This document shows positions 1-64,000 of a stretch of DNA of 64,000 nucleotides, piece after piece. How positions within the stretch are numbered: position 1 is the first letter of the stretch; each line of letters begins with the position of its first letter. The stretch is taken from positions 1 to 64,000 of the forward strand of contig MHAZ01000022.1 in assembly GCA_001803165.1 (NCBI GenBank). The letters are read 5' to 3'. A model generated the notes under the pieces. That model was not told the origin of the DNA and made no database searches. It saw nothing but the letters and a program-made list of their open reading frames with translations. The position numbers and the translations under genes are program-made. The stretch is from Stygiobacter sp. RIFOXYC2_FULL_38_25. Lineage in GTDB: Bacteria; Bacteroidota; Ignavibacteria; Ignavibacteriales; Melioribacteraceae.

Positions 1-406
1 AAGTATGACGTTGAACAATTTTAATGCGGGCACGAAGAGCATCGCGAAGAAGACGGTTATCGTTAGAAATTTTATGAGCGACAGGAATGTAATCCATGCG
101 AAGAAGTTGGGCTAAAGTATGCGAATCAACTTTATCTGTTTTGACTTTAGCATAAGCAATAGCTTTAACATACTTGGCATGAGCAAGAACCATGGGAATG
201 TTAAGAGAAGAAAGCAGATCGCCCAGCCAATACCATGTCATAGTTGACTCGACAGTTGTTATGTTCTCGTTGCCGAGATCAGAGAAATACTGAACGAAGT
301 TATGGTTCACATTTTTAATATCTGCTTCTTTGATAATGTTGCCGGAAGAATCAACTGTGGTTAAGTAAGAAGTGAACTTGTGAAGATCGATACCAGTGTA
401 ATACAT
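1..406 (-). CDS. IS110-family transposase, N-terminal part (runs off the window)
   Basis: Reading the minus strand from the ATG at 404-406 gives an open frame to the window edge that the ORF track missed because it has no stop. It begins MYYTGIDLHKFTSYLTTVD and continues with VESTMTWYW, then KTDKVDSHTLAQLLR. These are the N-terminal DEDD (RuvC-like) features of IS110-family transposases: the first Asp in GIDLHK, the Glu in VEST, and the D-x-x-D of DKVDSH. About 135 residues are visible and the C-terminal Ser-containing domain lies outside. Only about 70 nt separate the start from the cassette sequence to the right, which leaves little room for a bridge RNA on this side; IS1111-type elements carry it at the other end. 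Family call is firm, subgroup is inference. Confidence 0.9.
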   Translation of the reverse strand, partial: MYYTGIDLHKFTSYLTTVDSSGNIIKEADIKNVNHNFVQYFSDLGNENITTVESTMTWYWLGDLLSSLNIPMVLAHAKYVKAIAYAKVKTDKVDSHTLAQLLRMDYIPVAHKISNDNRLLRDALRARIKIVQRHT

Positions 407-472
407 AGATGCCTCCAATAAGCAATTGTTGTTGGAGAAACATTAACTGTTTTTTTACTTATTGGAAATATC
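1..472 (-). mobile_element. IS110-family insertion sequence, one end, abutting a truncated attC site
   Basis: The element consists of the partial transposase plus about 65 nt of non-coding end. The junction with flanking DNA is near 470, where cassette attC sequence (CGCGCCTCAACAGCGACCGCG) starts without its R'' core. Some IS110 relatives (the IS1111-attC group) are known to target integron attC sites, so the position is probably not accidental. The exact end cannot be fixed without the other end or an empty site. Confidence 0.7.
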
Positions 473-675
473 ACGCGCCTCAACAGCGACCGCGTCTATG
501 ACGCAGTCGTTTGATGTAGTTATTGGGTTTAGTTTTTCAGAGTAGGTTTGTTGTTAAAGGTTGATTTGCAGTGCATGACAAAATCCGCTAAGAGCGGTTA
601 ATTATAAATAAAAAGGTTGTTGCTAAAAGCGTCATTGTAGTTATGGGCGGCGCTTTAGTTGCAACGCCGTTATAC
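469..675 (+). other. attC0, integron recombination site truncated by the IS
   Basis: The right half is intact: the L' block GGGCGGCGCTTTAGTTGC is followed by the R' core GTTATAC at 669-675, and the last 35 bp are the same as in attC2 apart from the final base of R'. The L'' side (CTCAACAGCGACCGCG, 478-493) is present but the expected R'' core (xTATAAC) is missing where the IS end begins. The cassette to which this site belonged lies left of the IS. Confidence 0.8.
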
Positions 676-698
676 TTTTTAGGAATGCTAAAAATTGT

Positions 699-2057
699 AT
701 GTTAAATATTGATGATTTGGCAGTAGGAAAATTCTCGTTAGATTTCCCTAAAATTGTTTTAAGTAACAAGAGTGGGAAAGAATACCTTGGGGCCGGGAAT
801 ATATTCCAAGATTCAGATGGTGATTTGCAATTAAAAATGTATTCATATGATGAGGAAGGTTATAGGCTATTTAACAAACTTGGCAAACCCAAACCTGGTC
901 GTATTATTCCCAACAGTCACTATTTTAAATTCAGTGGCAAGGATACTTTTGATCAAGAATGGAAATCTGAGAGAGTTAATTTTGGTTATGACTTATCCGC
1001 TGATTTTAAAAACATTATTATCAAATCAAATATTCACTACATTAAACAAAAGGTTAAAGGGATTGTAAAATTCAATAGGCCTCAATATGTAATCAGATTT
1101 AAGAAAGATATAAGATTCCCAAAAGTTGATTATTATGGCAAAAGTGCAAAATCATATGAAAAGATTAAAAATGATTTTCGAGTAAATATTATTGCAAATT
1201 TTATTCACAATGATTTGGAATTCCTTTTTTATGAAAACGAAAAATGGTATATCGCAGAAGTATTTTCTAACAAAGGTAGACTCAGCGAAAATATCGTAAA
1301 TTATCTTTGTGAAGCTTTACAATTTGTGCTTTCTGCAAATATTTATTGTGTTGTTATAGAAAAATTTGAAGGATATTATGACAGTATCCAAATCAGAAAT
1401 ATCCGCAAATCTAGTCCATCGCATAGAATCCCTCCACCAATAAGTTTTAATTCTGCAAAAACTTCTGATATATGGAAAATGTTTTGCAAATATTATGATT
1501 TTGTTTCTAAAAATAACTCGGTTAATTACCATCCTATATCGCTAAAACTTCACAATCTCATTCAAGCATCTAGCATTTCCTTGGAATCTCAATCATTATC
1601 CATAACTACATTAATAGAAAGTATTGTTATGAATAATTTTGCCTTATATCTCAAAGCAATCGATAAATACGAAATAGATATCGCTAAACTTAAGAAACAT
1701 CTTGTTTCTGATAATTACCAACAAGAGTTTATAGATAGAATTAATGGTTTCTTCCCCTTATTGGTTCGACCTAATCCTAACAATGTTCTAAGAGCGCTAT
1801 TAAATAAAAGACTAATTAAAAAATATCATATAGATACATGGAATGAATTGCGCAACCCGATAGCTCATGGGAAAATAATTGAGTTCAAGGATTATCAAAA
1901 GTATTTAACATTGTGTTATAAATGTCAGTCGCTTTTCAATTTACTTATTTTCCTTCTGATTGAATATCAAGGATATTATAATGATTTCAGCCAATATGGT
2001 TTTAAAATGAAATCGTTTAAAAAAAGTATAACACGCGTCTCAAGCGGAACGCTGTAG
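699..2057 (+). CDS. HEPN-domain protein, ApeA-like candidate anti-phage factor (cassette 1)
   Basis: This 452-residue soluble protein has no signal peptide. Its C-terminal part is helical and carries RNPIAHG at about residues 385-391, the R-x4-H motif of HEPN ribonuclease domains. The N-terminal half is beta-rich (GKFSLDFP, GNIFQDSDGDLQLKMYS) and resembles the N-terminal region of ApeA-type proteins, a family known to give abortive phage defence. The HEPN motif is seen directly, the ApeA link is weaker. It lies 24 bp inside the cassette that starts at 670. Its stop codon (2055-2057) lies inside attC1, so the last residues (TRVSSGTL) are encoded by the recombination site, as is common in compact cassettes. 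Confidence 0.65.
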   Translation: MLNIDDLAVGKFSLDFPKIVLSNKSGKEYLGAGNIFQDSDGDLQLKMYSYDEEGYRLFNKLGKPKPGRIIPNSHYFKFSGKDTFDQEWKSERVNFGYDLSADFKNIIIKSNIHYIKQKVKGIVKFNRPQYVIRFKKDIRFPKVDYYGKSAKSYEKIKNDFRVNIIANFIHNDLEFLFYENEKWYIAEVFSNKGRLSENIVNYLCEALQFVLSANIYCVVIEKFEGYYDSIQIRNIRKSSPSHRIPPPISFNSAKTSDIWKMFCKYYDFVSKNNSVNYHPISLKLHNLIQASSISLESQSLSITTLIESIVMNNFALYLKAIDKYEIDIAKLKKHLVSDNYQQEFIDRINGFFPLLVRPNPNNVLRALLNKRLIKKYHIDTWNELRNPIAHGKIIEFKDYQKYLTLCYKCQSLFNLLIFLLIEYQGYYNDFSQYGFKMKSFKKSITRVSSGTL

Positions 2058-2192
2058 TGGGTCGTGGTATTTATAGTTTATCATTGTAGTGATAGTTGAA
2101 GAAAGGAAGTAAATAAAAAAAACATAAACAATAAGTCGTTGTATTTGTAGCGGCAACCTTTTGGCGTCCGCTTAAACGCAACGTCGTTAGTA
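2026..2192 (+). other. attC1, integron recombination site
   Basis: R'' is GTATAAC at 2026-2032 and R' is GTTAGTA at 2186-2192. L'' (GCGTCTCAAGCGGAACGC) and L' (GCGTCCGCTTAAACGC) pair with extrahelical bases, as in classical attC. Twelve bases ending in R'' (AAAAAGTATAAC) are the exact reverse complement of the start of the same cassette (GTTATACTTTTT at 669-680). The cut point is predicted between 2186 and 2187. Confidence 0.9.
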
Positions 2193-2221
2193 GGCTATCA
2201 AAATTGTTAGGGAGATTATAT

Positions 2222-2803
2222 TTGAAAAAGTTAATCCTATTTACATTGTTCTTAATACTTATTCTTGTTTCGTGTAAGAATGAAGATAGTATTGTCAATC
2301 AAAATACTTTACACGAATTAGTTCCATTAAAAATTGGTAATTGGTGGGCATTTCAAAGAATAAATTATGACTCAACTGGTAATGCTGTATCAACATTTAT
2401 AGATACCATGAAAGTATTACGCGATACTGTGATACAAAATGAACGATGGTTTATTACAAATTATTATGGCATCTATAGAAACGCAACAAATGGAGTTCGG
2501 TTTTGGGATTCAACTAATAATTCAAGTTATGTTTATCTATATCCTGTAAAAGAGCATGATATGTTCGTGATGGGAAGTGCAATTGTTGAGGTTATATCTA
2601 CAAACGAAAAGCTGAAAGTCCCATATGGTGATATTTCTTGTGTTCACTATAAAGCAACTTTTAGCTCACTAAACAATTTTCATATAAATTATTATTTGTC
2701 TCCAGGAATTGGATTTGTTAGTCTTGAAGGTCCTGCGAGGACAATTAGTGGCAGAAGTTATCTTTACTATCGTGAACAATTAGTGTCTTACTCATTGAAA
2801 TAA
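2222..2803 (+). CDS. Hypothetical lipoprotein (cassette 2)
   Basis: I place the start at TTG 2222, not the track's 2204, because AGGGAGA lies 7 nt upstream and the resulting N-terminus MKKLILFTLFLILILVSC is a textbook lipoprotein signal with the acylated Cys at residue 18. The mature part (about 175 residues) has KIGNWWAFQRINYDS and YYLSPGIGFVSLEG, a pattern I associate with secreted beta-rich proteins of unknown function in FCB bacteria. No catalytic motif is seen. The gene is flanked by attC1 and attC2 and is the only gene of its cassette. The likely location is the outer membrane or periplasmic face; function is unknown. Confidence 0.75.
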   Translation: MKKLILFTLFLILILVSCKNEDSIVNQNTLHELVPLKIGNWWAFQRINYDSTGNAVSTFIDTMKVLRDTVIQNERWFITNYYGIYRNATNGVRFWDSTNNSSYVYLYPVKEHDMFVMGSAIVEVISTNEKLKVPYGDISCVHYKATFSSLNNFHINYYLSPGIGFVSLEGPARTISGRSYLYYREQLVSYSLK

Positions 2804-2828
2804 TTATTCGCATTGCTTTATTGTTGCC

Positions 2829-3018
2829 TACTAACCCGCTCTTGCACCCGACCGCATTTTTTCATAGCGGCATTTGGGAAATTATTGAGTTTGGTTAACA
2901 AAGTAAGCGTAGCAATAAAGTTTGTTCTAATAAATAAATTAGTTAAAAATTATTGGCATTGCTTCTTAGTTTCGTCATTGCTGTTATGGGCGGCGCTTTA
3001 GTTGCAACGCCGTTATAT
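2829..3018 (+). other. attC2, integron recombination site
   Basis: R'' is TACTAAC at 2829-2835, with GCTCTTGCACCCGACCGC as L'' region. L' is GGGCGGCGCTTTAGTTGC and R' is GTTATAT at 3012-3018. The ten bases GCCTACTAAC complement GTTAGTAGGC at the start of its own cassette (2186-2195), not the neighbouring R', which supports cassette 2 as a mobile unit. The track ORF 2813-3001 lies wholly in this site and is a shadow. Confidence 0.9.
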
Positions 3019-3029
3019 TGTTTGAAGAT

Positions 3030-3821
3030 ATGAAAAGAATTTTCAAAAATATTGTTATGGGATTGACAATAATATTGTTCCTTAACTCGTGCAATTCTAT
3101 CACTGAATCAATTCCGTCTCCTCTTGAATACCCAACTAATTTATTCTCAATTGGTAGAGTAAAAGCCGATTCTATCCAAAATTCAATTCGAAGTAATGAT
3201 TTCTTTTCTTACATAGATGAATATGGTTTATTCTCATTCTCTGGAACATTAGGTAGAGGGAACTCAAATATCACTGATAAAAACGTTGCAATCCGCTTGG
3301 CAAAAGAAGCTTTACTCAAATATTCCAAATATTCAAATGTTAGTGATACTACAAAACTAGAATTAAATGAAGCTACTAATTATAATCCTTCACCACTTCA
3401 TTTTACCGATTGGATTGTATCATTCAAGAACCAGAAGTATAATGGAATTGAAGTTTTAAATACTGGCATAATCGTGGTTCTTCATAATCAAGTAAGTCAA
3501 ATAATTGGGCATCATTTCAAAGAAATATCAATTCCTATAAATGGCACATTATCAAAAGATAAATTAGAAAATATATTGGTTGGTAAAAAATTAGAAATGA
3601 TGTGTAAGACTAAAATAGAAATAACAATAACTCATGAAATGATACTAAAAAATAAAATTGCCCAAAATATTATTTGGCGTGAGCTAAATGGTATTATAGA
3701 ATTAAGACTTACTTGGAATATTCCTATATCAACTTCTAATGATGATAATGTTAGTTGGAATGTATGGGTAGATATATTAAGCGGTGAAATATTATTCTAT
3801 AGCCCAACTTTTATATGTTGA
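3030..3821 (+). CDS. Hypothetical lipoprotein (cassette 3)
   Basis: I choose ATG 3030 over the track's TTG at 3018, because 3018 lies inside the R' core of attC2 and the ATG gives a clean lipoprotein signal (MKRIFKNIVMGLTIILFLNSC, Cys at residue 21). The 263-residue product has a repeated amphipathic layout ending SWNVWVDILSGEILFY, reminiscent of PepSY-like export or inhibitor domains, but I cannot assign a family. The ribosome binding site is weak. The gene begins 17 nt after the cassette boundary and attC3 follows its stop by 6 nt, a very compact cassette. Confidence 0.72.
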   Translation: MKRIFKNIVMGLTIILFLNSCNSITESIPSPLEYPTNLFSIGRVKADSIQNSIRSNDFFSYIDEYGLFSFSGTLGRGNSNITDKNVAIRLAKEALLKYSKYSNVSDTTKLELNEATNYNPSPLHFTDWIVSFKNQKYNGIEVLNTGIIVVLHNQVSQIIGHHFKEISIPINGTLSKDKLENILVGKKLEMMCKTKIEITITHEMILKNKIAQNIIWRELNGIIELRLTWNIPISTSNDDNVSWNVWVDILSGEILFYSPTFIC

Positions 3822-3827
3822 AAAACA

Positions 3828-4015
3828 GTATAACCAGTTCTTCAAGACCGACCGCTTTAAACGTAGCGGCATTTGTGTAGTTATAAAGCTACGTTGTAAA
3901 AGTTAGTAGCTCTTTGAGTGTAGTTAACAAAATGAAATAATAAATAATTATTGGCGTTGATTTTACAAAGCTGCAAAGTTGTGCTGGGCGGCGGCTTAAA
4001 ACAATGCCGTTATAC
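3828..4015 (+). other. attC3, integron recombination site
   Basis: R'' is GTATAAC (3828-3834), followed by L'' TTCTTCAAGACCGACCGC. L' is GGGCGGCGGCTTAAAACA and R' is GTTATAC (4009-4015). These L boxes resemble those of well-known mobile-integron attC sites such as the aadA site. The R'' end complements the start of cassette 3 over about 12 bases with one G-T mismatch. Confidence 0.92.
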
Positions 4016-4025
4016 GTGCAAGATT

Positions 4026-4661
4026 ATGAGTGAAATAAAATATCATAGATTGTTTTGGTGGATAGAAGGCATATCAGCTATTCTACTCTTTATTGCCTTA
4101 TATACAAATTTAATACACAAAGTTGATTTGATAATTAGTATTGGTATTTATCTATTATTATCATCAATCTTTTATTTCGCCCTTGACTTACGTGTTGTTA
4201 CAAAAGTATCTGATAAGTTAAAAGACGAGCTAAAAGATTACAACAACCCCAATATAGAGCGATTAAACAAAGCTTCTGTCTTTATTAATCTAATAAAAGT
4301 CCTAGTACTGTTATTTATTATAGTTATTGGTAATAAATCCATGGTACAGTTAAATCATTGGATTAATGCAGTTGTGATCGTTATGTTTTTCGGTGTATTA
4401 TTAATTCTAATATACCTCTACCTAAAAAACGTATTGTTGTCTTACAGTTATCCAAATACATCATTAATGCATTTAATTAAGAACTTTATTTTTTATTATA
4501 ATAAAAAGGATAATAGATCAATAGTAGATAAACCTATAGGCATAGGTTCAACAATAAATTTTGCTACAAAAGAAGGTAAGTTCATTTTTTTATTGTTGCT
4601 TTTTCCACCAATTGTAATAGTAGTATCAATTTTAATTCTCAAATCACTTGGTAAAATATAA
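4026..4661 (+). CDS. Hypothetical multi-pass membrane protein (cassette 4)
   Basis: The track start at 3951 lies inside attC3, so I use ATG 4026 (MSEIKYHRLFWW), ten nt after R'. The 211-residue protein has about five membrane segments (roughly residues 10-29, 33-52, 87-102, 113-133 and 187-207). A charged cytoplasmic stretch (KVSDKLKDELKDYNNPN) lies between segments 2 and 3. No transport, enzymatic or immunity motif is recognised. It is the only gene of its cassette; attC4, a degraded site, follows. Function unknown. Confidence 0.7.
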   Translation: MSEIKYHRLFWWIEGISAILLFIALYTNLIHKVDLIISIGIYLLLSSIFYFALDLRVVTKVSDKLKDELKDYNNPNIERLNKASVFINLIKVLVLLFIIVIGNKSMVQLNHWINAVVIVMFFGVLLILIYLYLKNVLLSYSYPNTSLMHLIKNFIFYYNKKDNRSIVDKPIGIGSTINFATKEGKFIFLLLLFPPIVIVVSILILKSLGKI

Positions 4662-4667
4662 ATGCAC

Positions 4668-4832
4668 GTATAACCTGCAACTCAAACCGACTACTGTATT
4701 CGGCTTATTATTTGCTGTTTAGCTTTGCAGTGTTTTTTGAAAATAAGAAGTAACTAGATAATATAATCAGTAAAAGAAAAAACGTTGGCAGCGTAAACCT
4801 TTTGGCAGCCGTAGTGAATAATAATTGACACA
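4668..4832 (+). other. attC4, degraded integron recombination site
   Basis: R'' GTATAAC (4668-4674) is intact, and TGCACGTATAAC is an exact 12-base complement of the start of cassette 4 (GTTATACGTGCA). L'' (CAACTCAAACCGACTAC) is recognisable. The right half is decayed: AACCTTTTGGCAGCCG matches attC1's right arm, but the L' core and any GTTRRRY-like R' are lost. Cassettes 4 and 5 would therefore behave as one fused unit. Confidence 0.65.
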
Positions 4833-4883
4833 AAATTTGAAAATAAGGAAGTCCAATTAAGCTATTAAAAAAACGAGACTATT

Positions 4884-5372
4884 ATGTTTGTTAAAGAAGC
4901 GACTGTTGTAATTTTGGTAGTAGCATTTTTTTCAGTAGCGCTAGCAGAAAATAATTCTGATTTCTATTATTCTAAAGGAGATTCAACAAAAATGACACCG
5001 CAAGAAATAATAATTGCAAAAGAAAAAGCAATACTAGACAGATGGATAACCGGCGATACATTCGGATTTATTGAAGCTGCCGCCGAAGAAATAACCTATT
5101 TTGATCCCGGTTTAGAAAAACGCTGTACAGGTAAAAAAGAATTTTATGATTGGATTGCCCCTTTCAATGGGACATTCAGCTTTCCCAACTATGAATTTAT
5201 TGATCCGCAGGTTCAAATGCATGGTGATGTTGGTGTTCTTACTTTTAATTTTATTGGGTTTATGCAGGATGGCAGTAAAGAGTATTTTAATACAACTGAA
5301 GTATACAGACTGATTGATGGGGATTGGAAGCTAATAAGTTCTCACTGGTCACAAACTAAACCTAAAAGATGA
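4884..5372 (+). CDS. Secreted NTF2-like (DUF4440/SnoaL-like) protein
   Basis: This 162-residue protein has an N-terminal signal peptide (MFVKEATVVILVVAFFSVALA) and a mature NTF2-like alpha+beta cone fold pattern. It shows an amphipathic helix (EIIIAKEKAILDRWITGD), then EEITYFDPG, FYDWIAPFNGTF, and the closing strands TTEVYRLIDGDWKLISSHWS, typical of DUF4440 ketosteroid-isomerase-like proteins. Such domains bind small hydrophobic ligands or act as accessory modules; no specific reaction can be assigned. It is the gene of cassette 5, whose left boundary is lost with the degraded attC4. attC5 lies 92 bp downstream. Confidence 0.78.
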   Translation: MFVKEATVVILVVAFFSVALAENNSDFYYSKGDSTKMTPQEIIIAKEKAILDRWITGDTFGFIEAAAEEITYFDPGLEKRCTGKKEFYDWIAPFNGTFSFPNYEFIDPQVQMHGDVGVLTFNFIGFMQDGSKEYFNTTEVYRLIDGDWKLISSHWSQTKPKR

Positions 5373-5464
5373 TATTTGATTAAAAAGAAATGTTCATTTA
5401 CTATATGATTAGTCAAAGAAAATATATTTATTACATAGGCAGTAGTTAAATAAAGTACAAAACG

Positions 5465-5585
5465 GTATAGCCCTTTATTTAAGCCGACCGCTTCTTCGAT
5501 ACAGTTGTTTGAAGTAAAATAACGTTGCTTTGATAATTGCTGGTCTGTTGTTATGGGCGGCGGGTTAAGCGCAACGTCGTTGGGC
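5465..5585 (+). other. attC5, integron recombination site
   Basis: R'' is GTATAGC (5465-5471) and L'' is TTTAAGCCGACCGC. L' is GGCGGGTTAAGCGCAACG and R' is GTTGGGC (5579-5585), a perfect GTTRRRY consensus. At 121 bp it is the shortest site here. No matching start for its own cassette is found upstream, consistent with loss of the cassette 5 left boundary. Confidence 0.88.
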
Positions 5586-5603
5586 ATCATATTAATAACA
5601 AAT

Positions 5604-5718
5604 GACCTCTGAAATATTAAGACTAAGTCATGGTGAGCTTGTCGAACCATGACAATACAAACTAAATTGTCACACTTCGACAGGCTCAGTGTGACACTAA
5701 ATTAATTATTCAGAGGTC
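5604..5718. repeat. MITE-like element: two hairpins inside a 10-bp terminal inverted repeat
   Basis: GACCTCTGAA (5604-5613) and TTCAGAGGTC (5709-5718) are perfect inverted repeats. They enclose two palindromes: GTCATGGTGAGC...CCATGAC (5627-5653) and GTCACACTTCGACAGGCTC...GTGAC (5669-5695). Palindromes with TTCGACAGGCTCAGTGTGAC-type cores are common interspersed elements in many genomes. This one sits in cassette 6 between the R' of attC5 and the gene. Confidence 0.75.
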
Positions 5719-5776
5719 TCAACAAATGAATCTGTAATAAATTATTCTATGTTTTTTAATTAAAAGGTAGGTAGAA

Positions 5777-6637
5777 ATGTCAAAGTTCAGAAAATTAGCC
5801 CCCCTTATTTTTGTCATTTTGTTTCCCTCTTTGTCATTATCTCAAGTAAGAGAATCGTCAGAAAAAATCACGGTAATGACACTAGGGGTTTTTCATTTCA
5901 ATTTTCCTAATCTGGATGTACAAAAAGTTGATGATAAAGATAAGATTGATGTTTTAGAAGAAAAGTATCAAAAGGAAATTGTCAAGATTATAGGTGCACT
6001 AAAAAAATTCAAGCCAACCAAGATTGCGATTGAGGCAAATCCTGCTTCCCAAAAAAAAATTGATTCATTGTATAAAGCATATAGGTTTGGCAAACATTCA
6101 CTTGGAAGAAATGAAATTGAACAGTTGGGATTCCGCCTAGCGAGTGAACTGAAAATTGAGAAGTTGGAATGCGTTGATACATGGGGCAAAACTTATGAAA
6201 GTCTAAACTATTTGCTTATTGATAGCTCTTCCAGGGCGAAAGCGTTTGAGCAATATTATTTCAACAATCCAGATACTATATATAAGAAGAAAAGCTCCGG
6301 TAAAAGTCTTTTAAAAATTGAAGGGATTACAAATAATTTACTATACTTGAATGATTCCCAAATTATAAAAGAAAGTTTGGGACCTTATCTCATTGGACAT
6401 TTTAAGTATGAGGAAAAAGCAGATGATTTTACCGGAGTTGATTTTGAAACTGGGAGATGGTTTAATCGTAATCTGAGAATATTTCGTAACATACAAAGAA
6501 TTACAAAAAGTACTTCTGATAGGATCCTCGTCATTTTTGGAGCTGGGCATATGAACATACTAAACTATCTTTTTGAATGTTCACCTGAATACAAGTTAGT
6601 TAGTCCGGAATCATTCTTAAGAAAAGCAAAAAAATAA
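5777..6637 (+). CDS. DUF5694-family protein with signal peptide (cassette 6)
   Basis: The 286-residue product starts with a signal peptide (MSKFRKLAPLIFVILFPSLSLSQ). Then comes VMTLGVFHFNFPNLDVQKVD, the characteristic opening of DUF5694 proteins, and near the C-terminus LVIFGAGHMNILNYLFE, the conserved G-x-GH segment. DUF5694 is thought to be related to TraB/TIKI-like metalloprotease folds, with the N-terminal FHF and the GAGH histidines as putative metal ligands; the activity is unproven. AGGTAGG lies 7 nt before the ATG. The gene sits far (about 190 bp) from its cassette start because of the inserted MITE-like element. Confidence 0.78.
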   Translation: MSKFRKLAPLIFVILFPSLSLSQVRESSEKITVMTLGVFHFNFPNLDVQKVDDKDKIDVLEEKYQKEIVKIIGALKKFKPTKIAIEANPASQKKIDSLYKAYRFGKHSLGRNEIEQLGFRLASELKIEKLECVDTWGKTYESLNYLLIDSSSRAKAFEQYYFNNPDTIYKKKSSGKSLLKIEGITNNLLYLNDSQIIKESLGPYLIGHFKYEEKADDFTGVDFETGRWFNRNLRIFRNIQRITKSTSDRILVIFGAGHMNILNYLFECSPEYKLVSPESFLRKAKK

Positions 6638-6647
6638 ATAGGAAAAT

Positions 6648-6904
6648 GCCTATCCGCCGCTCAATACGGACAGCCCCGCAATACTACTGCAGGGTAAACT
6701 ATTTTCAGTGCGGTGTCCGCCAGAAAACTGCGAACAGGTTTGTGTAATTGAAAAGTTGTGTAAAAAAGTAAATTGCTTTTTGAATGTTGTTAAGTAATCA
6801 AAGTTATTAATGAATTATAGTCGTAGGTTTTTCCTCCGAAGGAGTCCCTTCGGGAAAAGCTGCATTGATGTGTTGGCGGCGGCTTAAAAACAACGCCGTT
6901 ATTC
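6648..6904 (+). other. attC6, long integron recombination site
   Basis: R' is GTTATTC (6898-6904) with L' GTTGGCGGCGGCTTAAAAAC. R'' is degenerate (GCCTATC, 6648-6654) but AATGCCTATC still partly complements GTTGGGCATC at the start of its cassette. The 257-bp site contains a palindrome (CTCCGAAGGAGTCCCTTCGG) and about 100 bp almost identical to the interior of attC7. Confidence 0.8.
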
Positions 6905-7046
6905 CGTAAAAGGAAAGATTGAGCTGTAATTCTTTTCTTAGCAAATTTATTCTGGTAAGTGAGCTTAATGGAGGCTCGCTTCTGTCCGGAGGTATCTGAA
7001 CGTTATGTCACATAATCGTGCGAATAAACCTCAAGGAAAATATATT

Positions 7047-8069
7047 ATGAAAATAATTAACCAAACAAGGCGTAACTTCCTTAAGATGGCTGGCTTTGCG
7101 GCATCAGCATTGACATTTCCCACTAAGATTTATCCAACACATCTCATAGAGCCCAAGAATCAAGGAGACAAGTTTCCGATAAGTTACCAGCTCAGATTGT
7201 ACAGCGGACTCTTGCGGTTGTATGATGATTTCGATCCCTTTCAAGACGAACAAGCACCCAACTTTGAATACGAGTTTTCCCACCCTGAACTCGAGCGATT
7301 GCGCGAAAAGTATCAGCTCGATCTTATCGCCGGAGCCGGGGATGAATGGTCAAAGGCTCTTAACTTAATGAAATGGATATCAGAGCACGTAGGATATAAA
7401 GCAGACATAACAAGTTCACTGCCGGAAGTCTGTAAAACGCTTCCAATGAATTCAATTGGGCTATTAGAGTACTCATTCAATAAGGGTCAAGATTATGGAA
7501 TTAACTGCTACATGCATTCTATCGTGCTTACAGAGGTCTGCTTATCTATAGGATTGAAAAGTCGTATTGTGTCACTAAATCCTCTTAATCCATATGATTA
7601 TGATAATCACTTGGTCACAATAGTTTGGATTACTAGATTCTCAAAATGGGTGATGCTTGACTCCTCATACCATGGGTATCTACGCGATTCCGGGGGAGAG
7701 ATTCTCAACCCTTGGGAAGCAAGAGATCTGCTTTGTCGTCATAAGACCATTGTTTGCAACGAAGAGCTAGTATATAATGGTATTAAAAATAATTCAGAGG
7801 ATTACCTGCGTTACCTAGCTAAGAACTTATTCTACATGCATTCGCCATGCTTCAGCGGGTTCAACAGCGCCACGACTTCAGAAAAACCGTGGCTCACACT
7901 TACTCCCAAACATTTCGATGTTTGCAAAAGAGAGACATATAACATGAAATGGCGCGCGGAAGGAAAAAATGGCAATTGGGAAAAAGATGAACTTGAGCGG
8001 TTACTGAAGGATGAATGCTACGTTGTTGGCACTTCATCTATCGCATCATTCTCCCAAAAGCCTATTTGA
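7047..8069 (+). CDS. Tat-exported transglutaminase-like protein (cassette 7)
   Basis: I place the start at ATG 7047, preceded by AAGGAAA, rather than the track's 7005. This leaves a twin-arginine signal at the N-terminus (NQTRRNFLKMAGFAASALTF). The 340-residue protein contains a transglutaminase/peptidase-like core with the expected triad: Cys154 in GINCYMHS, His188 in DNHLVTIVW and Asp205 in WVMLDSSYHG. Such domains act as cysteine proteases, transglutaminases or inactive scaffolds; the substrate is unknown. Folded export through Tat suggests periplasmic or exported action. It is the sole gene between attC6 and attC7. Confidence 0.82.
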   Translation: MKIINQTRRNFLKMAGFAASALTFPTKIYPTHLIEPKNQGDKFPISYQLRLYSGLLRLYDDFDPFQDEQAPNFEYEFSHPELERLREKYQLDLIAGAGDEWSKALNLMKWISEHVGYKADITSSLPEVCKTLPMNSIGLLEYSFNKGQDYGINCYMHSIVLTEVCLSIGLKSRIVSLNPLNPYDYDNHLVTIVWITRFSKWVMLDSSYHGYLRDSGGEILNPWEARDLLCRHKTIVCNEELVYNGIKNNSEDYLRYLAKNLFYMHSPCFSGFNSATTSEKPWLTLTPKHFDVCKRETYNMKWRAEGKNGNWEKDELERLLKDECYVVGTSSIASFSQKPI

Positions 8070-8133
8070 GCAGTCCTCTGATAATGACTATGGGTTTTTA
8101 TCAGTAACCACTGGTGCTGTGCAATATTTTGCG

Positions 8134-8343
8134 GTATAACCCGCAAATCAAAGCGACTGCCTTAAACGTTGTGGCATCTGCCAGGAAACTGCGGACAGGT
8201 TTGTGTAATTGAAAAATTGTGTAACAAAAGTAAATTGCTTTTTGAATGTTGTTAAGTAATCAAAGTTATTAATAAATTATTGGCGTTGGCTTTCAGTGTT
8301 GCATTGTTGTTCCGGGCGCGCGTTAGCCACAATACCGTTGGTT
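8134..8343 (+). other. attC7, integron recombination site
   Basis: R'' is GTATAAC (8134-8140), L'' is CAAATCAAAGCGACTGCC, L' is GGGCGCGCGTTAGCCACA and R' is GTTGGTT (8337-8343). TTTTGCGGTATAAC complements the start of cassette 7 (GTTATTCCGTAAAA) at 12 of 14 positions. The interior is nearly the same as that of attC6. Confidence 0.88.
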
Positions 8344-8397
8344 GCTAAGTATAATGAATAATATTTGTAACTGAATAATAATATATCATTAAAAGCT

Positions 8398-8859
8398 ATG
8401 GCAAAAGTTAAAATTGATGATGTGGTAGAGCATTTAGAATTTGCAAGTGATATGAACAAATCTTTCTTAAATAAAAAGACCGGTAAAATCCATTTAATTC
8501 CGGAAGAATTAGAGAGATATGCTGAACCGGATTTTGAAGATGAAGATTTCATTCCGGAATGGGAAAAAGAAATTATACCAGTAATAAAGGATATTAAACA
8601 GAATCCAAATGATTATATAGAAATCCCGGACCGGTTTTATATAAATGAATATGCAATTATGGAAAGATTTTGCTTGTCCTTAGAAGAAGCTCTTCGTGAT
8701 AAAATGTATGCTGCAATAAAAGGAAGTGGTGCATTCCGAAGATTTAAGGATAGCATTCATAATTATGGAATTGCTGATGATTGGTATAAATACAAAGAAG
8801 AATCTTTTAGAGAAATAGCTATAGAGTGGTGTAAAGATAATGATCTTGAATACTATTGA
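8398..8859 (+). CDS. UPF0158 family protein (cassette 8)
   Basis: This 153-residue acidic cytosolic protein matches the UPF0158 pattern: IPDRFYINEYAIMERFCLSL in the middle, followed by a helical segment GSGAFRRFKDSIHNYGIADDWYKYKEESFREIAIEWCKDNDLEY. The family is widespread, small, and without a known biochemical role. Members often appear next to toxin-antitoxin genes or in variable regions. The upstream Shine-Dalgarno is weak. The gene starts 60 nt inside its cassette and attC8 begins 20 nt after the stop. Confidence 0.82.
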   Translation: MAKVKIDDVVEHLEFASDMNKSFLNKKTGKIHLIPEELERYAEPDFEDEDFIPEWEKEIIPVIKDIKQNPNDYIEIPDRFYINEYAIMERFCLSLEEALRDKMYAAIKGSGAFRRFKDSIHNYGIADDWYKYKEESFREIAIEWCKDNDLEYY

Positions 8860-8879
8860 TGATCAATTACAAAAGAAGC

Positions 8880-9083
8880 AACTAACCCATTCTTCAAACC
8901 GACCGCTTTATAAGTTGCGGTATTTGTAATGGTAGAGATGTATTGGAAAGTAGTTGCAATACAACCAAGTTTATAAATAATTATTAGTATTGGTTTTCCT
9001 CCGAAGGAGAATATCTGCATAGCAAAAAACGCAGGACTGGTTGTACAAAACCGTTATGGGCTGCGCTTTAGCATCAGTAATTA
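8880..9083 (+). other. attC8, last site of the array, right end degraded
   Basis: R'' is AACTAAC (8880-8886) and L'' is TTCTTCAAACCGACCGC. AGCAACTAAC complements GTTGGTTGCT at the start of cassette 8 with one wobble. The right arm keeps TTATGGGCTGCGCTTTAGC, but the R' core is not recognisable (about 9075-9083, GTAATTAGA). The interior has a CCTCCGAAGGAG palindrome also seen in attC6. Confidence 0.78.
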
Positions 9084-9166
9084 GAATTTTGAAATAATTT
9101 ATCGCATATAGTATCTATAAATTTACTTCTGAACGCAAAAAGTCCAACATAATTACCGGGATAGAT

Positions 9167-11623
9167 ATGAAATTTTTTCTTTTGTTCTCTTTAATAACAT
9201 TTTCTTTATTAGCCCAGCAGGATATAAACCTCCGGTTATGGTACGACCGACCGGCAGCAAATTGGAATGAGGCATTACCCATTGGAAATGGAAAACTGGC
9301 AGCAATGGTATTTGGCGAACCGGCGAAAGAACAACTGCAGCTTAATGAAGAATCGGTTTGGGCCGGGGGTCCGAATAATAATATTAAGCCGGATGCGAAT
9401 TCAATTATCCGGCAAGCAAGAAAATTGATTTATGAAGGAAGATATGTTGAAGCGCAAGAATTAGTTAATAAGGAAATGACCCCTTATGGAAACAGTGGAA
9501 TGCCATATCAACCGATTGGAAATCTTTATCTCAAATTTCCCGGGCACGAACAGTATTCTAATTTCTACAGGGAACTGGATATTCAACAAGCGACAACAAC
9601 TACTTCCTACAAGGTAGGCGGAGTAGAATATCGTCGCGTGATATTTGCCTCTCTTCCAAATAAAGTCATAGTGGTTCGCCTCGAAGCAAGTCAACCGGAA
9701 AAAATATCTTGCACACTTAGCATGGATTCACCGCAACAAACACAAACAACACTCAAGGATGGAGTTCTTATTCTTTCCGGTATTGCCGGCGATCATGAAG
9801 GACAAAAGGGATCTGTAAAATTCCAGACTTGTGTTGATGTAAAGACAGAAGGCGGATCAACGCGGGCATCGGAATCTACCATCGAAATTGTGAATGCCAC
9901 GGCGGCTACAATCTATATCTCTATCGGAACCAATTTTAAGAATTACAATGATCTATCCGGCGACCCAGCATCTTCTGCGCATGAACTGCTGACAAATGCA
10001 ATGCAGCAAGACTACAATGAAGTTCTGGCAGAACATATTAGGCTGTATAGAAATTATTTTGATCGAGTATCGCTGCGGCTCAGTCAAACAGATTCAGTCA
10101 AAAATACAACCAAGCAACGAATACAAGATTTTAAGAAAGGAAATGATCCGCAGCTGCTTTCTTTATATTTTCAGTATGGCAGATATTTATTGATTTCAAG
10201 TTCTTTTCCCGGGTCGCAGCCGGCGAATTTGCAAGGGAAATGGAATCCCAAAATGCAACCACCATGGGACAGCAAATACACGATTAATATAAACACAGAA
10301 ATGAATTACTGGCCTGCTGAGGTTACCAACCTACCTGAGATGCATCAACCGCTATTTGATTTACTAAGCGATCTCTCGATAACCGGAAAGCAGAGCGCCG
10401 GAGTGATGTATCATGCCCGTGGCTGGATGGCGCATCATAACACAGATATCTGGAGAATCACAGGGCAAGTTGATCCGGCATTTTATGGTCTTTGGCCTAT
10501 GGGTGGCGCATGGTTGAGCCGGCATTTATGGGAACATTATCTTTTTACGGGAGATCGTAAATTTCTCAAGTGGGCATACCCAATCTTGAAAGAAGCGGCA
10601 TTATATTTTGTTGATGCATTGCAGGAAGAGCCAACTCATCATTGGCTTGTAGTTTCGCCATCCATCTCACCGGAAAACAGTTATATCAAAGAAAAGAAAG
10701 TTTCCGTAACGGCAGGGTGCACAATGGATAATCAAATTGTGTTTGAGCTTTTCTCAAATGCTATCCGTGCTGCGGAAATACTTGGTATTGATGCGCGTTT
10801 TACCGACACACTCACAATCAAACGCAAACAGCTGCCTCCCATGCATATAGGTAAGTATGGACAACTGCAAGAATGGTTAAGTGATTGGGATGATCCTAAC
10901 GATAGGCATAGGCATATTTCACATTTGTTTGGTTTGTATCCCGGGAATCAAATTTCGCCGTGGCGAACGCCTGCACTTATACAAGCAGCCAGAACAACCT
11001 TAGAACAACGAGGTGATTTATCAACAGGCTGGTCAATGGGATGGAAAGTAAACTTTTGGGCAAGAATGCTTGATGGTGATAGAGCCTATAAGTTGATACG
11101 AGATCAGCTCTCACTGGTAGAAGAGGATAACTCAAAAGGTGCCGGAGGAACATACGCAAATATGTTTGATGCCCACCCGCCCTTTCAAATAGATGGAAAC
11201 TTTGGATGCACAGCGGGAATTGCTGAAATGCTGCTTCAAAGTCATGATGCTGCTATTCAGATATTGCCGGCACTTCCGGAAGCGTTGCCGGAAGGTAATG
11301 TAAAAGGATTAGTTGCTCGCGGCGGGTTTGTAGTTGATATAGTATGGGCAAAAGGAAAAGTTCAAATGCTCACTATAAAATCCCGGTTGGGAGGCAATTG
11401 TCGTTTGCGTACATATACGCCACTATTCACAACGAATAACCAAGAGCTGCCAATCGCCAGTGGAGAAAATACAAATCCATATTTTAATATTGATGATGTT
11501 CCGGATGTTGTTATTTCTCCCAGTGCCTCGTTATTAAACTTACCCCAAAAACGTAGTTACATTTATGATGTAACTACACAGGAGGGTAAGGTTTATACTT
11601 TTAAAAGTTTGGAGATTGATTAA
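9167..11623 (+). CDS. Glycoside hydrolase family 95 alpha-L-fucosidase (or galactosidase)
   Basis: The 818-residue protein has a signal peptide (MKFFLLFSLITFSLLAQQ) and the GH95 N-terminal beta-sandwich signature WNEALPIGNGKLAAMVFG. An (alpha/alpha)6 barrel follows, with INTEMNYWPAEVTNLPEMH, GWMAHHNTDIWRITGQ, SPSISPENSY and DAHPPFQIDGNFGCTAGIAEMLLQ. Conserved Asn, Glu and Asp residues in these segments form the inverting active site of GH95 enzymes, which release alpha-1,2-linked fucose or related L-galactose units. It is the first non-cassette gene right of array 1 and has no attC of its own. A role in periplasmic polysaccharide use is inferred. Confidence 0.92.
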   Translation: MKFFLLFSLITFSLLAQQDINLRLWYDRPAANWNEALPIGNGKLAAMVFGEPAKEQLQLNEESVWAGGPNNNIKPDANSIIRQARKLIYEGRYVEAQELVNKEMTPYGNSGMPYQPIGNLYLKFPGHEQYSNFYRELDIQQATTTTSYKVGGVEYRRVIFASLPNKVIVVRLEASQPEKISCTLSMDSPQQTQTTLKDGVLILSGIAGDHEGQKGSVKFQTCVDVKTEGGSTRASESTIEIVNATAATIYISIGTNFKNYNDLSGDPASSAHELLTNAMQQDYNEVLAEHIRLYRNYFDRVSLRLSQTDSVKNTTKQRIQDFKKGNDPQLLSLYFQYGRYLLISSSFPGSQPANLQGKWNPKMQPPWDSKYTININTEMNYWPAEVTNLPEMHQPLFDLLSDLSITGKQSAGVMYHARGWMAHHNTDIWRITGQVDPAFYGLWPMGGAWLSRHLWEHYLFTGDRKFLKWAYPILKEAALYFVDALQEEPTHHWLVVSPSISPENSYIKEKKVSVTAGCTMDNQIVFELFSNAIRAAEILGIDARFTDTLTIKRKQLPPMHIGKYGQLQEWLSDWDDPNDRHRHISHLFGLYPGNQISPWRTPALIQAARTTLEQRGDLSTGWSMGWKVNFWARMLDGDRAYKLIRDQLSLVEEDNSKGAGGTYANMFDAHPPFQIDGNFGCTAGIAEMLLQSHDAAIQILPALPEALPEGNVKGLVARGGFVVDIVWAKGKVQMLTIKSRLGGNCRLRTYTPLFTTNNQELPIASGENTNPYFNIDDVPDVVISPSASLLNLPQKRSYIYDVTTQEGKVYTFKSLEID

Positions 11624-11736
11624 TTTCTCAATTAAAGATTTTAACTCAGCAACTTGAAAGAGAAAAGAATTATCAAAACAACAAGCTTTATTGGAAAACC
11701 GTGCACTTGTAATTTGTTCCGGAAATAAGAGGCTTA

Positions 11737-12444
11737 ATGAAAAGTGTAAAAGAATATTATGACGAAATTGGCTGGACGAAGCAGAAAGGCAAGTATGTTG
11801 ACTCTTTATCATTTACCACTGATAAGGGGGCGAAATACAAATTAGCATGCAACGAGAGACTCCGGGAAATGATTGGCAGTCCTGAACTATTGCTTGATGT
11901 TGCCTGCGGTGCAAGTCCGTTTAATTCCAAAGCAAAGAAACAATTGTGCATTGATTTCAGCATTACGGCAATTAATGAAGCAAAGAAAAACAGACCGGAC
12001 GGATTTTTTGTATTGGGTGATATTACTTCCCTTCCATTAAAAGATAACTGTGTTACAGATACTGTTTCAATGCATACAATTTATCATGTTGATAAAGACA
12101 GGCAAGCCACTGCAATTGCAGAAATTAAAAGAGTAACTAAGAACAAATGCTTTGTAGTTTACAATGCAGGCAAGCACGCTAAACTTGTGAACATTTTGAC
12201 TCTTCCTTTACAGCTATGGAATTGGTCTGAGAAAAGAATAAATCCCAACAGCAAAAGAAAGATTTACTTTTACGCTCACAGCTACAAATGGCTGGAACAG
12301 TTTGGCGAGATAAAAACTTACCGGTTTCTTAATGAGAATGGAATAAAACTCTACAGTAAGTTATTATGGCTTGTTAGTAAAATCGAAATGCGTTTGCCCA
12401 AACATTCTTATCATCCTTTATTGGTGATTGATAAGAATAAATAA
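11737..12444 (+). CDS. Class I SAM-dependent methyltransferase
   Basis: A 235-residue cytosolic protein with a Rossmann-type methyltransferase core: motif I is LLDVACGASPFNS, motif II is the acidic end of CIDFS, and motif IV is FVLGDITSLPLKDNCVTDTVSMH. It belongs to the Methyltransf_11-like group. The substrate is not evident. AAGAGG lies 6 nt before the ATG. It follows the GH95 gene by 113 bp on the same strand and converges on the epimerase gene. The overlapping minus-strand ORFs 11540 and 11757 are shadows. Confidence 0.85.
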   Translation: MKSVKEYYDEIGWTKQKGKYVDSLSFTTDKGAKYKLACNERLREMIGSPELLLDVACGASPFNSKAKKQLCIDFSITAINEAKKNRPDGFFVLGDITSLPLKDNCVTDTVSMHTIYHVDKDRQATAIAEIKRVTKNKCFVVYNAGKHAKLVNILTLPLQLWNWSEKRINPNSKRKIYFYAHSYKWLEQFGEIKTYRFLNENGIKLYSKLLWLVSKIEMRLPKHSYHPLLVIDKNK

Positions 12445-12482
12445 ACTTTTCACTTCCCTTATAGAGCAACTCGAATCAGAGA

Positions 12483-13595
12483 TTACTTAACAGCAATCAT
12501 CTCGCAAGATTTTAAGAATGCCGGGTCAACATCAGCACCATGACCGGGAGTATCAGTAATTGTTATCTCACCAATATTATATTGAGCGCCGCCGATTATC
12601 GGATCTTCCTTCATAAATAAATATCCATCAAGATCGGCATACTGAATATTCGGTCGTGCAGAAACAAGATGTGCTGCGGCGGAAAGTCCGAGGCGCGTTT
12701 CAGTCATACAGCCAACCATACATTTAATTCCGGCACCTTCAGCAATTGCGTTTATCTTTAGCGCGTTATGTATTCCGCCCGACTTAGCAAGCTTGATATT
12801 GAAATAATCGCAGCATCCGCCTACTGCAAGTTTGTATGCGTCATGATGATCGAAAAGAGATTCATCCGCCATGATTGCAATTGTTGTGCTTTCTCTTACT
12901 CTGCGCAGATTATCATAATCCCAGTGAGCAATCGGCTGCTCGCAGTATTCAATTCCAAATGGTTCTAACGCCTTGAGCGTATTTACAGCAGTATGAAAAT
13001 CCCATCCTTGGTTTGCGTCAATTCGGATCGGAAGTTTATCACCGATAGCAGCGCGAATACTTTTAATCCTAGCTACATCAAGTTCTTTTGTTGTTCCAAG
13101 TTTCACTTTAATTGCTTGAAAACCTTGCTTCTTGTAATCAACAGCTTTCTTTGCAACATACTCCGGCTCGCCAATGCTGATAGTGTTGTCCGTCCAAAAA
13201 GAACGCTTGCCGCCGCCAAGAAGCGCGTACAGTGGAAGTCCGGCAGCTTTGCCCGCAATATCATAAAGAGCCATATCAAACGCGCTTCGTATTGTACTGT
13301 TGAACGCAAGATACTTGTTCATTTCCTTGTTGCGTTCTTCTATGTTTAGCGGGTCTTTACCAAGAATTAGTTTAGCCAAATCAACAGCGCCTGCAATATT
13401 AATTGATTGAGTTTCACCGGTAATTCTCCAGTAAGGATTTGCTTCCCCCATTCCATAAATTCCTTTGTCAGTAAAAATTTTTACAAATACACTTTGCGCG
13501 CAAAGGATTTCCATGATTGCAATTCTAAAAGGTTCGTGAAAAGGAATATCAGCTTTGTAAATTTCTATGCCGGTGATTTTTAGATTTTCGCTCAT
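12483..13595 (-). CDS. Dipeptide epimerase (enolase superfamily, L-Ala-D/L-Glu epimerase type)
   Basis: This 370-residue enzyme has the muconate-cycloisomerase layout: N-terminal capping domain then a TIM-like barrel. Visible catalytic residues are K163-x-K165 (AIKVKLG), metal ligands D193 (RIDANQGW), E219 (YCEQP) and D244 (MADESLF), and the second acid/base Lys268 (NIKLAKSGG). CMTETRLGLSAAAHL matches dipeptide epimerases. The usual role is epimerising L-Ala-D-Glu from murein recycling, which pairs well with peptidases such as the nearby pepD. It ends a minus-strand set with the deaminase 11 bp upstream, probably an operon. Confidence 0.88.
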   Translation of the reverse strand: MSENLKITGIEIYKADIPFHEPFRIAIMEILCAQSVFVKIFTDKGIYGMGEANPYWRITGETQSINIAGAVDLAKLILGKDPLNIEERNKEMNKYLAFNSTIRSAFDMALYDIAGKAAGLPLYALLGGGKRSFWTDNTISIGEPEYVAKKAVDYKKQGFQAIKVKLGTTKELDVARIKSIRAAIGDKLPIRIDANQGWDFHTAVNTLKALEPFGIEYCEQPIAHWDYDNLRRVRESTTIAIMADESLFDHHDAYKLAVGGCCDYFNIKLAKSGGIHNALKINAIAEGAGIKCMVGCMTETRLGLSAAAHLVSARPNIQYADLDGYLFMKEDPIIGGAQYNIGEITITDTPGHGADVDPAFLKSCEMIAVK

Positions 13596-13606
13596 GGTGT
13601 TCTCCT

Positions 13607-14632
13607 TTATAAATTCTTTTTATAGAACTCATCAACTTTTTTAATCAACAATTCCTTTTCTTCATCAGTTAGAAAAGTTGCTTCAAAGGAATACTTAGCC
13701 AGCTGGCAAACTTCTTCTTTTGTCAGTCCGATTGATTCCGCCAAAGCGAGATAGTTCTCATTTACATAGCCTCCAAAGTAAGCCGGATCGTCGGAGTTCA
13801 AAGTTATATGCAAACCCTTCTGAAGCATCTTTCTCAGCGGATGATCTTTTAGATCTGATACAACTTTTAATTTTAGATTTGAGATGGGGCAAACGGTAAG
13901 TGGAATTTTATTCTCACTCAAATATTCTACAAGTGTTGTATCACCAAGCGAATGATTGCCATGATCTACGCGGGAAACTTTAAGAAGATTTATTACTTCC
14001 CAAACATATTCAGCTGGTCCTTCCTCGCCGGCGTGCGCAACAGTTAAAAAGCCTTTCTCGCGAACAGCATCAAACACATCCTTGAATTTGGATGGCGGAT
14101 TGCCTACTTCGGCTGAATCAAGTCCAAAAGCCGTAATCCAATTCTTGTAAGCACAAGCTTGGTTAAGTGTTTCCATTGCAGCATTTGCATCTAAGTCTCG
14201 TAAGAAACAAGGAATGAGTTTGGTTGTTATTCCAAACTTTTCTTTGGCGTCATCAAGCGCTTTATGAATTCCGTTGATAACAGTATCGAAGCTGATGCCA
14301 CGGCTTGTATGTGTTTGCGGATCGAAGAATATTTCAGCATGAAGAACATTTTGCGAATGAGCTTTTTCAATATAAGCCCAGGTCATATCGTAAAAATCTT
14401 GCTCGGTAATAAGAACCGAAGCGCCTTCATAATAAATATCGAGAAACTCTTGCAGATTGTTGAAGTTGTATGCGTCGCGCAAAGCCTGAACAGATTTATG
14501 TTTTATTTCGAAATTGTTTCGCCGCGCAATTTCAAACATCAATTCCGGCTCTAACGTACCTTCAATGTGCAAATGCAGTTCTGCTTTGGGAATTCCTTTT
14601 ATGAATTCCTCGAATGATTTATTTATGCTCAT
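13607..14632 (-). CDS. Adenine deaminase, adenosine-deaminase fold (type 2)
   Basis: The 341-residue amidohydrolase has zinc ligands in KAELHLHIEGTLEPELMF, the catalytic HAGEEGPAEY, and NSDDPAYFGGYV near the C-terminus. Segments such as NNLQEFLDIYYEGASVL and FFDPQTHTSRGI resemble the adenine-deaminase branch (Pseudomonas/fungal Aah1-like) more than true adenosine deaminases. It should convert adenine to hypoxanthine in purine salvage. I call the subfamily from remembered motifs, so adenosine as substrate is not excluded. It lies 11 bp upstream of the dipeptide epimerase gene and 30 bp after the acyl-CoA synthetase gene. Confidence 0.85.
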   Translation of the reverse strand: MSINKSFEEFIKGIPKAELHLHIEGTLEPELMFEIARRNNFEIKHKSVQALRDAYNFNNLQEFLDIYYEGASVLITEQDFYDMTWAYIEKAHSQNVLHAEIFFDPQTHTSRGISFDTVINGIHKALDDAKEKFGITTKLIPCFLRDLDANAAMETLNQACAYKNWITAFGLDSAEVGNPPSKFKDVFDAVREKGFLTVAHAGEEGPAEYVWEVINLLKVSRVDHGNHSLGDTTLVEYLSENKIPLTVCPISNLKLKVVSDLKDHPLRKMLQKGLHITLNSDDPAYFGGYVNENYLALAESIGLTKEEVCQLAKYSFEATFLTDEEKELLIKKVDEFYKKNL

Positions 14633-14662
14633 TAGCTTTCTTTCTTTTGGTGCTCAAGTAAA

Positions 14663-16375
14663 TTAATCCGGATTTTTCACTAAGTAACGCTTAATCTTTT
14701 GAGTTGTCGTCTTCTCAAATTCATTATCACGAATGTAAAACTTCTTTATCATCTTGTGCGCAGCAAGCTCTTTATTGGCTTTCTCAATTTCTTCAGAAAT
14801 CTTTTTGCGAATCAACTCTTCTGTGATTTTAACTTTCTGCGTTTCCGAAAGTTCTATGAATGCTTCGGCATCAACTACAATCTGAGCAGAAATAATTTCA
14901 CCTTGCTTCGGGTCATCTTCACCAAAGACTAAGCATTCCAAAACAAAGGGACTGCGAACGAGCACGTCTTCAATTTCTTCCGGGAAAACATTCTTGCCGC
15001 TCTTAGAAATAATTACATTTTTCTTTCTACCGTTTATATGCAAGAAGCCATCTTCATCATAGAACCCAATATCGCCGGTCTTTAACCAGCCATCATCAAA
15101 TGTGTCTTGTGTTGCTTTTTCATTTTTATAATAGCCAAGCATAACGCTCGGACCTTTAGCCCAGATTTCTCCAATTCCAAATTCATCCGGATTATTGATT
15201 TTTATCTCTACGCCGGGCAAAGGTAAACCCGCAGCGTTATCTTTGAACGCATCGAGGCGGTTTAGAGCTAATATCGGAGACGTTTCAGTTAATCCGTAAC
15301 CTTGGACAAAATTAAATCCAAATTCACGCAAACCCTTTGCTACCATTGGATCCGGTGCAGCACCGCCGGCAATAAACAACCGAACAGAGCCGCCGAACTT
15401 TGCGTGTAATTCATGAAAAACTTTTTTCTTGAATTCTTTGAATCCGACAAGTGTAAAGAGGTTGGTAAACTTAACGAGCGGCGGAACGATTACAGATTTT
15501 ACTTTGTCTTCTTGTATTCCCTTCATAATACGTTTGAACATTTTATCGTAGAGTAGCGGAACAGCAAGCAAAATTGTTGCTTGTACTTTCTGCAAATCAT
15601 CAACAACAGTTTTTAGCGAGCGGGCGTAATGTGCGCTGGCTCCGGCAAAAAGCGGGCACAACATTCCGCATGTACATTCGTAAGTATGATGAATAGGCAG
15701 AACAGATAGAAAGCGGTCTGTCTCAACAATGTTTATCATCATTGTCATCGCCATTAGGTTAGATGCTAAATTACGCTGCGATAACATTACACCTTTTGCT
15801 CTTCCAAGCGAACCGGAAGTAAAAATTATTTCTGCTAAATCATTCGGATTGATAATCGGCATCTTGCTCGGATCAAGCGGACTCGCCTTCCTTATCATCT
15901 CCGGCATGATGTTAAATTCTTTGTCTTCCTTAGTTGCATCCATGCAAATGTAATGGTTCAAATTTTTCAGCGAGTTTTTTGCATCTGCAATGATGCTGGC
16001 AAAACTCCCGGAAAAGATTATCGCTTCGGAGTCAGATTCATGAATGATATTCATGATTTCATTCGTCGTCAAGTTTTTATCAATCGGAACAATCACATAA
16101 TTGAAGCACATCAGAGTTAAGTAGCTCAACGACCATTGAACGCGGTTCTCACCAATCAGCGCTACATGGCTTCTCTCTTTAAGACCAAGTTGTTTCAGCG
16201 CTGAACCAAAAAGTAAAATGTTATCAAGAAGTTCCCGGTAGGTTAAACTTTTGAGCGGCGTGTCGTTCAAATCTTCTAATGCAATTTTAGGTCCGTACTT
16301 TCTTGCAGATTGAAGAACCATATCTTGCAATGATTCAATCTTCGGCACTTCATACATTTTTAGTTCTTTTTTCAT
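14663..16375 (-). CDS. Long-chain acyl-CoA synthetase (AMP-binding)
   Basis: 570 residues with the ANL-superfamily core. The phosphate-binding loop is AEIIFTSGSLGRAKGVMLS, then VQGYGLTETSPILAL, the motif GWLKTGDIGFYDEDGFLHINGR, and the C-terminal lysine region KNVIISKSGKNVFPEEIE. It adenylates a fatty or related acid and transfers it to CoA. Long-chain specificity is inferred from length and similarity to FadD/FAA proteins. It is co-directional with the adenine deaminase gene 30 bp downstream. An inverted repeat (16418-16439) separates it from pepD upstream. Confidence 0.88.
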   Translation of the reverse strand: MKKELKMYEVPKIESLQDMVLQSARKYGPKIALEDLNDTPLKSLTYRELLDNILLFGSALKQLGLKERSHVALIGENRVQWSLSYLTLMCFNYVIVPIDKNLTTNEIMNIIHESDSEAIIFSGSFASIIADAKNSLKNLNHYICMDATKEDKEFNIMPEMIRKASPLDPSKMPIINPNDLAEIIFTSGSLGRAKGVMLSQRNLASNLMAMTMMINIVETDRFLSVLPIHHTYECTCGMLCPLFAGASAHYARSLKTVVDDLQKVQATILLAVPLLYDKMFKRIMKGIQEDKVKSVIVPPLVKFTNLFTLVGFKEFKKKVFHELHAKFGGSVRLFIAGGAAPDPMVAKGLREFGFNFVQGYGLTETSPILALNRLDAFKDNAAGLPLPGVEIKINNPDEFGIGEIWAKGPSVMLGYYKNEKATQDTFDDGWLKTGDIGFYDEDGFLHINGRKKNVIISKSGKNVFPEEIEDVLVRSPFVLECLVFGEDDPKQGEIISAQIVVDAEAFIELSETQKVKITEELIRKKISEEIEKANKELAAHKMIKKFYIRDNEFEKTTTQKIKRYLVKNPD

Positions 16376-16417
16376 GGCATTTATTCTTGTTTATGGATAG
16401 TTCATCCTGAAATAAAA

Positions 16418-16439
16418 AATCCCGAGTTAATCGGGATTT
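16418..16439. terminator. Hairpin terminator between pepD and the acyl-CoA synthetase gene
   Basis: AAATCCCGA and TCGGGATTT form a perfect 9-bp stem with a GTTAA loop, with T-rich and A-rich flanks. It lies just after the pepD stop on the minus strand (stop at 16445) and ends that transcript. Confidence 0.75.
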
Positions 16440-16444
16440 AATTT

Positions 16445-17917
16445 TTAGCGTCCTGCTATTTCTGTCAGAATAGATTTCAGCAGCCGGTAAAATTTATCAA
16501 CATCTTCAATCTTAACCTTTTCATCCGGCGAGTGAGCTCCTACAATAGTAGGACCGAATGAAATCATATCAAGCCCGGGATACTTATCGCCGAGAATTCC
16601 GCATTCAAGTCCGGCGTGAACAGCTTTTATTTCCGGTTCTTTGCCAAATAATTTTTTGAAAACTCTTTTGGAAAGTTTTAGAATGTTTGAGTCAACATTC
16701 GGCTGCCAGCCGGGGTAGCCATCGCCGGTGGTAACTTTAGCGCCGGCTAATTCGAAAACAGAGCGAACGCTGAGAGCAACATTTTTCTTTGCACTTTCAA
16801 TCGAGCTGCGCTGGCTTGTTCCAATTGTTAATTCGTAAGATGCTGTGTTAAGTGTAGCTAAGTTAGTCGAAGTCTCAACCAAACCCGGAATGTTTTGGTT
16901 CATTGAGATAACGCCATGCGGCATTGCCAAAATTGTTTCTATAATTTTCTTTTTAAAGGAATCTTTGTATGCATTCATTATTGTAACCGATGAATGAGCT
17001 TTCTTTTCGAACTGAACTCTAATTTCCGGATCGGAATATTTGTATTCGAGCGAACACTCTATCGAAAATTCGTTAATCAGTTCCCGGATTGCGGACTCAT
17101 TCGCTTCATCAATAAAAATTATTGCTTCGGCTTCTCGGGCAATTGCATTACGTTTAGAACCGCCTTGCATGTAAACCAATTGGTAATCATACTTTTGCAA
17201 ACGGGAAAGTAAAATTCCCATGAGTTTAATTGAATTCGCTCTCCCTTCGGCAATGTTTATACCGCTGTGCCCACCTTTCAATCCACTGATAAAAATTAAA
17301 TACGGTTCATAGCTTGTAACAATGTCCTCATATTCAACTCTAAAAGTACCGGCTGAGTCCATTCCGCCGGAACATCCAACATAGAAAGCTCCATCTTCTT
17401 CTGTATCTAAATTCAGCAAAATTTTTCCGCTGATGAATCCTTTCTGTAAATTGTTGGCGCCGGTCAGCCCGGTTTCTTCATCAACTGTAAAAAGTAATTC
17501 AAGCGGACCGTGATCAAAATCGTGTTCGGTTGCAATTGCTAATGCAGCGGCTGCTCCAATTCCATTATCGGCGCCAAGTGTAGTTCCATTCGCTGTGATC
17601 CACTCGCCGTCTCTCACTAATTCAATCGGGTCTTTAGTAAAATCGTGTTCGGTTCCTTTATTTTTCTCGCAAACCATATCAACGTGGTTTTGAATAACAA
17701 CAGTTGGTTTGTTTTCGCAGCCCGGAGTTGGGGGAACAAGAATTACAATATTGCCGGTTTCATCTTCCCGGAAATCAAAATTGTTTTGCCCGGCAAAGTT
17801 GCGGAGAAACAACCTTATTCTTTCTTCGGACTTTGATGGACGGGGAACCTGGCTCAAATCATAAAACCGTTTCCAAACTATAGATGGGTACAAACCTTCA
17901 ATTGCTTTTAAAGACAT
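16445..17917 (-). CDS. pepD: Aminoacyl-histidine dipeptidase / cytosol nonspecific dipeptidase (M20)
   Basis: 490 residues, the usual PepD length. The M20 metal-site motifs are clear: VIQNHVDMV (His, with the catalytic Asp two residues on), LGADNGIGAAAAL (bridging Asp), VDEETGLTGA (catalytic and metal Glu), LNLDTEEDG (Asp) and GAHSPDEKV (last His). The enzyme hydrolyses Xaa-His and other dipeptides in the cytosol using two zinc ions. It has its own terminator downstream and starts a unit separate from the DUF1059 gene. It may cooperate functionally with the dipeptide epimerase nearby. Confidence 0.93.
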   Translation of the reverse strand: MSLKAIEGLYPSIVWKRFYDLSQVPRPSKSEERIRLFLRNFAGQNNFDFREDETGNIVILVPPTPGCENKPTVVIQNHVDMVCEKNKGTEHDFTKDPIELVRDGEWITANGTTLGADNGIGAAAALAIATEHDFDHGPLELLFTVDEETGLTGANNLQKGFISGKILLNLDTEEDGAFYVGCSGGMDSAGTFRVEYEDIVTSYEPYLIFISGLKGGHSGINIAEGRANSIKLMGILLSRLQKYDYQLVYMQGGSKRNAIAREAEAIIFIDEANESAIRELINEFSIECSLEYKYSDPEIRVQFEKKAHSSVTIMNAYKDSFKKKIIETILAMPHGVISMNQNIPGLVETSTNLATLNTASYELTIGTSQRSSIESAKKNVALSVRSVFELAGAKVTTGDGYPGWQPNVDSNILKLSKRVFKKLFGKEPEIKAVHAGLECGILGDKYPGLDMISFGPTIVGAHSPDEKVKIEDVDKFYRLLKSILTEIAGR

Positions 17918-18038
17918 AATTTCTCCTAATTAGTTTCTTTTAACCAGCGCTTAAGAACAAGATTCAGATTACTTGCCGGTTATAAGCGTTTTCCGATTAT
18001 TCGAACAAATGAAATTTCGATTTATGAATTAAGAAATC

Positions 18039-18284
18039 TTATTCTTCTTCGGGTAAATCTTCGAACTCTTTTCTTTTGTTTTCAAGCCAATCATTCATTA
18101 TTTCTTGTGATTTCATAAGTTCTTGCATTTTCGCCATTGCCTTAAGATGTTTCTCATCACCCTTTTGATACATTTCCATTCCATGCCTTTTGCTCATCTC
18201 TGCAATTTCTTCAAAAGTTTTGGCACGGAATGTTTCCTCACAAGCTCCGCCTAATTGTGAGCAACTCATAGTTTTCATAATCAT
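18039..18284 (-). CDS. Small DUF1059-like protein
   Basis: 81 residues, or 79 from the internal ATG at 18278 (MKTMSCSQLGGACEE). The start plus FRAKTFEEIAEMSKRHGMEMYQKGDEKHL matches the DUF1059 pattern of small proteins with two conserved cysteines. No function is known for the family. It lies just outside the end of array 2 on the same strand and has no attC after it, so I treat it as chromosomal. Confidence 0.75.
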   Translation of the reverse strand: MIMKTMSCSQLGGACEETFRAKTFEEIAEMSKRHGMEMYQKGDEKHLKAMAKMQELMKSQEIMNDWLENKRKEFEDLPEEE

Positions 18285-18387
18285 ACCATTATTTTATTAA
18301 AAAAATATTTTCTTTTCTTGTAAAAAGCCAACTCAATATCCTTAGTAAGAGTATAATTTACAACTGTTAATCTCTATCGTTAGCTGT

Positions 18388-18602
18388 TTGAAACGCTGCG
18401 TTCAGCTCGCCGCTTATTACAATAATGCTAACTCTTTCAACGCAACATTATTCTTAAAACCTGCCCGCCGAGCTTAGGTCGGGCGGGAACAAAACCGGGT
18501 AAACTCGCTACGACCGAGTAGAAGAAAGTTTACCTCGTGCTTTTTTATTTGGCTGTCTGCGTTGCCTGTCCGATGTTTTTATAGGGAATAGAGTTTTATA
18601 CC
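18388..18602 (-). other. attC of the vapBC cassette (array 2)
   Basis: On the minus strand R'' reads GGTATAAAAC (18593-18602), two A residues longer than consensus. ATTATGGTATAA matches the complement of the cassette start GTTATACCATA. The right arm is GCGGCGAGCTGAACGCAGC and R' is GTTTCAA (18388-18394). The interior has a strong GC palindrome (CCCGCCCGACC / GGCGGGCAGG), part of the folded stem. Confidence 0.68.
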
Positions 18603-18616
18603 ATAATCCAATTGTA

Positions 18617-18991
18617 CTAAGTCCTTTTGTTAAATTTCACTCCATCTAAATCCTTGAAATGTGCATCTTGTGTCCATACAATTGAATCACTCATTTTGGC
18701 GGTTGTATAAATTATACTATCTGCCATTGGTATTTTAAACTCATAACTGAATTTTGCTGCCTGAATAGCTATTGAAGGAGTTACATCAATAACTTTAGCT
18801 TGCTGCATTAAACCTACTACTTGTAGTGCCGTGTTTTCATCTTTTTCCAACAATACCTTCTTATATATTTCATAAATATTAATGACAGATACAATCAATT
18901 CATCCGTATTCTCAATTACATGAGCAAAGAATTTTGCGTTTTTGCCGTCTGCTAAATATTCCAACCAGCCTGAAGAGTCAACTAAATTCAT
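18617..18991 (-). CDS. vapC: VapC-family PIN-domain toxin
   Basis: 124 residues with the four PIN acidic residues visible: Asp5 (NLVDSSGWL), Glu41 (NIYEIYKK), Asp91 (IPMADSIIY) and Asp109 (WTQDAHFKD). PIN toxins are Mg-dependent ribonucleases, typically cutting tRNA or rRNA and blocked by a partner antitoxin. It overlaps vapB by 4 bp, the classic coupled layout. The pair sits in an integron cassette, where toxin-antitoxin genes are thought to stabilise arrays. The attC starts 14 bp after the stop. Confidence 0.9.
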   Translation of the reverse strand: MNLVDSSGWLEYLADGKNAKFFAHVIENTDELIVSVINIYEIYKKVLLEKDENTALQVVGLMQQAKVIDVTPSIAIQAAKFSYEFKIPMADSIIYTTAKMSDSIVWTQDAHFKDLDGVKFNKRT

Positions 18992-19194
18992 AGTCTATCC
19001 TCCTCCCTTTCAATACTTGTATCTATACCCTTAAGAAAACCACGAGCTTCTTTAATATTTTTTAAGAGAATAAACTCTATTCTTTCACCAAATTGTAAAA
19101 TTTGCATTCTTTGACCGGGCTTCAATTTTAATTTATTCCTAATTTCCTTGGGAATCACAACCTGGTATTTGGGTGATATTTTTACTGTTGTCAT
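18988..19194 (-). CDS. vapB: AbrB/MazE-type antitoxin (VapB)
   Basis: 68 residues starting TTVKISPKYQVVIPKEIRNKLKLKPGQ, the swapped-hairpin AbrB/SpoVT DNA-binding fold. A short C-terminal tail (GIDTSIEREEDRL) is likely to wrap the toxin. It should neutralise VapC and autorepress the operon. Cassette DNA between 19195 and 19297 upstream can hold its own promoter, as is usual for toxin-antitoxin cassettes. Confidence 0.88.
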   Translation of the reverse strand: MTTVKISPKYQVVIPKEIRNKLKLKPGQRMQILQFGERIEFILLKNIKEARGFLKGIDTSIEREEDRL

Positions 19195-19291
19195 TACATT
19201 TTCCTATTCATCTTACGATGTAATATATCGTTAAATTTTTTGCACACCAAATATTGTCGATAGCAACAACTCGCCCATAATTTGCAGTATG

Positions 19292-19541
19292 GTATAACGC
19301 ATTGTTGTAAGCAGCACCACAGAACAGCTATGACGGTTCTGCCAACGCAACTTTAATTTCGAATACTTGCCCGCTGTCTTCTGGCGGGAATCAGTTTTGT
19401 ATTACAAGCAACTTTTAAGAACAACTTACTTTGTTCCGAAGGAATCCCTTCGCGAAAAACCAAACCCGTAAAACCACTATGACCGAGTAGAATTTATCTG
19501 CCGAGGGCAGAGAAGAGGTCGGGTGCAAGAGTTGGTTATAT
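19292..19541 (-). other. attC of the lipoprotein cassette (array 2)
   Basis: On the minus strand: R'' is ATATAAC (19535-19541), then CAACTCTTGCACCCGACC as L'' region. The right arm is GTGGTGCTGCTTACAACAATGC and R' is GTTATAC (19292-19298). TTGCAATATAAC is an exact 12-base complement of GTTATATTGCAA at the cassette start near 19980. The variable interior contains the TTCCGAAGGAATCCCTTCG palindrome shared with attC6. Confidence 0.88.
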
Positions 19542-19589
19542 TGCAATTTCTCATTTAAAACAATCTATAAATATTATTTTCCTCGCCAA

Positions 19590-19964
19590 TTAATTAACCT
19601 TACCCAGATTTGAAAATATTATCAAATATAATAGCAATAATATCCCACCAACAATTATGAACGTATTAAGGAATAACTTTATTAAGTCAAATTCACGAAC
19701 AGAAATATCTTTCACTTTATCTAGTAGTATTTTTTTTTCTCCTAATCTGTTATCAACAAATACTATATACTCCTCAATAGTTTTTATATCAATAATATTT
19801 TCAAGATAGACAATTTCATTATTACGCAAAACAATCTTCAATTGCATTGGCTCAGCATCTTTCATTGTATAGTTGTTGCCAATCGTCCTATTCGAAAAGC
19901 AACCGTTTATCGAAAAAAACATAAATGCTACAATGACACATGAAAGATAATTTTGTTTTTTCAT
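19590..19964 (-). CDS. Hypothetical small lipoprotein with C-terminal membrane segment (array 2 cassette)
   Basis: 124 residues. The N-terminus (KKQNYLSCVIVAFMFFSINGC) is a lipoprotein signal with Cys22. A beta-rich middle (MQLKIVLRNNEIVYLENIIDIKT, LGEKKILLDKVKDISV) is followed by a hydrophobic segment near the C-terminus (FLNTFIIVGGILLLLYLIIF). This double anchoring is unusual. No family recognised. The ATG lies about 15 nt inside the cassette and only 18 nt after the ychF stop, so it is probably transcribed with ychF. Confidence 0.72.
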   Translation of the reverse strand: MKKQNYLSCVIVAFMFFSINGCFSNRTIGNNYTMKDAEPMQLKIVLRNNEIVYLENIIDIKTIEEYIVFVDNRLGEKKILLDKVKDISVREFDLIKLFLNTFIIVGGILLLLYLIIFSNLGKVN

Positions 19965-19982
19965 TACTTTGCAATATAACTT

Positions 19983-21062
19983 CTAGTTATGCCGAATATT
20001 CAAAATGTCGCCATCTAAGACAATGTATTCTTTTCCTTCTAAGCGCCAGGCGCCATGGTCTTTGCATTTTGCAAATGAGCCATGCTTCATAAAATCATTA
20101 TAAGAAACCACTTCCGCACGAATGAAGCGGTTAAAGAAATCTGTATGAATAACGCCCGCAGCTTGCTGCGCCGTGTAATTCTTTCTAATTGTCCACGCGC
20201 GGCATTCATCTTCCCCAACTGTAAAGAAAGACTGCAACCCGAGCATCTCATAACTTGTGCGTAAAATTTTGCTGAGCGCAGATTCTTTAATTCCATAATC
20301 TTGCATAAACACAGCCTGGTCTTCCTCACTCATTTTGGAAAGCTCAAGTTCAATCTTTGCGAAGAATGGAATAATTACGGCGTGAGATTTTCCAATTTTC
20401 GCTTTTATAGCCTCAACTTCAGCATCAACATTAGCGATGGAGTTTTCATCAAAGTTAATTGCGATTGCCAGCGGCTTTAATGTTAATAGCTGGTAACCGG
20501 AAAGTAGTTTCAGCTCGTTTTCGTCCAGCTTCAAGGAACGTAGCGGCAATTCTTGCTCTGCGTGTGCATAGCATTTTTCAATTACCGGCATTTCTCTTTT
20601 CAACCGGTCATCTTTCGATTTCAGAATTTCCTTTTTGATTTTTTCAATGCGTGTTTCAAGAAATGCTAAATCCGTGAAGAGAAATTCGGTTTCTAAAAAT
20701 TCTATATCGCGCAAAACATTAATCGAATTCATCGGGTGCATCACGGAATCTTCCTGAAATCCCCGAACCACATAAAACAAAGCGTCGTTGTTTTTAACCG
20801 CGTTCAAAAATGTAGATGTGATTTTCACTTTATTGTCATCGGACATTTTGAGTCCGGGAATATCGTAAACTTCTATTGTAGCGTTAACGTGTTTCTTAGG
20901 ATTAAAAATCGCGGAGAGTTTATCTAAACGGTCATCCGGCACTTTAACCACTTCAATCGAGGCTTCTTCCTTGCCGGCTTGCGAATGTGAACTCCCCCGA
21001 GCTAATGTTTCGAATAATGTACTCTTACCGGAATACTGGAGACCGACCAAACCAATTTGCAT
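19983..21062 (-). CDS. ychF: YchF-type P-loop ATPase (OLA1/YchF family)
   Basis: 359 residues, family length. The N-terminal G1 loop is GLVGLQYSGKSTLF, G3 is VYDIPGLK, and the specificity motif is NFDE (N-x-x-E), which in YchF replaces NKxD and favours ATP over GTP. A helical insertion follows, then a C-terminal TGS domain (FFTVGEDECRAWTIRKNYTAQQAAGVIHTDFFNRFIRAEVV). YchF binds ribosomes and acts in translation and stress control. The G1 sequence QYSGKS departs from the usual PNVGKS. The stop is immediately followed by array 2 cassettes on the same strand. Confidence 0.9.
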   Translation of the reverse strand: MQIGLVGLQYSGKSTLFETLARGSSHSQAGKEEASIEVVKVPDDRLDKLSAIFNPKKHVNATIEVYDIPGLKMSDDNKVKITSTFLNAVKNNDALFYVVRGFQEDSVMHPMNSINVLRDIEFLETEFLFTDLAFLETRIEKIKKEILKSKDDRLKREMPVIEKCYAHAEQELPLRSLKLDENELKLLSGYQLLTLKPLAIAINFDENSIANVDAEVEAIKAKIGKSHAVIIPFFAKIELELSKMSEEDQAVFMQDYGIKESALSKILRTSYEMLGLQSFFTVGEDECRAWTIRKNYTAQQAAGVIHTDFFNRFIRAEVVSYNDFMKHGSFAKCKDHGAWRLEGKEYIVLDGDILNIRHN

Positions 21063-21200
21063 GTTTTACTCTATTTTTATGATTAAGATTTACCCGCAAA
21101 ATATAATCAAAAATAAGAGGAAGAATTCTTATGACAGCTCATTTAGCTGCAATGTTGTCTGATTAGATTGTGGGCTATCCAAAGGATCCCTTCGGTAGCT

Positions 21201-21295
21201 GTCGCATAATTAATATTTTGATAATAAATAGCCCGCGGATGACGCGGATTTAACAGATTAACACTGATATATTTTTGATTCATAAATTATGCGAC
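21201..21295. repeat. Inverted-repeat element with GTCGCATAAT termini
   Basis: GTCGCATAAT (21201-21210) and ATTATGCGAC (21286-21295) are perfect inverted repeats bounding about 95 bp. The interior includes GATGACGCGGATTTAACAG, similar to short repeats common in FCB genomes. No coding potential. It lies between ychF and clpS. Confidence 0.65.
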
Positions 21296-21335
21296 TGCAA
21301 TCTTCGAGAAAGCCCTTTATTATTTTATTTGCCTC

Positions 21336-21482
21336 AACCCCACGCTTAAGAGCCCGTGCTAATATTAAAATCTTAATGGTAGCCGCAAGCTTCAGCTTGC
21401 GCTTCTTAAATAAAACCGCAACTTGAAAGTTGCGCCTACCAACTTTTTTGTAATTTTCACACAACCTTTTAAGCGTGGGGTT
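21336..21482. repeat. Nested inverted-repeat element, CCCCACGCTTAA termini
   Basis: AACCCCACGCTTAA near 21336 and TTAAGCGTGGGGTT ending at 21482 form outer arms. Inside, GGTAGCCGCAAGC (21378 on) and GTTGCGCCTACC (to 21440) flank two further palindromes (GCAAGCTTCAGCTTGCG; GCAACTTGAAAGTTGC). The structure suggests a MITE or REP-like element. The ORF 21258-21491 across it is an artefact. Confidence 0.65.
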
Positions 21483-21583
21483 ATTCAACAATCACCTATC
21501 ATTGGACTTTTCCATAGGAATCCTTCGGATAGTCCTAAACCTTTTTGCTCTTAACCTGACGCATTTCTAAGCCGCATAAATTC

Positions 21584-21871
21584 TTACGAAAGAATCTGGG
21601 TATGAAGCTCAATTTCTTCAAGAATAGATGAAACCTTCAGACATTCATTAAGAGTACCGTTAAAGACGATAGCTTTCCCTTTCACATGCGCTTCAAAAGC
21701 AAAATCGCGCGCGGCTTCAAAGCCGCATTTAATAGCTTTAATAATCTGGTTAATCACTTCATCAAAAGAATGGAAATCATCGTTGAACAAGACAACCTTG
21801 AACGGCTGTTGAATGTTCACCTCTTCATCTTTCTGAATTTCGGTTATCTCTTGCGGTTTTTGTTCTGCCAT
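21584..21871 (-). CDS. clpS: ATP-dependent Clp protease adaptor ClpS
   Basis: 95 residues. The ClpS core is clear: PFKVVLFNDDFHSFDEVINQIIKAIKCGFEAARDFAFEAHVKGKAIVFNG, with the NDD and H residues that form the N-end-rule pocket. It hands substrates with destabilising N-terminal residues to ClpA/ClpC. The first 20 or so residues are a flexible charged tail that enters the Clp pore. It is divergent from etfB and separated from ychF by two repeat elements. Confidence 0.93.
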   Translation of the reverse strand: MAEQKPQEITEIQKDEEVNIQQPFKVVLFNDDFHSFDEVINQIIKAIKCGFEAARDFAFEAHVKGKAIVFNGTLNECLKVSSILEEIELHTQILS

Positions 21872-21977
21872 GTCAATCCCAAATCCAATAAGAATTTATA
21901 AAATTGTACCGCAAAAATAAATTTGATTATATTTGATTTGTAAGTGTTCATGTTCACAAAAAGTTTTAGGAGGTTTG

Positions 21978-22724
21978 ATGAAAATTGCTGTGTGCGTAAG
22001 TCACGTACCGGATACAGCAGCTAGGATTAACATTGGCGCAGATGGAAAAAGCATAGACGCCGCCGGTGTTACCTTTGTAGTAAATCCATACGATGAATTT
22101 GCAATTGAAGAAGCATTAAAAACAAAAGAAAAATTAGGCGGTGAAACCGTTGCAATTAGCCTTGGCGGAGACGCAAACAAAGAGACTTTGCGCAAAGCCC
22201 TTGCAATGGGAATAGATAATGCCGTTTTGTTGAAAGATGATTCCTACCGCGATTCTCTTTCCGTTGCCAAAGCTTTAGCAGAAGAAATTAAAGCTCAAGG
22301 TGCGGAATTGGTTTTCTTTGGTAAGCAGTCTGTTGATTACGATAATTCTGTTGTTGGACAAATGACATCCGAGCTACTTGGATATAATTGTATCTCAGTT
22401 GCAGTTAGCTTTACTCTTGATGGAACAAAAGTTACTTGCGAGCGCGAAATTGAAGGCGGAAAAGAAGTTGTCGAAACTTCACTTCCGGCTGTAGTTACGG
22501 CTCAAAAAGGTTTGAATGAACCCCGTTACGCTTCATTAAAAGGAATTATGGCTGCAAAGAAGAAAGTGATTGAAGAGAAGCAGCCGGCAGCATCAGTAAA
22601 CTATGTTGAAGTTGCAGCTATGAAGCGTCCGGCGGCTAAACAAGCCGGTAAAATTGTGGGAACCGATTCCAGCGCTGTTCCGGAATTAGTTCGTTTATTA
22701 AGAGAAGAAGCTAAGGTAATATGA
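21978..22724 (+). CDS. etfB: Electron transfer flavoprotein beta subunit
   Basis: The track starts at 21933, but the ATG at 21978 has a strong AGGAGG 5 nt upstream and gives the canonical start MKIAVCVSHVPDTA. 248 residues, typical of EtfB. Conserved FVVNPYDEFAIEEALK, AISLGGDANKETLRKALAMGID and ETSLPAVVTAQKGLNEPRYASLKGIMAAKKK (the recognition loop and AMP site) are present. With EtfA it passes electrons from acyl-CoA or other dehydrogenases to quinone. It is 7 bp from etfA. Confidence 0.95.
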   Translation: MKIAVCVSHVPDTAARINIGADGKSIDAAGVTFVVNPYDEFAIEEALKTKEKLGGETVAISLGGDANKETLRKALAMGIDNAVLLKDDSYRDSLSVAKALAEEIKAQGAELVFFGKQSVDYDNSVVGQMTSELLGYNCISVAVSFTLDGTKVTCEREIEGGKEVVETSLPAVVTAQKGLNEPRYASLKGIMAAKKKVIEEKQPAASVNYVEVAAMKRPAAKQAGKIVGTDSSAVPELVRLLREEAKVI

Positions 22725-22731
22725 GGTTGAC

Positions 22732-23697
22732 ATGGCAAAATTTTTAGTTTTTATAGAACAAAGAAACGGACAAATAAAAAAATCTTCCTTCGAAGCCGCA
22801 AAGGCTGCGTCGGATTTAGCCGCTAAACTTGGCGGAACGGTTGAAGCTGTTGCAGTTGGAAATGAAATTGCAAACTTAGATTCGCTCGGCGGATTTGGAG
22901 TTAGCAAAGTTTATCACTTAAAGAATGATGCTTTAGCTGATTATTCACCTTCAGCATACACAGAAGCTGTATCAAAGTTTGCTTCTGAAAATGGAAGCGA
23001 AATTATTCTCTTCGGCGCTACCTCGATGGGCAAAGATCTAGCTCCGCGCATTTCATCTAAACTAGATGCCGGTCTCGCAATTGACTGCGTTGCTCTAAAT
23101 GTAGAAGGTTCGGAGATAGTTGCTACTCGCCCGGTTTATGCCGGAAAAGCTTTAGTTGATGTTAAGGTTACCTCAGCTAAAAAAGTTTATGCACTACGCC
23201 CAAATGTTTTTGCAGCCGGAATTCCAACTGAAGTAAAAGCAGAAGTTGTGGTTTCGAGTGTTGATTCTCCAAACATGAATGTGAAAGTTATTGAAATAAA
23301 GAAAGCCGAAGGCAAATTGGACGTAGCCGAAGCAGATATTATTGTAAGCGGCGGACGCGGAATGAAAGCGCCGGAACACTTTGCAATGATTGAAGAGCTT
23401 TCTCAAGTACTTGGCGCTGCTACAGGAGCTTCTCGCGCAGTTGTTGATGCCGGCTGGAGACCTCACGCTGAGCAAGTCGGTCAAACCGGAAAAACTGTTT
23501 CACCAACTCTTTATATCGCTTTGGGAATTTCGGGCGCAATCCAGCATTTAGCCGGAATGCGTTCTTCAAAATACATTGTTGCCATCAACAAAGATAAAGA
23601 CGCTCCAATTTTTCAAATTGCAGATTACGGAATTGTCGGCGACGTTTTTGAAGTTCTTCCGAAGTTTATTGAAGAAGTAAAAAAAATTAAAGCATAA
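22732..23697 (+). CDS. etfA: Electron transfer flavoprotein alpha subunit
   Basis: 321 residues. The C-terminal FAD domain carries [58 protein letters not shown] and [23 protein letters not shown], all standard EtfA features. It binds the redox FAD of the EtfAB dimer. The operon is etfB-etfA-bifunctional nuclease, with a 2-bp gap to the next gene. An acyl-CoA synthetase gene occurs at 14.7-16.4 kb, suggesting fatty-acid oxidation, though no dehydrogenase is in view. Confidence 0.95.
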
Positions 23698-23699
23698 AC

Positions 23700-24302
23700 G
23701 TGCAAAAGGTTCAAGTAGAAATATTAGGACTTTCAGCAAGTCCATCGGCTGGCGGCGCATACGCATTATTACTAAAAGAAATTTACGGCGTTCGCCGCTT
23801 GCCAATTATTATTGGTTCTTTCGAAGCTCAATCAATTGCGCTGGAAATGGAAAGCATAAAACCGCCCCGCCCATTAACACATGATCTTTTAAAAAACGTG
23901 ATAGATAATCTTGGCGGAACAGTAGTTGAAATTGTTATAGACGAGCTGAAAGACAATACATTCTACGCTAAGATTAAGCTCGAATACTCAACTATGACTA
24001 ACGATATTGATTCCCGCCCGAGCGATGCTATTGCACTTGGTGTTAGAACCGGCGCGCCGATTTTTGTTGCAGAAGAAGTAATGAAAGTTGCAGCATTTGT
24101 ACCTTCAACCGAAGATGCTGATGAAACTCAACACGCTTTTGAAAATGAAGAAGAACCTGATATGACGCCTAAAGGCAGTCCGCAAGAAACTAAGTTAGCT
24201 AGTTTGCAAAACCAGCTCCGTGAATCATTAGAAAAGGAAGACTACGAAAGAGCAGCAAAGCTCCGCGATGAGATTAACCGCCTTTCCGGTTTGCAGAATT
24301 AG
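23700..24302 (+). CDS. Bifunctional nuclease family (DUF151) protein with C-terminal UVR motif
   Basis: 200 residues beginning at GTG 23700. Residues 1-135 form the DUF151 domain (GGAYALLLKEIYGVRRLPIIIGSFEAQSIA, SRPSDAIALGVRTGAPIFVAEEV). The C-terminus is a UVR helical hairpin (LASLQNQLRESLEKEDYERAAKLRDEI), which in UvrB/UvrC and ClpC mediates protein contacts. DUF151 proteins have been reported as nucleases; the physiological role is unclear. It is translationally coupled to etfA (2-bp gap) and overlaps the convergent DUF2851 gene by 4 bp. Confidence 0.88.
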   Translation: MQKVQVEILGLSASPSAGGAYALLLKEIYGVRRLPIIIGSFEAQSIALEMESIKPPRPLTHDLLKNVIDNLGGTVVEIVIDELKDNTFYAKIKLEYSTMTNDIDSRPSDAIALGVRTGAPIFVAEEVMKVAAFVPSTEDADETQHAFENEEEPDMTPKGSPQETKLASLQNQLRESLEKEDYERAAKLRDEINRLSGLQN

Positions 24303-25780
24303 CTAAAAACCGTTTTCCCTATTTCACATTCCAAGCATTTATTTTTAGAACAAAGATTTCTGAAGAGCTCAATCATTCCTTGTGCAATGATTGTTTTCTT
24401 CATTGATTCGGCAAGATTTAACGAGCCCGCAACATCAGTTATGATTTGGTTTTCTGCTTTCTGCTGAAAGATTGTGTACATCTTGAAAACCTTCTTAGAT
24501 AGATTTTTATTGCCGAAGACATCAAAATAAACCGCAAAGAAAGGTATTAGCACGTTCACTACAATTTCATCTGCACGTGAAGCACCTACAAAATATTTAA
24601 TTTCAGAGCTTGCCGGCTCATCAAAAATGTAATGGTTGCGCCAGTAGCCATCGGCTCTAACAACAAACATTGAACGAAGCGAATTGATTAGCACAGTGAG
24701 ATTATGAATCTCGGTAATTTTCTTAATCATTATTTTGATTATTTCGCCGTGAAGCAAATCGAACAGGAGTTTTGCGCCGCCGGCAATTCTTACAGTTGGA
24801 AAGTTTTGCGGACGCAAACGGAAGAAATGCCATTCGGTTTCATCCATTAAAGCGCCGTCGTAAAGCGCACGCACTGAGTTCCAGTGCAAGTTAAGCCTTT
24901 CCAAATATGCTTTTGTCTGCTCCTCACCAGCCACTGTTGAATTCTGAATTAACCCGCTAACATGAAACAAAACGGATTCATATTTTTCAATAATTACACC
25001 ATCCTTTTCAATCCGGGACAAAAATTTAACGTTTGCATGTTTGGCAAGTTCCATCATTTGCGTTTTGTTTTTAGAGTAGCCAAGCGCTTCAAAAAGTAAT
25101 TCATAAAGAAGCTGCTGCCAAATTTCTTTTGAACCAAAATCCTTATGTGTAAAATTTTTCTCATGGAATTGATTCGAAAGATCGTATGAAACAACCGGCT
25201 CTTTAATTTTCATTTCCCGTAAGAATTCAAGTTCCTTCAACCGCGAAAAAATCTTTTTGCATTTCTTCTCAAACCGGTGAACACCAAGCTCGTAAAGTAT
25301 TTTTTCTTTTTGTTCCGGCGTAATGGCGTCATTTATTGAATGGCATTTTAAGGATGTTCCGCCGTTATTTTCTGTTTCTTCAAGTTCACTTTTCATTCCT
25401 TCAATCAACTTCGGATCAAGAAAATCATTCAGACAAACAGAGGGTACTTTTCTCCCATCTCTAGTATAAACATGAGAGTAGTTACTTTTATTGATAAAAG
25501 AGGCGTGAAGTATAACCTTATTGTATTTGCTATCTAAATGATGACCGTGTGATTTCCAATCGGTATAAGCGCAATCAATTTCGATATCGCCTATATAGGT
25601 AAGATTACCAATTCTTATTCTAGCATTTCTAAAATCCGGTCCGGCGTGTTCGTGATTTAATGTCCCCCGTTCAAGTATTACTACATCTTCCCCATCTGGA
25701 GTTTTTAAAGTGTTCTTAAAATCTTGATGTTTCCAAACTTCATACAAAGCACTTTCTTTAATTTTGGTTTCCCTTCCCAT
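24299..25780 (-). CDS. DUF2851 family protein
   Basis: 493 residues. The N-terminal segment ALYEVWKHQDFKNTLKTPDGEDVVILERGTLNHEHAGPDFRNARIRIGN and GDIEIDCAYTDWKSHGHHLDSKYNKVILHASF is diagnostic of DUF2851, a family mostly found in Bacteroidota and relatives. The C-terminus has a CSKNKCLECEIG cysteine cluster (CxxxxCxxC) that could bind metal. No biochemical role known. Convergent with the bifunctional nuclease gene, overlapping by 4 bp. Confidence 0.85.
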   Translation of the reverse strand: MGRETKIKESALYEVWKHQDFKNTLKTPDGEDVVILERGTLNHEHAGPDFRNARIRIGNLTYIGDIEIDCAYTDWKSHGHHLDSKYNKVILHASFINKSNYSHVYTRDGRKVPSVCLNDFLDPKLIEGMKSELEETENNGGTSLKCHSINDAITPEQKEKILYELGVHRFEKKCKKIFSRLKELEFLREMKIKEPVVSYDLSNQFHEKNFTHKDFGSKEIWQQLLYELLFEALGYSKNKTQMMELAKHANVKFLSRIEKDGVIIEKYESVLFHVSGLIQNSTVAGEEQTKAYLERLNLHWNSVRALYDGALMDETEWHFFRLRPQNFPTVRIAGGAKLLFDLLHGEIIKIMIKKITEIHNLTVLINSLRSMFVVRADGYWRNHYIFDEPASSEIKYFVGASRADEIVVNVLIPFFAVYFDVFGNKNLSKKVFKMYTIFQQKAENQIITDVAGSLNLAESMKKTIIAQGMIELFRNLCSKNKCLECEIGKTVFS

Positions 25781-25878
25781 CGCATTACCAAAACTTAGTG
25801 GTTGATATTTTGCACTATGCTGTCTCCCCCATTCCGTTTTTAAATTACAATTAGATTCTAAAAATTCCTATTAGAAAA

Positions 25879-26688
25879 TTAATTGCTCAGATTAAAAACG
25901 GATTGGTTATAGCTTTTTATTAATTCGGTAACGTGTTTATTAAATTCTTTGCTACCATCGCAATAAAGTAAAGCACGACTAATATTAACCAGATAGTTTT
26001 TGTTCTCGTGCTGATTGAATGTAGCAGCGACATCTTCTAAACTTCCTCCTTGGGCACCAACACCCGGAAGCAGCACAACTAAATCCACAAATGATGTGAT
26101 GTTTTCTTTTAATTCATCAATTTTTGTTGCGCCAAAAACTATTCCACAATTCTTATTTTCATTCCATTGGCTGGCTTTCTCAATTACTTGCTGAAATAAA
26201 AACTTTTCATTTTCAAGTTTTTGCTTTTCAAAATCAATGGCGCCTTTGTTGGAAGTAAGCGCTAGTATGAAATTCAGCTTCTCTTTGTAATCAAGAAACG
26301 GCTGTAGCGAATCAAATCCCATGTAAGGATGAAGTGTAATTGAATCAAACTTAAGTTCATCGAAAACTGCCTTAGCATACATTTCTGACGTATTTCCAAT
26401 ATCACCCCGCTTTGCATCTGCAATAACAAGAATATCTTTTGGGATTAGCTCCAATGTTTGTGCTAGTGCAGCAAAACCTTTAGCTCCAAATCTTTCGTAA
26501 AATGCAAAATTTATTTTATAACATGCAGCAAATTCAGCGGTACTCTCAATAATAATCTTGTTGAATTCCAACACCGGATCTGTTTCGGAAAGTAAATGCT
26601 TTGGAATTTTGTTGATGTCTGTATCTAACCCAACGCAAATGTGGAAATTCTTATCAAATTTTTTCTCTAACTTTTCACGTGCCGTCAT
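25879..26688 (-). CDS. pyrF: Orotidine-5'-phosphate decarboxylase, type 2
   Basis: 269 residues. The catalytic Lys/Asp network is in LVIADAKRGDIGNTSEMYAKAVF, the phosphate-binding end is VVLLPGVGAQGGSLEDV, and LVNISRALLY closes the barrel. The type 2 subfamily is longer than E. coli PyrF. It makes UMP from OMP, the last de novo pyrimidine step. It is the last gene of the long run mreB-mreC-mreD-PBP2-rodA-pyrF, 16 bp after rodA. Confidence 0.93.
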   Translation of the reverse strand: MTAREKLEKKFDKNFHICVGLDTDINKIPKHLLSETDPVLEFNKIIIESTAEFAACYKINFAFYERFGAKGFAALAQTLELIPKDILVIADAKRGDIGNTSEMYAKAVFDELKFDSITLHPYMGFDSLQPFLDYKEKLNFILALTSNKGAIDFEKQKLENEKFLFQQVIEKASQWNENKNCGIVFGATKIDELKENITSFVDLVVLLPGVGAQGGSLEDVAATFNQHENKNYLVNISRALLYCDGSKEFNKHVTELIKSYNQSVFNLSN

Positions 26689-26704
26689 TTTATCCTCATC
26701 TAAA

Positions 26705-27934
26705 TCAAGTGTGTAATTTTCTGTTACGGTAAATATTTAAAACGAGCCCCATTAACAGCATGTTAACCATTAATGAACTTCCGCCGTAGCTTAGAAACGG
26801 CAGAGGCAGTCCAATTACAGGAGTTATTCCCAAATCCATTCCTATATTTAATGCAAAGTGGGAAAACAAAAGAGTTAAAACTCCTACTACGATAAGCACA
26901 CTAAATTTATCCTTAGCTAAACTTGCAATGTTCAATAGGCGGATAAAAATAATGGCAAAAAGAATAACTACTGTAACACTTCCTAAAAAGCCAAATTCTT
27001 CTCCTATGACACTATAGATAAAATCTGTCCATTGTTTTGGAATGAATCTAAGCTGCGTTTGATTGCCGTGAAGAAATCCTTTGCCATATAGTCCTCCGGA
27101 GCCAATAGCTACTTTTGCCTGAAGCGCGTTATAACCTGAGCCGAGCGGATCAGCCAATGGATCGAGAAAAGATTCTATACGCTTTTGCTGGTGAGGCTTC
27201 AAAATTTTGAAAACAAAATCGAAGAAAAATCCCGACGATAGATTAATTACAAAAACCGTTACGCTGTTAAATAAATCCCTTTTGAAGAAAAACAATGCGG
27301 CTATTACCAGAAGCAGAGAACCAATTAATGGGATAGTACCGAAAACAGAAGAAAAAATTACAAATCCCGGTGAGAGCACTACAAAAATTCCGAACAAACT
27401 TATTCCACTCCAAAACACCATAACAAGGGTAATTAAAGCAAATACAATTGCTGTACCCATATCCGGTTCAAGCAGAATCAAGAATATTGGAATAAATCCA
27501 ATTCCCAATGCTACAGTTAAATCTTTCATATTGTTTATGTCGCGGTTTTTGTAAGTAAGCCAATAAGCTAACATTAGTATTGTGCCGGCTTTGGCTAACT
27601 CTGAGGGTTGAAAACCAAAACCTCCAATTCCAAACCAGCTTTTAGCACCATAGATGGTTTTACCAATTGCTAAAACAGCTACTAAAAAAAACAAGGACAT
27701 ACTGTAAAACGGAATTACAATCATCTTAATTGTTTGGTGCGGAAGAGAATAAGCAGCTAAGAATAAAACAGCCGAAACAATTACAAAAACTATTTGCTTG
27801 TAAAAATCTCCACGTGCATTCGGTAAATTTAGTGTAGAACTATAAATTGCCAACAAACCAAAACAGATCAGCAAAAGCATAGGAATGAAAACTGCTAAAT
27901 CAAAACGGTCTTGTAATTTGTAGTTAATCTTCAA
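26705..27934 (-). CDS. rodA: Rod-shape SEDS glycosyltransferase RodA
   Basis: 409 residues, about ten membrane helices. SEDS signatures are present: GAKSWFGIGGFGFQPSELAK, the DMGTA of LLEPDMGTAIVF, FIPKQWTDFIYSVIGEEFGFLG, and GLPLPFLSYGGSSLMVNMLLMGLVLNI at the C-terminus. RodA polymerises lipid II with its partner PBP2, encoded 12 bp upstream. It works at the inner membrane with MreBCD for lateral wall growth. Confidence 0.95.
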   Translation of the reverse strand: MKINYKLQDRFDLAVFIPMLLLICFGLLAIYSSTLNLPNARGDFYKQIVFVIVSAVLFLAAYSLPHQTIKMIVIPFYSMSLFFLVAVLAIGKTIYGAKSWFGIGGFGFQPSELAKAGTILMLAYWLTYKNRDINNMKDLTVALGIGFIPIFLILLEPDMGTAIVFALITLVMVFWSGISLFGIFVVLSPGFVIFSSVFGTIPLIGSLLLVIAALFFFKRDLFNSVTVFVINLSSGFFFDFVFKILKPHQQKRIESFLDPLADPLGSGYNALQAKVAIGSGGLYGKGFLHGNQTQLRFIPKQWTDFIYSVIGEEFGFLGSVTVVILFAIIFIRLLNIASLAKDKFSVLIVVGVLTLLFSHFALNIGMDLGITPVIGLPLPFLSYGGSSLMVNMLLMGLVLNIYRNRKLHT

Positions 27935-27945
27935 TTCAATTCACC

Positions 27946-29736
27946 TTAATGATCTTCTGCAATTGTTAACGGCTGATTTGGTAAAGACTTTCTTAAGTAA
28001 GCAGCAATTACATCACGCGCAATTGGAGCAGCGGCAACACTGCCAAACCCCGCGTTCTCTACAATTACTGCAATTGCAATTTTAGGATTATCATACGGAG
28101 CGAAGCCAACAAAAATTGCGTGATCTTTTCCGTTTGTGTTTTGTGCTGTTCCGGTTTTCCCGGAAATATCTAATTCCGGATTTCGGATATTACCGGCAGT
28201 TCCGGCACCATTAACTACTCGCCACATAGCATGGCGGACAATTTCAAACGAGTGTCTGCTGATACCAATATCATAATACTGCGGCTTTACATCTGTGCGC
28301 TGTTTTGTTTTTGAATCAACATACGCTTTAAGAAAATGTGGTTTTGCAGACTTGCCGTAATTAGCAAACAAAGCTGCATACTGAGCTATTTGCAAAGGTG
28401 TAACACTCAGTTCACCTTGCCCGATGCCTAAACTTATTACAAAGCCTTTAGTCCAACCCCGCTTACCATAACGGTTGTTATAATACTGAGTTGATGGCAC
28501 TGTGCCGCCACCCTCTTCGCCAAGATCAAGACCGGACTTTCTACCAAAACCAAATTTCTTTGCGTATTTAGACCAGGTCTCAAGACCAAGTTTATTTACA
28601 AGTGAATAGTAAAATGTGTTACACGATTTTTCTATTGAAGTCTCAACGTCAATACTTCCGTGAACATGTAAACATTTAAAGAAGCGGTCTCCAAACTGAA
28701 ATCCACCGCTGCAGCTTGTTCTACTTGTTTCATCAATTAAGCCTTCTTCTAATCCGGCAATTGCAGAGATCATCTTGAATGTTGAACCGGGAGAATAGTA
28801 ACCGGTTGTTGCTCTGTTCAGCATTGGCTTATCCGGGTTATCGCGCAGAAGTCTATAATTTTCGTAAGATGTTACCTTCGCAAAATCTGCAAGATCGTAT
28901 TGCGGCGAACTTGTGAATGCAATTATCTCTCCGGTTGCAGGTTCGATTGCAACAACAGCGCCTCTTCGTTCCTTAAAAGCTTCTTCTGCAGCTTTTTGTG
29001 CAGGTTTATCAATTGATAAAATTAGATCATAGCCCTTAACTGCCGAGAAATCTTCTTCACCGCTTTTATATCTGCCGATTGTTTTTTGGCGCGAATCTAC
29101 CAAGACATAATGAATACCTTTTTTGCCGCGGAGAATATCTTCGTAAGTTTTTTCGAGACCGGCAAAGCCAATTTCGTCTCCCATCGAATATTCATTTTTC
29201 CGTTTTTGAAGAATGCTCATCGGGATTTCTCTCGCATAACCGAACATGTGTGCGCCCATTACACCAAAGGAATAGTCTCGCTGTGTTTCCATAACATAAT
29301 CAACACCGGGTAATTTGGAAGCATTCTCTTCGTACCAGGCTATTACTTTGAAATCAACATCTTTGGCAATTCTTCGCGGAATGTATTTCGAATAAGTTGC
29401 ATTAGCTTTAAGAATTCTTCTAACATATCCCGAATCAACACCTAAGATTGTTTCAATGTAAGGCGTAAGAGTATCTTTGTATTCCGATGGCGTTATGCGT
29501 AGGGTGAAAGAGGGTTTGTTACCAACCAGAACTTCGTTATTCCTGTCGAACAAAATTCCGCGCGGGGCTGTTTCATAAATTGGCTTAACGCTATTATCAT
29601 CAGATCGTTCAGCATAGGTAGGAGCGTTTACAATCTGCATATTAAATAACTGGGCAATTGTAAGAGCAACAAAACCAATAATTATGAAAGACAATATTCT
29701 TTTTCTGGCAAGCGAGCCGAAAATATTATCGTTCAT
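27946..29736 (-). CDS. mrdA: Penicillin-binding protein 2 (class B transpeptidase)
   Basis: 596 residues. An N-terminal membrane anchor (ILSFIIIGFVALTIAQLFNMQIV) is followed by the dimerisation domain and a transpeptidase domain with SPGSTFKM (active-site Ser and Lys), SCNTFYY (S-x-N) and SGKTGTAQN (KTG). It crosslinks side-wall peptidoglycan with RodA. It overlaps mreD by 4 bp, indicating translational coupling within the shape operon. Confidence 0.95.
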   Translation of the reverse strand: MNDNIFGSLARKRILSFIIIGFVALTIAQLFNMQIVNAPTYAERSDDNSVKPIYETAPRGILFDRNNEVLVGNKPSFTLRITPSEYKDTLTPYIETILGVDSGYVRRILKANATYSKYIPRRIAKDVDFKVIAWYEENASKLPGVDYVMETQRDYSFGVMGAHMFGYAREIPMSILQKRKNEYSMGDEIGFAGLEKTYEDILRGKKGIHYVLVDSRQKTIGRYKSGEEDFSAVKGYDLILSIDKPAQKAAEEAFKERRGAVVAIEPATGEIIAFTSSPQYDLADFAKVTSYENYRLLRDNPDKPMLNRATTGYYSPGSTFKMISAIAGLEEGLIDETSRTSCSGGFQFGDRFFKCLHVHGSIDVETSIEKSCNTFYYSLVNKLGLETWSKYAKKFGFGRKSGLDLGEEGGGTVPSTQYYNNRYGKRGWTKGFVISLGIGQGELSVTPLQIAQYAALFANYGKSAKPHFLKAYVDSKTKQRTDVKPQYYDIGISRHSFEIVRHAMWRVVNGAGTAGNIRNPELDISGKTGTAQNTNGKDHAIFVGFAPYDNPKIAIAVIVENAGFGSVAAAPIARDVIAAYLRKSLPNQPLTIAEDH

Positions 29737-30218
29737 ATTTTTCCCTTCCTCATTTTAAATGCAACTACACCTAAACCAAAAATTGTTGTGTAGATAGCCG
29801 GCAATAGTGCGCCTTCTAGAAGCAAAGAAGTAAAGCGAACCTCAGGATTAAAATTTCCGGCAAAGGAATAGATAAGAGAATTGATAAACTCAGCGATAAA
29901 TAATATTACTAAGAAAAAATAACTTGCAGTGTTTGTATCAACCCGGTTTTCATTATAGAAATAGCCGGCGATAAAAGAAGCAATGGTCATCGAAAGCATT
30001 GAGGCACCTAGAACTCCGCCGGAAAATAAATCGAAAAAAAAGCCGGCTAAGAAACCGAGTATCATTCCGTAAATTTGTCCGCCAAGCAATAAATAATAGA
30101 TAACCATAATGAATATTACATTTGGCACCGTCCCAAATACAGAAATTAGAGGAACAACTACAAGCTGTATGAGCAGCAACGGAATGAAATACAATATGGG
30201 CTTTAGATAATTGCTCAT
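29733..30218 (-). CDS. mreD: Rod shape-determining protein MreD
   Basis: 161 residues, almost wholly hydrophobic with five or six helices (LKPILYFIPLLLIQLVVVPLI; YGMILGFLAGFFFDLFSGGVLGASMLS). The central G-x-x-x-G-x-x-x-DLFSG pattern is typical of MreD. It bridges the MreB cytoskeleton and the RodA-PBP2 synthase. It overlaps both mreC and the PBP2 gene by 4 bp. Confidence 0.9.
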   Translation of the reverse strand: MSNYLKPILYFIPLLLIQLVVVPLISVFGTVPNVIFIMVIYYLLLGGQIYGMILGFLAGFFFDLFSGGVLGASMLSMTIASFIAGYFYNENRVDTNTASYFFLVILFIAEFINSLIYSFAGNFNPEVRFTSLLLEGALLPAIYTTIFGLGVVAFKMRKGKI

Positions 30219-31048
30219 GGTTTCTTTAATAGGTTCATTTCAAGATGATTAACTTGCTTGCTGGGAACAATACCAATCACAAAAAGATTGTTGGTTGCTT
30301 CAATATCAGCGAAAGGTTTTACTGTTAAACTATGAAGGAGTCCAAGCTCGTTGGTTTCTTTTTTCAGAACAACACCAACCGGGACTGATGGCGGAAATAG
30401 CGAACTGAAATCGGAAGTTTCAATTCGGTCCCCAATTTTTACATCGTACGTGGTGGGAATATTTTTAATCACCAAATCTCTTCCATCAAAACTAAGAATA
30501 CCATCAACATTAGAGCGCTGCAAAGTAACGGCAATGTTAAGGCTACTATTCTGTAATGTTCTAACAACCGAGTATTCTTCAGCAACATCCATAATCAAAC
30601 CAACGAGCCCTTGATGATTAATAACAGGCATCCCTTTAACCAAGCCGGAACCTGAGCCCCGGTTAACTATAAAATTTCCTTGAATCTTAGTAATTAGTTT
30701 AGAAACAATTCTAACCGGAATTAGGGGTGAAGAAGATGTATCCCGCATATTAATCATTGCGCGTAATTCTTCGTTCTCGGCAGCTACCTTCTTAAGCTTG
30801 CTAAGTTGAAGTGATATTTTCGCATTCTCGAGCTTGAGTTCTTCTACGGAAACATCACCAGAAAATATTGAAGCAACTGATTCCGTTATCTCGCTTAAGA
30901 CGGCAAAATTTGCAATAGCTAATGCTTTTAGTTTTTTTGCTTGCGGTTTTTCGCTGAGAGAAATTGAGATTAAACTTACGATGACGAGAATTACGAGCAG
31001 TACGTATTCTTTGAATTGATATCCAAGTCTTTGAAATATTTTTATCAT
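30215..31048 (-). CDS. mreC: Cell shape protein MreC
   Basis: 277 residues. One N-terminal membrane helix (YVLLVILVIVSLISISL), a coiled-coil stretch (VEELKLENAKISLQLSKLKKVAAENEELRAMI) and two beta-barrel halves (VNRGSGSGLVKGMPVINHQGLVGLIMDV; GDRIETSDFSSLFPPSVPVGVV) match MreC. It is the periplasmic scaffold that activates PBP2. Its start overlaps the mreB stop by one base. Confidence 0.93.
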   Translation of the reverse strand: MIKIFQRLGYQFKEYVLLVILVIVSLISISLSEKPQAKKLKALAIANFAVLSEITESVASIFSGDVSVEELKLENAKISLQLSKLKKVAAENEELRAMINMRDTSSSPLIPVRIVSKLITKIQGNFIVNRGSGSGLVKGMPVINHQGLVGLIMDVAEEYSVVRTLQNSSLNIAVTLQRSNVDGILSFDGRDLVIKNIPTTYDVKIGDRIETSDFSSLFPPSVPVGVVLKKETNELGLLHSLTVKPFADIEATNNLFVIGIVPSKQVNHLEMNLLKKP

Positions 31049-32073
31049 TAATAAGTTCTTTTACGAATGAAGACCTTAGAATACTTGTTAATGTTTTCTA
31101 TTGCTTTGCCGGCGCCTCGTACAACAGCTGTTAGCGGATCATCGGCAACGTGCACAGGTAAGTTGGTTTCCATTCTAATTCTTTCATCCAACCCTTTTAG
31201 CAAAGCACCGCCGCCGCTAAGCAAAACTCCTCTATCCAAAATATCGGCAGATAGTTCAGGCGGAGTTCTTTCTAAAGTTTGTTTTACAGCCTCAACAATT
31301 TGAGAAATATTTTCATTGAGCGCTTCGCGGATCTCAACTGAGCTAACTTCGGCAGTTTTAGGAATACCGCCAACCAAATCTCTTCCCTTAACTTGGATAG
31401 TTACTTCCTCTTTAAGCGGTACAGCGCTTCCCACTTCACATTTGATTGATTCAGCAGTACGTTCACCAATAAGTAAATTGTAATTCTTTTTGAAGAACTG
31501 CATTATCGCGTTATTCATTTCATCGCCGGCAATACGTACGGATTCTTCATTAACAATTCCAGCAAGGGCTATTACAGCTATTTCAGTAGTACCGCCTCCA
31601 ATATCAATAATCATATTGCCAACCGGAGCTTCGACATCAATCCCAATCCCAATTGCAGCAGCCATTGGCTCAGCAATCAAATGCACTTCCTTCGCACCGG
31701 CGTGTTCTGCCGCATCACGAACCGCGCGCTTTTCTACTTCTGTTACTCCGCTCGGTACAGCAATAACAATTCGTTTACTTTGGAAATTGTTTGGAGTAAC
31801 CATTTTTATAAACGCTCGAATCATACCCTCTGCAATTTCAAAATCTGCAATCACACCATCGCGCATCGGGCGTGTAACACGAATCTCTCTGTGCTCGCGA
31901 CCTTGCATTTCCTTTGCTTTATTTCCCAGTTCAATAATCTTTTTTGTATTTCTATCAAACGCAACAATCGAAGGTTCGTTCAGAACAATACCTTTCCCCT
32001 TGATGTAAATAAGAGTGTTAGCTGTTCCTAAATCTATTGCAACGTCGGTAGAGAAAAAATCTAGAATTCCCAT
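31048..32073 (-). CDS. mreB: Rod shape-determining actin homologue MreB
   Basis: 341 residues. Actin-fold nucleotide motifs are intact: VAIDLGTANTLIY (phosphate 1), NMIIDIGGGTTEIAVIAL (phosphate 2) and VLLSGGGALLKGLDERI (adenosine). FSTDVAIDLG at the N-terminus gives the membrane-proximal end. MreB filaments position wall synthesis. It heads the mreBCD-PBP2-rodA-pyrF run and follows purH by only 8 bp. Confidence 0.96.
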   Translation of the reverse strand: MGILDFFSTDVAIDLGTANTLIYIKGKGIVLNEPSIVAFDRNTKKIIELGNKAKEMQGREHREIRVTRPMRDGVIADFEIAEGMIRAFIKMVTPNNFQSKRIVIAVPSGVTEVEKRAVRDAAEHAGAKEVHLIAEPMAAAIGIGIDVEAPVGNMIIDIGGGTTEIAVIALAGIVNEESVRIAGDEMNNAIMQFFKKNYNLLIGERTAESIKCEVGSAVPLKEEVTIQVKGRDLVGGIPKTAEVSSVEIREALNENISQIVEAVKQTLERTPPELSADILDRGVLLSGGGALLKGLDERIRMETNLPVHVADDPLTAVVRGAGKAIENINKYSKVFIRKRTY

Positions 32074-32081
32074 GTAGTTCC

Positions 32082-33599
32082 TTAGTGCTTAAAATTTCTA
32101 ATTCCGGTAAATACCATTGCTATATTTTTTTCGTTTGCTGCGTTAATAACTTCTTCATCGCGTACAGAGCCGCCAGGCTGGATTACCGCGGTAATACCTT
32201 GCTCGGCAATCTGAATCAATCCGTCGGCAAATGGGAAATATGCATCAGAAGCAGCAACAGCGCCATTCAGATTGTGGCCAAATTGTTTTGCTTTTTCGGA
32301 AGCTAAGCGAGCTGAATCCACGCGTGACATTTGTCCGGCACCAACTCCAATAGCCTTTTTATCTTTCACAAAAACAATTGCATTGGATTTTGTATGCTTA
32401 CAAACAGTCCATGCAATTTTCAAATCTTCAAGTTGTGATTGTTCTACTTGTTTTGTTGTAACAACTTTTAACTCAAGCTCAGAGACTTTTGAATTATCTT
32501 TCTCTTGAACCAAAACTCCACCAGGCACAGATTTGATTTGAAAATCAGTCTCTAAAAGTTGCGCCTTTTGTTTTACTATTCTACGGTTCTTCTTTGTCCC
32601 TAAAATTTCCAAAGCTTTTTTTGTATAAGAAGGTGCTACAACTATTTCCAAGAATATTTCGTTTAGCTTTTCAGCTGTAGCTTCATCAACTTCACCGTTG
32701 AAAGAGACAATACCTCCAAACGCAGAAACGTTATCGCAAGATAAAGCTTGCACGTACGAATCAAGTGTATTAGCGCCAATTGCAACACCGCACGGATTTG
32801 TATGCTTAATAATCGCACAAGCGTTTGGCTCTAAATCATTCACTAACTCAACCGCCGCTACTAAATCTACTATGTTGTTATAGCTTAATTCTTTGCCATG
32901 TAGTATTTCAAAATATTTTTGGAAGTTTCCAAATAGAAAAGCTTTTTGATGAGGATTCTCGCCGTAACGCAAATGGAAATTAGCTTGTAAGTTCAAGCGA
33001 AAATCAAGTTTCGGTTGTTCAAATTCTTTTTCTAAATAGTTCGCAATCAATGTGTCGTAGTAAGAAGTATATGCAAACGCTTCGTAAGCAAGTTTTTTCT
33101 TCGTCTCTAAACTAACTCCGCCACTTTTAATTTCTTCTAGGAAAGATTTGTATTGAGAAGAATCTGTAAGGACGCTTACATATTTATAATTCTTTGCTGA
33201 TGCACGGATTAAACTCGGTCCGCCGATATCAATGTTTTCAATTTTTTCTTCCAGCGATATATCTTCTCTATCAACAACTTTTGGAAAAGGATAAAGATTA
33301 ACGCAGATGATATCAATCGGCTCAATTTCGTTTTGCTCAGCTTCGCTATGATCCGTTAGATGATTACGGCGCATTAGAATTCCGCCGAAGATTTTTGGAT
33401 GAAGAGTTTTCACCCTTCCGGAAAAAATTTCCGGGAATTTTGTAAAATCTTTAATCTCTATACAACTGACGGCATTATCCATCAGCAGTTTGTAAGTATT
33501 GCCGGTTGCAATAATTTGATAATTAAGAAGAGTTAATTCGCGGGCAAACTCCACAACGTTAGACTTATCCGATACACTAATTAAAGCGTACTTACTCAC
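32082..33599 (-). CDS. purH: Bifunctional AICAR transformylase / IMP cyclohydrolase
   Basis: 505 residues, usual length. The N-terminal MGS-like cyclohydrolase domain reads [18 protein letters not shown] and [19 protein letters not shown]. The C-terminal transformylase has [13 protein letters not shown] with the catalytic Lys-His pair, and [24 protein letters not shown]. It catalyses the last two steps to IMP. It is 34 bp after purN and 8 bp before mreB, so purine and shape genes probably share transcripts. Confidence 0.95.
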
Positions 33600-33633
33600 A
33601 CTCCGTCCTTTTTACTCGCTGCTCTATGCAGCA

Positions 33634-34221
33634 CTAATTTATCTTGATTCTTCCTTCAGAAAATTTTCGTACAACATCCGGTAACAACTCATGCTCAATC
33701 TTCAATACTCTTGCAGCAATTTCTTCTGCCGATTTTACATCATCAATGTTCACACTTCTCTGCGAAATAATCTTGCCGTTGTCATATACCTTATCAACAA
33801 AATGAACAGTTGCGCCGGAAATTTTATCTCGAGCTTCAAAAACTGCTTTGTGAACATTCAATCCGTACATTCCTTTTCCGCCATAAGAAGGTAGCAGTGC
33901 CGGATGAATATTAATAATCTTGTTTTCAAACTCGTCAACAAATTCATCCGGAATTTTTTTTAAGAATCCGGCAAGAACAATTAAATCAACAAACATTTTT
34001 TTTAGTTCTTCTGCAACACTTTTGTAAGAACTAAATCCATCAGCAATTTTGCTGCTTACAAAAAAAACGGGGATAGAATTTTCTTTAGCAAATTCCGCGG
34101 CCCCGCAATCTTCTTTGTCGCTAACAACAGCGCAAACTTTAACGCTTTCTCCCGAAACCTTTTCATACAAAGCCCTTAAATTAGAGCCTCGTCCGGATAC
34201 GAAGACAGCAATGTTAAACAT
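33634..34221 (-). CDS. purN: Phosphoribosylglycinamide formyltransferase 1
   Basis: 195 residues. IAVFVSGRGSNLRALYEKV at the N-terminus, and the catalytic Asn-His-Asp set in KIINIHPALLPSYGGKGMYG and SGATVHFVDKVYDNG. It formylates GAR with 10-formyl-THF in purine synthesis. It is directly upstream of purH on the same strand. Confidence 0.93.
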   Translation of the reverse strand: MFNIAVFVSGRGSNLRALYEKVSGESVKVCAVVSDKEDCGAAEFAKENSIPVFFVSSKIADGFSSYKSVAEELKKMFVDLIVLAGFLKKIPDEFVDEFENKIINIHPALLPSYGGKGMYGLNVHKAVFEARDKISGATVHFVDKVYDNGKIISQRSVNIDDVKSAEEIAARVLKIEHELLPDVVRKFSEGRIKIN

Positions 34222-34319
34222 AGATTACATTTTTTGGTGGAAAAAATTATCTAAATGAGGATAAATAAGCAATTAAAAGCCGCGTTTTTATTCAGATTTT
34301 GTAAGGTTTTTCTAACTTT

Positions 34320-37477
<3,158 letters not shown>

Positions 37478-37506
37478 CTATTTCATGGCAACTCGTTTGC
37501 CGGAAA

Positions 37507-38463
37507 TTATTGCTCTTCTACGATTTTTATCTCGCCAGGCTTAGGAATTTTAATAGTGTAAGTTTTTTTTGCTTTATTAGGAAGGAAATTATCCCTCAGC
37601 CAAGGATTGAAAATTTTGAGCAATTTGTAATTAATTTCGTTCTGCGCGGCAAATTTCATCAAATCTTTGATTGGATAATTCACCTTAATTTCACTCGTCT
37701 CAATTCTAGGATAGAGTTCTTCTTCAATAAAATAAAAGCCATATTTCTTCGGGTCTTTGAAAATTTCTTTTAGCGCTACAATACGGGCAACGAAGCGGTA
37801 AGTTTCATCATTGAGATATAGATTGTAATAATTCCGGCTGTTCTGACGCTGCATTTGCTTGGTAATTCCCGTTACACCGTAATTGTATGATGCACCGGCT
37901 AAAGTCCAATTGCCAAGTTTTGCTTTAGCCTCTTTAAGATAGTCACAAGCTGCTTGAGTTGATTTCTCCACATTGTAGCGCTCATCAACTACGCCGGAAA
38001 CTTCGAGTCCATAACGTTTAGCTGCACTTTCCATAAACTGCCAGAAGCCGGATGCACCGTCCGGCGAAACTGAATTTATCAATCCGCTTTCCGCAACTGC
38101 CATATACTTAAAATCATCCGGAATTCCATTCTTTTTCAAAATTGGTTCGATGATTGGGAACCAGCGGTTTGCTCGCTTCAAATAAAGTAAAGATGCTGAA
38201 TGCCAATAAGTGTTAACTAAAAATTCTCTCTCAATTCTTTCACGAACATCAAAATCTTCCATCGGAACTTTCTCTCCGCAAAAATCTAATTCATCCGGTA
38301 TTGGCGGTGTGTAAATTCGTCTTTCGTTCTCAGTAATAATTATCGGCTGTTGATGAATTGCAGCGTTTATCTTAGCACTCAAATAGAAATAGGTAAATCC
38401 AATAGCTCCGAATAGTACAATTAAAATAGCTATTAGCGTGAACGTAGTTTTTCTTTCTAACAA
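37507..38463 (-). CDS. Membrane-anchored lytic transglycosylase (SLT family)
   Basis: 318 residues. The N-terminal membrane helix is FTLIAILIVLFGAIGFTYFYL. The lysozyme-like domain has the catalytic Glu in YMAVAESGLINSVSPDGASGFWQFM, then AKRYGLEVSGVVDERYNVEKSTQAACDYLKE and GASYNYGVTGI, resembling MltD-type enzymes. It cleaves glycan strands to 1,6-anhydro-muropeptides. The C-terminus (KTYTIKIPKPGEIKIVEE) looks like an incomplete LysM-like strand. Upstream of it lies an AT-rich divergent promoter region. Confidence 0.88.
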   Translation of the reverse strand: MLERKTTFTLIAILIVLFGAIGFTYFYLSAKINAAIHQQPIIITENERRIYTPPIPDELDFCGEKVPMEDFDVRERIEREFLVNTYWHSASLLYLKRANRWFPIIEPILKKNGIPDDFKYMAVAESGLINSVSPDGASGFWQFMESAAKRYGLEVSGVVDERYNVEKSTQAACDYLKEAKAKLGNWTLAGASYNYGVTGITKQMQRQNSRNYYNLYLNDETYRFVARIVALKEIFKDPKKYGFYFIEEELYPRIETSEIKVNYPIKDLMKFAAQNEINYKLLKIFNPWLRDNFLPNKAKKTYTIKIPKPGEIKIVEEQ

Positions 38464-38542
38464 GAGACTCTCCTAATTGAAAAAATCAACAGATAATGAA
38501 TACACAAAACTTACCAACAAATATAACTTCTCAAAATTTTAC

Positions 38543-38570
38543 TTGATAATTATGAATTACATACATAATT
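38543..38570 (+). promoter_or_regulatory. Possible promoter/operator before the three-gene module
   Basis: TTGATA (38543-38548) lies 17 nt before TAATTT, a plausible -35/-10 pair. ATTATG and CATAAT inside the spacer are an inverted repeat that could be an operator for the ribbon-helix-helix-like protein encoded 30 nt downstream. Weak evidence, position only. Confidence 0.35.
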
Positions 38571-38600
38571 TATAATAGAAAATATAATAGACTTTATAAA

Positions 38601-38846
38601 ATGAGCAAAGCAACCACATATCTCATCAAATTCGATGAAGAAACAAATATCATCCTCAACAAAATGTATAAAAAACTTGGTTGGGGAAAGAGAGAAGCGC
38701 TACTAAAATCTCTTAATCTAATTGAAGATGTAGTCGAAAAACTAGATAAAAATTTAGAGCTTGTAATATCAGTTCGTGATTCTAAAGATAAAAGCATCAT
38801 TGTTGAGAAAACTTCTTCTTATGATGGATTAAGAACACCAGTATGA
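38601..38846 (+). CDS. Small ribbon-helix-helix-like protein
   Basis: 81 residues. TTYLIKFDEETNIILNKMYKKLGWGKREALLKSLNLIEDVVE gives a beta strand followed by two helices, like CopG/Arc-type ribbon-helix-helix DNA-binding proteins. The C-terminal tail (DSKDKSIIVEKTSSYDG) is beta-like. It may act as autoregulator or antitoxin. Its stop overlaps the next start (ATGA), so the two are co-translated. An inverted repeat upstream could be its operator. The fold is inferred from pattern only. Confidence 0.6.
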   Translation: MSKATTYLIKFDEETNIILNKMYKKLGWGKREALLKSLNLIEDVVEKLDKNLELVISVRDSKDKSIIVEKTSSYDGLRTPV

Positions 38847-39886
38847 TGTTTGATGAAGACCAAATATTACCAATTAAAGTAAGCGGACTCGCTGTTAATA
38901 CTTCTCATAAATACTCGGGACTTGAGAATAGCCTACATGCATATTTGCCCTCTTCAGCAACTTTAGATTTTTCACACTCTACCACAACTAGGTTTAGTTC
39001 TGAGACTGTTGTTTTTGGCTCAAGCCAACCACCTACTCTCAACGGAATATCTGACATAAAATTAGCAACACAAAAAATCGATTTATCTTCAATTCCTAAT
39101 TATACTGCAATTCCCATTCAACAGAATTCAGTTTGTCTCGAAAAACCTTTAGTAGGCTATCGATCTCTTGAGATTTTTGAAGGAACAAATTCAGTTCATC
39201 TTGTTGATACAAGAGCATATTCTACTTCAAGAATTGATTATGGGAATAAGTTCTCAAATAATTATAAAGTAAATGAAGACTATTGTATTCCAATAACCAA
39301 ACACAGTCTGTCAGTATTAGCGATTAACAATTCTACTACAATTAATATCAACAATGTTATTGATTTTCGAAAAAGCATAAATGAACAAGCAAAGCAGTTT
39401 ACGACTAATCATAAATTTGTTAATTACGATAATAGCCTTCCAATTGTTATTGACTCGAATTCACTTTTTAAAGAAATAAAGACCTCAATTAACAAAACAG
39501 CAAAAGGTTTACTAGGTAAAAATGAAGTTGACTTTTCAGAATACATCGAAGTTTTGTCTCAATATTTACCATCTTATAGTTATTTCGACTACCTACATTC
39601 CGCAGAATTTCTAGTCACCCGAATAGTAAATTCTCTCAGAGCAATATATCTTGCCTATACATCTCGCAGATTTTTTTCGAATTCACTTAATGTTGCTGTT
39701 GCAATACTTTTGCATAATCACGAAATAAAACAAAATACTTTTTTTCAAAATTACTTTTTAATCATTTCCCACAAAGGGTTCTATTCCTCACTATATCTTC
39801 ATGATCAAGTGATAAGTACTACTTATAACTATTACTTATTACTAAAAAATTACGAGAATGATCATGAAGAACATATATCAAGTTAA
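38843..39886 (+). CDS. Hypothetical protein, second gene of a small accessory module
   Basis: 347 residues with no recognised domain, signal peptide or membrane segment. The N-terminal half is Ser/Thr/Asn-rich and low in charge (SSATLDFSHSTTTRFSSETVVFGSS). The C-terminal half (from about residue 205) is helical: FKEIKTSINKTAKGLLGKNEVDFSEYIEVLSQYL, FLVTRIVNSLRAIYLAYTSRRFF. Composition is more AT-rich than neighbouring core genes, suggesting acquisition. It is translationally coupled to the small gene before it and overlaps the one after. Confidence 0.65.
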   Translation: MMFDEDQILPIKVSGLAVNTSHKYSGLENSLHAYLPSSATLDFSHSTTTRFSSETVVFGSSQPPTLNGISDIKLATQKIDLSSIPNYTAIPIQQNSVCLEKPLVGYRSLEIFEGTNSVHLVDTRAYSTSRIDYGNKFSNNYKVNEDYCIPITKHSLSVLAINNSTTININNVIDFRKSINEQAKQFTTNHKFVNYDNSLPIVIDSNSLFKEIKTSINKTAKGLLGKNEVDFSEYIEVLSQYLPSYSYFDYLHSAEFLVTRIVNSLRAIYLAYTSRRFFSNSLNVAVAILLHNHEIKQNTFFQNYFLIISHKGFYSSLYLHDQVISTTYNYYLLLKNYENDHEEHISS

Positions 39887-40097
39887 ATACAAGACTAAGA
39901 ACGAAAAGAAATCCATCAAAGACTCAGAAATTGAGTTGCACGAAACTACAGTTCAATTCTACAAATTTATTTACCGTAATAAAAACTCATCCAATTCAAA
40001 TTCATTTGACATTCAAAAAGTTACGGAGATTGGAGTTGCTATGATAAAGGTAATTGAATTCTGTATGAAAATTTTTGGTGGGATATCTGGAAAGTAG
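39858..40097 (+). CDS. Hypothetical small protein, third gene of the module
   Basis: 79 residues overlapping the previous gene by 29 bp in another frame. It is basic at the start (MKNIYQVKYKTKNEKKS) with an amphipathic C-terminal helix (IGVAMIKVIEFCMKIFGG) that could contact a membrane. The internal ATG at 39864 is an alternative start. No homologue family recognised. The strand, the tight overlap and the terminator right at its stop support a real gene. Confidence 0.5.
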   Translation: MIMKNIYQVKYKTKNEKKSIKDSEIELHETTVQFYKFIYRNKNSSNSNSFDIQKVTEIGVAMIKVIEFCMKIFGGISGK

Positions 40098-40124
40098 AGA
40101 GGCGAACTCTTAATTCGCCTCTCT
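40096..40124. terminator. Bidirectional terminator between the accessory module and citrate synthase
   Basis: AGAGAGGCGAA and TTCGCCTCTCT form a perfect 11-bp stem with a 7-nt loop between two convergent genes. It overlaps the stop of the 79-residue ORF and lies just beyond the citrate synthase stop. Confidence 0.8.
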
Positions 40125-40131
40125 GCATAAA

Positions 40132-41439
40132 TTATTTCTTTCCGAAAGCAATATCTTCCAACATTTTTGTTGTGAGAGATTTTGGTCTTTCGAGCGGATA
40201 ACCAAGCGCTCTTGACCAAATGATGTTTGAGCAAACACCAAGTGCGCGTCCAATTCCAAATAGTACTGTATAGAATTCATATTCTTGAACGCCATAATAC
40301 CATTGGATAACTCCAGATTGAGCGTCAACATTTGGCCATGGATTTTTTGCTTTACCTTTTTCAAGTAGAATATTCGGAACAACTTTGTAGAGAAGATCAA
40401 CATACTTGAAGAGAGGATCTTCCGGCAAATGCTTTAAACAGAATTCGCGTTGAGCTGTATAACGAGGATCAGTTTTACGAAGCACTGCGTGTCCAAATCC
40501 CGGAATAACTTTGCCGCTGTCTAAAGTATCGTAAACGAATTTTTTCATTTCTTCTTCTGTCGGAACTTTACCGCCCATTCCATTATAAACACTATGCAAC
40601 CAACGTAAAACTTCTTCGTTAGCTAAGCCGTGCAATGGACCGGCAAGACCATTCAACATAGCGCTGATTGCATAATACATATCTGAAAGCGCACTTGCTA
40701 CCAAATGACCGGTATGTGCACTTACGTTTCCGCTTTCGTGATCACTGTGCAGCAAGAAGTACAAGCGGGCAATATCATCGTAAGGTTTAGCAATTCCCAT
40801 CATATGGGCAAAGTTTCCGCCAAAGTCCAAGGTTGGATCAGCAGGAATAATTTCGCCATTTCTATATTTCAAACGGTAAATGAATGCTGCAATTTCCGGA
40901 AGCTTTGCAAGAAGATTCATTGCGTCTTCATAATAAGCATCCCAGTAATCACCCTTCTTCAAATTTTCGTGATATTTCTTGGCGAAGATTGATTCTTTCT
41001 GCATAGACATGATTCCGGTAGCAAACATTGTCATCGGATGAGAATCAATTGGCATCGCGCGGATTATTCTAAACACATAATCCGGAACTGTTTTCCTCTT
41101 ATCGAACTCGGCGCGAACATCAGCTATTTCTGCTTCTGTTGGCAAATCACCGGTTAATAAGAAATAGAAGAAAGCTTCAACAGTTGGCATTTCAGCGCCG
41201 GGATAGTTTGGCAATTTCTCCAGCACTTCGGGAATGGTAAGTCCTCTGAAACGAATTCCTTCGAAAGGATCGAGGTAAGACACATCAGTAACAAGGCTTT
41301 TAATATCACGCATTCCGCCGATAATTTGCCCGATAGTCACTTCATCAACTTTTACGTTACCATACTCTTTGTTTAGTTTTTCTGTACGGGGACGTTCTAC
41401 AAGAATTTTTTCTTGCAGTTTTTGTTTTAGCAAGGACAT
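40132..41439 (-). CDS. gltA: Citrate synthase, eukaryote-type
   Basis: 435 residues. Catalytic residues are visible in LHSDHESGNVSAHTGHLVASALSD (first His region), LAGPLHGLANEEVLRWL (His) and the Asp-containing end FTVLFGIGRALGVCSNIIWSRALGYPLERPKS. The long N-terminus and the PNYPGAEMPTVEAFFYFLLTGDLPTEAE segment match the mitochondrial/eukaryote-like branch, known from Ignavibacteria and other FCB lineages. It condenses acetyl-CoA with oxaloacetate. GGAGGAAATT precedes the start. Monocistronic. Confidence 0.93.
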   Translation of the reverse strand: MSLLKQKLQEKILVERPRTEKLNKEYGNVKVDEVTIGQIIGGMRDIKSLVTDVSYLDPFEGIRFRGLTIPEVLEKLPNYPGAEMPTVEAFFYFLLTGDLPTEAEIADVRAEFDKRKTVPDYVFRIIRAMPIDSHPMTMFATGIMSMQKESIFAKKYHENLKKGDYWDAYYEDAMNLLAKLPEIAAFIYRLKYRNGEIIPADPTLDFGGNFAHMMGIAKPYDDIARLYFLLHSDHESGNVSAHTGHLVASALSDMYYAISAMLNGLAGPLHGLANEEVLRWLHSVYNGMGGKVPTEEEMKKFVYDTLDSGKVIPGFGHAVLRKTDPRYTAQREFCLKHLPEDPLFKYVDLLYKVVPNILLEKGKAKNPWPNVDAQSGVIQWYYGVQEYEFYTVLFGIGRALGVCSNIIWSRALGYPLERPKSLTTKMLEDIAFGKK

Positions 41440-41505
41440 AATTTCCTCCGAGACATTTATTCAATCAGTGAGTTACTTGCTAAATCGTTACTTCTAAAAA
41501 AGTTT

Positions 41506-42825
41506 TTAACAATTTAGAAAAGAACACGATTTTTGAGCCGCAATTTTTCCGCTTAACACGGCTCCTTCAATAGTAGCCGGTAATTCAGTATCAGTCCAGT
41601 CTCCGGCGAAGAACATATTTGGGAATGGTGATAAAATGGATTTCCGTAACTCATTTGATGCACAATCTGGTACAAATGTCGCACGTTTTTCTTTAATTAT
41701 CTTCCATTCCACAACATTTTCTTTTAGGAAAATAGGAAAAAATATCTCTAACTCCGAATAAAAATCTTCGATTAGCTCATCATTTTCCACTTCGCATAAG
41801 GCGTCCGCAGAGCTGACTGTCAAACTAATATGCTTTCCATGATTAAATAGCCAATGGATTTCCGATTCAATAAGTCCATAGAATTTCTCTTTGAATGGAT
41901 TTTCTTTTAGCCAAATGTGAACATTTAGAATTGATGAATACTTGAACTCATCAAGAGAAAGTTGAAACCGGTGAGAGGTAATTCTTTCGTCCAGATCGAG
42001 GAATGAAATTTTATCCAAAGCATATGGTGGAATTGCAAAAACAACCGCATCAAAATCCTCATAAACAAATTTGTTTGTTTTGATTTTAACGACCCTATTC
42101 TTATCAACTATTACACTTTCAACTCTTTCTGATGTTTGAATTGAGCAATCTCTCTGTTCAAGATATTTTTGGGAGGGAACAGAAAACAATTCGCTCAATC
42201 CAACCTTAGGCAAAATGATCCTACTTGCACGGCTGCCGCCAAGAAAAACTTCACGCAGAACTTCATCAAAAACTTGAGCGGAAGCTTTTTCCGGAGTTGT
42301 GTTCATTGTTCCAACAATTAAAATTTCCCAAAGCTTTTTAATTGTTTCATCATTCTGATCTTTCTGCAGAAGCCACTCAATCACAGTCAAGTTTTTCAAG
42401 TCTTCATCAGCACAACAGCCAAGATCAAGAATGAAATCAACAATGCGTAATCTGTCTTTCCAACTAAGGACTTTAAAATTAAGAATTGCAACAAGCAGAT
42501 TGAGAGGATAAAACAGCTTCGGTGCTCTAAGTTTAGTTTGTTTACCGCCTTCTTCAACAAATAATATTTCCATTTGCTTCTGAATCTCTACCAGATCAAT
42601 CGAACCGATACTTTTTAAAAATGAAAGCGTTTCATCGTAACAGCCCATCATTAAATGCTGACCGTTATCGTAAACATCATTTTGTTTTTCGTTGAGTAAC
42701 GAATAGGTCCTTCCGCCAAGTTTAGGCGATGCCTCAAGGAGAGTTACTTTAATATTTTTTTCTGAGAGGTAAACTGCTGAAGATAAACCGGCTAATCCCC
42801 CACCAATAACAACAACATGTTTCAT
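41506..42825 (-). CDS. hpnE: Hydroxysqualene dehydroxylase HpnE
   Basis: The track starts at 42852, but the ATG at 42825 gives MKHVVVIGGGLAGLSSAVYLSEKN, a clean FAD-binding dinucleotide fold, and overlaps the hpnD stop as ATGA. About 439 residues, an amine-oxidase-like flavoprotein related to phytoene desaturases. NMFFAGDWTDTELPATIEGAVLSGKIAA closes the FAD site. It reduces hydroxysqualene to squalene, the third step of the HpnCDE route. Third gene of the hpnC-hpnD-hpnE set. Confidence 0.9.
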   Translation of the reverse strand: MKHVVVIGGGLAGLSSAVYLSEKNIKVTLLEASPKLGGRTYSLLNEKQNDVYDNGQHLMMGCYDETLSFLKSIGSIDLVEIQKQMEILFVEEGGKQTKLRAPKLFYPLNLLVAILNFKVLSWKDRLRIVDFILDLGCCADEDLKNLTVIEWLLQKDQNDETIKKLWEILIVGTMNTTPEKASAQVFDEVLREVFLGGSRASRIILPKVGLSELFSVPSQKYLEQRDCSIQTSERVESVIVDKNRVVKIKTNKFVYEDFDAVVFAIPPYALDKISFLDLDERITSHRFQLSLDEFKYSSILNVHIWLKENPFKEKFYGLIESEIHWLFNHGKHISLTVSSADALCEVENDELIEDFYSELEIFFPIFLKENVVEWKIIKEKRATFVPDCASNELRKSILSPFPNMFFAGDWTDTELPATIEGAVLSGKIAAQKSCSFLNC

Positions 42826-43670
42826 CCGTACACTAAACGATATTTTGCCCAAACGCCAAGAGAGATTGCAACTTTTTCAAATTTACCAACTTTAATTCTC
42901 TTGCTAAGAACATCATAGTTTTCTGCTTCAAGTCTTTTTAGCAAACGATAGTAAATGTGCTGCATTGCTCTGGCGGCAAACATTGAATGTTTGTCTTCAT
43001 AATTTAGCGCATCGTTCGCGTTTTGGAAATAAACTTTTGCCCGTTCAGCTTGATAGCTCATCAGATTGACGAAATGTTCGTTGTAAATTTTATTCTTTAA
43101 CTCAGCTTCAGTATAGCTAAAAGATTGCATATCATTTTGCGGCAAATAAATTCTTCCGGACTCGTAATCTTTGCCAACATCGCGTAAGATATTGGTAAGC
43201 TGCATGGCCAAGCCGAGATTAACAGCATAATCTTTAGCAGAACTGTGTTTGTAGCCAAAAATTTCTATACACATCAATCCAACAGTTGAAGCAACTAAGT
43301 AGCAATACTGCGAAAGATCATCAAAGGTTGGAAAGCGCTTGCGCTGAAGATCCATTTCCACACCGGCAATTAGTTCAAAGAATGGATCGAGAGGAATGTT
43401 AAACTGCTTGATGTATGTTACAAGTTTGTTAAGTAACTGTATATCGGAACCGCTACCGCGCAAGGCTTTTTCTAACTCGATTCTCCATCGGCGTAATTTT
43501 TCGTATTTGAGATCATCCGGTTCGTTCCCCAAGTCAACTATATCATCGGTCTTGCGGCAAAAAGCATAAACAGTATTCATTGCTTCTCGCTTCGGCTTAT
43601 CAAGTAAAGTAAATGCATAATAAAAACTGCTTTTACTTTCTTTCGCAATTAATTTGGATTCATCTTGCAT
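42822..43670 (-). CDS. hpnD: Presqualene diphosphate synthase HpnD
   Basis: 282 residues of the trans-isoprenyl diphosphate synthase head-to-head family. The two Asp-rich motifs are RKTDDIVD and RDVGKDYESGRIYLP. In the three-enzyme squalene route HpnD makes presqualene diphosphate from two FPP. It overlaps hpnC by 11 bp and hpnE by 4 bp. The assignment between HpnC and HpnD rests on order and on KPKREAMNTVYAFCRKTDD, typical of HpnD. Confidence 0.9.
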   Translation of the reverse strand: MQDESKLIAKESKSSFYYAFTLLDKPKREAMNTVYAFCRKTDDIVDLGNEPDDLKYEKLRRWRIELEKALRGSGSDIQLLNKLVTYIKQFNIPLDPFFELIAGVEMDLQRKRFPTFDDLSQYCYLVASTVGLMCIEIFGYKHSSAKDYAVNLGLAMQLTNILRDVGKDYESGRIYLPQNDMQSFSYTEAELKNKIYNEHFVNLMSYQAERAKVYFQNANDALNYEDKHSMFAARAMQHIYYRLLKRLEAENYDVLSKRIKVGKFEKVAISLGVWAKYRLVYG

Positions 43671-44508
43671 TGGTTAATAAACCTTTCGCAAATATTTGCA
43701 AATAATCTACTTTGCTCAATTTAGGTCTTGTTTCTATTACGCCGTAATCTATCGCTTCAATTTTATCTAAGATTTTTTCGCCGCCAAGCATTGTCATCTT
43801 TATCTGAACGAGCAATGAACTTGGCAGAAAAGGTAGCAACTTTCTTCCATCAACAAAAAGTTCTCTCGTACGCTCAAGTTGAAACTTCAATAACGATTTA
43901 AAGTTAGCATTATTTTGTTTTTCGTCAAATAGATTTTCGGTAACCCCAAATTTTTCCATTTCATCTTGCGGTAGGTAAATCCTCCCTTTTTGCCAATCAA
44001 CAGAAACATCCTGGTAAAAATTTGTTAACTGCAACGCAGTGCAAATTGAATCGGAATGTAAGAATGCTTCTTCACTTCTAACGCCGCAAATTTCGACTAC
44101 AATTCTTCCAACCGGGTTAGCAGAACGCTTGCAGTAATCTAACAACTGTGTATAGCTTTGGTAGCGCGTAGTAAAAACATCTTGTTTGAAAGCGCTAATA
44201 AGATCATAAAAATATTGTGTAGAAAGATTGCACTCATTGATTGTGTTTTTGAGAGCCATCCAAAAATCAGTAATGAATTGACCGCAAAGACAATCGCTGA
44301 ATCTTTTTTCATACAATTCTAAATTCTGAATTCTCTTTTCTGGATTGACAATTCCTTCATCTGCTAAATCATCAGCCTGGCGGGCAAACTGATAAACAAC
44401 AGCAATATGCTTCTTTGCTTCTTTAGGAAGTGTTATAGAAATGACCGGGAAATTTTCGTAGTGAGACTTTGCAAATTCCTCGGCAGACTGATAGGCATCT
44501 TTTAGCAT
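43660..44508 (-). CDS. hpnC: Hydroxysqualene synthase HpnC
   Basis: 282 residues, same fold as HpnD with RQADDLADEG and QDVSVDWQKGRIYLPQDEM. SAEEFAKSHYENFPVISITLPKEAKKHI is the characteristic HpnC start. It converts presqualene diphosphate into hydroxysqualene. It is the first gene of the operon, with start at 44508 and about 60 bp to the small gene upstream. No squalene-hopene cyclase is in view, so the end product may be hopanoid or squalene itself. Confidence 0.9.
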   Translation of the reverse strand: MLKDAYQSAEEFAKSHYENFPVISITLPKEAKKHIAVVYQFARQADDLADEGIVNPEKRIQNLELYEKRFSDCLCGQFITDFWMALKNTINECNLSTQYFYDLISAFKQDVFTTRYQSYTQLLDYCKRSANPVGRIVVEICGVRSEEAFLHSDSICTALQLTNFYQDVSVDWQKGRIYLPQDEMEKFGVTENLFDEKQNNANFKSLLKFQLERTRELFVDGRKLLPFLPSSLLVQIKMTMLGGEKILDKIEAIDYGVIETRPKLSKVDYLQIFAKGLLTNAR

Positions 44509-44571
44509 AGAGAATAAATTGTTTAACCTAAACTAAGTTAACAATTTATTTCGAAAAAATGCCTTAGTTGC

Positions 44572-44781
44572 TCATCCAAACCAATTTTCCGGTGTTTGAG
44601 AGACTTTTGGTTTTTTCTCCGTCTGGTTTTTAGGAATGGGGAACTTATTCGTTTCCTCTAAGGAAGATTCGGTTGTGAATCTTAATGGATTAGGTGTTTT
44701 TTTAATAGCATCATGAGGAGAACCAAACAAAGAAGGAATCTTCAACTTGGACATATTTTGGTCAATCGTGTGTACGCTCAT
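44572..44781 (-). CDS. Small hypothetical protein upstream of hpnC
   Basis: 69 residues, hydrophilic and Pro/Lys/Thr-rich (KTPNPLRFTTESSLEETNKFPIPKNQTEKKPKVSQTPENWFG), probably disordered. A strong AAAGGAGA lies 6 nt before the ATG, which argues for real translation. No family recognised. It lies 63 bp before hpnC on the same strand and may share its promoter. Confidence 0.5.
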   Translation of the reverse strand: MSVHTIDQNMSKLKIPSLFGSPHDAIKKTPNPLRFTTESSLEETNKFPIPKNQTEKKPKVSQTPENWFG

Positions 44782-45086
44782 AGCAATCTCCTTTCTTTAA
44801 CATAGGGCACAATGTAGCGCATGTAATTATCGGAAATTTGCAGTTTTTTTTCACTACAAATGTTGCTAATGGCTAAAAAATGTTGCTGGATTGCACACTT
44901 ACTATCCTAGTTTTCTAAGGCTGATTCCAGAACTTTGGTCCATCAATCAAATATCGTAAACCAAGTTGTAGCCCTAAAAAGTAGAATAACTACCGGTTGA
45001 ACTGTTCTCCTTCAGGAGTAATTACTTTTGCGCAAAGTTTGATTTAGCAAATCCATTTCAAACGCACGTATTTAATTATGAAAACT
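44782..45086. other. Intergenic region with no gene
   Basis: About 300 bp between the small gene and the giant repeat protein. I see a short CTCCTTCAGGAG palindrome near 45008, but no ORF or recognisable RNA. It should hold the promoter for the small gene and hpnCDE and the terminator of the giant gene. Confidence 0.5.
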
Positions 45087-48000
45087 TTACTTCACCAGAA
45101 TCATTTTCTTGCTTAGAACAAAATCTTTAGCCTCTAACCTAAAAAAGTAAATTCCATTGGATAATTGAGAAGCATCAAAATTTTTGGAATATTTTCCAGC
45201 GCTTAATACTTGATTCACCAGTATTTCAACCTCCTGCCCCAGCGAATTATAAACAGTTAAACGCACCATTCCTTCTTTAGGCAAATCAAATTGAATTTTT
45301 GTAGTTGGATTAAACGGATTAGGATAATTTTGGTACAACTTATAATCTATTGGGATAGCATCAGAAATTTTTTCGACACTAACTATAACCGGGTTCGTTG
45401 TTAGTGAAGAAATTTTTGTTTCGAAGAATTTCCCATCAGTAATCGTAACCACAAGCAGAAACTGTTTACCTGCCTGGCTGGTTTTAGGTACCCAACTAAA
45501 CAATCCGCTACTACTCAGCGTCGCGCCATCAGGACCGGAATCTAAATTATATGTAACAACATCGCCATCGGGATCAACTGATAGATACTGATAGTTAAAT
45601 GCAACTTGAGTACTATGCACATTTATTGTGGTGTCCGGCAAAAATCTAACAAACACAGGAGGATGATTTACTTTTTCATAGACAGCAGTTAAAACTCTGT
45701 TGCTAATTATTTCGAACTGCAAAACTGAATTAGTAGTGAGTGTATTTCCATTTTCAATCCATTGCGAAAATTTATATCCATCAGACGGAATAGCTGTTAA
45801 CTTAACTTGTGTACCGTGATTATAATTAGTTAGATCCGGTTCTTTAGTTACTGTTCCATTTACCGAAGTAATTGCAATAGTGTATGTATTAATAGAATAG
45901 TTTGCTGTAATGTTTTTATCTCCATCCATATTAATAGTTACCGGATTAACTGCTCCACTTGCGTCTCCGCTCCAATTGGTAAAAGAATACCCGACAGTTG
46001 GTGTAGCAGTTAACTGAACTTGCGAACCATAATTGTAACTTGCTTGGTCAGGACTTTTTGCGACAGTACCATTAATTGAAGTGATAGAAAGCGTAAACGT
46101 ATTAATAGAATAATTTGCCGTTATGTTTTTGCTGCCATCCATTATAACAGTTAGCGGATTTTCAGAACCGGTTGCGTCTCCACTCCAACCTATAAATGAG
46201 TAACCTGTTATAGGTACAGCTGTAATTTGGACTTGTGCACCATGAGCATAACTTACTTGATCAGGATTCTTTGTAATTGTTCCATTTACAGATATAACAG
46301 TTAGTGCATAAGTACTAACAGAATAATTTGCAGCGATGCTCTTATTTCCATCCATATTTATAGTAATGGGATTTGCCGAACCGCTAACATCTCCGCTCCA
46401 CCCAACAAATGTATAACCAGTTATAGGTGAAGCCGTTAACTGAACTGTTGAACCATGGTTGTAGTTTTCTTGATCCGGGTTCTTGATTACCGATCCATTT
46501 TCCGAAGTGATTGTGAGTGAGTAAGTATTAATAGAATAATTTGCAATTATGTTTTTGTTGCCGGTCATTGTAACAGTTATTGGATTTGCAGAACCACTCG
46601 CATCACCACTCCACCCGGTAAACGTATAGCCTGCTGATGGTGTAGCCGTAATTTGTACTTGTGTACCATGAGTATAACTAGCCAGATCCGGGTTCTTGAT
46701 CACTGTACCATTAACAGAAGTTATTGTAAGCAAATATGTATTGATAGAAGCTGTAAAATTTTGATCAGTCAGATTACATGTAATGTTGCTGCATGTTCTA
46801 CATGATGGAGAGAAAGTAACTCCAAGTGCATTAGGAGTGATAGTTCCACACCACCCGTAACTAACTGAAATCGAAAAGTTACCAGCACCATCCGCGCTAA
46901 CCGTCTTATCAGTTACATCGTGATAGCTTAACACAGCATTGCTTATTCCGGCATTACCAGAAATAATTAGGTAACTCGGCAGAGTTTTAACCAAAATTCT
47001 ATTAGAATTGGAAGTTGCCCCGCTTGCATTAAATGCTCTAATCCGGTAATAGTAGGATGTATTTTCAGTTAGGTTTGAGATAGATAAGGTTGTAATATTT
47101 CCAACATCTCTATTATTAAAACCACTAACAAAACTTGTGAACAAACTATCAGTAGCCAAATCAAGAAAATATTTATCTGCACCAATGGATGCACTCCAAT
47201 TTGCTACAAAACTTGTCTGGGTAATGTTAGTAGCATTTGCGGCGACAGGTACTGTGGACATCGTTATTAGACCTACAATATTGGAATTATTACTTGTTCC
47301 ACTATTATTATAGGCTCTAACTTGATAATAGTAAGTAGCTCCGGGGGTTAAGCCGGTTATATTCAAGGAGGTAACATTCCAAACATCTTTGTTTTGATAA
47401 CCAGCGACATAACTTGTAAATCCGTTATCAGTTACCACATCAAGAAGGTAACCCGCAGCTCCGGTAGTAGGATTCCAATTAGCTTCAAAACTGGTTTGAG
47501 TAATATTTATTGCGCTATTGGCTATTGGCGCTTGAGATACGGTTATTAAACTAATTGTGTTGGAATTATTACTAGTACCGCCAATATTAAAAGCCCTCAC
47601 TCGGTAATAATAATTTGTTCCGGCAGTTAATCCGTTTATGTTATAAGTAGAAACATTTCCTACATCTCTATTCTGATAACCAGCGACATAACTTGTAAAT
47701 CCGTTATCTGTGGCTACATCTAAATAATACTTTGCCGCTCCTACAGATGCGTTCCAGTTTGCATCAAAACTACTTATCGTAATTGTAGTTGCAGATGTAG
47801 CTACCGGTGCTGCCGGCAAAGTTATCAATCCTATTATATTTGAGTTGACACTAGTTCCGCTAGCGTTAAAAGCTCGCACTCGGTAATAATAATTTGTGCC
47901 CGAGGTTAAACTTGCTATAGCTAAAGTTGTTACATTACCAACATCTTTGTTTTGATAACCGGCTACATAACTTGTAAATCCAATATCTGTAGCTACATCT

Positions 48001-51000
48001 AAATAATACTTTGCTGATCCTACCGATGTATTCCAGTTTGCATCAAAGCTACTTGTGGTAATTGTTGTGGCGTTCGTAGCAACCGGTGCTATTGGCATTG
48101 TTATTAAATTAATCACATTAGAGTTGGAACTTGTTCCACTCACATTAAAAGCTCTTACTCGGTAATAGTAATTTGTCCCGGCAATTAATCCGTTTATGTT
48201 AAACGTAGAAACATTTCCTACATCTCTATTCTGATAGCCAGCGACATAACTGGTAAATCCGTTATCTGTCGCCATATCCAAGTAATACTTCACCGCTCCT
48301 ACCGATGCATTCCAGTTTGCATCAAAACTACTTATCGTAATTGTCGTTGCATTTGTTGCAACCGGTGCCGCCGGCAACGTTATCAACCCAATCGTATTTG
48401 AGTTGCCACTTGTTCCACTTGCATTAAAAGCTCTTACTCTGTAATAATAATTGGTCCCGGACGTTAATCCGTTTATGTTATTCGTTGTTACATTGCCTAC
48501 ATCTTTATTCTGATAACCGGCTACATAACTTGTAAATCCATTATCCGTTGCTACATCCAAGTAATACTTCTCTGCACCTACCGAGGCGTTCCAGTTTGCA
48601 TCAAAACTATTTGTCGTTATCGTTGTTGCATTCGTTGCAACCGGTGCACTTGGCAATGTTATTAAACTGATTACGTTGGAGTTATTTCCGGTCCCACTTC
48701 CATTATAGGCTCTCACCCGGTAATAATAATTTATACCCGGAAGTAGCCCCACAACATTATGTGTTGTTACATTGCCTACATCTTTGTTTTGATAACCTAC
48801 CACGTAACTCGTAAATCCGTTATCTGTCGCTACATCCAAGTAATATCCGCTTACTCCTACTAACGCATCCCAGTTTGATGTAAAGCTTGTCGTTTGTATC
48901 GTGGTTGCTGATGTCGCTACGACCGCACTTGGTGTTGTTAATACTGTAATTACTCCAGAGTTTTCACCGGTTCCATAATTATTGTATGCCTCTACCCGGT
49001 AATAATAGGTTGTGTTGGAACTCAGTCCAGTCACCGAATATGTGGTTACGTTGCCTACATCCAGGTCATCAAATCCGGCTACATAACTCGCAAAATTGGA
49101 TACTGTGGATACATCCAATTTGTATCCGGTAGCTCCGGTAACTGCATTCCAGTTGGCGCTAAAGCTCGTTGATACAACTAATGTTGCTGCTGTTGATGTT
49201 GGAGCTCCCGGTATCGTTGCTAATGCTATTGTGTTAGAACTTCCGCTTGTTCCTCCAGCATTATTTGCTCTCACTCGGTAATAATAATTTGTTCCCGATG
49301 TTAATCCATTTATGTTATACGTTGTTACATTGCCTACATCTTTATTTTGATAACCTACCACATAACTCGTAAATCCGTTATCTGTCGCTACATCTATAAA
49401 ATACTTTGCCGCTCCTACAGATGCGTTCCAGTTTGCATTGAAACTGCTTGCAGTAATCGTTGTGGCTGCTATTGCAACTGGAATCGTTGGAGCTGTAAGA
49501 ACTGTAATAATTCCGGAATTGCCGCTAGTGCCGCTTACATTATAAGCCCTAACACGGTAATAGTAATTAGTATTTTCACTCAATCCAGATATTGAGAATG
49601 TAACAACGTTTCCGACATCTTTATTTTCGAAACCATCTAAGAAGGCACCTGCACCAAATGCATTATCGGTTGAAACATCTAATTTGTAGCCAGTTGCCGA
49701 AGCAGCCACATTCCAGTTTGCATCAAAACTAGTTCCTGTTACATTAGTCCCGGCTGCTGAAATTGGATTAGGGGGAACAGTAACCAAGCTAATTACATTT
49801 GAGTTACTGCTGTTACCAGAGACGTTAAATGCACATGCCCGATAATAGTATGTTGTTCCTGCTGAAAGATTTGTATTAACCGAATAAGTAGTAACGGCTC
49901 CAACATCTTTGTTCTGATAACCGGCTACATAACTGCTAAATGTGTTATCAGTAGCTACGTCTAGATAATACTTTTCTGCACCTACCGATACATTCCAGTT
50001 TGCGCTAAAACTAGTTTGAGTAATTGAACTGGCTGATGTTGCCACAGGAGCTGTTGATAGCGTCATTGTTGTTATCACTGCAGAATTGCCACTCGTACCG
50101 CTCATGTTGGTTGCCCTGACGCGGTAGTAATAAGTTGTTCCTGCCGAAAGATTAGTATTGATAGTGTATGTAATTACATTGCCCGCATCCAAATTTTCAT
50201 AACCGGAAACAAAAGTTCCGGCAGCAAATGCAGCATCGGTAGATACATCCAAATAATATTTTGTAGCTCCGGTCGAGGCATTCCAATTGGCATCAAAACT
50301 CGAAGTAGAAAAATTTGTCGCAGCAATACTAACCGGATTGGGAGGAATTGTGATTAAGTTTATTGCATTTGAATTTCCACTTGTGCCTGTAGCGTTATAA
50401 GCTCTCACTCGGTAATAATATGTGGTGCCTGCAGATAGGTTTGTATTAACAGTATAGCTTAGAACGTTGCTAACATCAATATCTTCGTACCCGGTAACAA
50501 AGTTACCAGCAGCAAAAGTTGCGCTAGTTGATACATCTAATCGGTATCCTGTTGCGGAAGTAACAGCTTGCCATCCTGCGACAAAACTAGTCTGAGTTAA
50601 CGATGATGCTGCCAAAGCTATTGGCGGAATTGGAATTGTTAATACTGTGACAGTGCCTGAACTTGCACTTTCACCGTTTGCATTATATGATCTAATCCGA
50701 TAATAATAAGTTGTACCACCAGTCAAACTAGTGACGGAATATGTTGTAACATTACCAACATCTTTATTTTGAAATCCAGCTACAAAACTTCCGGCTCCAA
50801 AATTTAAATCTGTCGAAACGTCAAGCTTATATCCTGTAGCTCCTACCGAACTATTCCAATTAGCGCTGAAACTCACTTCGGCTTTATTTGTTGCTGCGGT
50901 TTCAACAGGACTAGGCGGCGCAAGTGTTACAATTATTACGTTTGAATATCCGGTAATACCATCAATATCATATGCTCTTAGGCGATAATAATAAGTTAAA

Positions 51001-51377
51001 CCCCCAGATAAGCCCGAGTTTACATTTAAAGTGTTAACATTTCCTACATCCAAATTTTGATATCCGGTTATGAATGAGCCAAAGTTTGGATCGGTAGATA
51101 CATCAAGTTTATAACCATTAGCACCGGCAGATGCATTCCAATTTGCATTAAAGCTTATTGAGGTAATAGATGTAGCCGATATAGCTACAGGATCTAACGT
51201 TATAGACCTTGAGTTAAAAGTACCGGCACTCATCAGTGTTCCGTCTCTATTTCCGGCATTAACATCGGAACCGTTACTTATGCTTATTGATGAGCCTCTA
51301 CCTATCGTAATCGAACTCTGTGCATATAGATGGGTTACTGTCACAAGCAGTACGAATAAAATCCTTAGATTTTTCAT
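45087..51377 (-). CDS. Giant T9SS-secreted protein: 15 FN3 and 5 InlB-type repeats
   Basis: 2096 residues. A signal peptide (KNLRILFVLLVTVTHLYAQ) is followed by about 15 fibronectin type III-like repeats of about 93 residues, each with SFxANWNASxGAxxYxLDV and TYYYRVRAYNxSG. Then come a small Cys-rich beta domain (SYGWCGTITPNALG) and five divergent InlB-type repeats (SLTITSENGSVIKNPD ... GYTFVGWSGDVSG). A cadherin/Ig-like domain (DPDGDVVTYNLDSGPDG) follows, then a T9SS type A sorting domain (YPNPFNPTTKIQFDLP ... SNGIYFFRLEAKDFVLSKKMILVK). It is probably a cell-surface or released adhesin. FN3 repeats 10-13 are nearly identical at DNA level with a 279-bp period. The S74 protein gene lies 23 bp upstream on the same strand. 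Confidence 0.93.
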   Translation of the reverse strand: MKNLRILFVLLVTVTHLYAQSSITIGRGSSISISNGSDVNAGNRDGTLMSAGTFNSRSITLDPVAISATSITSISFNANWNASAGANGYKLDVSTDPNFGSFITGYQNLDVGNVNTLNVNSGLSGGLTYYYRLRAYDIDGITGYSNVIIVTLAPPSPVETAATNKAEVSFSANWNSSVGATGYKLDVSTDLNFGAGSFVAGFQNKDVGNVTTYSVTSLTGGTTYYYRIRSYNANGESASSGTVTVLTIPIPPIALAASSLTQTSFVAGWQAVTSATGYRLDVSTSATFAAGNFVTGYEDIDVSNVLSYTVNTNLSAGTTYYYRVRAYNATGTSGNSNAINLITIPPNPVSIAATNFSTSSFDANWNASTGATKYYLDVSTDAAFAAGTFVSGYENLDAGNVITYTINTNLSAGTTYYYRVRATNMSGTSGNSAVITTMTLSTAPVATSASSITQTSFSANWNVSVGAEKYYLDVATDNTFSSYVAGYQNKDVGAVTTYSVNTNLSAGTTYYYRACAFNVSGNSSNSNVISLVTVPPNPISAAGTNVTGTSFDANWNVAASATGYKLDVSTDNAFGAGAFLDGFENKDVGNVVTFSISGLSENTNYYYRVRAYNVSGTSGNSGIITVLTAPTIPVAIAATTITASSFNANWNASVGAAKYFIDVATDNGFTSYVVGYQNKDVGNVTTYNINGLTSGTNYYYRVRANNAGGTSGSSNTIALATIPGAPTSTAATLVVSTSFSANWNAVTGATGYKLDVSTVSNFASYVAGFDDLDVGNVTTYSVTGLSSNTTYYYRVEAYNNYGTGENSGVITVLTTPSAVVATSATTIQTTSFTSNWDALVGVSGYYLDVATDNGFTSYVVGYQNKDVGNVTTHNVVGLLPGINYYYRVRAYNGSGTGNNSNVISLITLPSAPVATNATTITTNSFDANWNASVGAEKYYLDVATDNGFTSYVAGYQNKDVGNVTTNNINGLTSGTNYYYRVRAFNASGTSGNSNTIGLITLPAAPVATNATTITISSFDANWNASVGAVKYYLDMATDNGFTSYVAGYQNRDVGNVSTFNINGLIAGTNYYYRVRAFNVSGTSSNSNVINLITMPIAPVATNATTITTSSFDANWNTSVGSAKYYLDVATDIGFTSYVAGYQNKDVGNVTTLAIASLTSGTNYYYRVRAFNASGTSVNSNIIGLITLPAAPVATSATTITISSFDANWNASVGAAKYYLDVATDNGFTSYVAGYQNRDVGNVSTYNINGLTAGTNYYYRVRAFNIGGTSNNSNTISLITVSQAPIANSAINITQTSFEANWNPTTGAAGYLLDVVTDNGFTSYVAGYQNKDVWNVTSLNITGLTPGATYYYQVRAYNNSGTSNNSNIVGLITMSTVPVAANATNITQTSFVANWSASIGADKYFLDLATDSLFTSFVSGFNNRDVGNITTLSISNLTENTSYYYRIRAFNASGATSNSNRILVKTLPSYLIISGNAGISNAVLSYHDVTDKTVSADGAGNFSISVSYGWCGTITPNALGVTFSPSCRTCSNITCNLTDQNFTASINTYLLTITSVNGTVIKNPDLASYTHGTQVQITATPSAGYTFTGWSGDASGSANPITVTMTGNKNIIANYSINTYSLTITSENGSVIKNPDQENYNHGSTVQLTASPITGYTFVGWSGDVSGSANPITINMDGNKSIAANYSVSTYALTVISVNGTITKNPDQVSYAHGAQVQITAVPITGYSFIGWSGDATGSENPLTVIMDGSKNITANYSINTFTLSITSINGTVAKSPDQASYNYGSQVQLTATPTVGYSFTNWSGDASGAVNPVTINMDGDKNITANYSINTYTIAITSVNGTVTKEPDLTNYNHGTQVKLTAIPSDGYKFSQWIENGNTLTTNSVLQFEIISNRVLTAVYEKVNHPPVFVRFLPDTTINVHSTQVAFNYQYLSVDPDGDVVTYNLDSGPDGATLSSSGLFSWVPKTSQAGKQFLLVVTITDGKFFETKISSLTTNPVIVSVEKISDAIPIDYKLYQNYPNPFNPTTKIQFDLPKEGMVRLTVYNSLGQEVEILVNQVLSAGKYSKNFDASQLSNGIYFFRLEAKDFVLSKKMILVK
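47530..48700 (-). repeat. 279-bp tandem repeats inside the giant FN3 gene
   Basis: The segment ACCGGTGC recurs at about 47803, 48082, 48361 and 48640, exactly 279 bp apart (93 codons), each time in the same context. These correspond to FN3 units 10-13. The near identity implies recent duplication or gene conversion, and makes the region prone to length variation and assembly error. Confidence 0.8.
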
Positions 51378-51400
51378 GCTAAAATTCTTCTAATTTTAGT

Positions 51401-52609
51401 TTAGTTATCCTTGTGAGTAAGTTGCGTCCTGCCTTTCTCATTCTCTGTTTTTACAATGTTTAACTGATCTTGTAATTCGGCTTTCAGCTTTCTTAACTCT
51501 AATAGCTCATCGTTAATTTTACTTACATTCGAAAGCTGCTCTTTCAATTTTCTGTTTTCGTCAATTAATATTTGAAGAGTGGCTTTTATTTCGGAAGTTC
51601 TTTTTTCAAGAGCTATAACTCCAGCCATATTAACGCCATCAATACTGATTGAGTTAATTCCCAAACTATCCGTTCCGTTCAACTGAAATGCTGCGTAAAA
51701 ATCCTGCGCCATAGGACCTATATACTTTTCATTTGGATCAGTTTTTTTATAACTCCATTTTGTAATAGGTATGTTTTTAATTTTTCCTAGAACCCATTCG
51801 CCGTTGACAGGTTCAAAGTTTTCTTTTTTATTCCTATCGCAATAATTTGACCATCCACTTTGACCATGCCTCATATAAACACCTGCTGTCGAATCCGGGT
51901 AAGAACTCCATAAACGGTAACCGCCTATAAAACGCATTGTTAATGAATTATCTTGAGCAGAATAAGCAGTTTGAAAATATGCATCGTCTCCAACAACCAT
52001 AGCACCATCTTTTCCATTTGTATTTGCACCGCTGCCAATTGCAATAGAATAAATTCCCGTTGCATAAGCCTGTGTACCAATTGCAATTGCATGAGATTGA
52101 GTTGCCTGACTGTAGGAACCAAGCGATAGAGAATAATCTCCGGTTGCTTGATTATATGCCCCGATGGCAGTTGATGCAACAGCAGTGGCACGTGGTTGAT
52201 ATCCCATAGCAATAGAATACAAAGAAATTTTAGGATTAGCTGTACCATCATCGTCCCAGTAAGAGGATTCAGCAGCGCCAACTCTAAACGCACCTTTACG
52301 TGGATACCAATGCATTCTTACCCCAGCTCCTAGCGCTCGTATAGTGCCGCTGTTAACTGTTCCGCGTACAAGTAAACCATCTGTTCCCCCAATTTCCAAT
52401 TGTGCCCTTGGGTCTGTTGCATTGGTTCCAATTCCTATTAGACCAGTACTTTGTTTAACTGTGAAATAGGTATTAGCTCCATTAATAATGGAATATATTC
52501 CACCGGTTGCTAGAGTATTGGTAATATTCTGCGCAGAGACGCCATTTAACAAACCTGTGGCAAAAATTGCCAGAATCATTAAAACTATGTGAGATTTTTT
52601 TTCCATCAC
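51401..52609 (-). CDS. Secreted YadA-head-like protein with S74 chaperone domain
   Basis: 402 residues with a signal peptide (HIVLMILAIFATGLLNGVSAQ). The middle has YadA/trimeric-adhesin head repeats (SIAMGYQPRATAVASTAIGAYNQATGDYSLSLGSYSQATQSHAIAIGTQAYATG). The C-terminal part is a peptidase S74/tail-spike intramolecular chaperone domain (DRNKKENFEPVNGEWVLGKIKNIPITKWSYK, KYIGPMAQDFYAAF), and the end is a coiled coil. S74 domains in phage fibres trim themselves after trimerisation, so a trimeric fibre is inferred. The gene precedes the FN3 giant by 23 bp, likely one operon. Confidence 0.88.
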   Translation of the reverse strand: MMEKKSHIVLMILAIFATGLLNGVSAQNITNTLATGGIYSIINGANTYFTVKQSTGLIGIGTNATDPRAQLEIGGTDGLLVRGTVNSGTIRALGAGVRMHWYPRKGAFRVGAAESSYWDDDGTANPKISLYSIAMGYQPRATAVASTAIGAYNQATGDYSLSLGSYSQATQSHAIAIGTQAYATGIYSIAIGSGANTNGKDGAMVVGDDAYFQTAYSAQDNSLTMRFIGGYRLWSSYPDSTAGVYMRHGQSGWSNYCDRNKKENFEPVNGEWVLGKIKNIPITKWSYKKTDPNEKYIGPMAQDFYAAFQLNGTDSLGINSISIDGVNMAGVIALEKRTSEIKATLQILIDENRKLKEQLSNVSKINDELLELRKLKAELQDQLNIVKTENEKGRTQLTHKDN

Positions 52610-53275
52610 TCATTCTCCATTTTTCAATTAACAATTATTAATCTATTCAAATTTATTTTAGGACATATGTGTATTTGAATAATCCAAAGGAATAGCTTTT
52701 CCTTTTGAGTCAAATTTTGTTTGTTGTGGATTTAGTTGTTATGCACAAAAAATTGCTTTGGAATTATTGCAGAAATCTCTTGGCGCGGTTGAAATAAACA
52801 CCCCAAGAATTTCCTTACTTTACATAGAAAACCAAATCTATTTTTTTGTACATCTAATCGAGGTAAGAAATAATTTTACAGTTGCATCAAGTACAAATTT
52901 GATAACTTCTGATACAGATCAGACACGAAAAAAATTTCACTTTGGAACATCTAGAGTTAACTCAAAAATGAAATTTTTATATTATCAAAACAAGAAACAT
53001 ATAGTTACAAGAGACTTTGAATCGTGTTGTGCACGTAAGCATTAAAAGTCAAATATACTCTAACCGGGTTAATTCTTGTTGAAAAATATTGCTATCCTAC
53101 AAAACCGGCAATAGATAATTTGTACAGACTATTGTAAAGTGACACAAAACAAGTTGCCGAAAAGTGAAGACTCTTTACAAAAAATTCTTTCAAGAAAGAG
53201 CTTTCTATATTGATAACGGCATGTGGTACCCGGGACAGTCCGCCAGGGCGGATTTAACCTGCAAGATTAATTTTG
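52610..53275. other. Long intergenic region with no confident gene
   Basis: Between the S74 gene and tRNA-Leu. The track ORF 52758-53045 has no ribosome binding site and no family pattern, so I leave it out. The region should contain the promoter of the S74/FN3 operon. Near the tRNA a hairpin (TCCGCCAGGGCGGA, 53239 onward) and a copy of the tRNA 3' end (53226-53238) are visible. Confidence 0.5.
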
Positions 53276-53359
53276 TACCCGGGACAGGATTTGAACCTGC
53301 ACGACCTCGCGATCACTAGCTCCTGAAGCTAGCGTGTCTACCAGTTCCACCACCCGGGC
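53276..53359 (-). tRNA. tRNA-Leu (anticodon CAG)
   Basis: On the minus strand GCCCGGG pairs with CCCGGGT as acceptor stem. The anticodon stem is CTAGC/GCTAG around the loop TTCAGGA, giving anticodon CAG. A long variable arm (about TGATCGCGAGGTCG) marks a class II leucine tRNA, and GGTTCAAATCC is the T loop. CCA is not encoded. 84 nt. Confidence 0.93.
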
Positions 53360-53432
53360 AAATTTAATTAAGAACATTTACTGAACAAACTTAAGGAAGA
53401 AGTATTTCTTTTACAAAATAGAGACTTGGTTT

Positions 53433-55739
53433 TCAGTCCTTTCGTTTAATTCCAGATGTATCATTATAAGGGAAAGCATTAAATCTCGGTTCAAATTCGT
53501 CATTAGGATCGTAAACTGGCGGTAAATCTTTTACATTAATTATGTCTGTTACAGTTCCGGTTCTACAATCTGGGGAAACTAATCTTGGTCTTCCGTTCTC
53601 GTAAATAGATTCCCTACAAAACGCAGCTTGAATTATTTTACCGCTAGGCGGTGTTTGAAAATCTTCAACCGGCATATTTATTTGCTCATAAATATCATGC
53701 ATAAAGATTGCCCAGATAGGAAGCGCGGCAATAGCACCCTGTCCGTATGTTCCGGTAAATGTAACTCTCTGATCATCAAAGCCAACCCAAACACCGGCAG
53801 TAATTTGCGGAGTAAAGCCAATAAACCATGCATCGGCATAATTAGTATTCGTTCCGGTTTTACCCGCAGCAGGGCGCTGGAAATTGTAAACTGAACGAGC
53901 TGATGTGCCGGTTCCACCGCCGTCCATTACTGTTCTCATCATATCAGTTACAATGTAAGCAGTTTCTTCAGATATGGCTTCGTTGGCTTGAGTATTAAAC
54001 TTTTCAATAACAACTCCATCTTTATCTTCAATCTGTAAAATAGAAATAGGTTCGTTATAAACTCCTCTGTTGCCCAAAGTAGCATAGCCGCTAACAATCT
54101 CTAAAGGAGTAACAACAGAAGATCCTAACGAAATAGCTGGAGTTAGATCCAATCTTGTTTTAATTCCCATACGTGCAGCAAAACGACCAATATCGGGAAG
54201 TGGTGCAAAATCTTCTATTATCAACCGAGCAGCAACTAAGTTGTAGGATTCAGCTAGACCCCAACGTAATGTCGTATAACCTCCGGAACTATGATCAAAA
54301 TTAGCCGGACTCCATAGTTTTGCGGAGCCATCGTTGAATGCAAATGGCTGATTCAAAATTGGGAATGCCGGATATAAGCCTCTATCAATTGCAACTGTAT
54401 AAACAAATGGTTTGAAAGCTGAGCCCGGCTGACGGCGGATTTGTGTGGCGTGGTTTAATCCATACATAAATTTGTTATCGCGTCCGCCAACCATAGCTCT
54501 AATTTCGCCGGTTCTAGTATCGAGCGCAACAAAACCAACTTCAATTTTCTTTTCTTCATTCTTAACAGAATCAATAAAAGTTTTGTCCTTCACTATGCGG
54601 TTATAAAACGCAAGACGCTCTCTTTGAGAAGTAGCCGATTTATATTCGGGACGATTCTTGATCGCCTTATCAAGTACTTCACGAAGAATTGAGCTATATC
54701 TATTCCAATTCCAGCTCGCATCAAATTGCTTTTGAAATCTATCCAGATGCAGTTGAGCAGCATGGTTTGCAATTTTCTGCATTCTGCTATCAAGCGTAGT
54801 ATAAATTCTTAATCCGCCTTGATAAAGGTCGAAGCCATATTTATCGGAAAGTTTTTCCATTTGCTGACGAATATATTCCAAGAAGTGAGGAGCGATTGAG
54901 CCGTAAATTTTCTCCTGGACTTTTTTATAGGAAAGTTTAATCCGCTCAAGTTTAAGTCTTTCATAAGTTTCTTCGGATAAATAATCATCATTAACCATAT
55001 TCTGCATTACAATATTTCTTCTGCGGAAAGCGTTTTCATATTTATTAAACGGATCGTAACCACCGGGAGATTTGAGAAGAGAAACTAGAATTCCGGCATC
55101 CGGCACAGTTAAGTCTTTTACATCTTTATCAAAATAGATACGGGAAGCCATGCTTATTCCATAAGCGCTTCTTCCGAAATAGGAAATGTTGAAATACATT
55201 TCAAGAATTTCCCGCTTAGTATAAGTCTTCTCAATCTGAACTGCTGTAATCCATTCGCGTATTTTTCTAATAACCGTTCCGGCTTTACTCTCGTGTTTTG
55301 CTTTGAAGCCATACAGATTTTTTGCAAGCTGCATGGTTATTGTACTAGCGCCTTCTCGTCTGAAAAGAAGAACATTCTTAATCATTGCTTTAACAAATCT
55401 TTGAAGATCAACTCCCCAATGGTCGTAGAAATTTTTGTCTTCGGTAGCAATTAACGCATTTATTACATGGGGCGGAATGGTGTCTATACTAACTTCAACA
55501 CGATTCTCTTTATAGAATTGCCCAATCAGTTCGCCATCGGTACTATAAACATTGCTTGCAAGCTGCGCTTTGGGGTTTTCTAATTCTTCCAGCGAAACTA
55601 ATCCTTCAAAAACATATAGGAAGAAGAGTACCGTTGCAATTACGAAAAGTGAAGCTGCACCAAAAATTATATATCGAAAATTTTTCTTCTTTGGATTTTT
55701 CGCGTTCTTTAATAACTGATTTGGTCTTTTGATAACCAT
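53433..55739 (-). CDS. Penicillin-binding protein 1A (bifunctional GT51/transpeptidase)
   Basis: 768 residues. N-terminal membrane anchor (IIFGAASLFVIATVLFFLYVF). The GT51 domain has ATEDKNFYDHWGVDLQRF (catalytic Glu) and EGASTITMQLAKNLYG. The transpeptidase domain has RQPGSAFKPFVYTVA (Ser, Lys), the S-x-N in AESYNLVAARL, and AAGKTGTNTNYADAWFIG. It polymerises and crosslinks peptidoglycan. It is followed upstream by lpxH with 1 bp between them, so it shares an operon with an outer-membrane lipid gene. Confidence 0.94.
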   Translation of the reverse strand: MVIKRPNQLLKNAKNPKKKNFRYIIFGAASLFVIATVLFFLYVFEGLVSLEELENPKAQLASNVYSTDGELIGQFYKENRVEVSIDTIPPHVINALIATEDKNFYDHWGVDLQRFVKAMIKNVLLFRREGASTITMQLAKNLYGFKAKHESKAGTVIRKIREWITAVQIEKTYTKREILEMYFNISYFGRSAYGISMASRIYFDKDVKDLTVPDAGILVSLLKSPGGYDPFNKYENAFRRRNIVMQNMVNDDYLSEETYERLKLERIKLSYKKVQEKIYGSIAPHFLEYIRQQMEKLSDKYGFDLYQGGLRIYTTLDSRMQKIANHAAQLHLDRFQKQFDASWNWNRYSSILREVLDKAIKNRPEYKSATSQRERLAFYNRIVKDKTFIDSVKNEEKKIEVGFVALDTRTGEIRAMVGGRDNKFMYGLNHATQIRRQPGSAFKPFVYTVAIDRGLYPAFPILNQPFAFNDGSAKLWSPANFDHSSGGYTTLRWGLAESYNLVAARLIIEDFAPLPDIGRFAARMGIKTRLDLTPAISLGSSVVTPLEIVSGYATLGNRGVYNEPISILQIEDKDGVVIEKFNTQANEAISEETAYIVTDMMRTVMDGGGTGTSARSVYNFQRPAAGKTGTNTNYADAWFIGFTPQITAGVWVGFDDQRVTFTGTYGQGAIAALPIWAIFMHDIYEQINMPVEDFQTPPSGKIIQAAFCRESIYENGRPRLVSPDCRTGTVTDIINVKDLPPVYDPNDEFEPRFNAFPYNDTSGIKRKD

Positions 55740-55740
55740 A

Positions 55741-56460
55741 CTATTCCCAGTCTATAATCTCAAATTTGTTTGTGAATTTACCATAACACGGTTTCTTTAG
55801 CCAAGTGCCAAGATTAACATACATCCCATTATCTATTTTTTCAATTGTTCTTCTATGTGAATGACCGAAGACAACATAATCATATTCTTTGTTGATTAGC
55901 ATTTTTGCAGTGTCAAGTAATCCGCTAAACTCGCCATAGTTTTTTGTTGATGTATAATCTCTGCTAGCCTTGCTCGATCCGCTTGCAATTTTAATTCCTA
56001 AATCGGGATGAATAATAGAATAAACTCGTTGAATGAATTTATTCCGAAGAACTTTCTTCAGCATTTTGTAACCGTTATCGCCAGCCATTAATCCATCGCC
56101 GTGAGCAATGAAGAATTTGCTTCCGTTAAGCTCAGTGATGATTTCTTCTTCGTAAACCTTTGCACCAATTTCTTTTTCAAAAAAATCTTTATGAAGAAAA
56201 TCGTGGTTGCCGATTATGTAGTGAATATCTTTTCCGGTATCTCTAAACGAAGCAAGCGCGCCAAGTGTGCGGATAAATCCTTTCTGGATTACACGCTTGT
56301 ATTCAAACCAGTAATCGAACAAATCGCCAACAATAAACAGCTCGTCGCAATTCGATTCGGCAAACTTCAGAAAATCCACAAGGAGTTTTTCCTTTCCCCT
56401 CTCAAGATTTTCATTCTGCAAGCCTAGATGTACATCCGATATAAAGAAATATGTTTTCAA
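55741..56460 (-). CDS. lpxH: UDP-2,3-diacylglucosamine hydrolase (LpxH-like metallophosphatase)
   Basis: 239 residues with all five calcineurin-type motifs: SDVHLG, VGDLFDYWFEY, IGNHDF, AHGDGLMAGD and FGHSHRRT. LpxH makes lipid X in lipid A synthesis, implying a lipopolysaccharide outer membrane. Positioned between PBP1A and the M1 peptidase gene with gaps of 1 and 3 bp. Confidence 0.85.
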   Translation of the reverse strand: MKTYFFISDVHLGLQNENLERGKEKLLVDFLKFAESNCDELFIVGDLFDYWFEYKRVIQKGFIRTLGALASFRDTGKDIHYIIGNHDFLHKDFFEKEIGAKVYEEEIITELNGSKFFIAHGDGLMAGDNGYKMLKKVLRNKFIQRVYSIIHPDLGIKIASGSSKASRDYTSTKNYGEFSGLLDTAKMLINKEYDYVVFGHSHRRTIEKIDNGMYVNLGTWLKKPCYGKFTNKFEIIDWE

Positions 56461-56463
56461 ATA

Positions 56464-58170
56464 TTAATCATTCCTCGATTCAAAAGTAGCTAAAAGCCAT
56501 TTATCCGGATCAAGCAAAATTTCTTTTGGTTTTCTCTTCAAAGTGAAACTAAAGCGCTGCTGTCTTTCAGTAATCCGCAAAGTTTTAACCTCGCTTTCGT
56601 CTCCTTCATAAATAAATTTTACTCCCACCGGAAATTTATAAATATCGTAGCCATTTTGTAACTGTTCTGTGTTTAATACTAAAGAAAAATCTGCTCCTTT
56701 TAGCTCCGAACTCCAGTCGTAAGCAAGCTCAATTATTCCTTCACCATTAAAAACCCATTGGTCGAAAAATTGTGTTAGGTTTCTACCGCTCACTTTTTCA
56801 CAAAGTTTTTTGAAATCATAAGTAGAAGCATTCCCATATTTGTAGAGTCTTAAATATTCATGTAATGTTTTGAAAAAATTTGTATCTCCAACTTCATTCC
56901 GCAGCATGTGTAAAACCCAGGCACCTTTGCTGTAAACTAAATTCCCAAATAATGCGTCGCCGGGATTGTACAACTTACCATTTTCAAATGATCCAAATCT
57001 TCCGCTCATTGTGCTTTGAAGAGCGCGCGGTCCGGCTTTCTTTTCCCAATACAAAGCTACTGAGTATGTGGCAAAACCTTCATTAAGCCAAATATCTTTC
57101 CATGTTTTTGGACCAACAGCATTACCCCACCAATGATGCGCCAGTTCATGAATCAGCATATCAGTAAAAAACTTATGCCCGCCAACAAAAATGGAACCGA
57201 CACCGGTCAAAGTCTGGTGTTCCATTGCACCGCTTTGCCAAAGTATTTCCGCAACAAAGTATTTTTCTTTGATGAACGGATATGCGCCAAAGATTTCCTC
57301 GAATACTTTTAAGTACTCAGGATGATCGCCGAAATCTTTCTTAGCGTTTTCAAGATCGCTTTCAAAAGCAAAGTAGGCAAGATCAAGCGAATCTTTTGTT
57401 ATGGAGAGATACTTTTGCGAAAACGATTTGTACTTCCCGGAATAAATGGCAATTAAATATGTAGAAATTGGATAAATAGTTTTCCAGTGATAAGTCTTCT
57501 TGCCGTCGGTAATTTTTGTATCAACAAGTTTTCCGTTGGAAAGTGAAACGCAGCATGTATCGTTGGTGATGAACATATCAACTTGCGCTTTATCATCCGG
57601 CAAATCTATGCATGGCAGCCAGGTTGATGCAAAAACCGGTTCATTAAGTGAATAAACAAAAGGATGATTTTGGTGAGTCTCAAAATTGAATGAGCCAAAT
57701 CCTAAACTTTTTGGGGTACCGCTGTAAACAACTCTCACCTCTATGGAATCCAAATCTTTATTCTTCTTTTGAATTGAGAGAATTTTATCATCCAACCCGT
57801 AATCAGCATCTATTCCGTTAATCTGCACGAGTTTAACTTTCATATTATCATAAAAATTAAGAGGGATTGATTCGGCATTCTTGTCATTCAATTTCATGCT
57901 TATTGTTACGTCGCCGTCTATCCTTTTCTTTTTTGTATCAAGATTAATTTTAATCGTGTAATGCATTACATCAACCGAACGCTGCGTTTTGGGATTGTAC
58001 TCTTCAAGTTTATCGTTGCTAAATTCTTTTAGCTGAAGTGCAACAGAAACACCTTTACTAATTCCAAGCGGAAATCTGTTTTGGAGAAAATCGTAAATTG
58101 AATAAACGCCGACGATAAAAAGGCATATCAAAAACGATACAACAAGGTAAGCAATGTTTCTTTTTTGCAT
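56464..58170 (-). CDS. M1-family metallopeptidase (membrane-anchored aminopeptidase)
   Basis: 568 residues. An N-terminal membrane anchor (NIAYLVVSFLICLFIVGVYSIYDFL) is followed by an M1 N-terminal beta domain. The gluzincin site is DMLIHELAHHWWGNAVGPKTWKDIWLNEGFATY, with HEXXH and the third ligand Glu 19 residues on. GAMEHQTLT replaces the usual GAMEN exopeptidase loop, so strict aminopeptidase action is less certain. It lies 3 bp upstream of lpxH. Likely periplasmic. Confidence 0.9.
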   Translation of the reverse strand: MQKRNIAYLVVSFLICLFIVGVYSIYDFLQNRFPLGISKGVSVALQLKEFSNDKLEEYNPKTQRSVDVMHYTIKINLDTKKKRIDGDVTISMKLNDKNAESIPLNFYDNMKVKLVQINGIDADYGLDDKILSIQKKNKDLDSIEVRVVYSGTPKSLGFGSFNFETHQNHPFVYSLNEPVFASTWLPCIDLPDDKAQVDMFITNDTCCVSLSNGKLVDTKITDGKKTYHWKTIYPISTYLIAIYSGKYKSFSQKYLSITKDSLDLAYFAFESDLENAKKDFGDHPEYLKVFEEIFGAYPFIKEKYFVAEILWQSGAMEHQTLTGVGSIFVGGHKFFTDMLIHELAHHWWGNAVGPKTWKDIWLNEGFATYSVALYWEKKAGPRALQSTMSGRFGSFENGKLYNPGDALFGNLVYSKGAWVLHMLRNEVGDTNFFKTLHEYLRLYKYGNASTYDFKKLCEKVSGRNLTQFFDQWVFNGEGIIELAYDWSSELKGADFSLVLNTEQLQNGYDIYKFPVGVKFIYEGDESEVKTLRITERQQRFSFTLKRKPKEILLDPDKWLLATFESRND

Positions 58171-58274
58171 TAATTAGAGCTGGTATTTGATTCCGGTTCT
58201 AAATTAACAATTTCATTGTTTGCCAATCAATTGTTAATTAAATATATTTTAAATAACACTACATCGAGAAAAAT

Positions 58275-59510
58275 ATGGTTTATACAGGATCGACCACTTT
58301 AAGAAAAACCCTTACTATGATTCTTGCCGGCGGACAGGGCGAACGGCTTTTTCCTCTAACAAAAGTAAGAACAAAACCTTCCGTTCCCTTCGGCGGAAAG
58401 TACAGAATTATTGATTTCACTCTTTCAAACTGCTTAAACTCCGGGCTTCGCAAAATCTTTGTGATAACCCAATATAAATCCGATTCACTCAGCCGCCATC
58501 TTTACGAAGCATGGAATATTTTCAATCCGGATTTAGGAGAGTTTATCTATTCCATTCCGCCGCAGTTTAAGACTAGTAACAATTGGTATCTGGGCACAGC
58601 AAACGCCGTTCAACAAAATCTAAATTTGATTGAAGATGAGAATTATGAACAACTGCTTCTTCTCTCCGGCGATCATATTTACAAAATGGACTATTTGAAA
58701 ATGCTTCAATATCACACCGAGAAAAAAGCAGCGCTAACTATTGCAAGTATCGAAGTGCCCAAATCCGTAGCAGATCGTTTTGGTGTGATAGACATTGATG
58801 AGCATTATAAAGTAAAATCATTTGTTGAGAAACCAAAAAATCCCCCTACGATTCCCGGTAAACCGGCTTTCTCTTTTGTTAACATGGGAATTTATGCATT
58901 CAACGTTAACGCTTTGAAGGAAGTACTTAGCAAAATGGAAAAAGAGAAAATCCCTAATCACGATTTTGGAAAAGATGTTATTCCTTATATGATTAAAAAC
59001 GGCTACCATGTTCAGTCCTACCGTTTTATTGATGAGAACAAAAAAGATGAACCTTACTGGGTAGATGTTGGAACGATTGACAGCTACTATGCAGCCAGTA
59101 TGGATTTAATAAATGTAAGTCCTCATTTTAATCTGTATGATTTCGATTGGCCATTGAGAACACGTCAACTTCAATATCCACCGGCTAAGACTATTTCTCA
59201 CGAAGGAGAGAGAGTTGGTCGTGCGTTTAATTCTCTTATTTCCGACGGTACAATTGTTTCCGGCGGTTTGGTTGAAAGATCAATCGTTGGTTTTAATGTG
59301 CGTATAAATAGTTACTCTTATGTTACCGACTCAATTATTTTTGATAATTGCAAGATTGGCAGACACGCACGAATACGTAGAACAATTATTGATAAGAATG
59401 TTAACGTTCCGGAGGGAATGGAGATTGGATTTGACATAGAAGCGGATAAGAAACATTTTACAGTTTCAGAAACCGGTATTGTGATTATTCCAAAGAATTA
59501 TCAATTCTAA
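58275..59510 (+). CDS. glgC: Glucose-1-phosphate adenylyltransferase
   Basis: 411 residues. TMILAGGQGERLFPLTKVRTKPSVPFGGKYRIIDFTLSNCLNSG is the nucleotidyltransferase and activator region, and SFVEKPKNPPTIPGKPAFSFVNMGIYAF holds the sugar-phosphate site. A left-handed beta helix forms the C-terminus. It makes ADP-glucose for glycogen. It is divergent from the M1 gene and monocistronic with a terminator. Confidence 0.94.
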   Translation: MVYTGSTTLRKTLTMILAGGQGERLFPLTKVRTKPSVPFGGKYRIIDFTLSNCLNSGLRKIFVITQYKSDSLSRHLYEAWNIFNPDLGEFIYSIPPQFKTSNNWYLGTANAVQQNLNLIEDENYEQLLLLSGDHIYKMDYLKMLQYHTEKKAALTIASIEVPKSVADRFGVIDIDEHYKVKSFVEKPKNPPTIPGKPAFSFVNMGIYAFNVNALKEVLSKMEKEKIPNHDFGKDVIPYMIKNGYHVQSYRFIDENKKDEPYWVDVGTIDSYYAASMDLINVSPHFNLYDFDWPLRTRQLQYPPAKTISHEGERVGRAFNSLISDGTIVSGGLVERSIVGFNVRINSYSYVTDSIIFDNCKIGRHARIRRTIIDKNVNVPEGMEIGFDIEADKKHFTVSETGIVIIPKNYQF

Positions 59511-59532
59511 CTTACATAGTTAATTCTCTGAA

Positions 59533-59560
59533 AAGCCGGGCTACACCGGCTTTTTTATTT
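59533..59560 (+). terminator. Rho-independent terminator of glgC
   Basis: AAGCCGG, loop GCTACA, CCGGCTT, then TTTTATTTT. It starts 23 nt after the glgC stop and separates it from uvrC. Confidence 0.88.
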
Positions 59561-59602
59561 TCCGCTTGAGTTGTTATTTTACTTCCAACTAAATCGCAGA
59601 CT

Positions 59603-61444
59603 ATGAACGAGACACTAAAAGAAAAATTAGAAAATTTGCCTTCGCTTCCGGGCATTTATCAGTATTTCAATGATAAAGGCAAAGTGATTTACGTGGGCAA
59701 GGCGAAAAACTTGAAGAACCGTGTCCGTTCTTACTTTCATAAAAATATTGATTCGCCAAAGACAGAAATTCTTGTTTCAAAAATTGAAGACTTACAGATT
59801 ATTGTGACCGATTCCGAAATTGAAGCTTTGGTTCTCGAAAACAATCTGATAAAGGAATTAAAACCACGTTACAATGTTCTACTTAAAGATGATAAATCCT
59901 TTCCTTACATCCGCGTAACCAATGAGCCGTTTCCGCAAATTTTTCCAACCCGAAATATTGTAAAGGATGGATCGCGCTACTTTGGACCTTACACAGATGT
60001 AAAGAACATGAAATCGTCTCTACGGTTGATTACCAAAATTTTCAAAATAAGAAGCTGCAAGTTTGATATTACTGAAGAAGCTGTAGAAAAGAAGAAATTC
60101 AAAATCTGCCTGGATTACCACATTAAAAAGTGCGAAGGACCATGCGAAGGTCTTGTTTCAAGGGAAAGATATAATTCGATGGTGAACCAGGCAGTAAAGG
60201 TTTTCCGCGGCAAAACCGAAGAACTTCTTGATGAATTGAAGAAGCAGATGGCTGAAGCTTCTTCTAATCTTGAATTTGAAAAAGCAGCCGAACTGCGAGA
60301 TAGGCTTGAGCAATTGCAAGTTTATACTTCCAAGCAAAAAGTAGTTTCGGCAGATTTGGAAGACCGTGATATTATCAGCGCTGCTTTTGAAGGGAAAGAA
60401 GTTGCAGCAACTATTCTAAATATTCGCGCCGGTAAACTTGTTGGCAAACGCCAGCTAACTTTAGCTGCTGAAGAAAATACAGAACCACCGCAAATCTATT
60501 CAGCAATTATTAAATTTTACTACACGGAATTTGTGGAAGTGCCAAAAGAAATTATTTTGGAAGTTGAGCCGGAAGATTCCGAATCACTATTGGAATGGCT
60601 TAACACTAAAGCTGTGAAGAAAACAAATTTTATAATTCCTCAGAGGCAAAGCGAGGCTAAATCTTTGCTCGTAATGTGCAAGCAAAATGCAATACTCGCG
60701 CTTAAAGAAATCCAGTTGCAGAAAATGAAGAAGGAAGGAAATGTTCCGTACGTTCTTTCGGCTTTGCAGAGAGATTTACGCTTGAAGAAATTACCCCGCT
60801 TAATAGAGTGTTTTGATAACAGCAACTTGCAGGGCAGCGACGCTGTTGCAAGCATGGTAGTTTTTGCCGACGGCAAACCAAAGAAAAGTTTGTACCGCAA
60901 ATTCATCATAAAAACTGTTGAAGGTCCCGACGACTTTGCGAGTATGAGAGAAATTATCCACCGCCGTTACAGTAGAGTGATGGAAGAAAAACTTCCCTTC
61001 CCGGATTTGATTATGGTTGATGGAGGTAAAGGGCAGCTGAGCAGCGCAATTGAAACTCTTGATGAACTTGGAATTAAGAGTTACGAAATTATCGGTTTGG
61101 CAAAAAGATTGGAAGAAGTTTTTCTTCCCGGAGAATCCGAAGCGCAGTCAATTCCCAAAACTTCCAGCAGCCTTAAATTGCTTCAGCATGTACGCGATGA
61201 AGCTCACCGCTTCGCAATCACTTTCCATCGCGAAAGAAGAAGTAAACGCACCTTTGCCACTGAGCTTACAGAGATAAAAGGTATCGGAGAAAAAGTTGCT
61301 CAAAAATTGTTAGCTGAGTTAGGAAGTTTGGAAGCTATAAAAACTGCTTCAGAAGAATCATTAGCAAAAGTTATAGGCGCGGCAAAAGCAAAGTTAGTTT
61401 ATGAGCATTACCGTTCATCAGAAAATGAAGTTATCTCCAATTAA
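59603..61444 (+). CDS. uvrC: Excinuclease ABC subunit C
   Basis: 613 residues, full length. GIY-YIG domain (LPGIYQYFNDKGKVIYVGKAKNLKNRVRSYF), UVR motif (ASSNLEFEKAAELRDRLEQL), RNase H-like domain (IECFDNSNLQGSDAVASMVVF, IMVDGGKGQLSSA) and C-terminal helix-hairpin-helix pair (LTEIKGIGEKVAQKLLAELGS). It makes the 3' and 5' incisions in nucleotide excision repair. It overlaps the convergent toxin gene by 4 bp. Confidence 0.96.
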   Translation: MNETLKEKLENLPSLPGIYQYFNDKGKVIYVGKAKNLKNRVRSYFHKNIDSPKTEILVSKIEDLQIIVTDSEIEALVLENNLIKELKPRYNVLLKDDKSFPYIRVTNEPFPQIFPTRNIVKDGSRYFGPYTDVKNMKSSLRLITKIFKIRSCKFDITEEAVEKKKFKICLDYHIKKCEGPCEGLVSRERYNSMVNQAVKVFRGKTEELLDELKKQMAEASSNLEFEKAAELRDRLEQLQVYTSKQKVVSADLEDRDIISAAFEGKEVAATILNIRAGKLVGKRQLTLAAEENTEPPQIYSAIIKFYYTEFVEVPKEIILEVEPEDSESLLEWLNTKAVKKTNFIIPQRQSEAKSLLVMCKQNAILALKEIQLQKMKKEGNVPYVLSALQRDLRLKKLPRLIECFDNSNLQGSDAVASMVVFADGKPKKSLYRKFIIKTVEGPDDFASMREIIHRRYSRVMEEKLPFPDLIMVDGGKGQLSSAIETLDELGIKSYEIIGLAKRLEEVFLPGESEAQSIPKTSSSLKLLQHVRDEAHRFAITFHRERRSKRTFATELTEIKGIGEKVAQKLLAELGSLEAIKTASEESLAKVIGAAKAKLVYEHYRSSENEVISN

Positions 61445-61704
61445 TTCTCGTAATGAGTCCACATACGTAAAATCTTTATGGTCTTTTCCTCCTCGAGCAC
61501 TTCGTAAACGAGGCGGTGCTGTTTATTTATCCTTCTGGAAATAAATCCTTTAAGATTGCCGGAAAGGAATTCGAACTCGGGTGGGAATTGATAAGGATTT
61601 TTAGAAATGATTTCTAAAAGAACTTCTACTTTGGGCTTTAGGTTAGATGAAGCAATTTTCTTTGAATCTTTTAGCGATTGAGGCGAAAAGAGAATCTTAT
61701 ACAT
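61441..61704 (-). CDS. Txe/YoeB-type RelE-fold toxin
   Basis: I use ATG 61704 rather than the track's TTG 61710, because it overlaps the antitoxin stop as ATGA. 87 residues (MYKILFSPQSLKDSKKIASSNLKPKVEVLLEII), with RRINKQHRLVYEVLEEEKTIKILRMWTHYEN matching YoeB/Txe ends, including the catalytic-type His and C-terminal Tyr. YoeB toxins cut mRNA at the ribosome. The pair is convergent with uvrC. Confidence 0.87.
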   Translation of the reverse strand: MYKILFSPQSLKDSKKIASSNLKPKVEVLLEIISKNPYQFPPEFEFLSGNLKGFISRRINKQHRLVYEVLEEEKTIKILRMWTHYEN

Positions 61705-61922
61705 CACCAATCAAGTTTGTCTTTATATTCATTTATATCGGTGTTGGCTTCTTTAACTATCGAAGTTGTCATTCCCGGAATACTGCTTAAATATTCGGTA
61801 TCGCTCAACTCTCCCTTACTTGCTTTTAGACTGATTACTTTGGCGTATTCCAAAATTGTAGCCCAATACTTATCGGGAATTTTTTCTAAAATACTTTTTA
61901 ATTCGTTTTGATTTGATATCAT
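61704..61922 (-). CDS. Antitoxin of the YoeB-type pair
   Basis: The track starts at a TTG at 61970, but the ATG at 61922 (MISNQNELKSILEKIPDKYWATILEYAKVI) is a more likely start, giving 72 residues. The N-terminal helix and the acidic C-terminal part (ANTDINEYKDKLDW) fit a small antitoxin that wraps its toxin. It is not a clear Phd/YefM type; the role is inferred from coupling to the toxin. Confidence 0.7.
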   Translation of the reverse strand: MISNQNELKSILEKIPDKYWATILEYAKVISLKASKGELSDTEYLSSIPGMTTSIVKEANTDINEYKDKLDW

Positions 61923-62024
61923 AAAAATACTTTTATCATTTGCTAATAATATATTCAAAATTGTTTTCAATTAACATAGGGTTGCAAGGTGTTATGTTGA
62001 ACAAGAATGGGTGAAATAAAAAAT

Positions 62025-62116
62025 GCCAGACTACCAATCACCCAAGTTAGATACTGACCGTTGCTTCCTTCCGGACCTGGCGGGGTTGGGTATTAACTTG
62101 CCGATTAGAGCCTGGC
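62025..62116 (-). ncRNA. ffs: Signal recognition particle RNA (4.5S type)
   Basis: The minus strand holds CAGGTCCGGAAGGAAGCAAC, the conserved domain IV with the GGAA tetraloop and asymmetric internal loop that binds Ffh. The ends GCCAGGC and GTCTGGC pair, giving a small hairpin RNA of about 92 nt. Confidence 0.93.
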
Positions 62117-62163
62117 AAAAATTTGGGGCGGAAATATAGAAAAAAATCCCGCAGTTAAAAACT

Positions 62164-63291
62164 TTATATATGGTCGAACAAATCGCTTCTAAATCTTTGA
62201 TATTCCGCTTGCCAATTCAATTCTTTGGAAGCCGGTAAACAGTTTTTCTTGTAAGCCGCCAGCAGTTCCTTATCAGCAGACCATTTATTAAGTACATGAA
62301 TCAGCTCTTCAGCATTTTCTAAGTTGATTACTTCCCCAACATTGTATTTCTCAACAATATTTTTCATTTGCGGAAGATTGCTGGAAAGAACCGGCAACTC
62401 TGCCATGATGTACTCAAAAAGTTTGTTTGGCAGTGCGTGATAATAACTAATGCTGATGTTCTCTATTAGCGAAAGTCCAACATCGGCGGCGGCGGTATAA
62501 TTTATTAGCTCATTTTGTTTGAATGAACCCGCAAAAATTACTCTGTCCTCCACTCCAAATTTCTTTGCATGGTTTTGATAATTCTCTTTCTGGTCGCCAT
62601 CGCCAAGCAACAGCAAAACCGCGTTCGGAATCTTGGCTAACGCTTCAATGATTATCGGAATTCCGCGGCCGGGAATGATGACTCCCTGATAAAGCAAGAT
62701 TAGTTTCTCGGAAGAAATTCCATATTGCTTTCTGAAATCTACTTTTGAAGTTGGCTTTTGATAGAGTGGAATGTTTCTAACAACCGAAGTTTTGGGAAGC
62801 GAATAAAATTTTTCCAGAAATTCCGAATCCATTTCTCCGGTCGTCATTACCAAATCAACTTTCTTGATGAAGAATCTTTCTATTGAAGTGATTACTCTTT
62901 GCAGATGCGGACGGCTATGTAGACCGCCGATGTAAGCGTAAATTTCACGACTATTATAAAATACTTTAGCGGATTTAAGTTTTGCAAAAAATGTAACAAG
63001 CGGTAAAGTGTAAAAATCCTCCGCAAAGAAAATGTGAGCGTCTGCTTTCAAAAGTTCTTTGAAAAGAATGAGATTATACTGGAGATAAAACAAAAAACTG
63101 AACTTAGTTTTATATATCCGAAATATCTTTAAGCCTTTTTCAACATGATTTTCTTTTAGCGAGAACCAATCGAATCCGATTACGGAAACAGAAAAACCGT
63201 CTTCGCTGAGAGAGTTGCTAAGGTTTGTAAGACGGGAATCTTGAAATGGGTTGCCGAGAAAAACCAGACAAATTTTCTTGTTCGACGCCAT
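62164..63291 (-). CDS. Glycosyltransferase family 4-like protein
   Basis: 375 residues with the GT-B fold. The N-terminal acceptor half begins KKICLVFLGNPFQDSRLTNLSNSLSEDGFSVSVIGFDW. The C-terminal donor half has ILLYQGVIIPGRGIPIIIEAL, VLLLLGDGDQ and YYHALPNKLFEYIMAELPVLSSNLPQM, with the E-x7-E-like ending. It likely transfers a sugar in surface polysaccharide synthesis. It is 5 bp after the FemAB-like gene. Confidence 0.87.
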   Translation of the reverse strand: MASNKKICLVFLGNPFQDSRLTNLSNSLSEDGFSVSVIGFDWFSLKENHVEKGLKIFRIYKTKFSFLFYLQYNLILFKELLKADAHIFFAEDFYTLPLVTFFAKLKSAKVFYNSREIYAYIGGLHSRPHLQRVITSIERFFIKKVDLVMTTGEMDSEFLEKFYSLPKTSVVRNIPLYQKPTSKVDFRKQYGISSEKLILLYQGVIIPGRGIPIIIEALAKIPNAVLLLLGDGDQKENYQNHAKKFGVEDRVIFAGSFKQNELINYTAAADVGLSLIENISISYYHALPNKLFEYIMAELPVLSSNLPQMKNIVEKYNVGEVINLENAEELIHVLNKWSADKELLAAYKKNCLPASKELNWQAEYQRFRSDLFDHI

Positions 63292-63296
63292 GAACG

Positions 63297-64000
63297 TTAC
63301 AGCTTTATGTGAAGCGTGTTGCGCATAATTGTCTTCGCGTCAAACTTCTCTTTGAAGTCAATCAAACTCATGCTTGGCGTCATCGGGTTTTCAGCTTTTG
63401 TGTCTTGAGAAACTCCAATATCAACGTATTCAAAACCGGCTTCGGTGTAATGCTTCACAACTTCATACATTACGCGCTGAATCGGCTTGTACTTTTCATA
63501 TTGATAGTAAAGCATGTTGTAGAAGCAAACAGCCACAGTTTTGTTAGCAACAAACATCAGCGAACCGCCAATGGGTTTGTCTTCTAAGTAAACCATAAAT
63601 AATTTTAGATTATCCGGAAGCAGCTCTTTCAGCTTAAGCAAATCTTCGTAGGAGTGAGTTGGCTTTACATTGTGGCGGGATTTATTTTCCAAAAGTATCG
63701 GATAGAATTCATCGTATCTATCGTTTATTTCAACACGTAGTTTGAAATCACTAATTGTCTTGCGGACATTGCGGCGCGTGGTTGGCGCGAATCTTTCCAA
63801 AATATCTGTGTATGGATTAAGCTTTATCGCGCTGGAAATATAATGGAGCGAATAGCTAAACCCTTGCCAGAGCATGGCAAAATCTAAATTTTGATTTTGA
63901 TGACGCTCGTAAACCATCGGCGCCGAGGTTAGAATAATTTCGTTCAAGCCAATTTGTTTGCAATAATCTTTCAGTGTAGAAACAATTTCCATCGCGGTTG
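63297..64000 (-). CDS. FemAB-like GNAT protein, 5' part cut by the window end
   Basis: The frame is open from the stop at 63297 to the window edge, and the track's ATG at 63992 is probably internal because FemAB-like proteins are usually over 300 residues. About 234 residues are visible: the acyltransferase core FMVYLEDKPIGGSLMFVANKTVAVCFYNMLYYQYEKYKPIQRVMYEVVKHYTEAGFEYVDIGVSQD. The group transfers amino acids or similar acyl groups to cell-surface glycans. It is coupled to the glycosyltransferase 5 bp downstream. Confidence 0.8.
   Translation of the reverse strand, partial: TAMEIVSTLKDYCKQIGLNEIILTSAPMVYERHQNQNLDFAMLWQGFSYSLHYISSAIKLNPYTDILERFAPTTRRNVRKTISDFKLRVEINDRYDEFYPILLENKSRHNVKPTHSYEDLLKLKELLPDNLKLFMVYLEDKPIGGSLMFVANKTVAVCFYNMLYYQYEKYKPIQRVMYEVVKHYTEAGFEYVDIGVSQDTKAENPMTPSMSLIDFKEKFDAKTIMRNTLHIKL

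What the first reader, a model, noticed from the sequence alone, without database searches (positions are those of the whole stretch)
1..500. IS110-family element inserted at an attC site
The transposase reading frame ends about 65 nt from a site that keeps L'', L' and R' but lacks the R'' core. IS1111-attC elements are known to target attC sites. IS110-family elements use a bridge RNA to choose targets; the short non-coding left end here implies the RNA lies at the unseen end. An IS in this lineage with attC as target would be a useful case of target specificity.
Basis: partly seen in the sequence, partly recalled or inferred. Interest (0 to 1): 0.68.

Follow-up and report, generated by a model that had tools for sequence, protein, structure and literature searches.

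The report
RNA-guided jumping gene targets attC sites
The window starts inside a truncated IS110-family jumping gene that sits at one exact point of an integron recombination site (attC), and its relatives in several bacterial phyla do the same with guide-RNA sequences that match that site; the principle was known from Pseudomonas and Klebsiella elements, but this lineage and its guide layout appear undescribed.

Summary
The window begins at a contig edge, so only 135 codons are present. Intact homologous attC sites in relatives align from exactly window base 472 and carry the missing R'' (..YYTAA|CA..), so the insertion lies inside R''. The lost end was found: identical 84-bp right ends close contig C8 and open contig C19, each directly after a cassette's R''. 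A related complete copy (C16) is also in an attC. All these junctions share position and orientation. About 40 relatives across several phyla form one transposase clade; 19/19 right flanks begin GTTR and 24/39 left flanks show attC arms. Downstream of the transposase lies a bridge RNA with a covarying stem (96.5% paired, 7 doubly compensated pairs). One guide encodes the R box (GYCUAAC, usually overlapping the transposase stop codon); the other matches each element's own left flank over 5 nt (p<=5e-5). Direct precedents exist (ISKpn4, ISPst6, ISPa25). This copy's own bridge RNA is not in the assembly. The mechanism is inferred, not tested.

The parts
2..406 (-). 5' part (135 codons) of an IS110-family DEDD transposase, cut by the contig edge
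   Evidence: PF01548 1.5e-11; NF033542; D7, E53, D91/D94 conserved in alignment
407..471 (-). non-coding left end (LE) of the IS, starting ATATTTCC after the TG core
   Evidence: conserved TGATATTTCCAATAAGTAAAAA in relatives
452..463 (-). left copy of the subterminal inverted repeat AATAAGTAAAAA; its partner TTTTTACTTATT is in the right ends on C8 and C19
   Evidence: 8-17 bp repeats in relatives with a constant 3-nt left/right offset; right-end copies
472..473 (.). insertion point / core (CA; TG on the IS strand); the C is the last base of R'' (AAC)
   Evidence: intact attC homologues align from exactly this base
472..675 (+). remnant of the attC: L'' (from 474), central part, L' and R' (GTTATAC 669-675); R'' displaced by the IS
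   Evidence: about 80% identical over about 200 nt to intact attC sites in relatives; L'-R' matrix p=0.0017
670..2033 (+). first gene cassette after the IS (ORF 699-2057, no confident Pfam family); begins TTATAC and its R'' is GTATAAC
   Evidence: sequence; Pfam
2028..2197 (+). second attC of the array (intact; R'' GTATAAC, R' GTTAGTA)
   Evidence: sequence, L'-R' motif
2826..7000 (+). further cassettes with attC L'-R' boxes near 3005, 5572 and 6891
   Evidence: motif scan

Best explanation
The feature is the left end of a bridge-RNA-guided IS110-family element of IS1111-like layout (about 1.35 kb in relatives), inserted between the R'' box and L'' of a cassette attC in an Ignavibacteria chromosomal integron. 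Inferred mechanism: the transposase binds an RNA from the region overlapping and following its 3' end. One guide segment, 5'-GYCUAAC, pairs with the attC R box (GTTRRRC) on one DNA strand. The other, about 5 nt plus the core (GCGCU-UG type), pairs with the L''-proximal sequence on the other strand. The circular element, joined RE-core-LE, is then recombined into the site, always in one orientation. The insertion separates R'' from L''/L'/R', so that attC should no longer fold into a recombinogenic hairpin and the two neighbouring cassettes should become locked together. Shown here: site, position, orientation, recurrence, RNA stem covariation, guide-flank matches. Inferred: RNA expression, circle formation, pairing, loss of attC function.
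For: Empty sites in relatives begin exactly at the junction. Two identical right ends at cassette R'' boxes on C8 and C19 and a third element in an attC on C16; on C8 and C19 the R'' pairs with the start of the same cassette. One clade of attC-targeting transposases (81/90 support, one change). Right flanks GTTR 19/19. attC arms in 24/39 clade left flanks against 0/6 non-clade flanks at the same cut-offs. Left guide matches own left flank at positions -1 to -5 in 83/115 cells and 1/23 at -6, permutation p<=5e-5, 0.0024 for non-redundant attC-clade members; the same guide position fits the different, non-attC targets of six outgroup elements, 29/30. Right guide matches the R box 7 nt deep, permutation p=0.02-0.04 beyond the shared GTTA. 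Outer RNA stem 96.5% paired, 7 of 9 pairs doubly compensated, covariation 0.563 against 0.153 shuffled. In L066 the TAAC guide is out of frame with the stop codon yet still matches its flank 9/9.
Against: The RNA of the window copy itself is not assembled. No expression or transposition data. Some left flanks of relatives (L025, L027, L029, L031, L035b, L077, L088) lack a recognisable attC by the two tests. Right-guide covariation is weak because nearly all R boxes are alike. The first core base differs between the two ends in several elements (TG left, GG right). Thermodynamic folding supports the outer stem but gives only modest overall stability (z about -2.1 to -2.3).
Confidence: 0.87

Rival explanations
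1. The element recognises the folded attC hairpin (structure), as the integron integrase does, and the sequence matches in the RNA are secondary.
For: Most insertions lie in attC sites, whose bottom strand folds; attC sites vary in sequence but share structure.
Against: Left-guide identity tracks the individual left flank, including in outgroup elements whose targets are not attC. A site without recognisable attC arms still fits the guides (L027: CCGCT-TG-TTAGGC). Known IS1111 seekRNAs include one for a short linear target (PMC11187229).
Confidence: 0.08
2. The transposase was carried in as part of a gene cassette, or the junction comes from homologous recombination or misassembly, and the IS has no attC specificity.
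For: The contig ends inside the element, so one side of this copy is not contiguous.
Against: Two identical right ends at two different R'' boxes in the same genome; exact empty sites in other genomes; about 40 insertions with the same geometry across phyla.
Confidence: 0.03
3. Chance: integron arrays are simply permissive insertion areas for any IS.
For: Cassette arrays often hold IS elements (PMC12444791).
Against: Single-nucleotide precision, one orientation and 19/19 GTTR right flanks; outgroup IS110 elements do not sit in attC.
Confidence: 0.01

Closest known systems
IS1111-attC group / ISKpn4, ISPst6, ISPa25 (Tetu & Holmes 2008; Post & Hall 2009; Siddiquee et al. 2024, PMC11187229)
   Same: IS110/IS1111-type elements targeting one end of attC, long non-coding region downstream of tnp, seekRNA segments matching both strands of the target, with the top-strand-complementary segment 5' of the bottom-strand one
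   Different: Here in Ignavibacteria and other phyla; ends mostly with longer terminal extensions (about 10/7 nt including core instead of 7/3); R-box guide overlaps the tnp stop codon.
IS4321/IS5075 (IS1111 family)
   Same: DEDD transposase of the same family
   Different: 22-27% transposase identity; targets Tn21-family inverted repeats (literature), not attC
IS621 / ISCro4 (recombinases with solved structures)
   Same: homologous transposase (E 1e-7 to 8e-7); bridge RNA with target and donor guides in IS621
   Different: IS621 is IS110-type: RNA in the left end, other targets (PMC11208160)

Membership tests
IS110 family (DEDD transposase) | PF01548 plus PF02371 / NF033542 transposase with DEDD residues | tested here: met
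   Window fragment PF01548 1.5e-11; full relative L027 NF033542 171 bits against cut-off 140; PF02371 in the C16 copy
IS1111 group | long non-coding region with RNA downstream of tnp, short left end | tested here: met
   short left ends and roughly 250-330 nt right ends with a conserved RNA in full-length relatives
IS1111 group | subterminal inverted repeats of 11-13 bp with 7/3 (or 6/3) terminal extensions | tested here: inconclusive
   repeats of 8-17 bp present; extensions 6/3 in L066/L067 but 9-11/6-8 in the others, with a constant offset of 3
IS1111-attC group (ISPst6, ISKpn4) | insertion at one end of attC in one orientation | tested here: met
IS1111-attC group (ISPst6, ISKpn4) | transposase falls in the same clade as ISPst6/ISKpn4 | not tested
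   reference transposases could not be retrieved
Bridge RNA / seekRNA elements | RNA with two guide segments matching both target strands | tested here: met
   by sequence and covariation in relatives; not for the window copy, whose RNA is not assembled
Bridge RNA / seekRNA elements | RNA binds the transposase and directs insertion | not testable with these tools
   needs biochemistry

The most novel reading that the evidence does not exclude
An old, multi-phylum lineage of RNA-guided transposons took integron attC sites as its dedicated niche, independently of the Pseudomonas IS1111-attC group, by writing the integrase core-site consensus (GTTRRRC) into its guide RNA. That guide was merged with the transposase stop codon, so target choice and protein end share the same seven bases.
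Probability: 0.5. Interest if true: 0.65.

Novelty: new variant of a known kind. Interest (0 to 1): 0.5.

Why it matters
It gives a natural set of about 40 elements in which the target (attC) and the guide RNA can be compared across phyla. It also extends RNA-guided parasitism of integrons beyond the Proteobacteria where it was described. Such insertions split attC and should lock cassettes in place, which bears on why chromosomal arrays become static. The guide-stop-codon overlap is a concrete constraint on how far the target can drift.

Tried and rejected
Viral contigs: no relatives. Plasmid and phage records: only distant IS110 proteins, at most about 34% identity. ISKpn4/ISPst6/ISPa21 sequences sought via pKPN4, GES-5 integrons and IS4321 neighbours: not found. 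Tetu & Holmes 2008 not held. A simple L''/L' complementarity test failed for the long, imperfect attC sites of Ignavibacteria, so an independent L'-R' matrix was used. The first idea, that GCCTAA..ATATC (start of the 3' stem) was the right guide, was dropped for GYCTAACTG, because it did not fit other phyla and the order of guides known for IS1111 points upstream.

Full report
OBSERVATION. The window is bases 1-64000 of contig C22 of a 4.4 Mb, 22-contig genome. Carriers of the nearest named transposases are Ignavibacteria such as Stygiobacter and Melioribacter MAGs. At the left edge an open frame runs off the contig on the minus strand (2-418; first ATG at 406) and matches the IS110 transposase N-domain. 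From 472 to 675 the sequence is an attC lacking R''.

EMPTY SITES. A search of 39 related genomes with window 470-2200 found attC sites 77-86% identical. In L116 and L118 the alignment begins at exactly base 472, and the bases before it are ..aactAA and ..acctAA, i.e. an intact R'' (..TAA|C) where the window has the IS end. The insertion point is therefore inside R'', before its last base.

THE MISSING END. A pattern from relatives' right ends hits two places in the genome, the last 84 bp of contig C8 and the first 84 bp of C19, identical to each other. On C8 the preceding cassette begins TTATACGC after its attC and ends GCGTATAAC directly before the IS end. On C19 the cassette begins GTTAGGCAAC and ends GTTGCCTAAC before the IS end. 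Cassette start and R'' are complementary, as expected for integrons. C8 also carries an integron integrase (TIGR02249, 328 bits for the main piece) followed by attC sites in the same orientation. So there are at least two copies of this element, collapsed by the assembler; only one left end (C22) is assembled. A third, related, complete element on C16 also splits an attC between R'' (GGGTATAAC) and L''. No member of the clade was found outside an attC in this genome. The remaining IS110 transposase (C19:17153) is a different branch.

RELATIVES. 146 related genomes and the GTDB species set gave about 40 insertions with transposases mostly 49-100% identical. Left ends read [TG]GATATTTCC or close variants, and right flanks GTTR in 19 of 19. 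attC arms were recognised in 24 of 39 clade left flanks by either of two tests, and in 0 of 6 non-clade flanks. The transposase tree puts attC users in one clade (81/90). The window's copy is 92% identical to L026 from another family of the order, which suggests horizontal spread. Ends carry subterminal inverted repeats of 8-17 bp with a constant 3-nt asymmetry.

GUIDE RNA. Downstream of tnp the full-length relatives share: an outer stem (its 5' arm inside the end of tnp), a segment GYCTAACTG or similar, an inner stem-loop, then NNNNN-TG-ATTGGG and the outer stem's 3' arm. The outer stem is 96.5% paired with seven doubly compensated pairs. The five bases before TG/GG match the element's own left flank (83/115 cells; only 1/23 at the sixth position; permutation p<=5e-5). 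The same rule holds in outgroup elements with other targets (29/30). The reverse complement of GYCTAAC is the attC R box; it fits right flanks over 7 nt. In outgroup L072 the right guide matches its non-attC flank over 9 nt (p=0.001); in L071 and L073 no significant match was found. In all but one of the members checked, TAA in this guide is also the transposase stop codon; in L066, where the frame has shifted, the guide remains and matches 9 of 9. Donor guides were noted by eye only: RNA AAAUAUC is the complement of the left-end GATATTT, and RNA AAGAGG/AAGCGG resembles the right-end terminus.

COMPARISON. [quoted passage not shown] for ISPa25 this is predicted (PMC11187229). The IS1111-attC group in Pseudomonas was defined by Tetu & Holmes 2008 (not held; cited from memory and from references in held papers). 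ISPa21 in attC of GES-5 integrons has been suggested to immobilise cassettes (PMC11616780). Integrons in Ignavibacteriae are known (PMC9024848). A paper search for Ignavibacteria with integron and attC terms found only that one. Thus the kind is known; the lineage, host range and stop-codon overlap appear new, with the caveat that the known transposases could not be compared directly.

LIMITS. The window copy's RNA is in the gap. All function is inferred from sequence. The mismatch of the first core base between ends (TG left, GG right in several elements) and left flanks without attC arms (e.g. L077, L035b) remain unexplained.

Noticed in passing
L110 4752-5857 (G000:C8:48751-49856): The integron integrase gene is split into two overlapping frames (134 + 234 aa): a frameshift or an assembly error. 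It points in the same direction as the cassettes.
   Followed up: partly
L029, between its left guide and the outer stem: A short palindromic insert (TGCCTACCGGCAGGCA) sits inside the bridge RNA next to the left guide.
   Followed up: no
L077, L035 near 3265 and L088 left flanks: Left ends of the clade next to sequences such as GTATAACGGC or GCTAACGGCG that resemble R'-L' rather than L''-R''; possibly insertions at the other attC end or footprints.
   Followed up: no
L017 ~8578, L019 ~10404, L006 (contigs C2, C17, C12): Single attC-like sites scattered outside the main arrays.
   Followed up: no
L036, L038, L039: A related Ignavibacteria IS110 group inserts at ATCCGTG / ATTCGTG sequences, with left guides that match.
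   Followed up: partly
L110 8748-9986 and 10071-11555: Two integron cassettes encode proteins with Por secretion-tail sorting domains.
   Followed up: no
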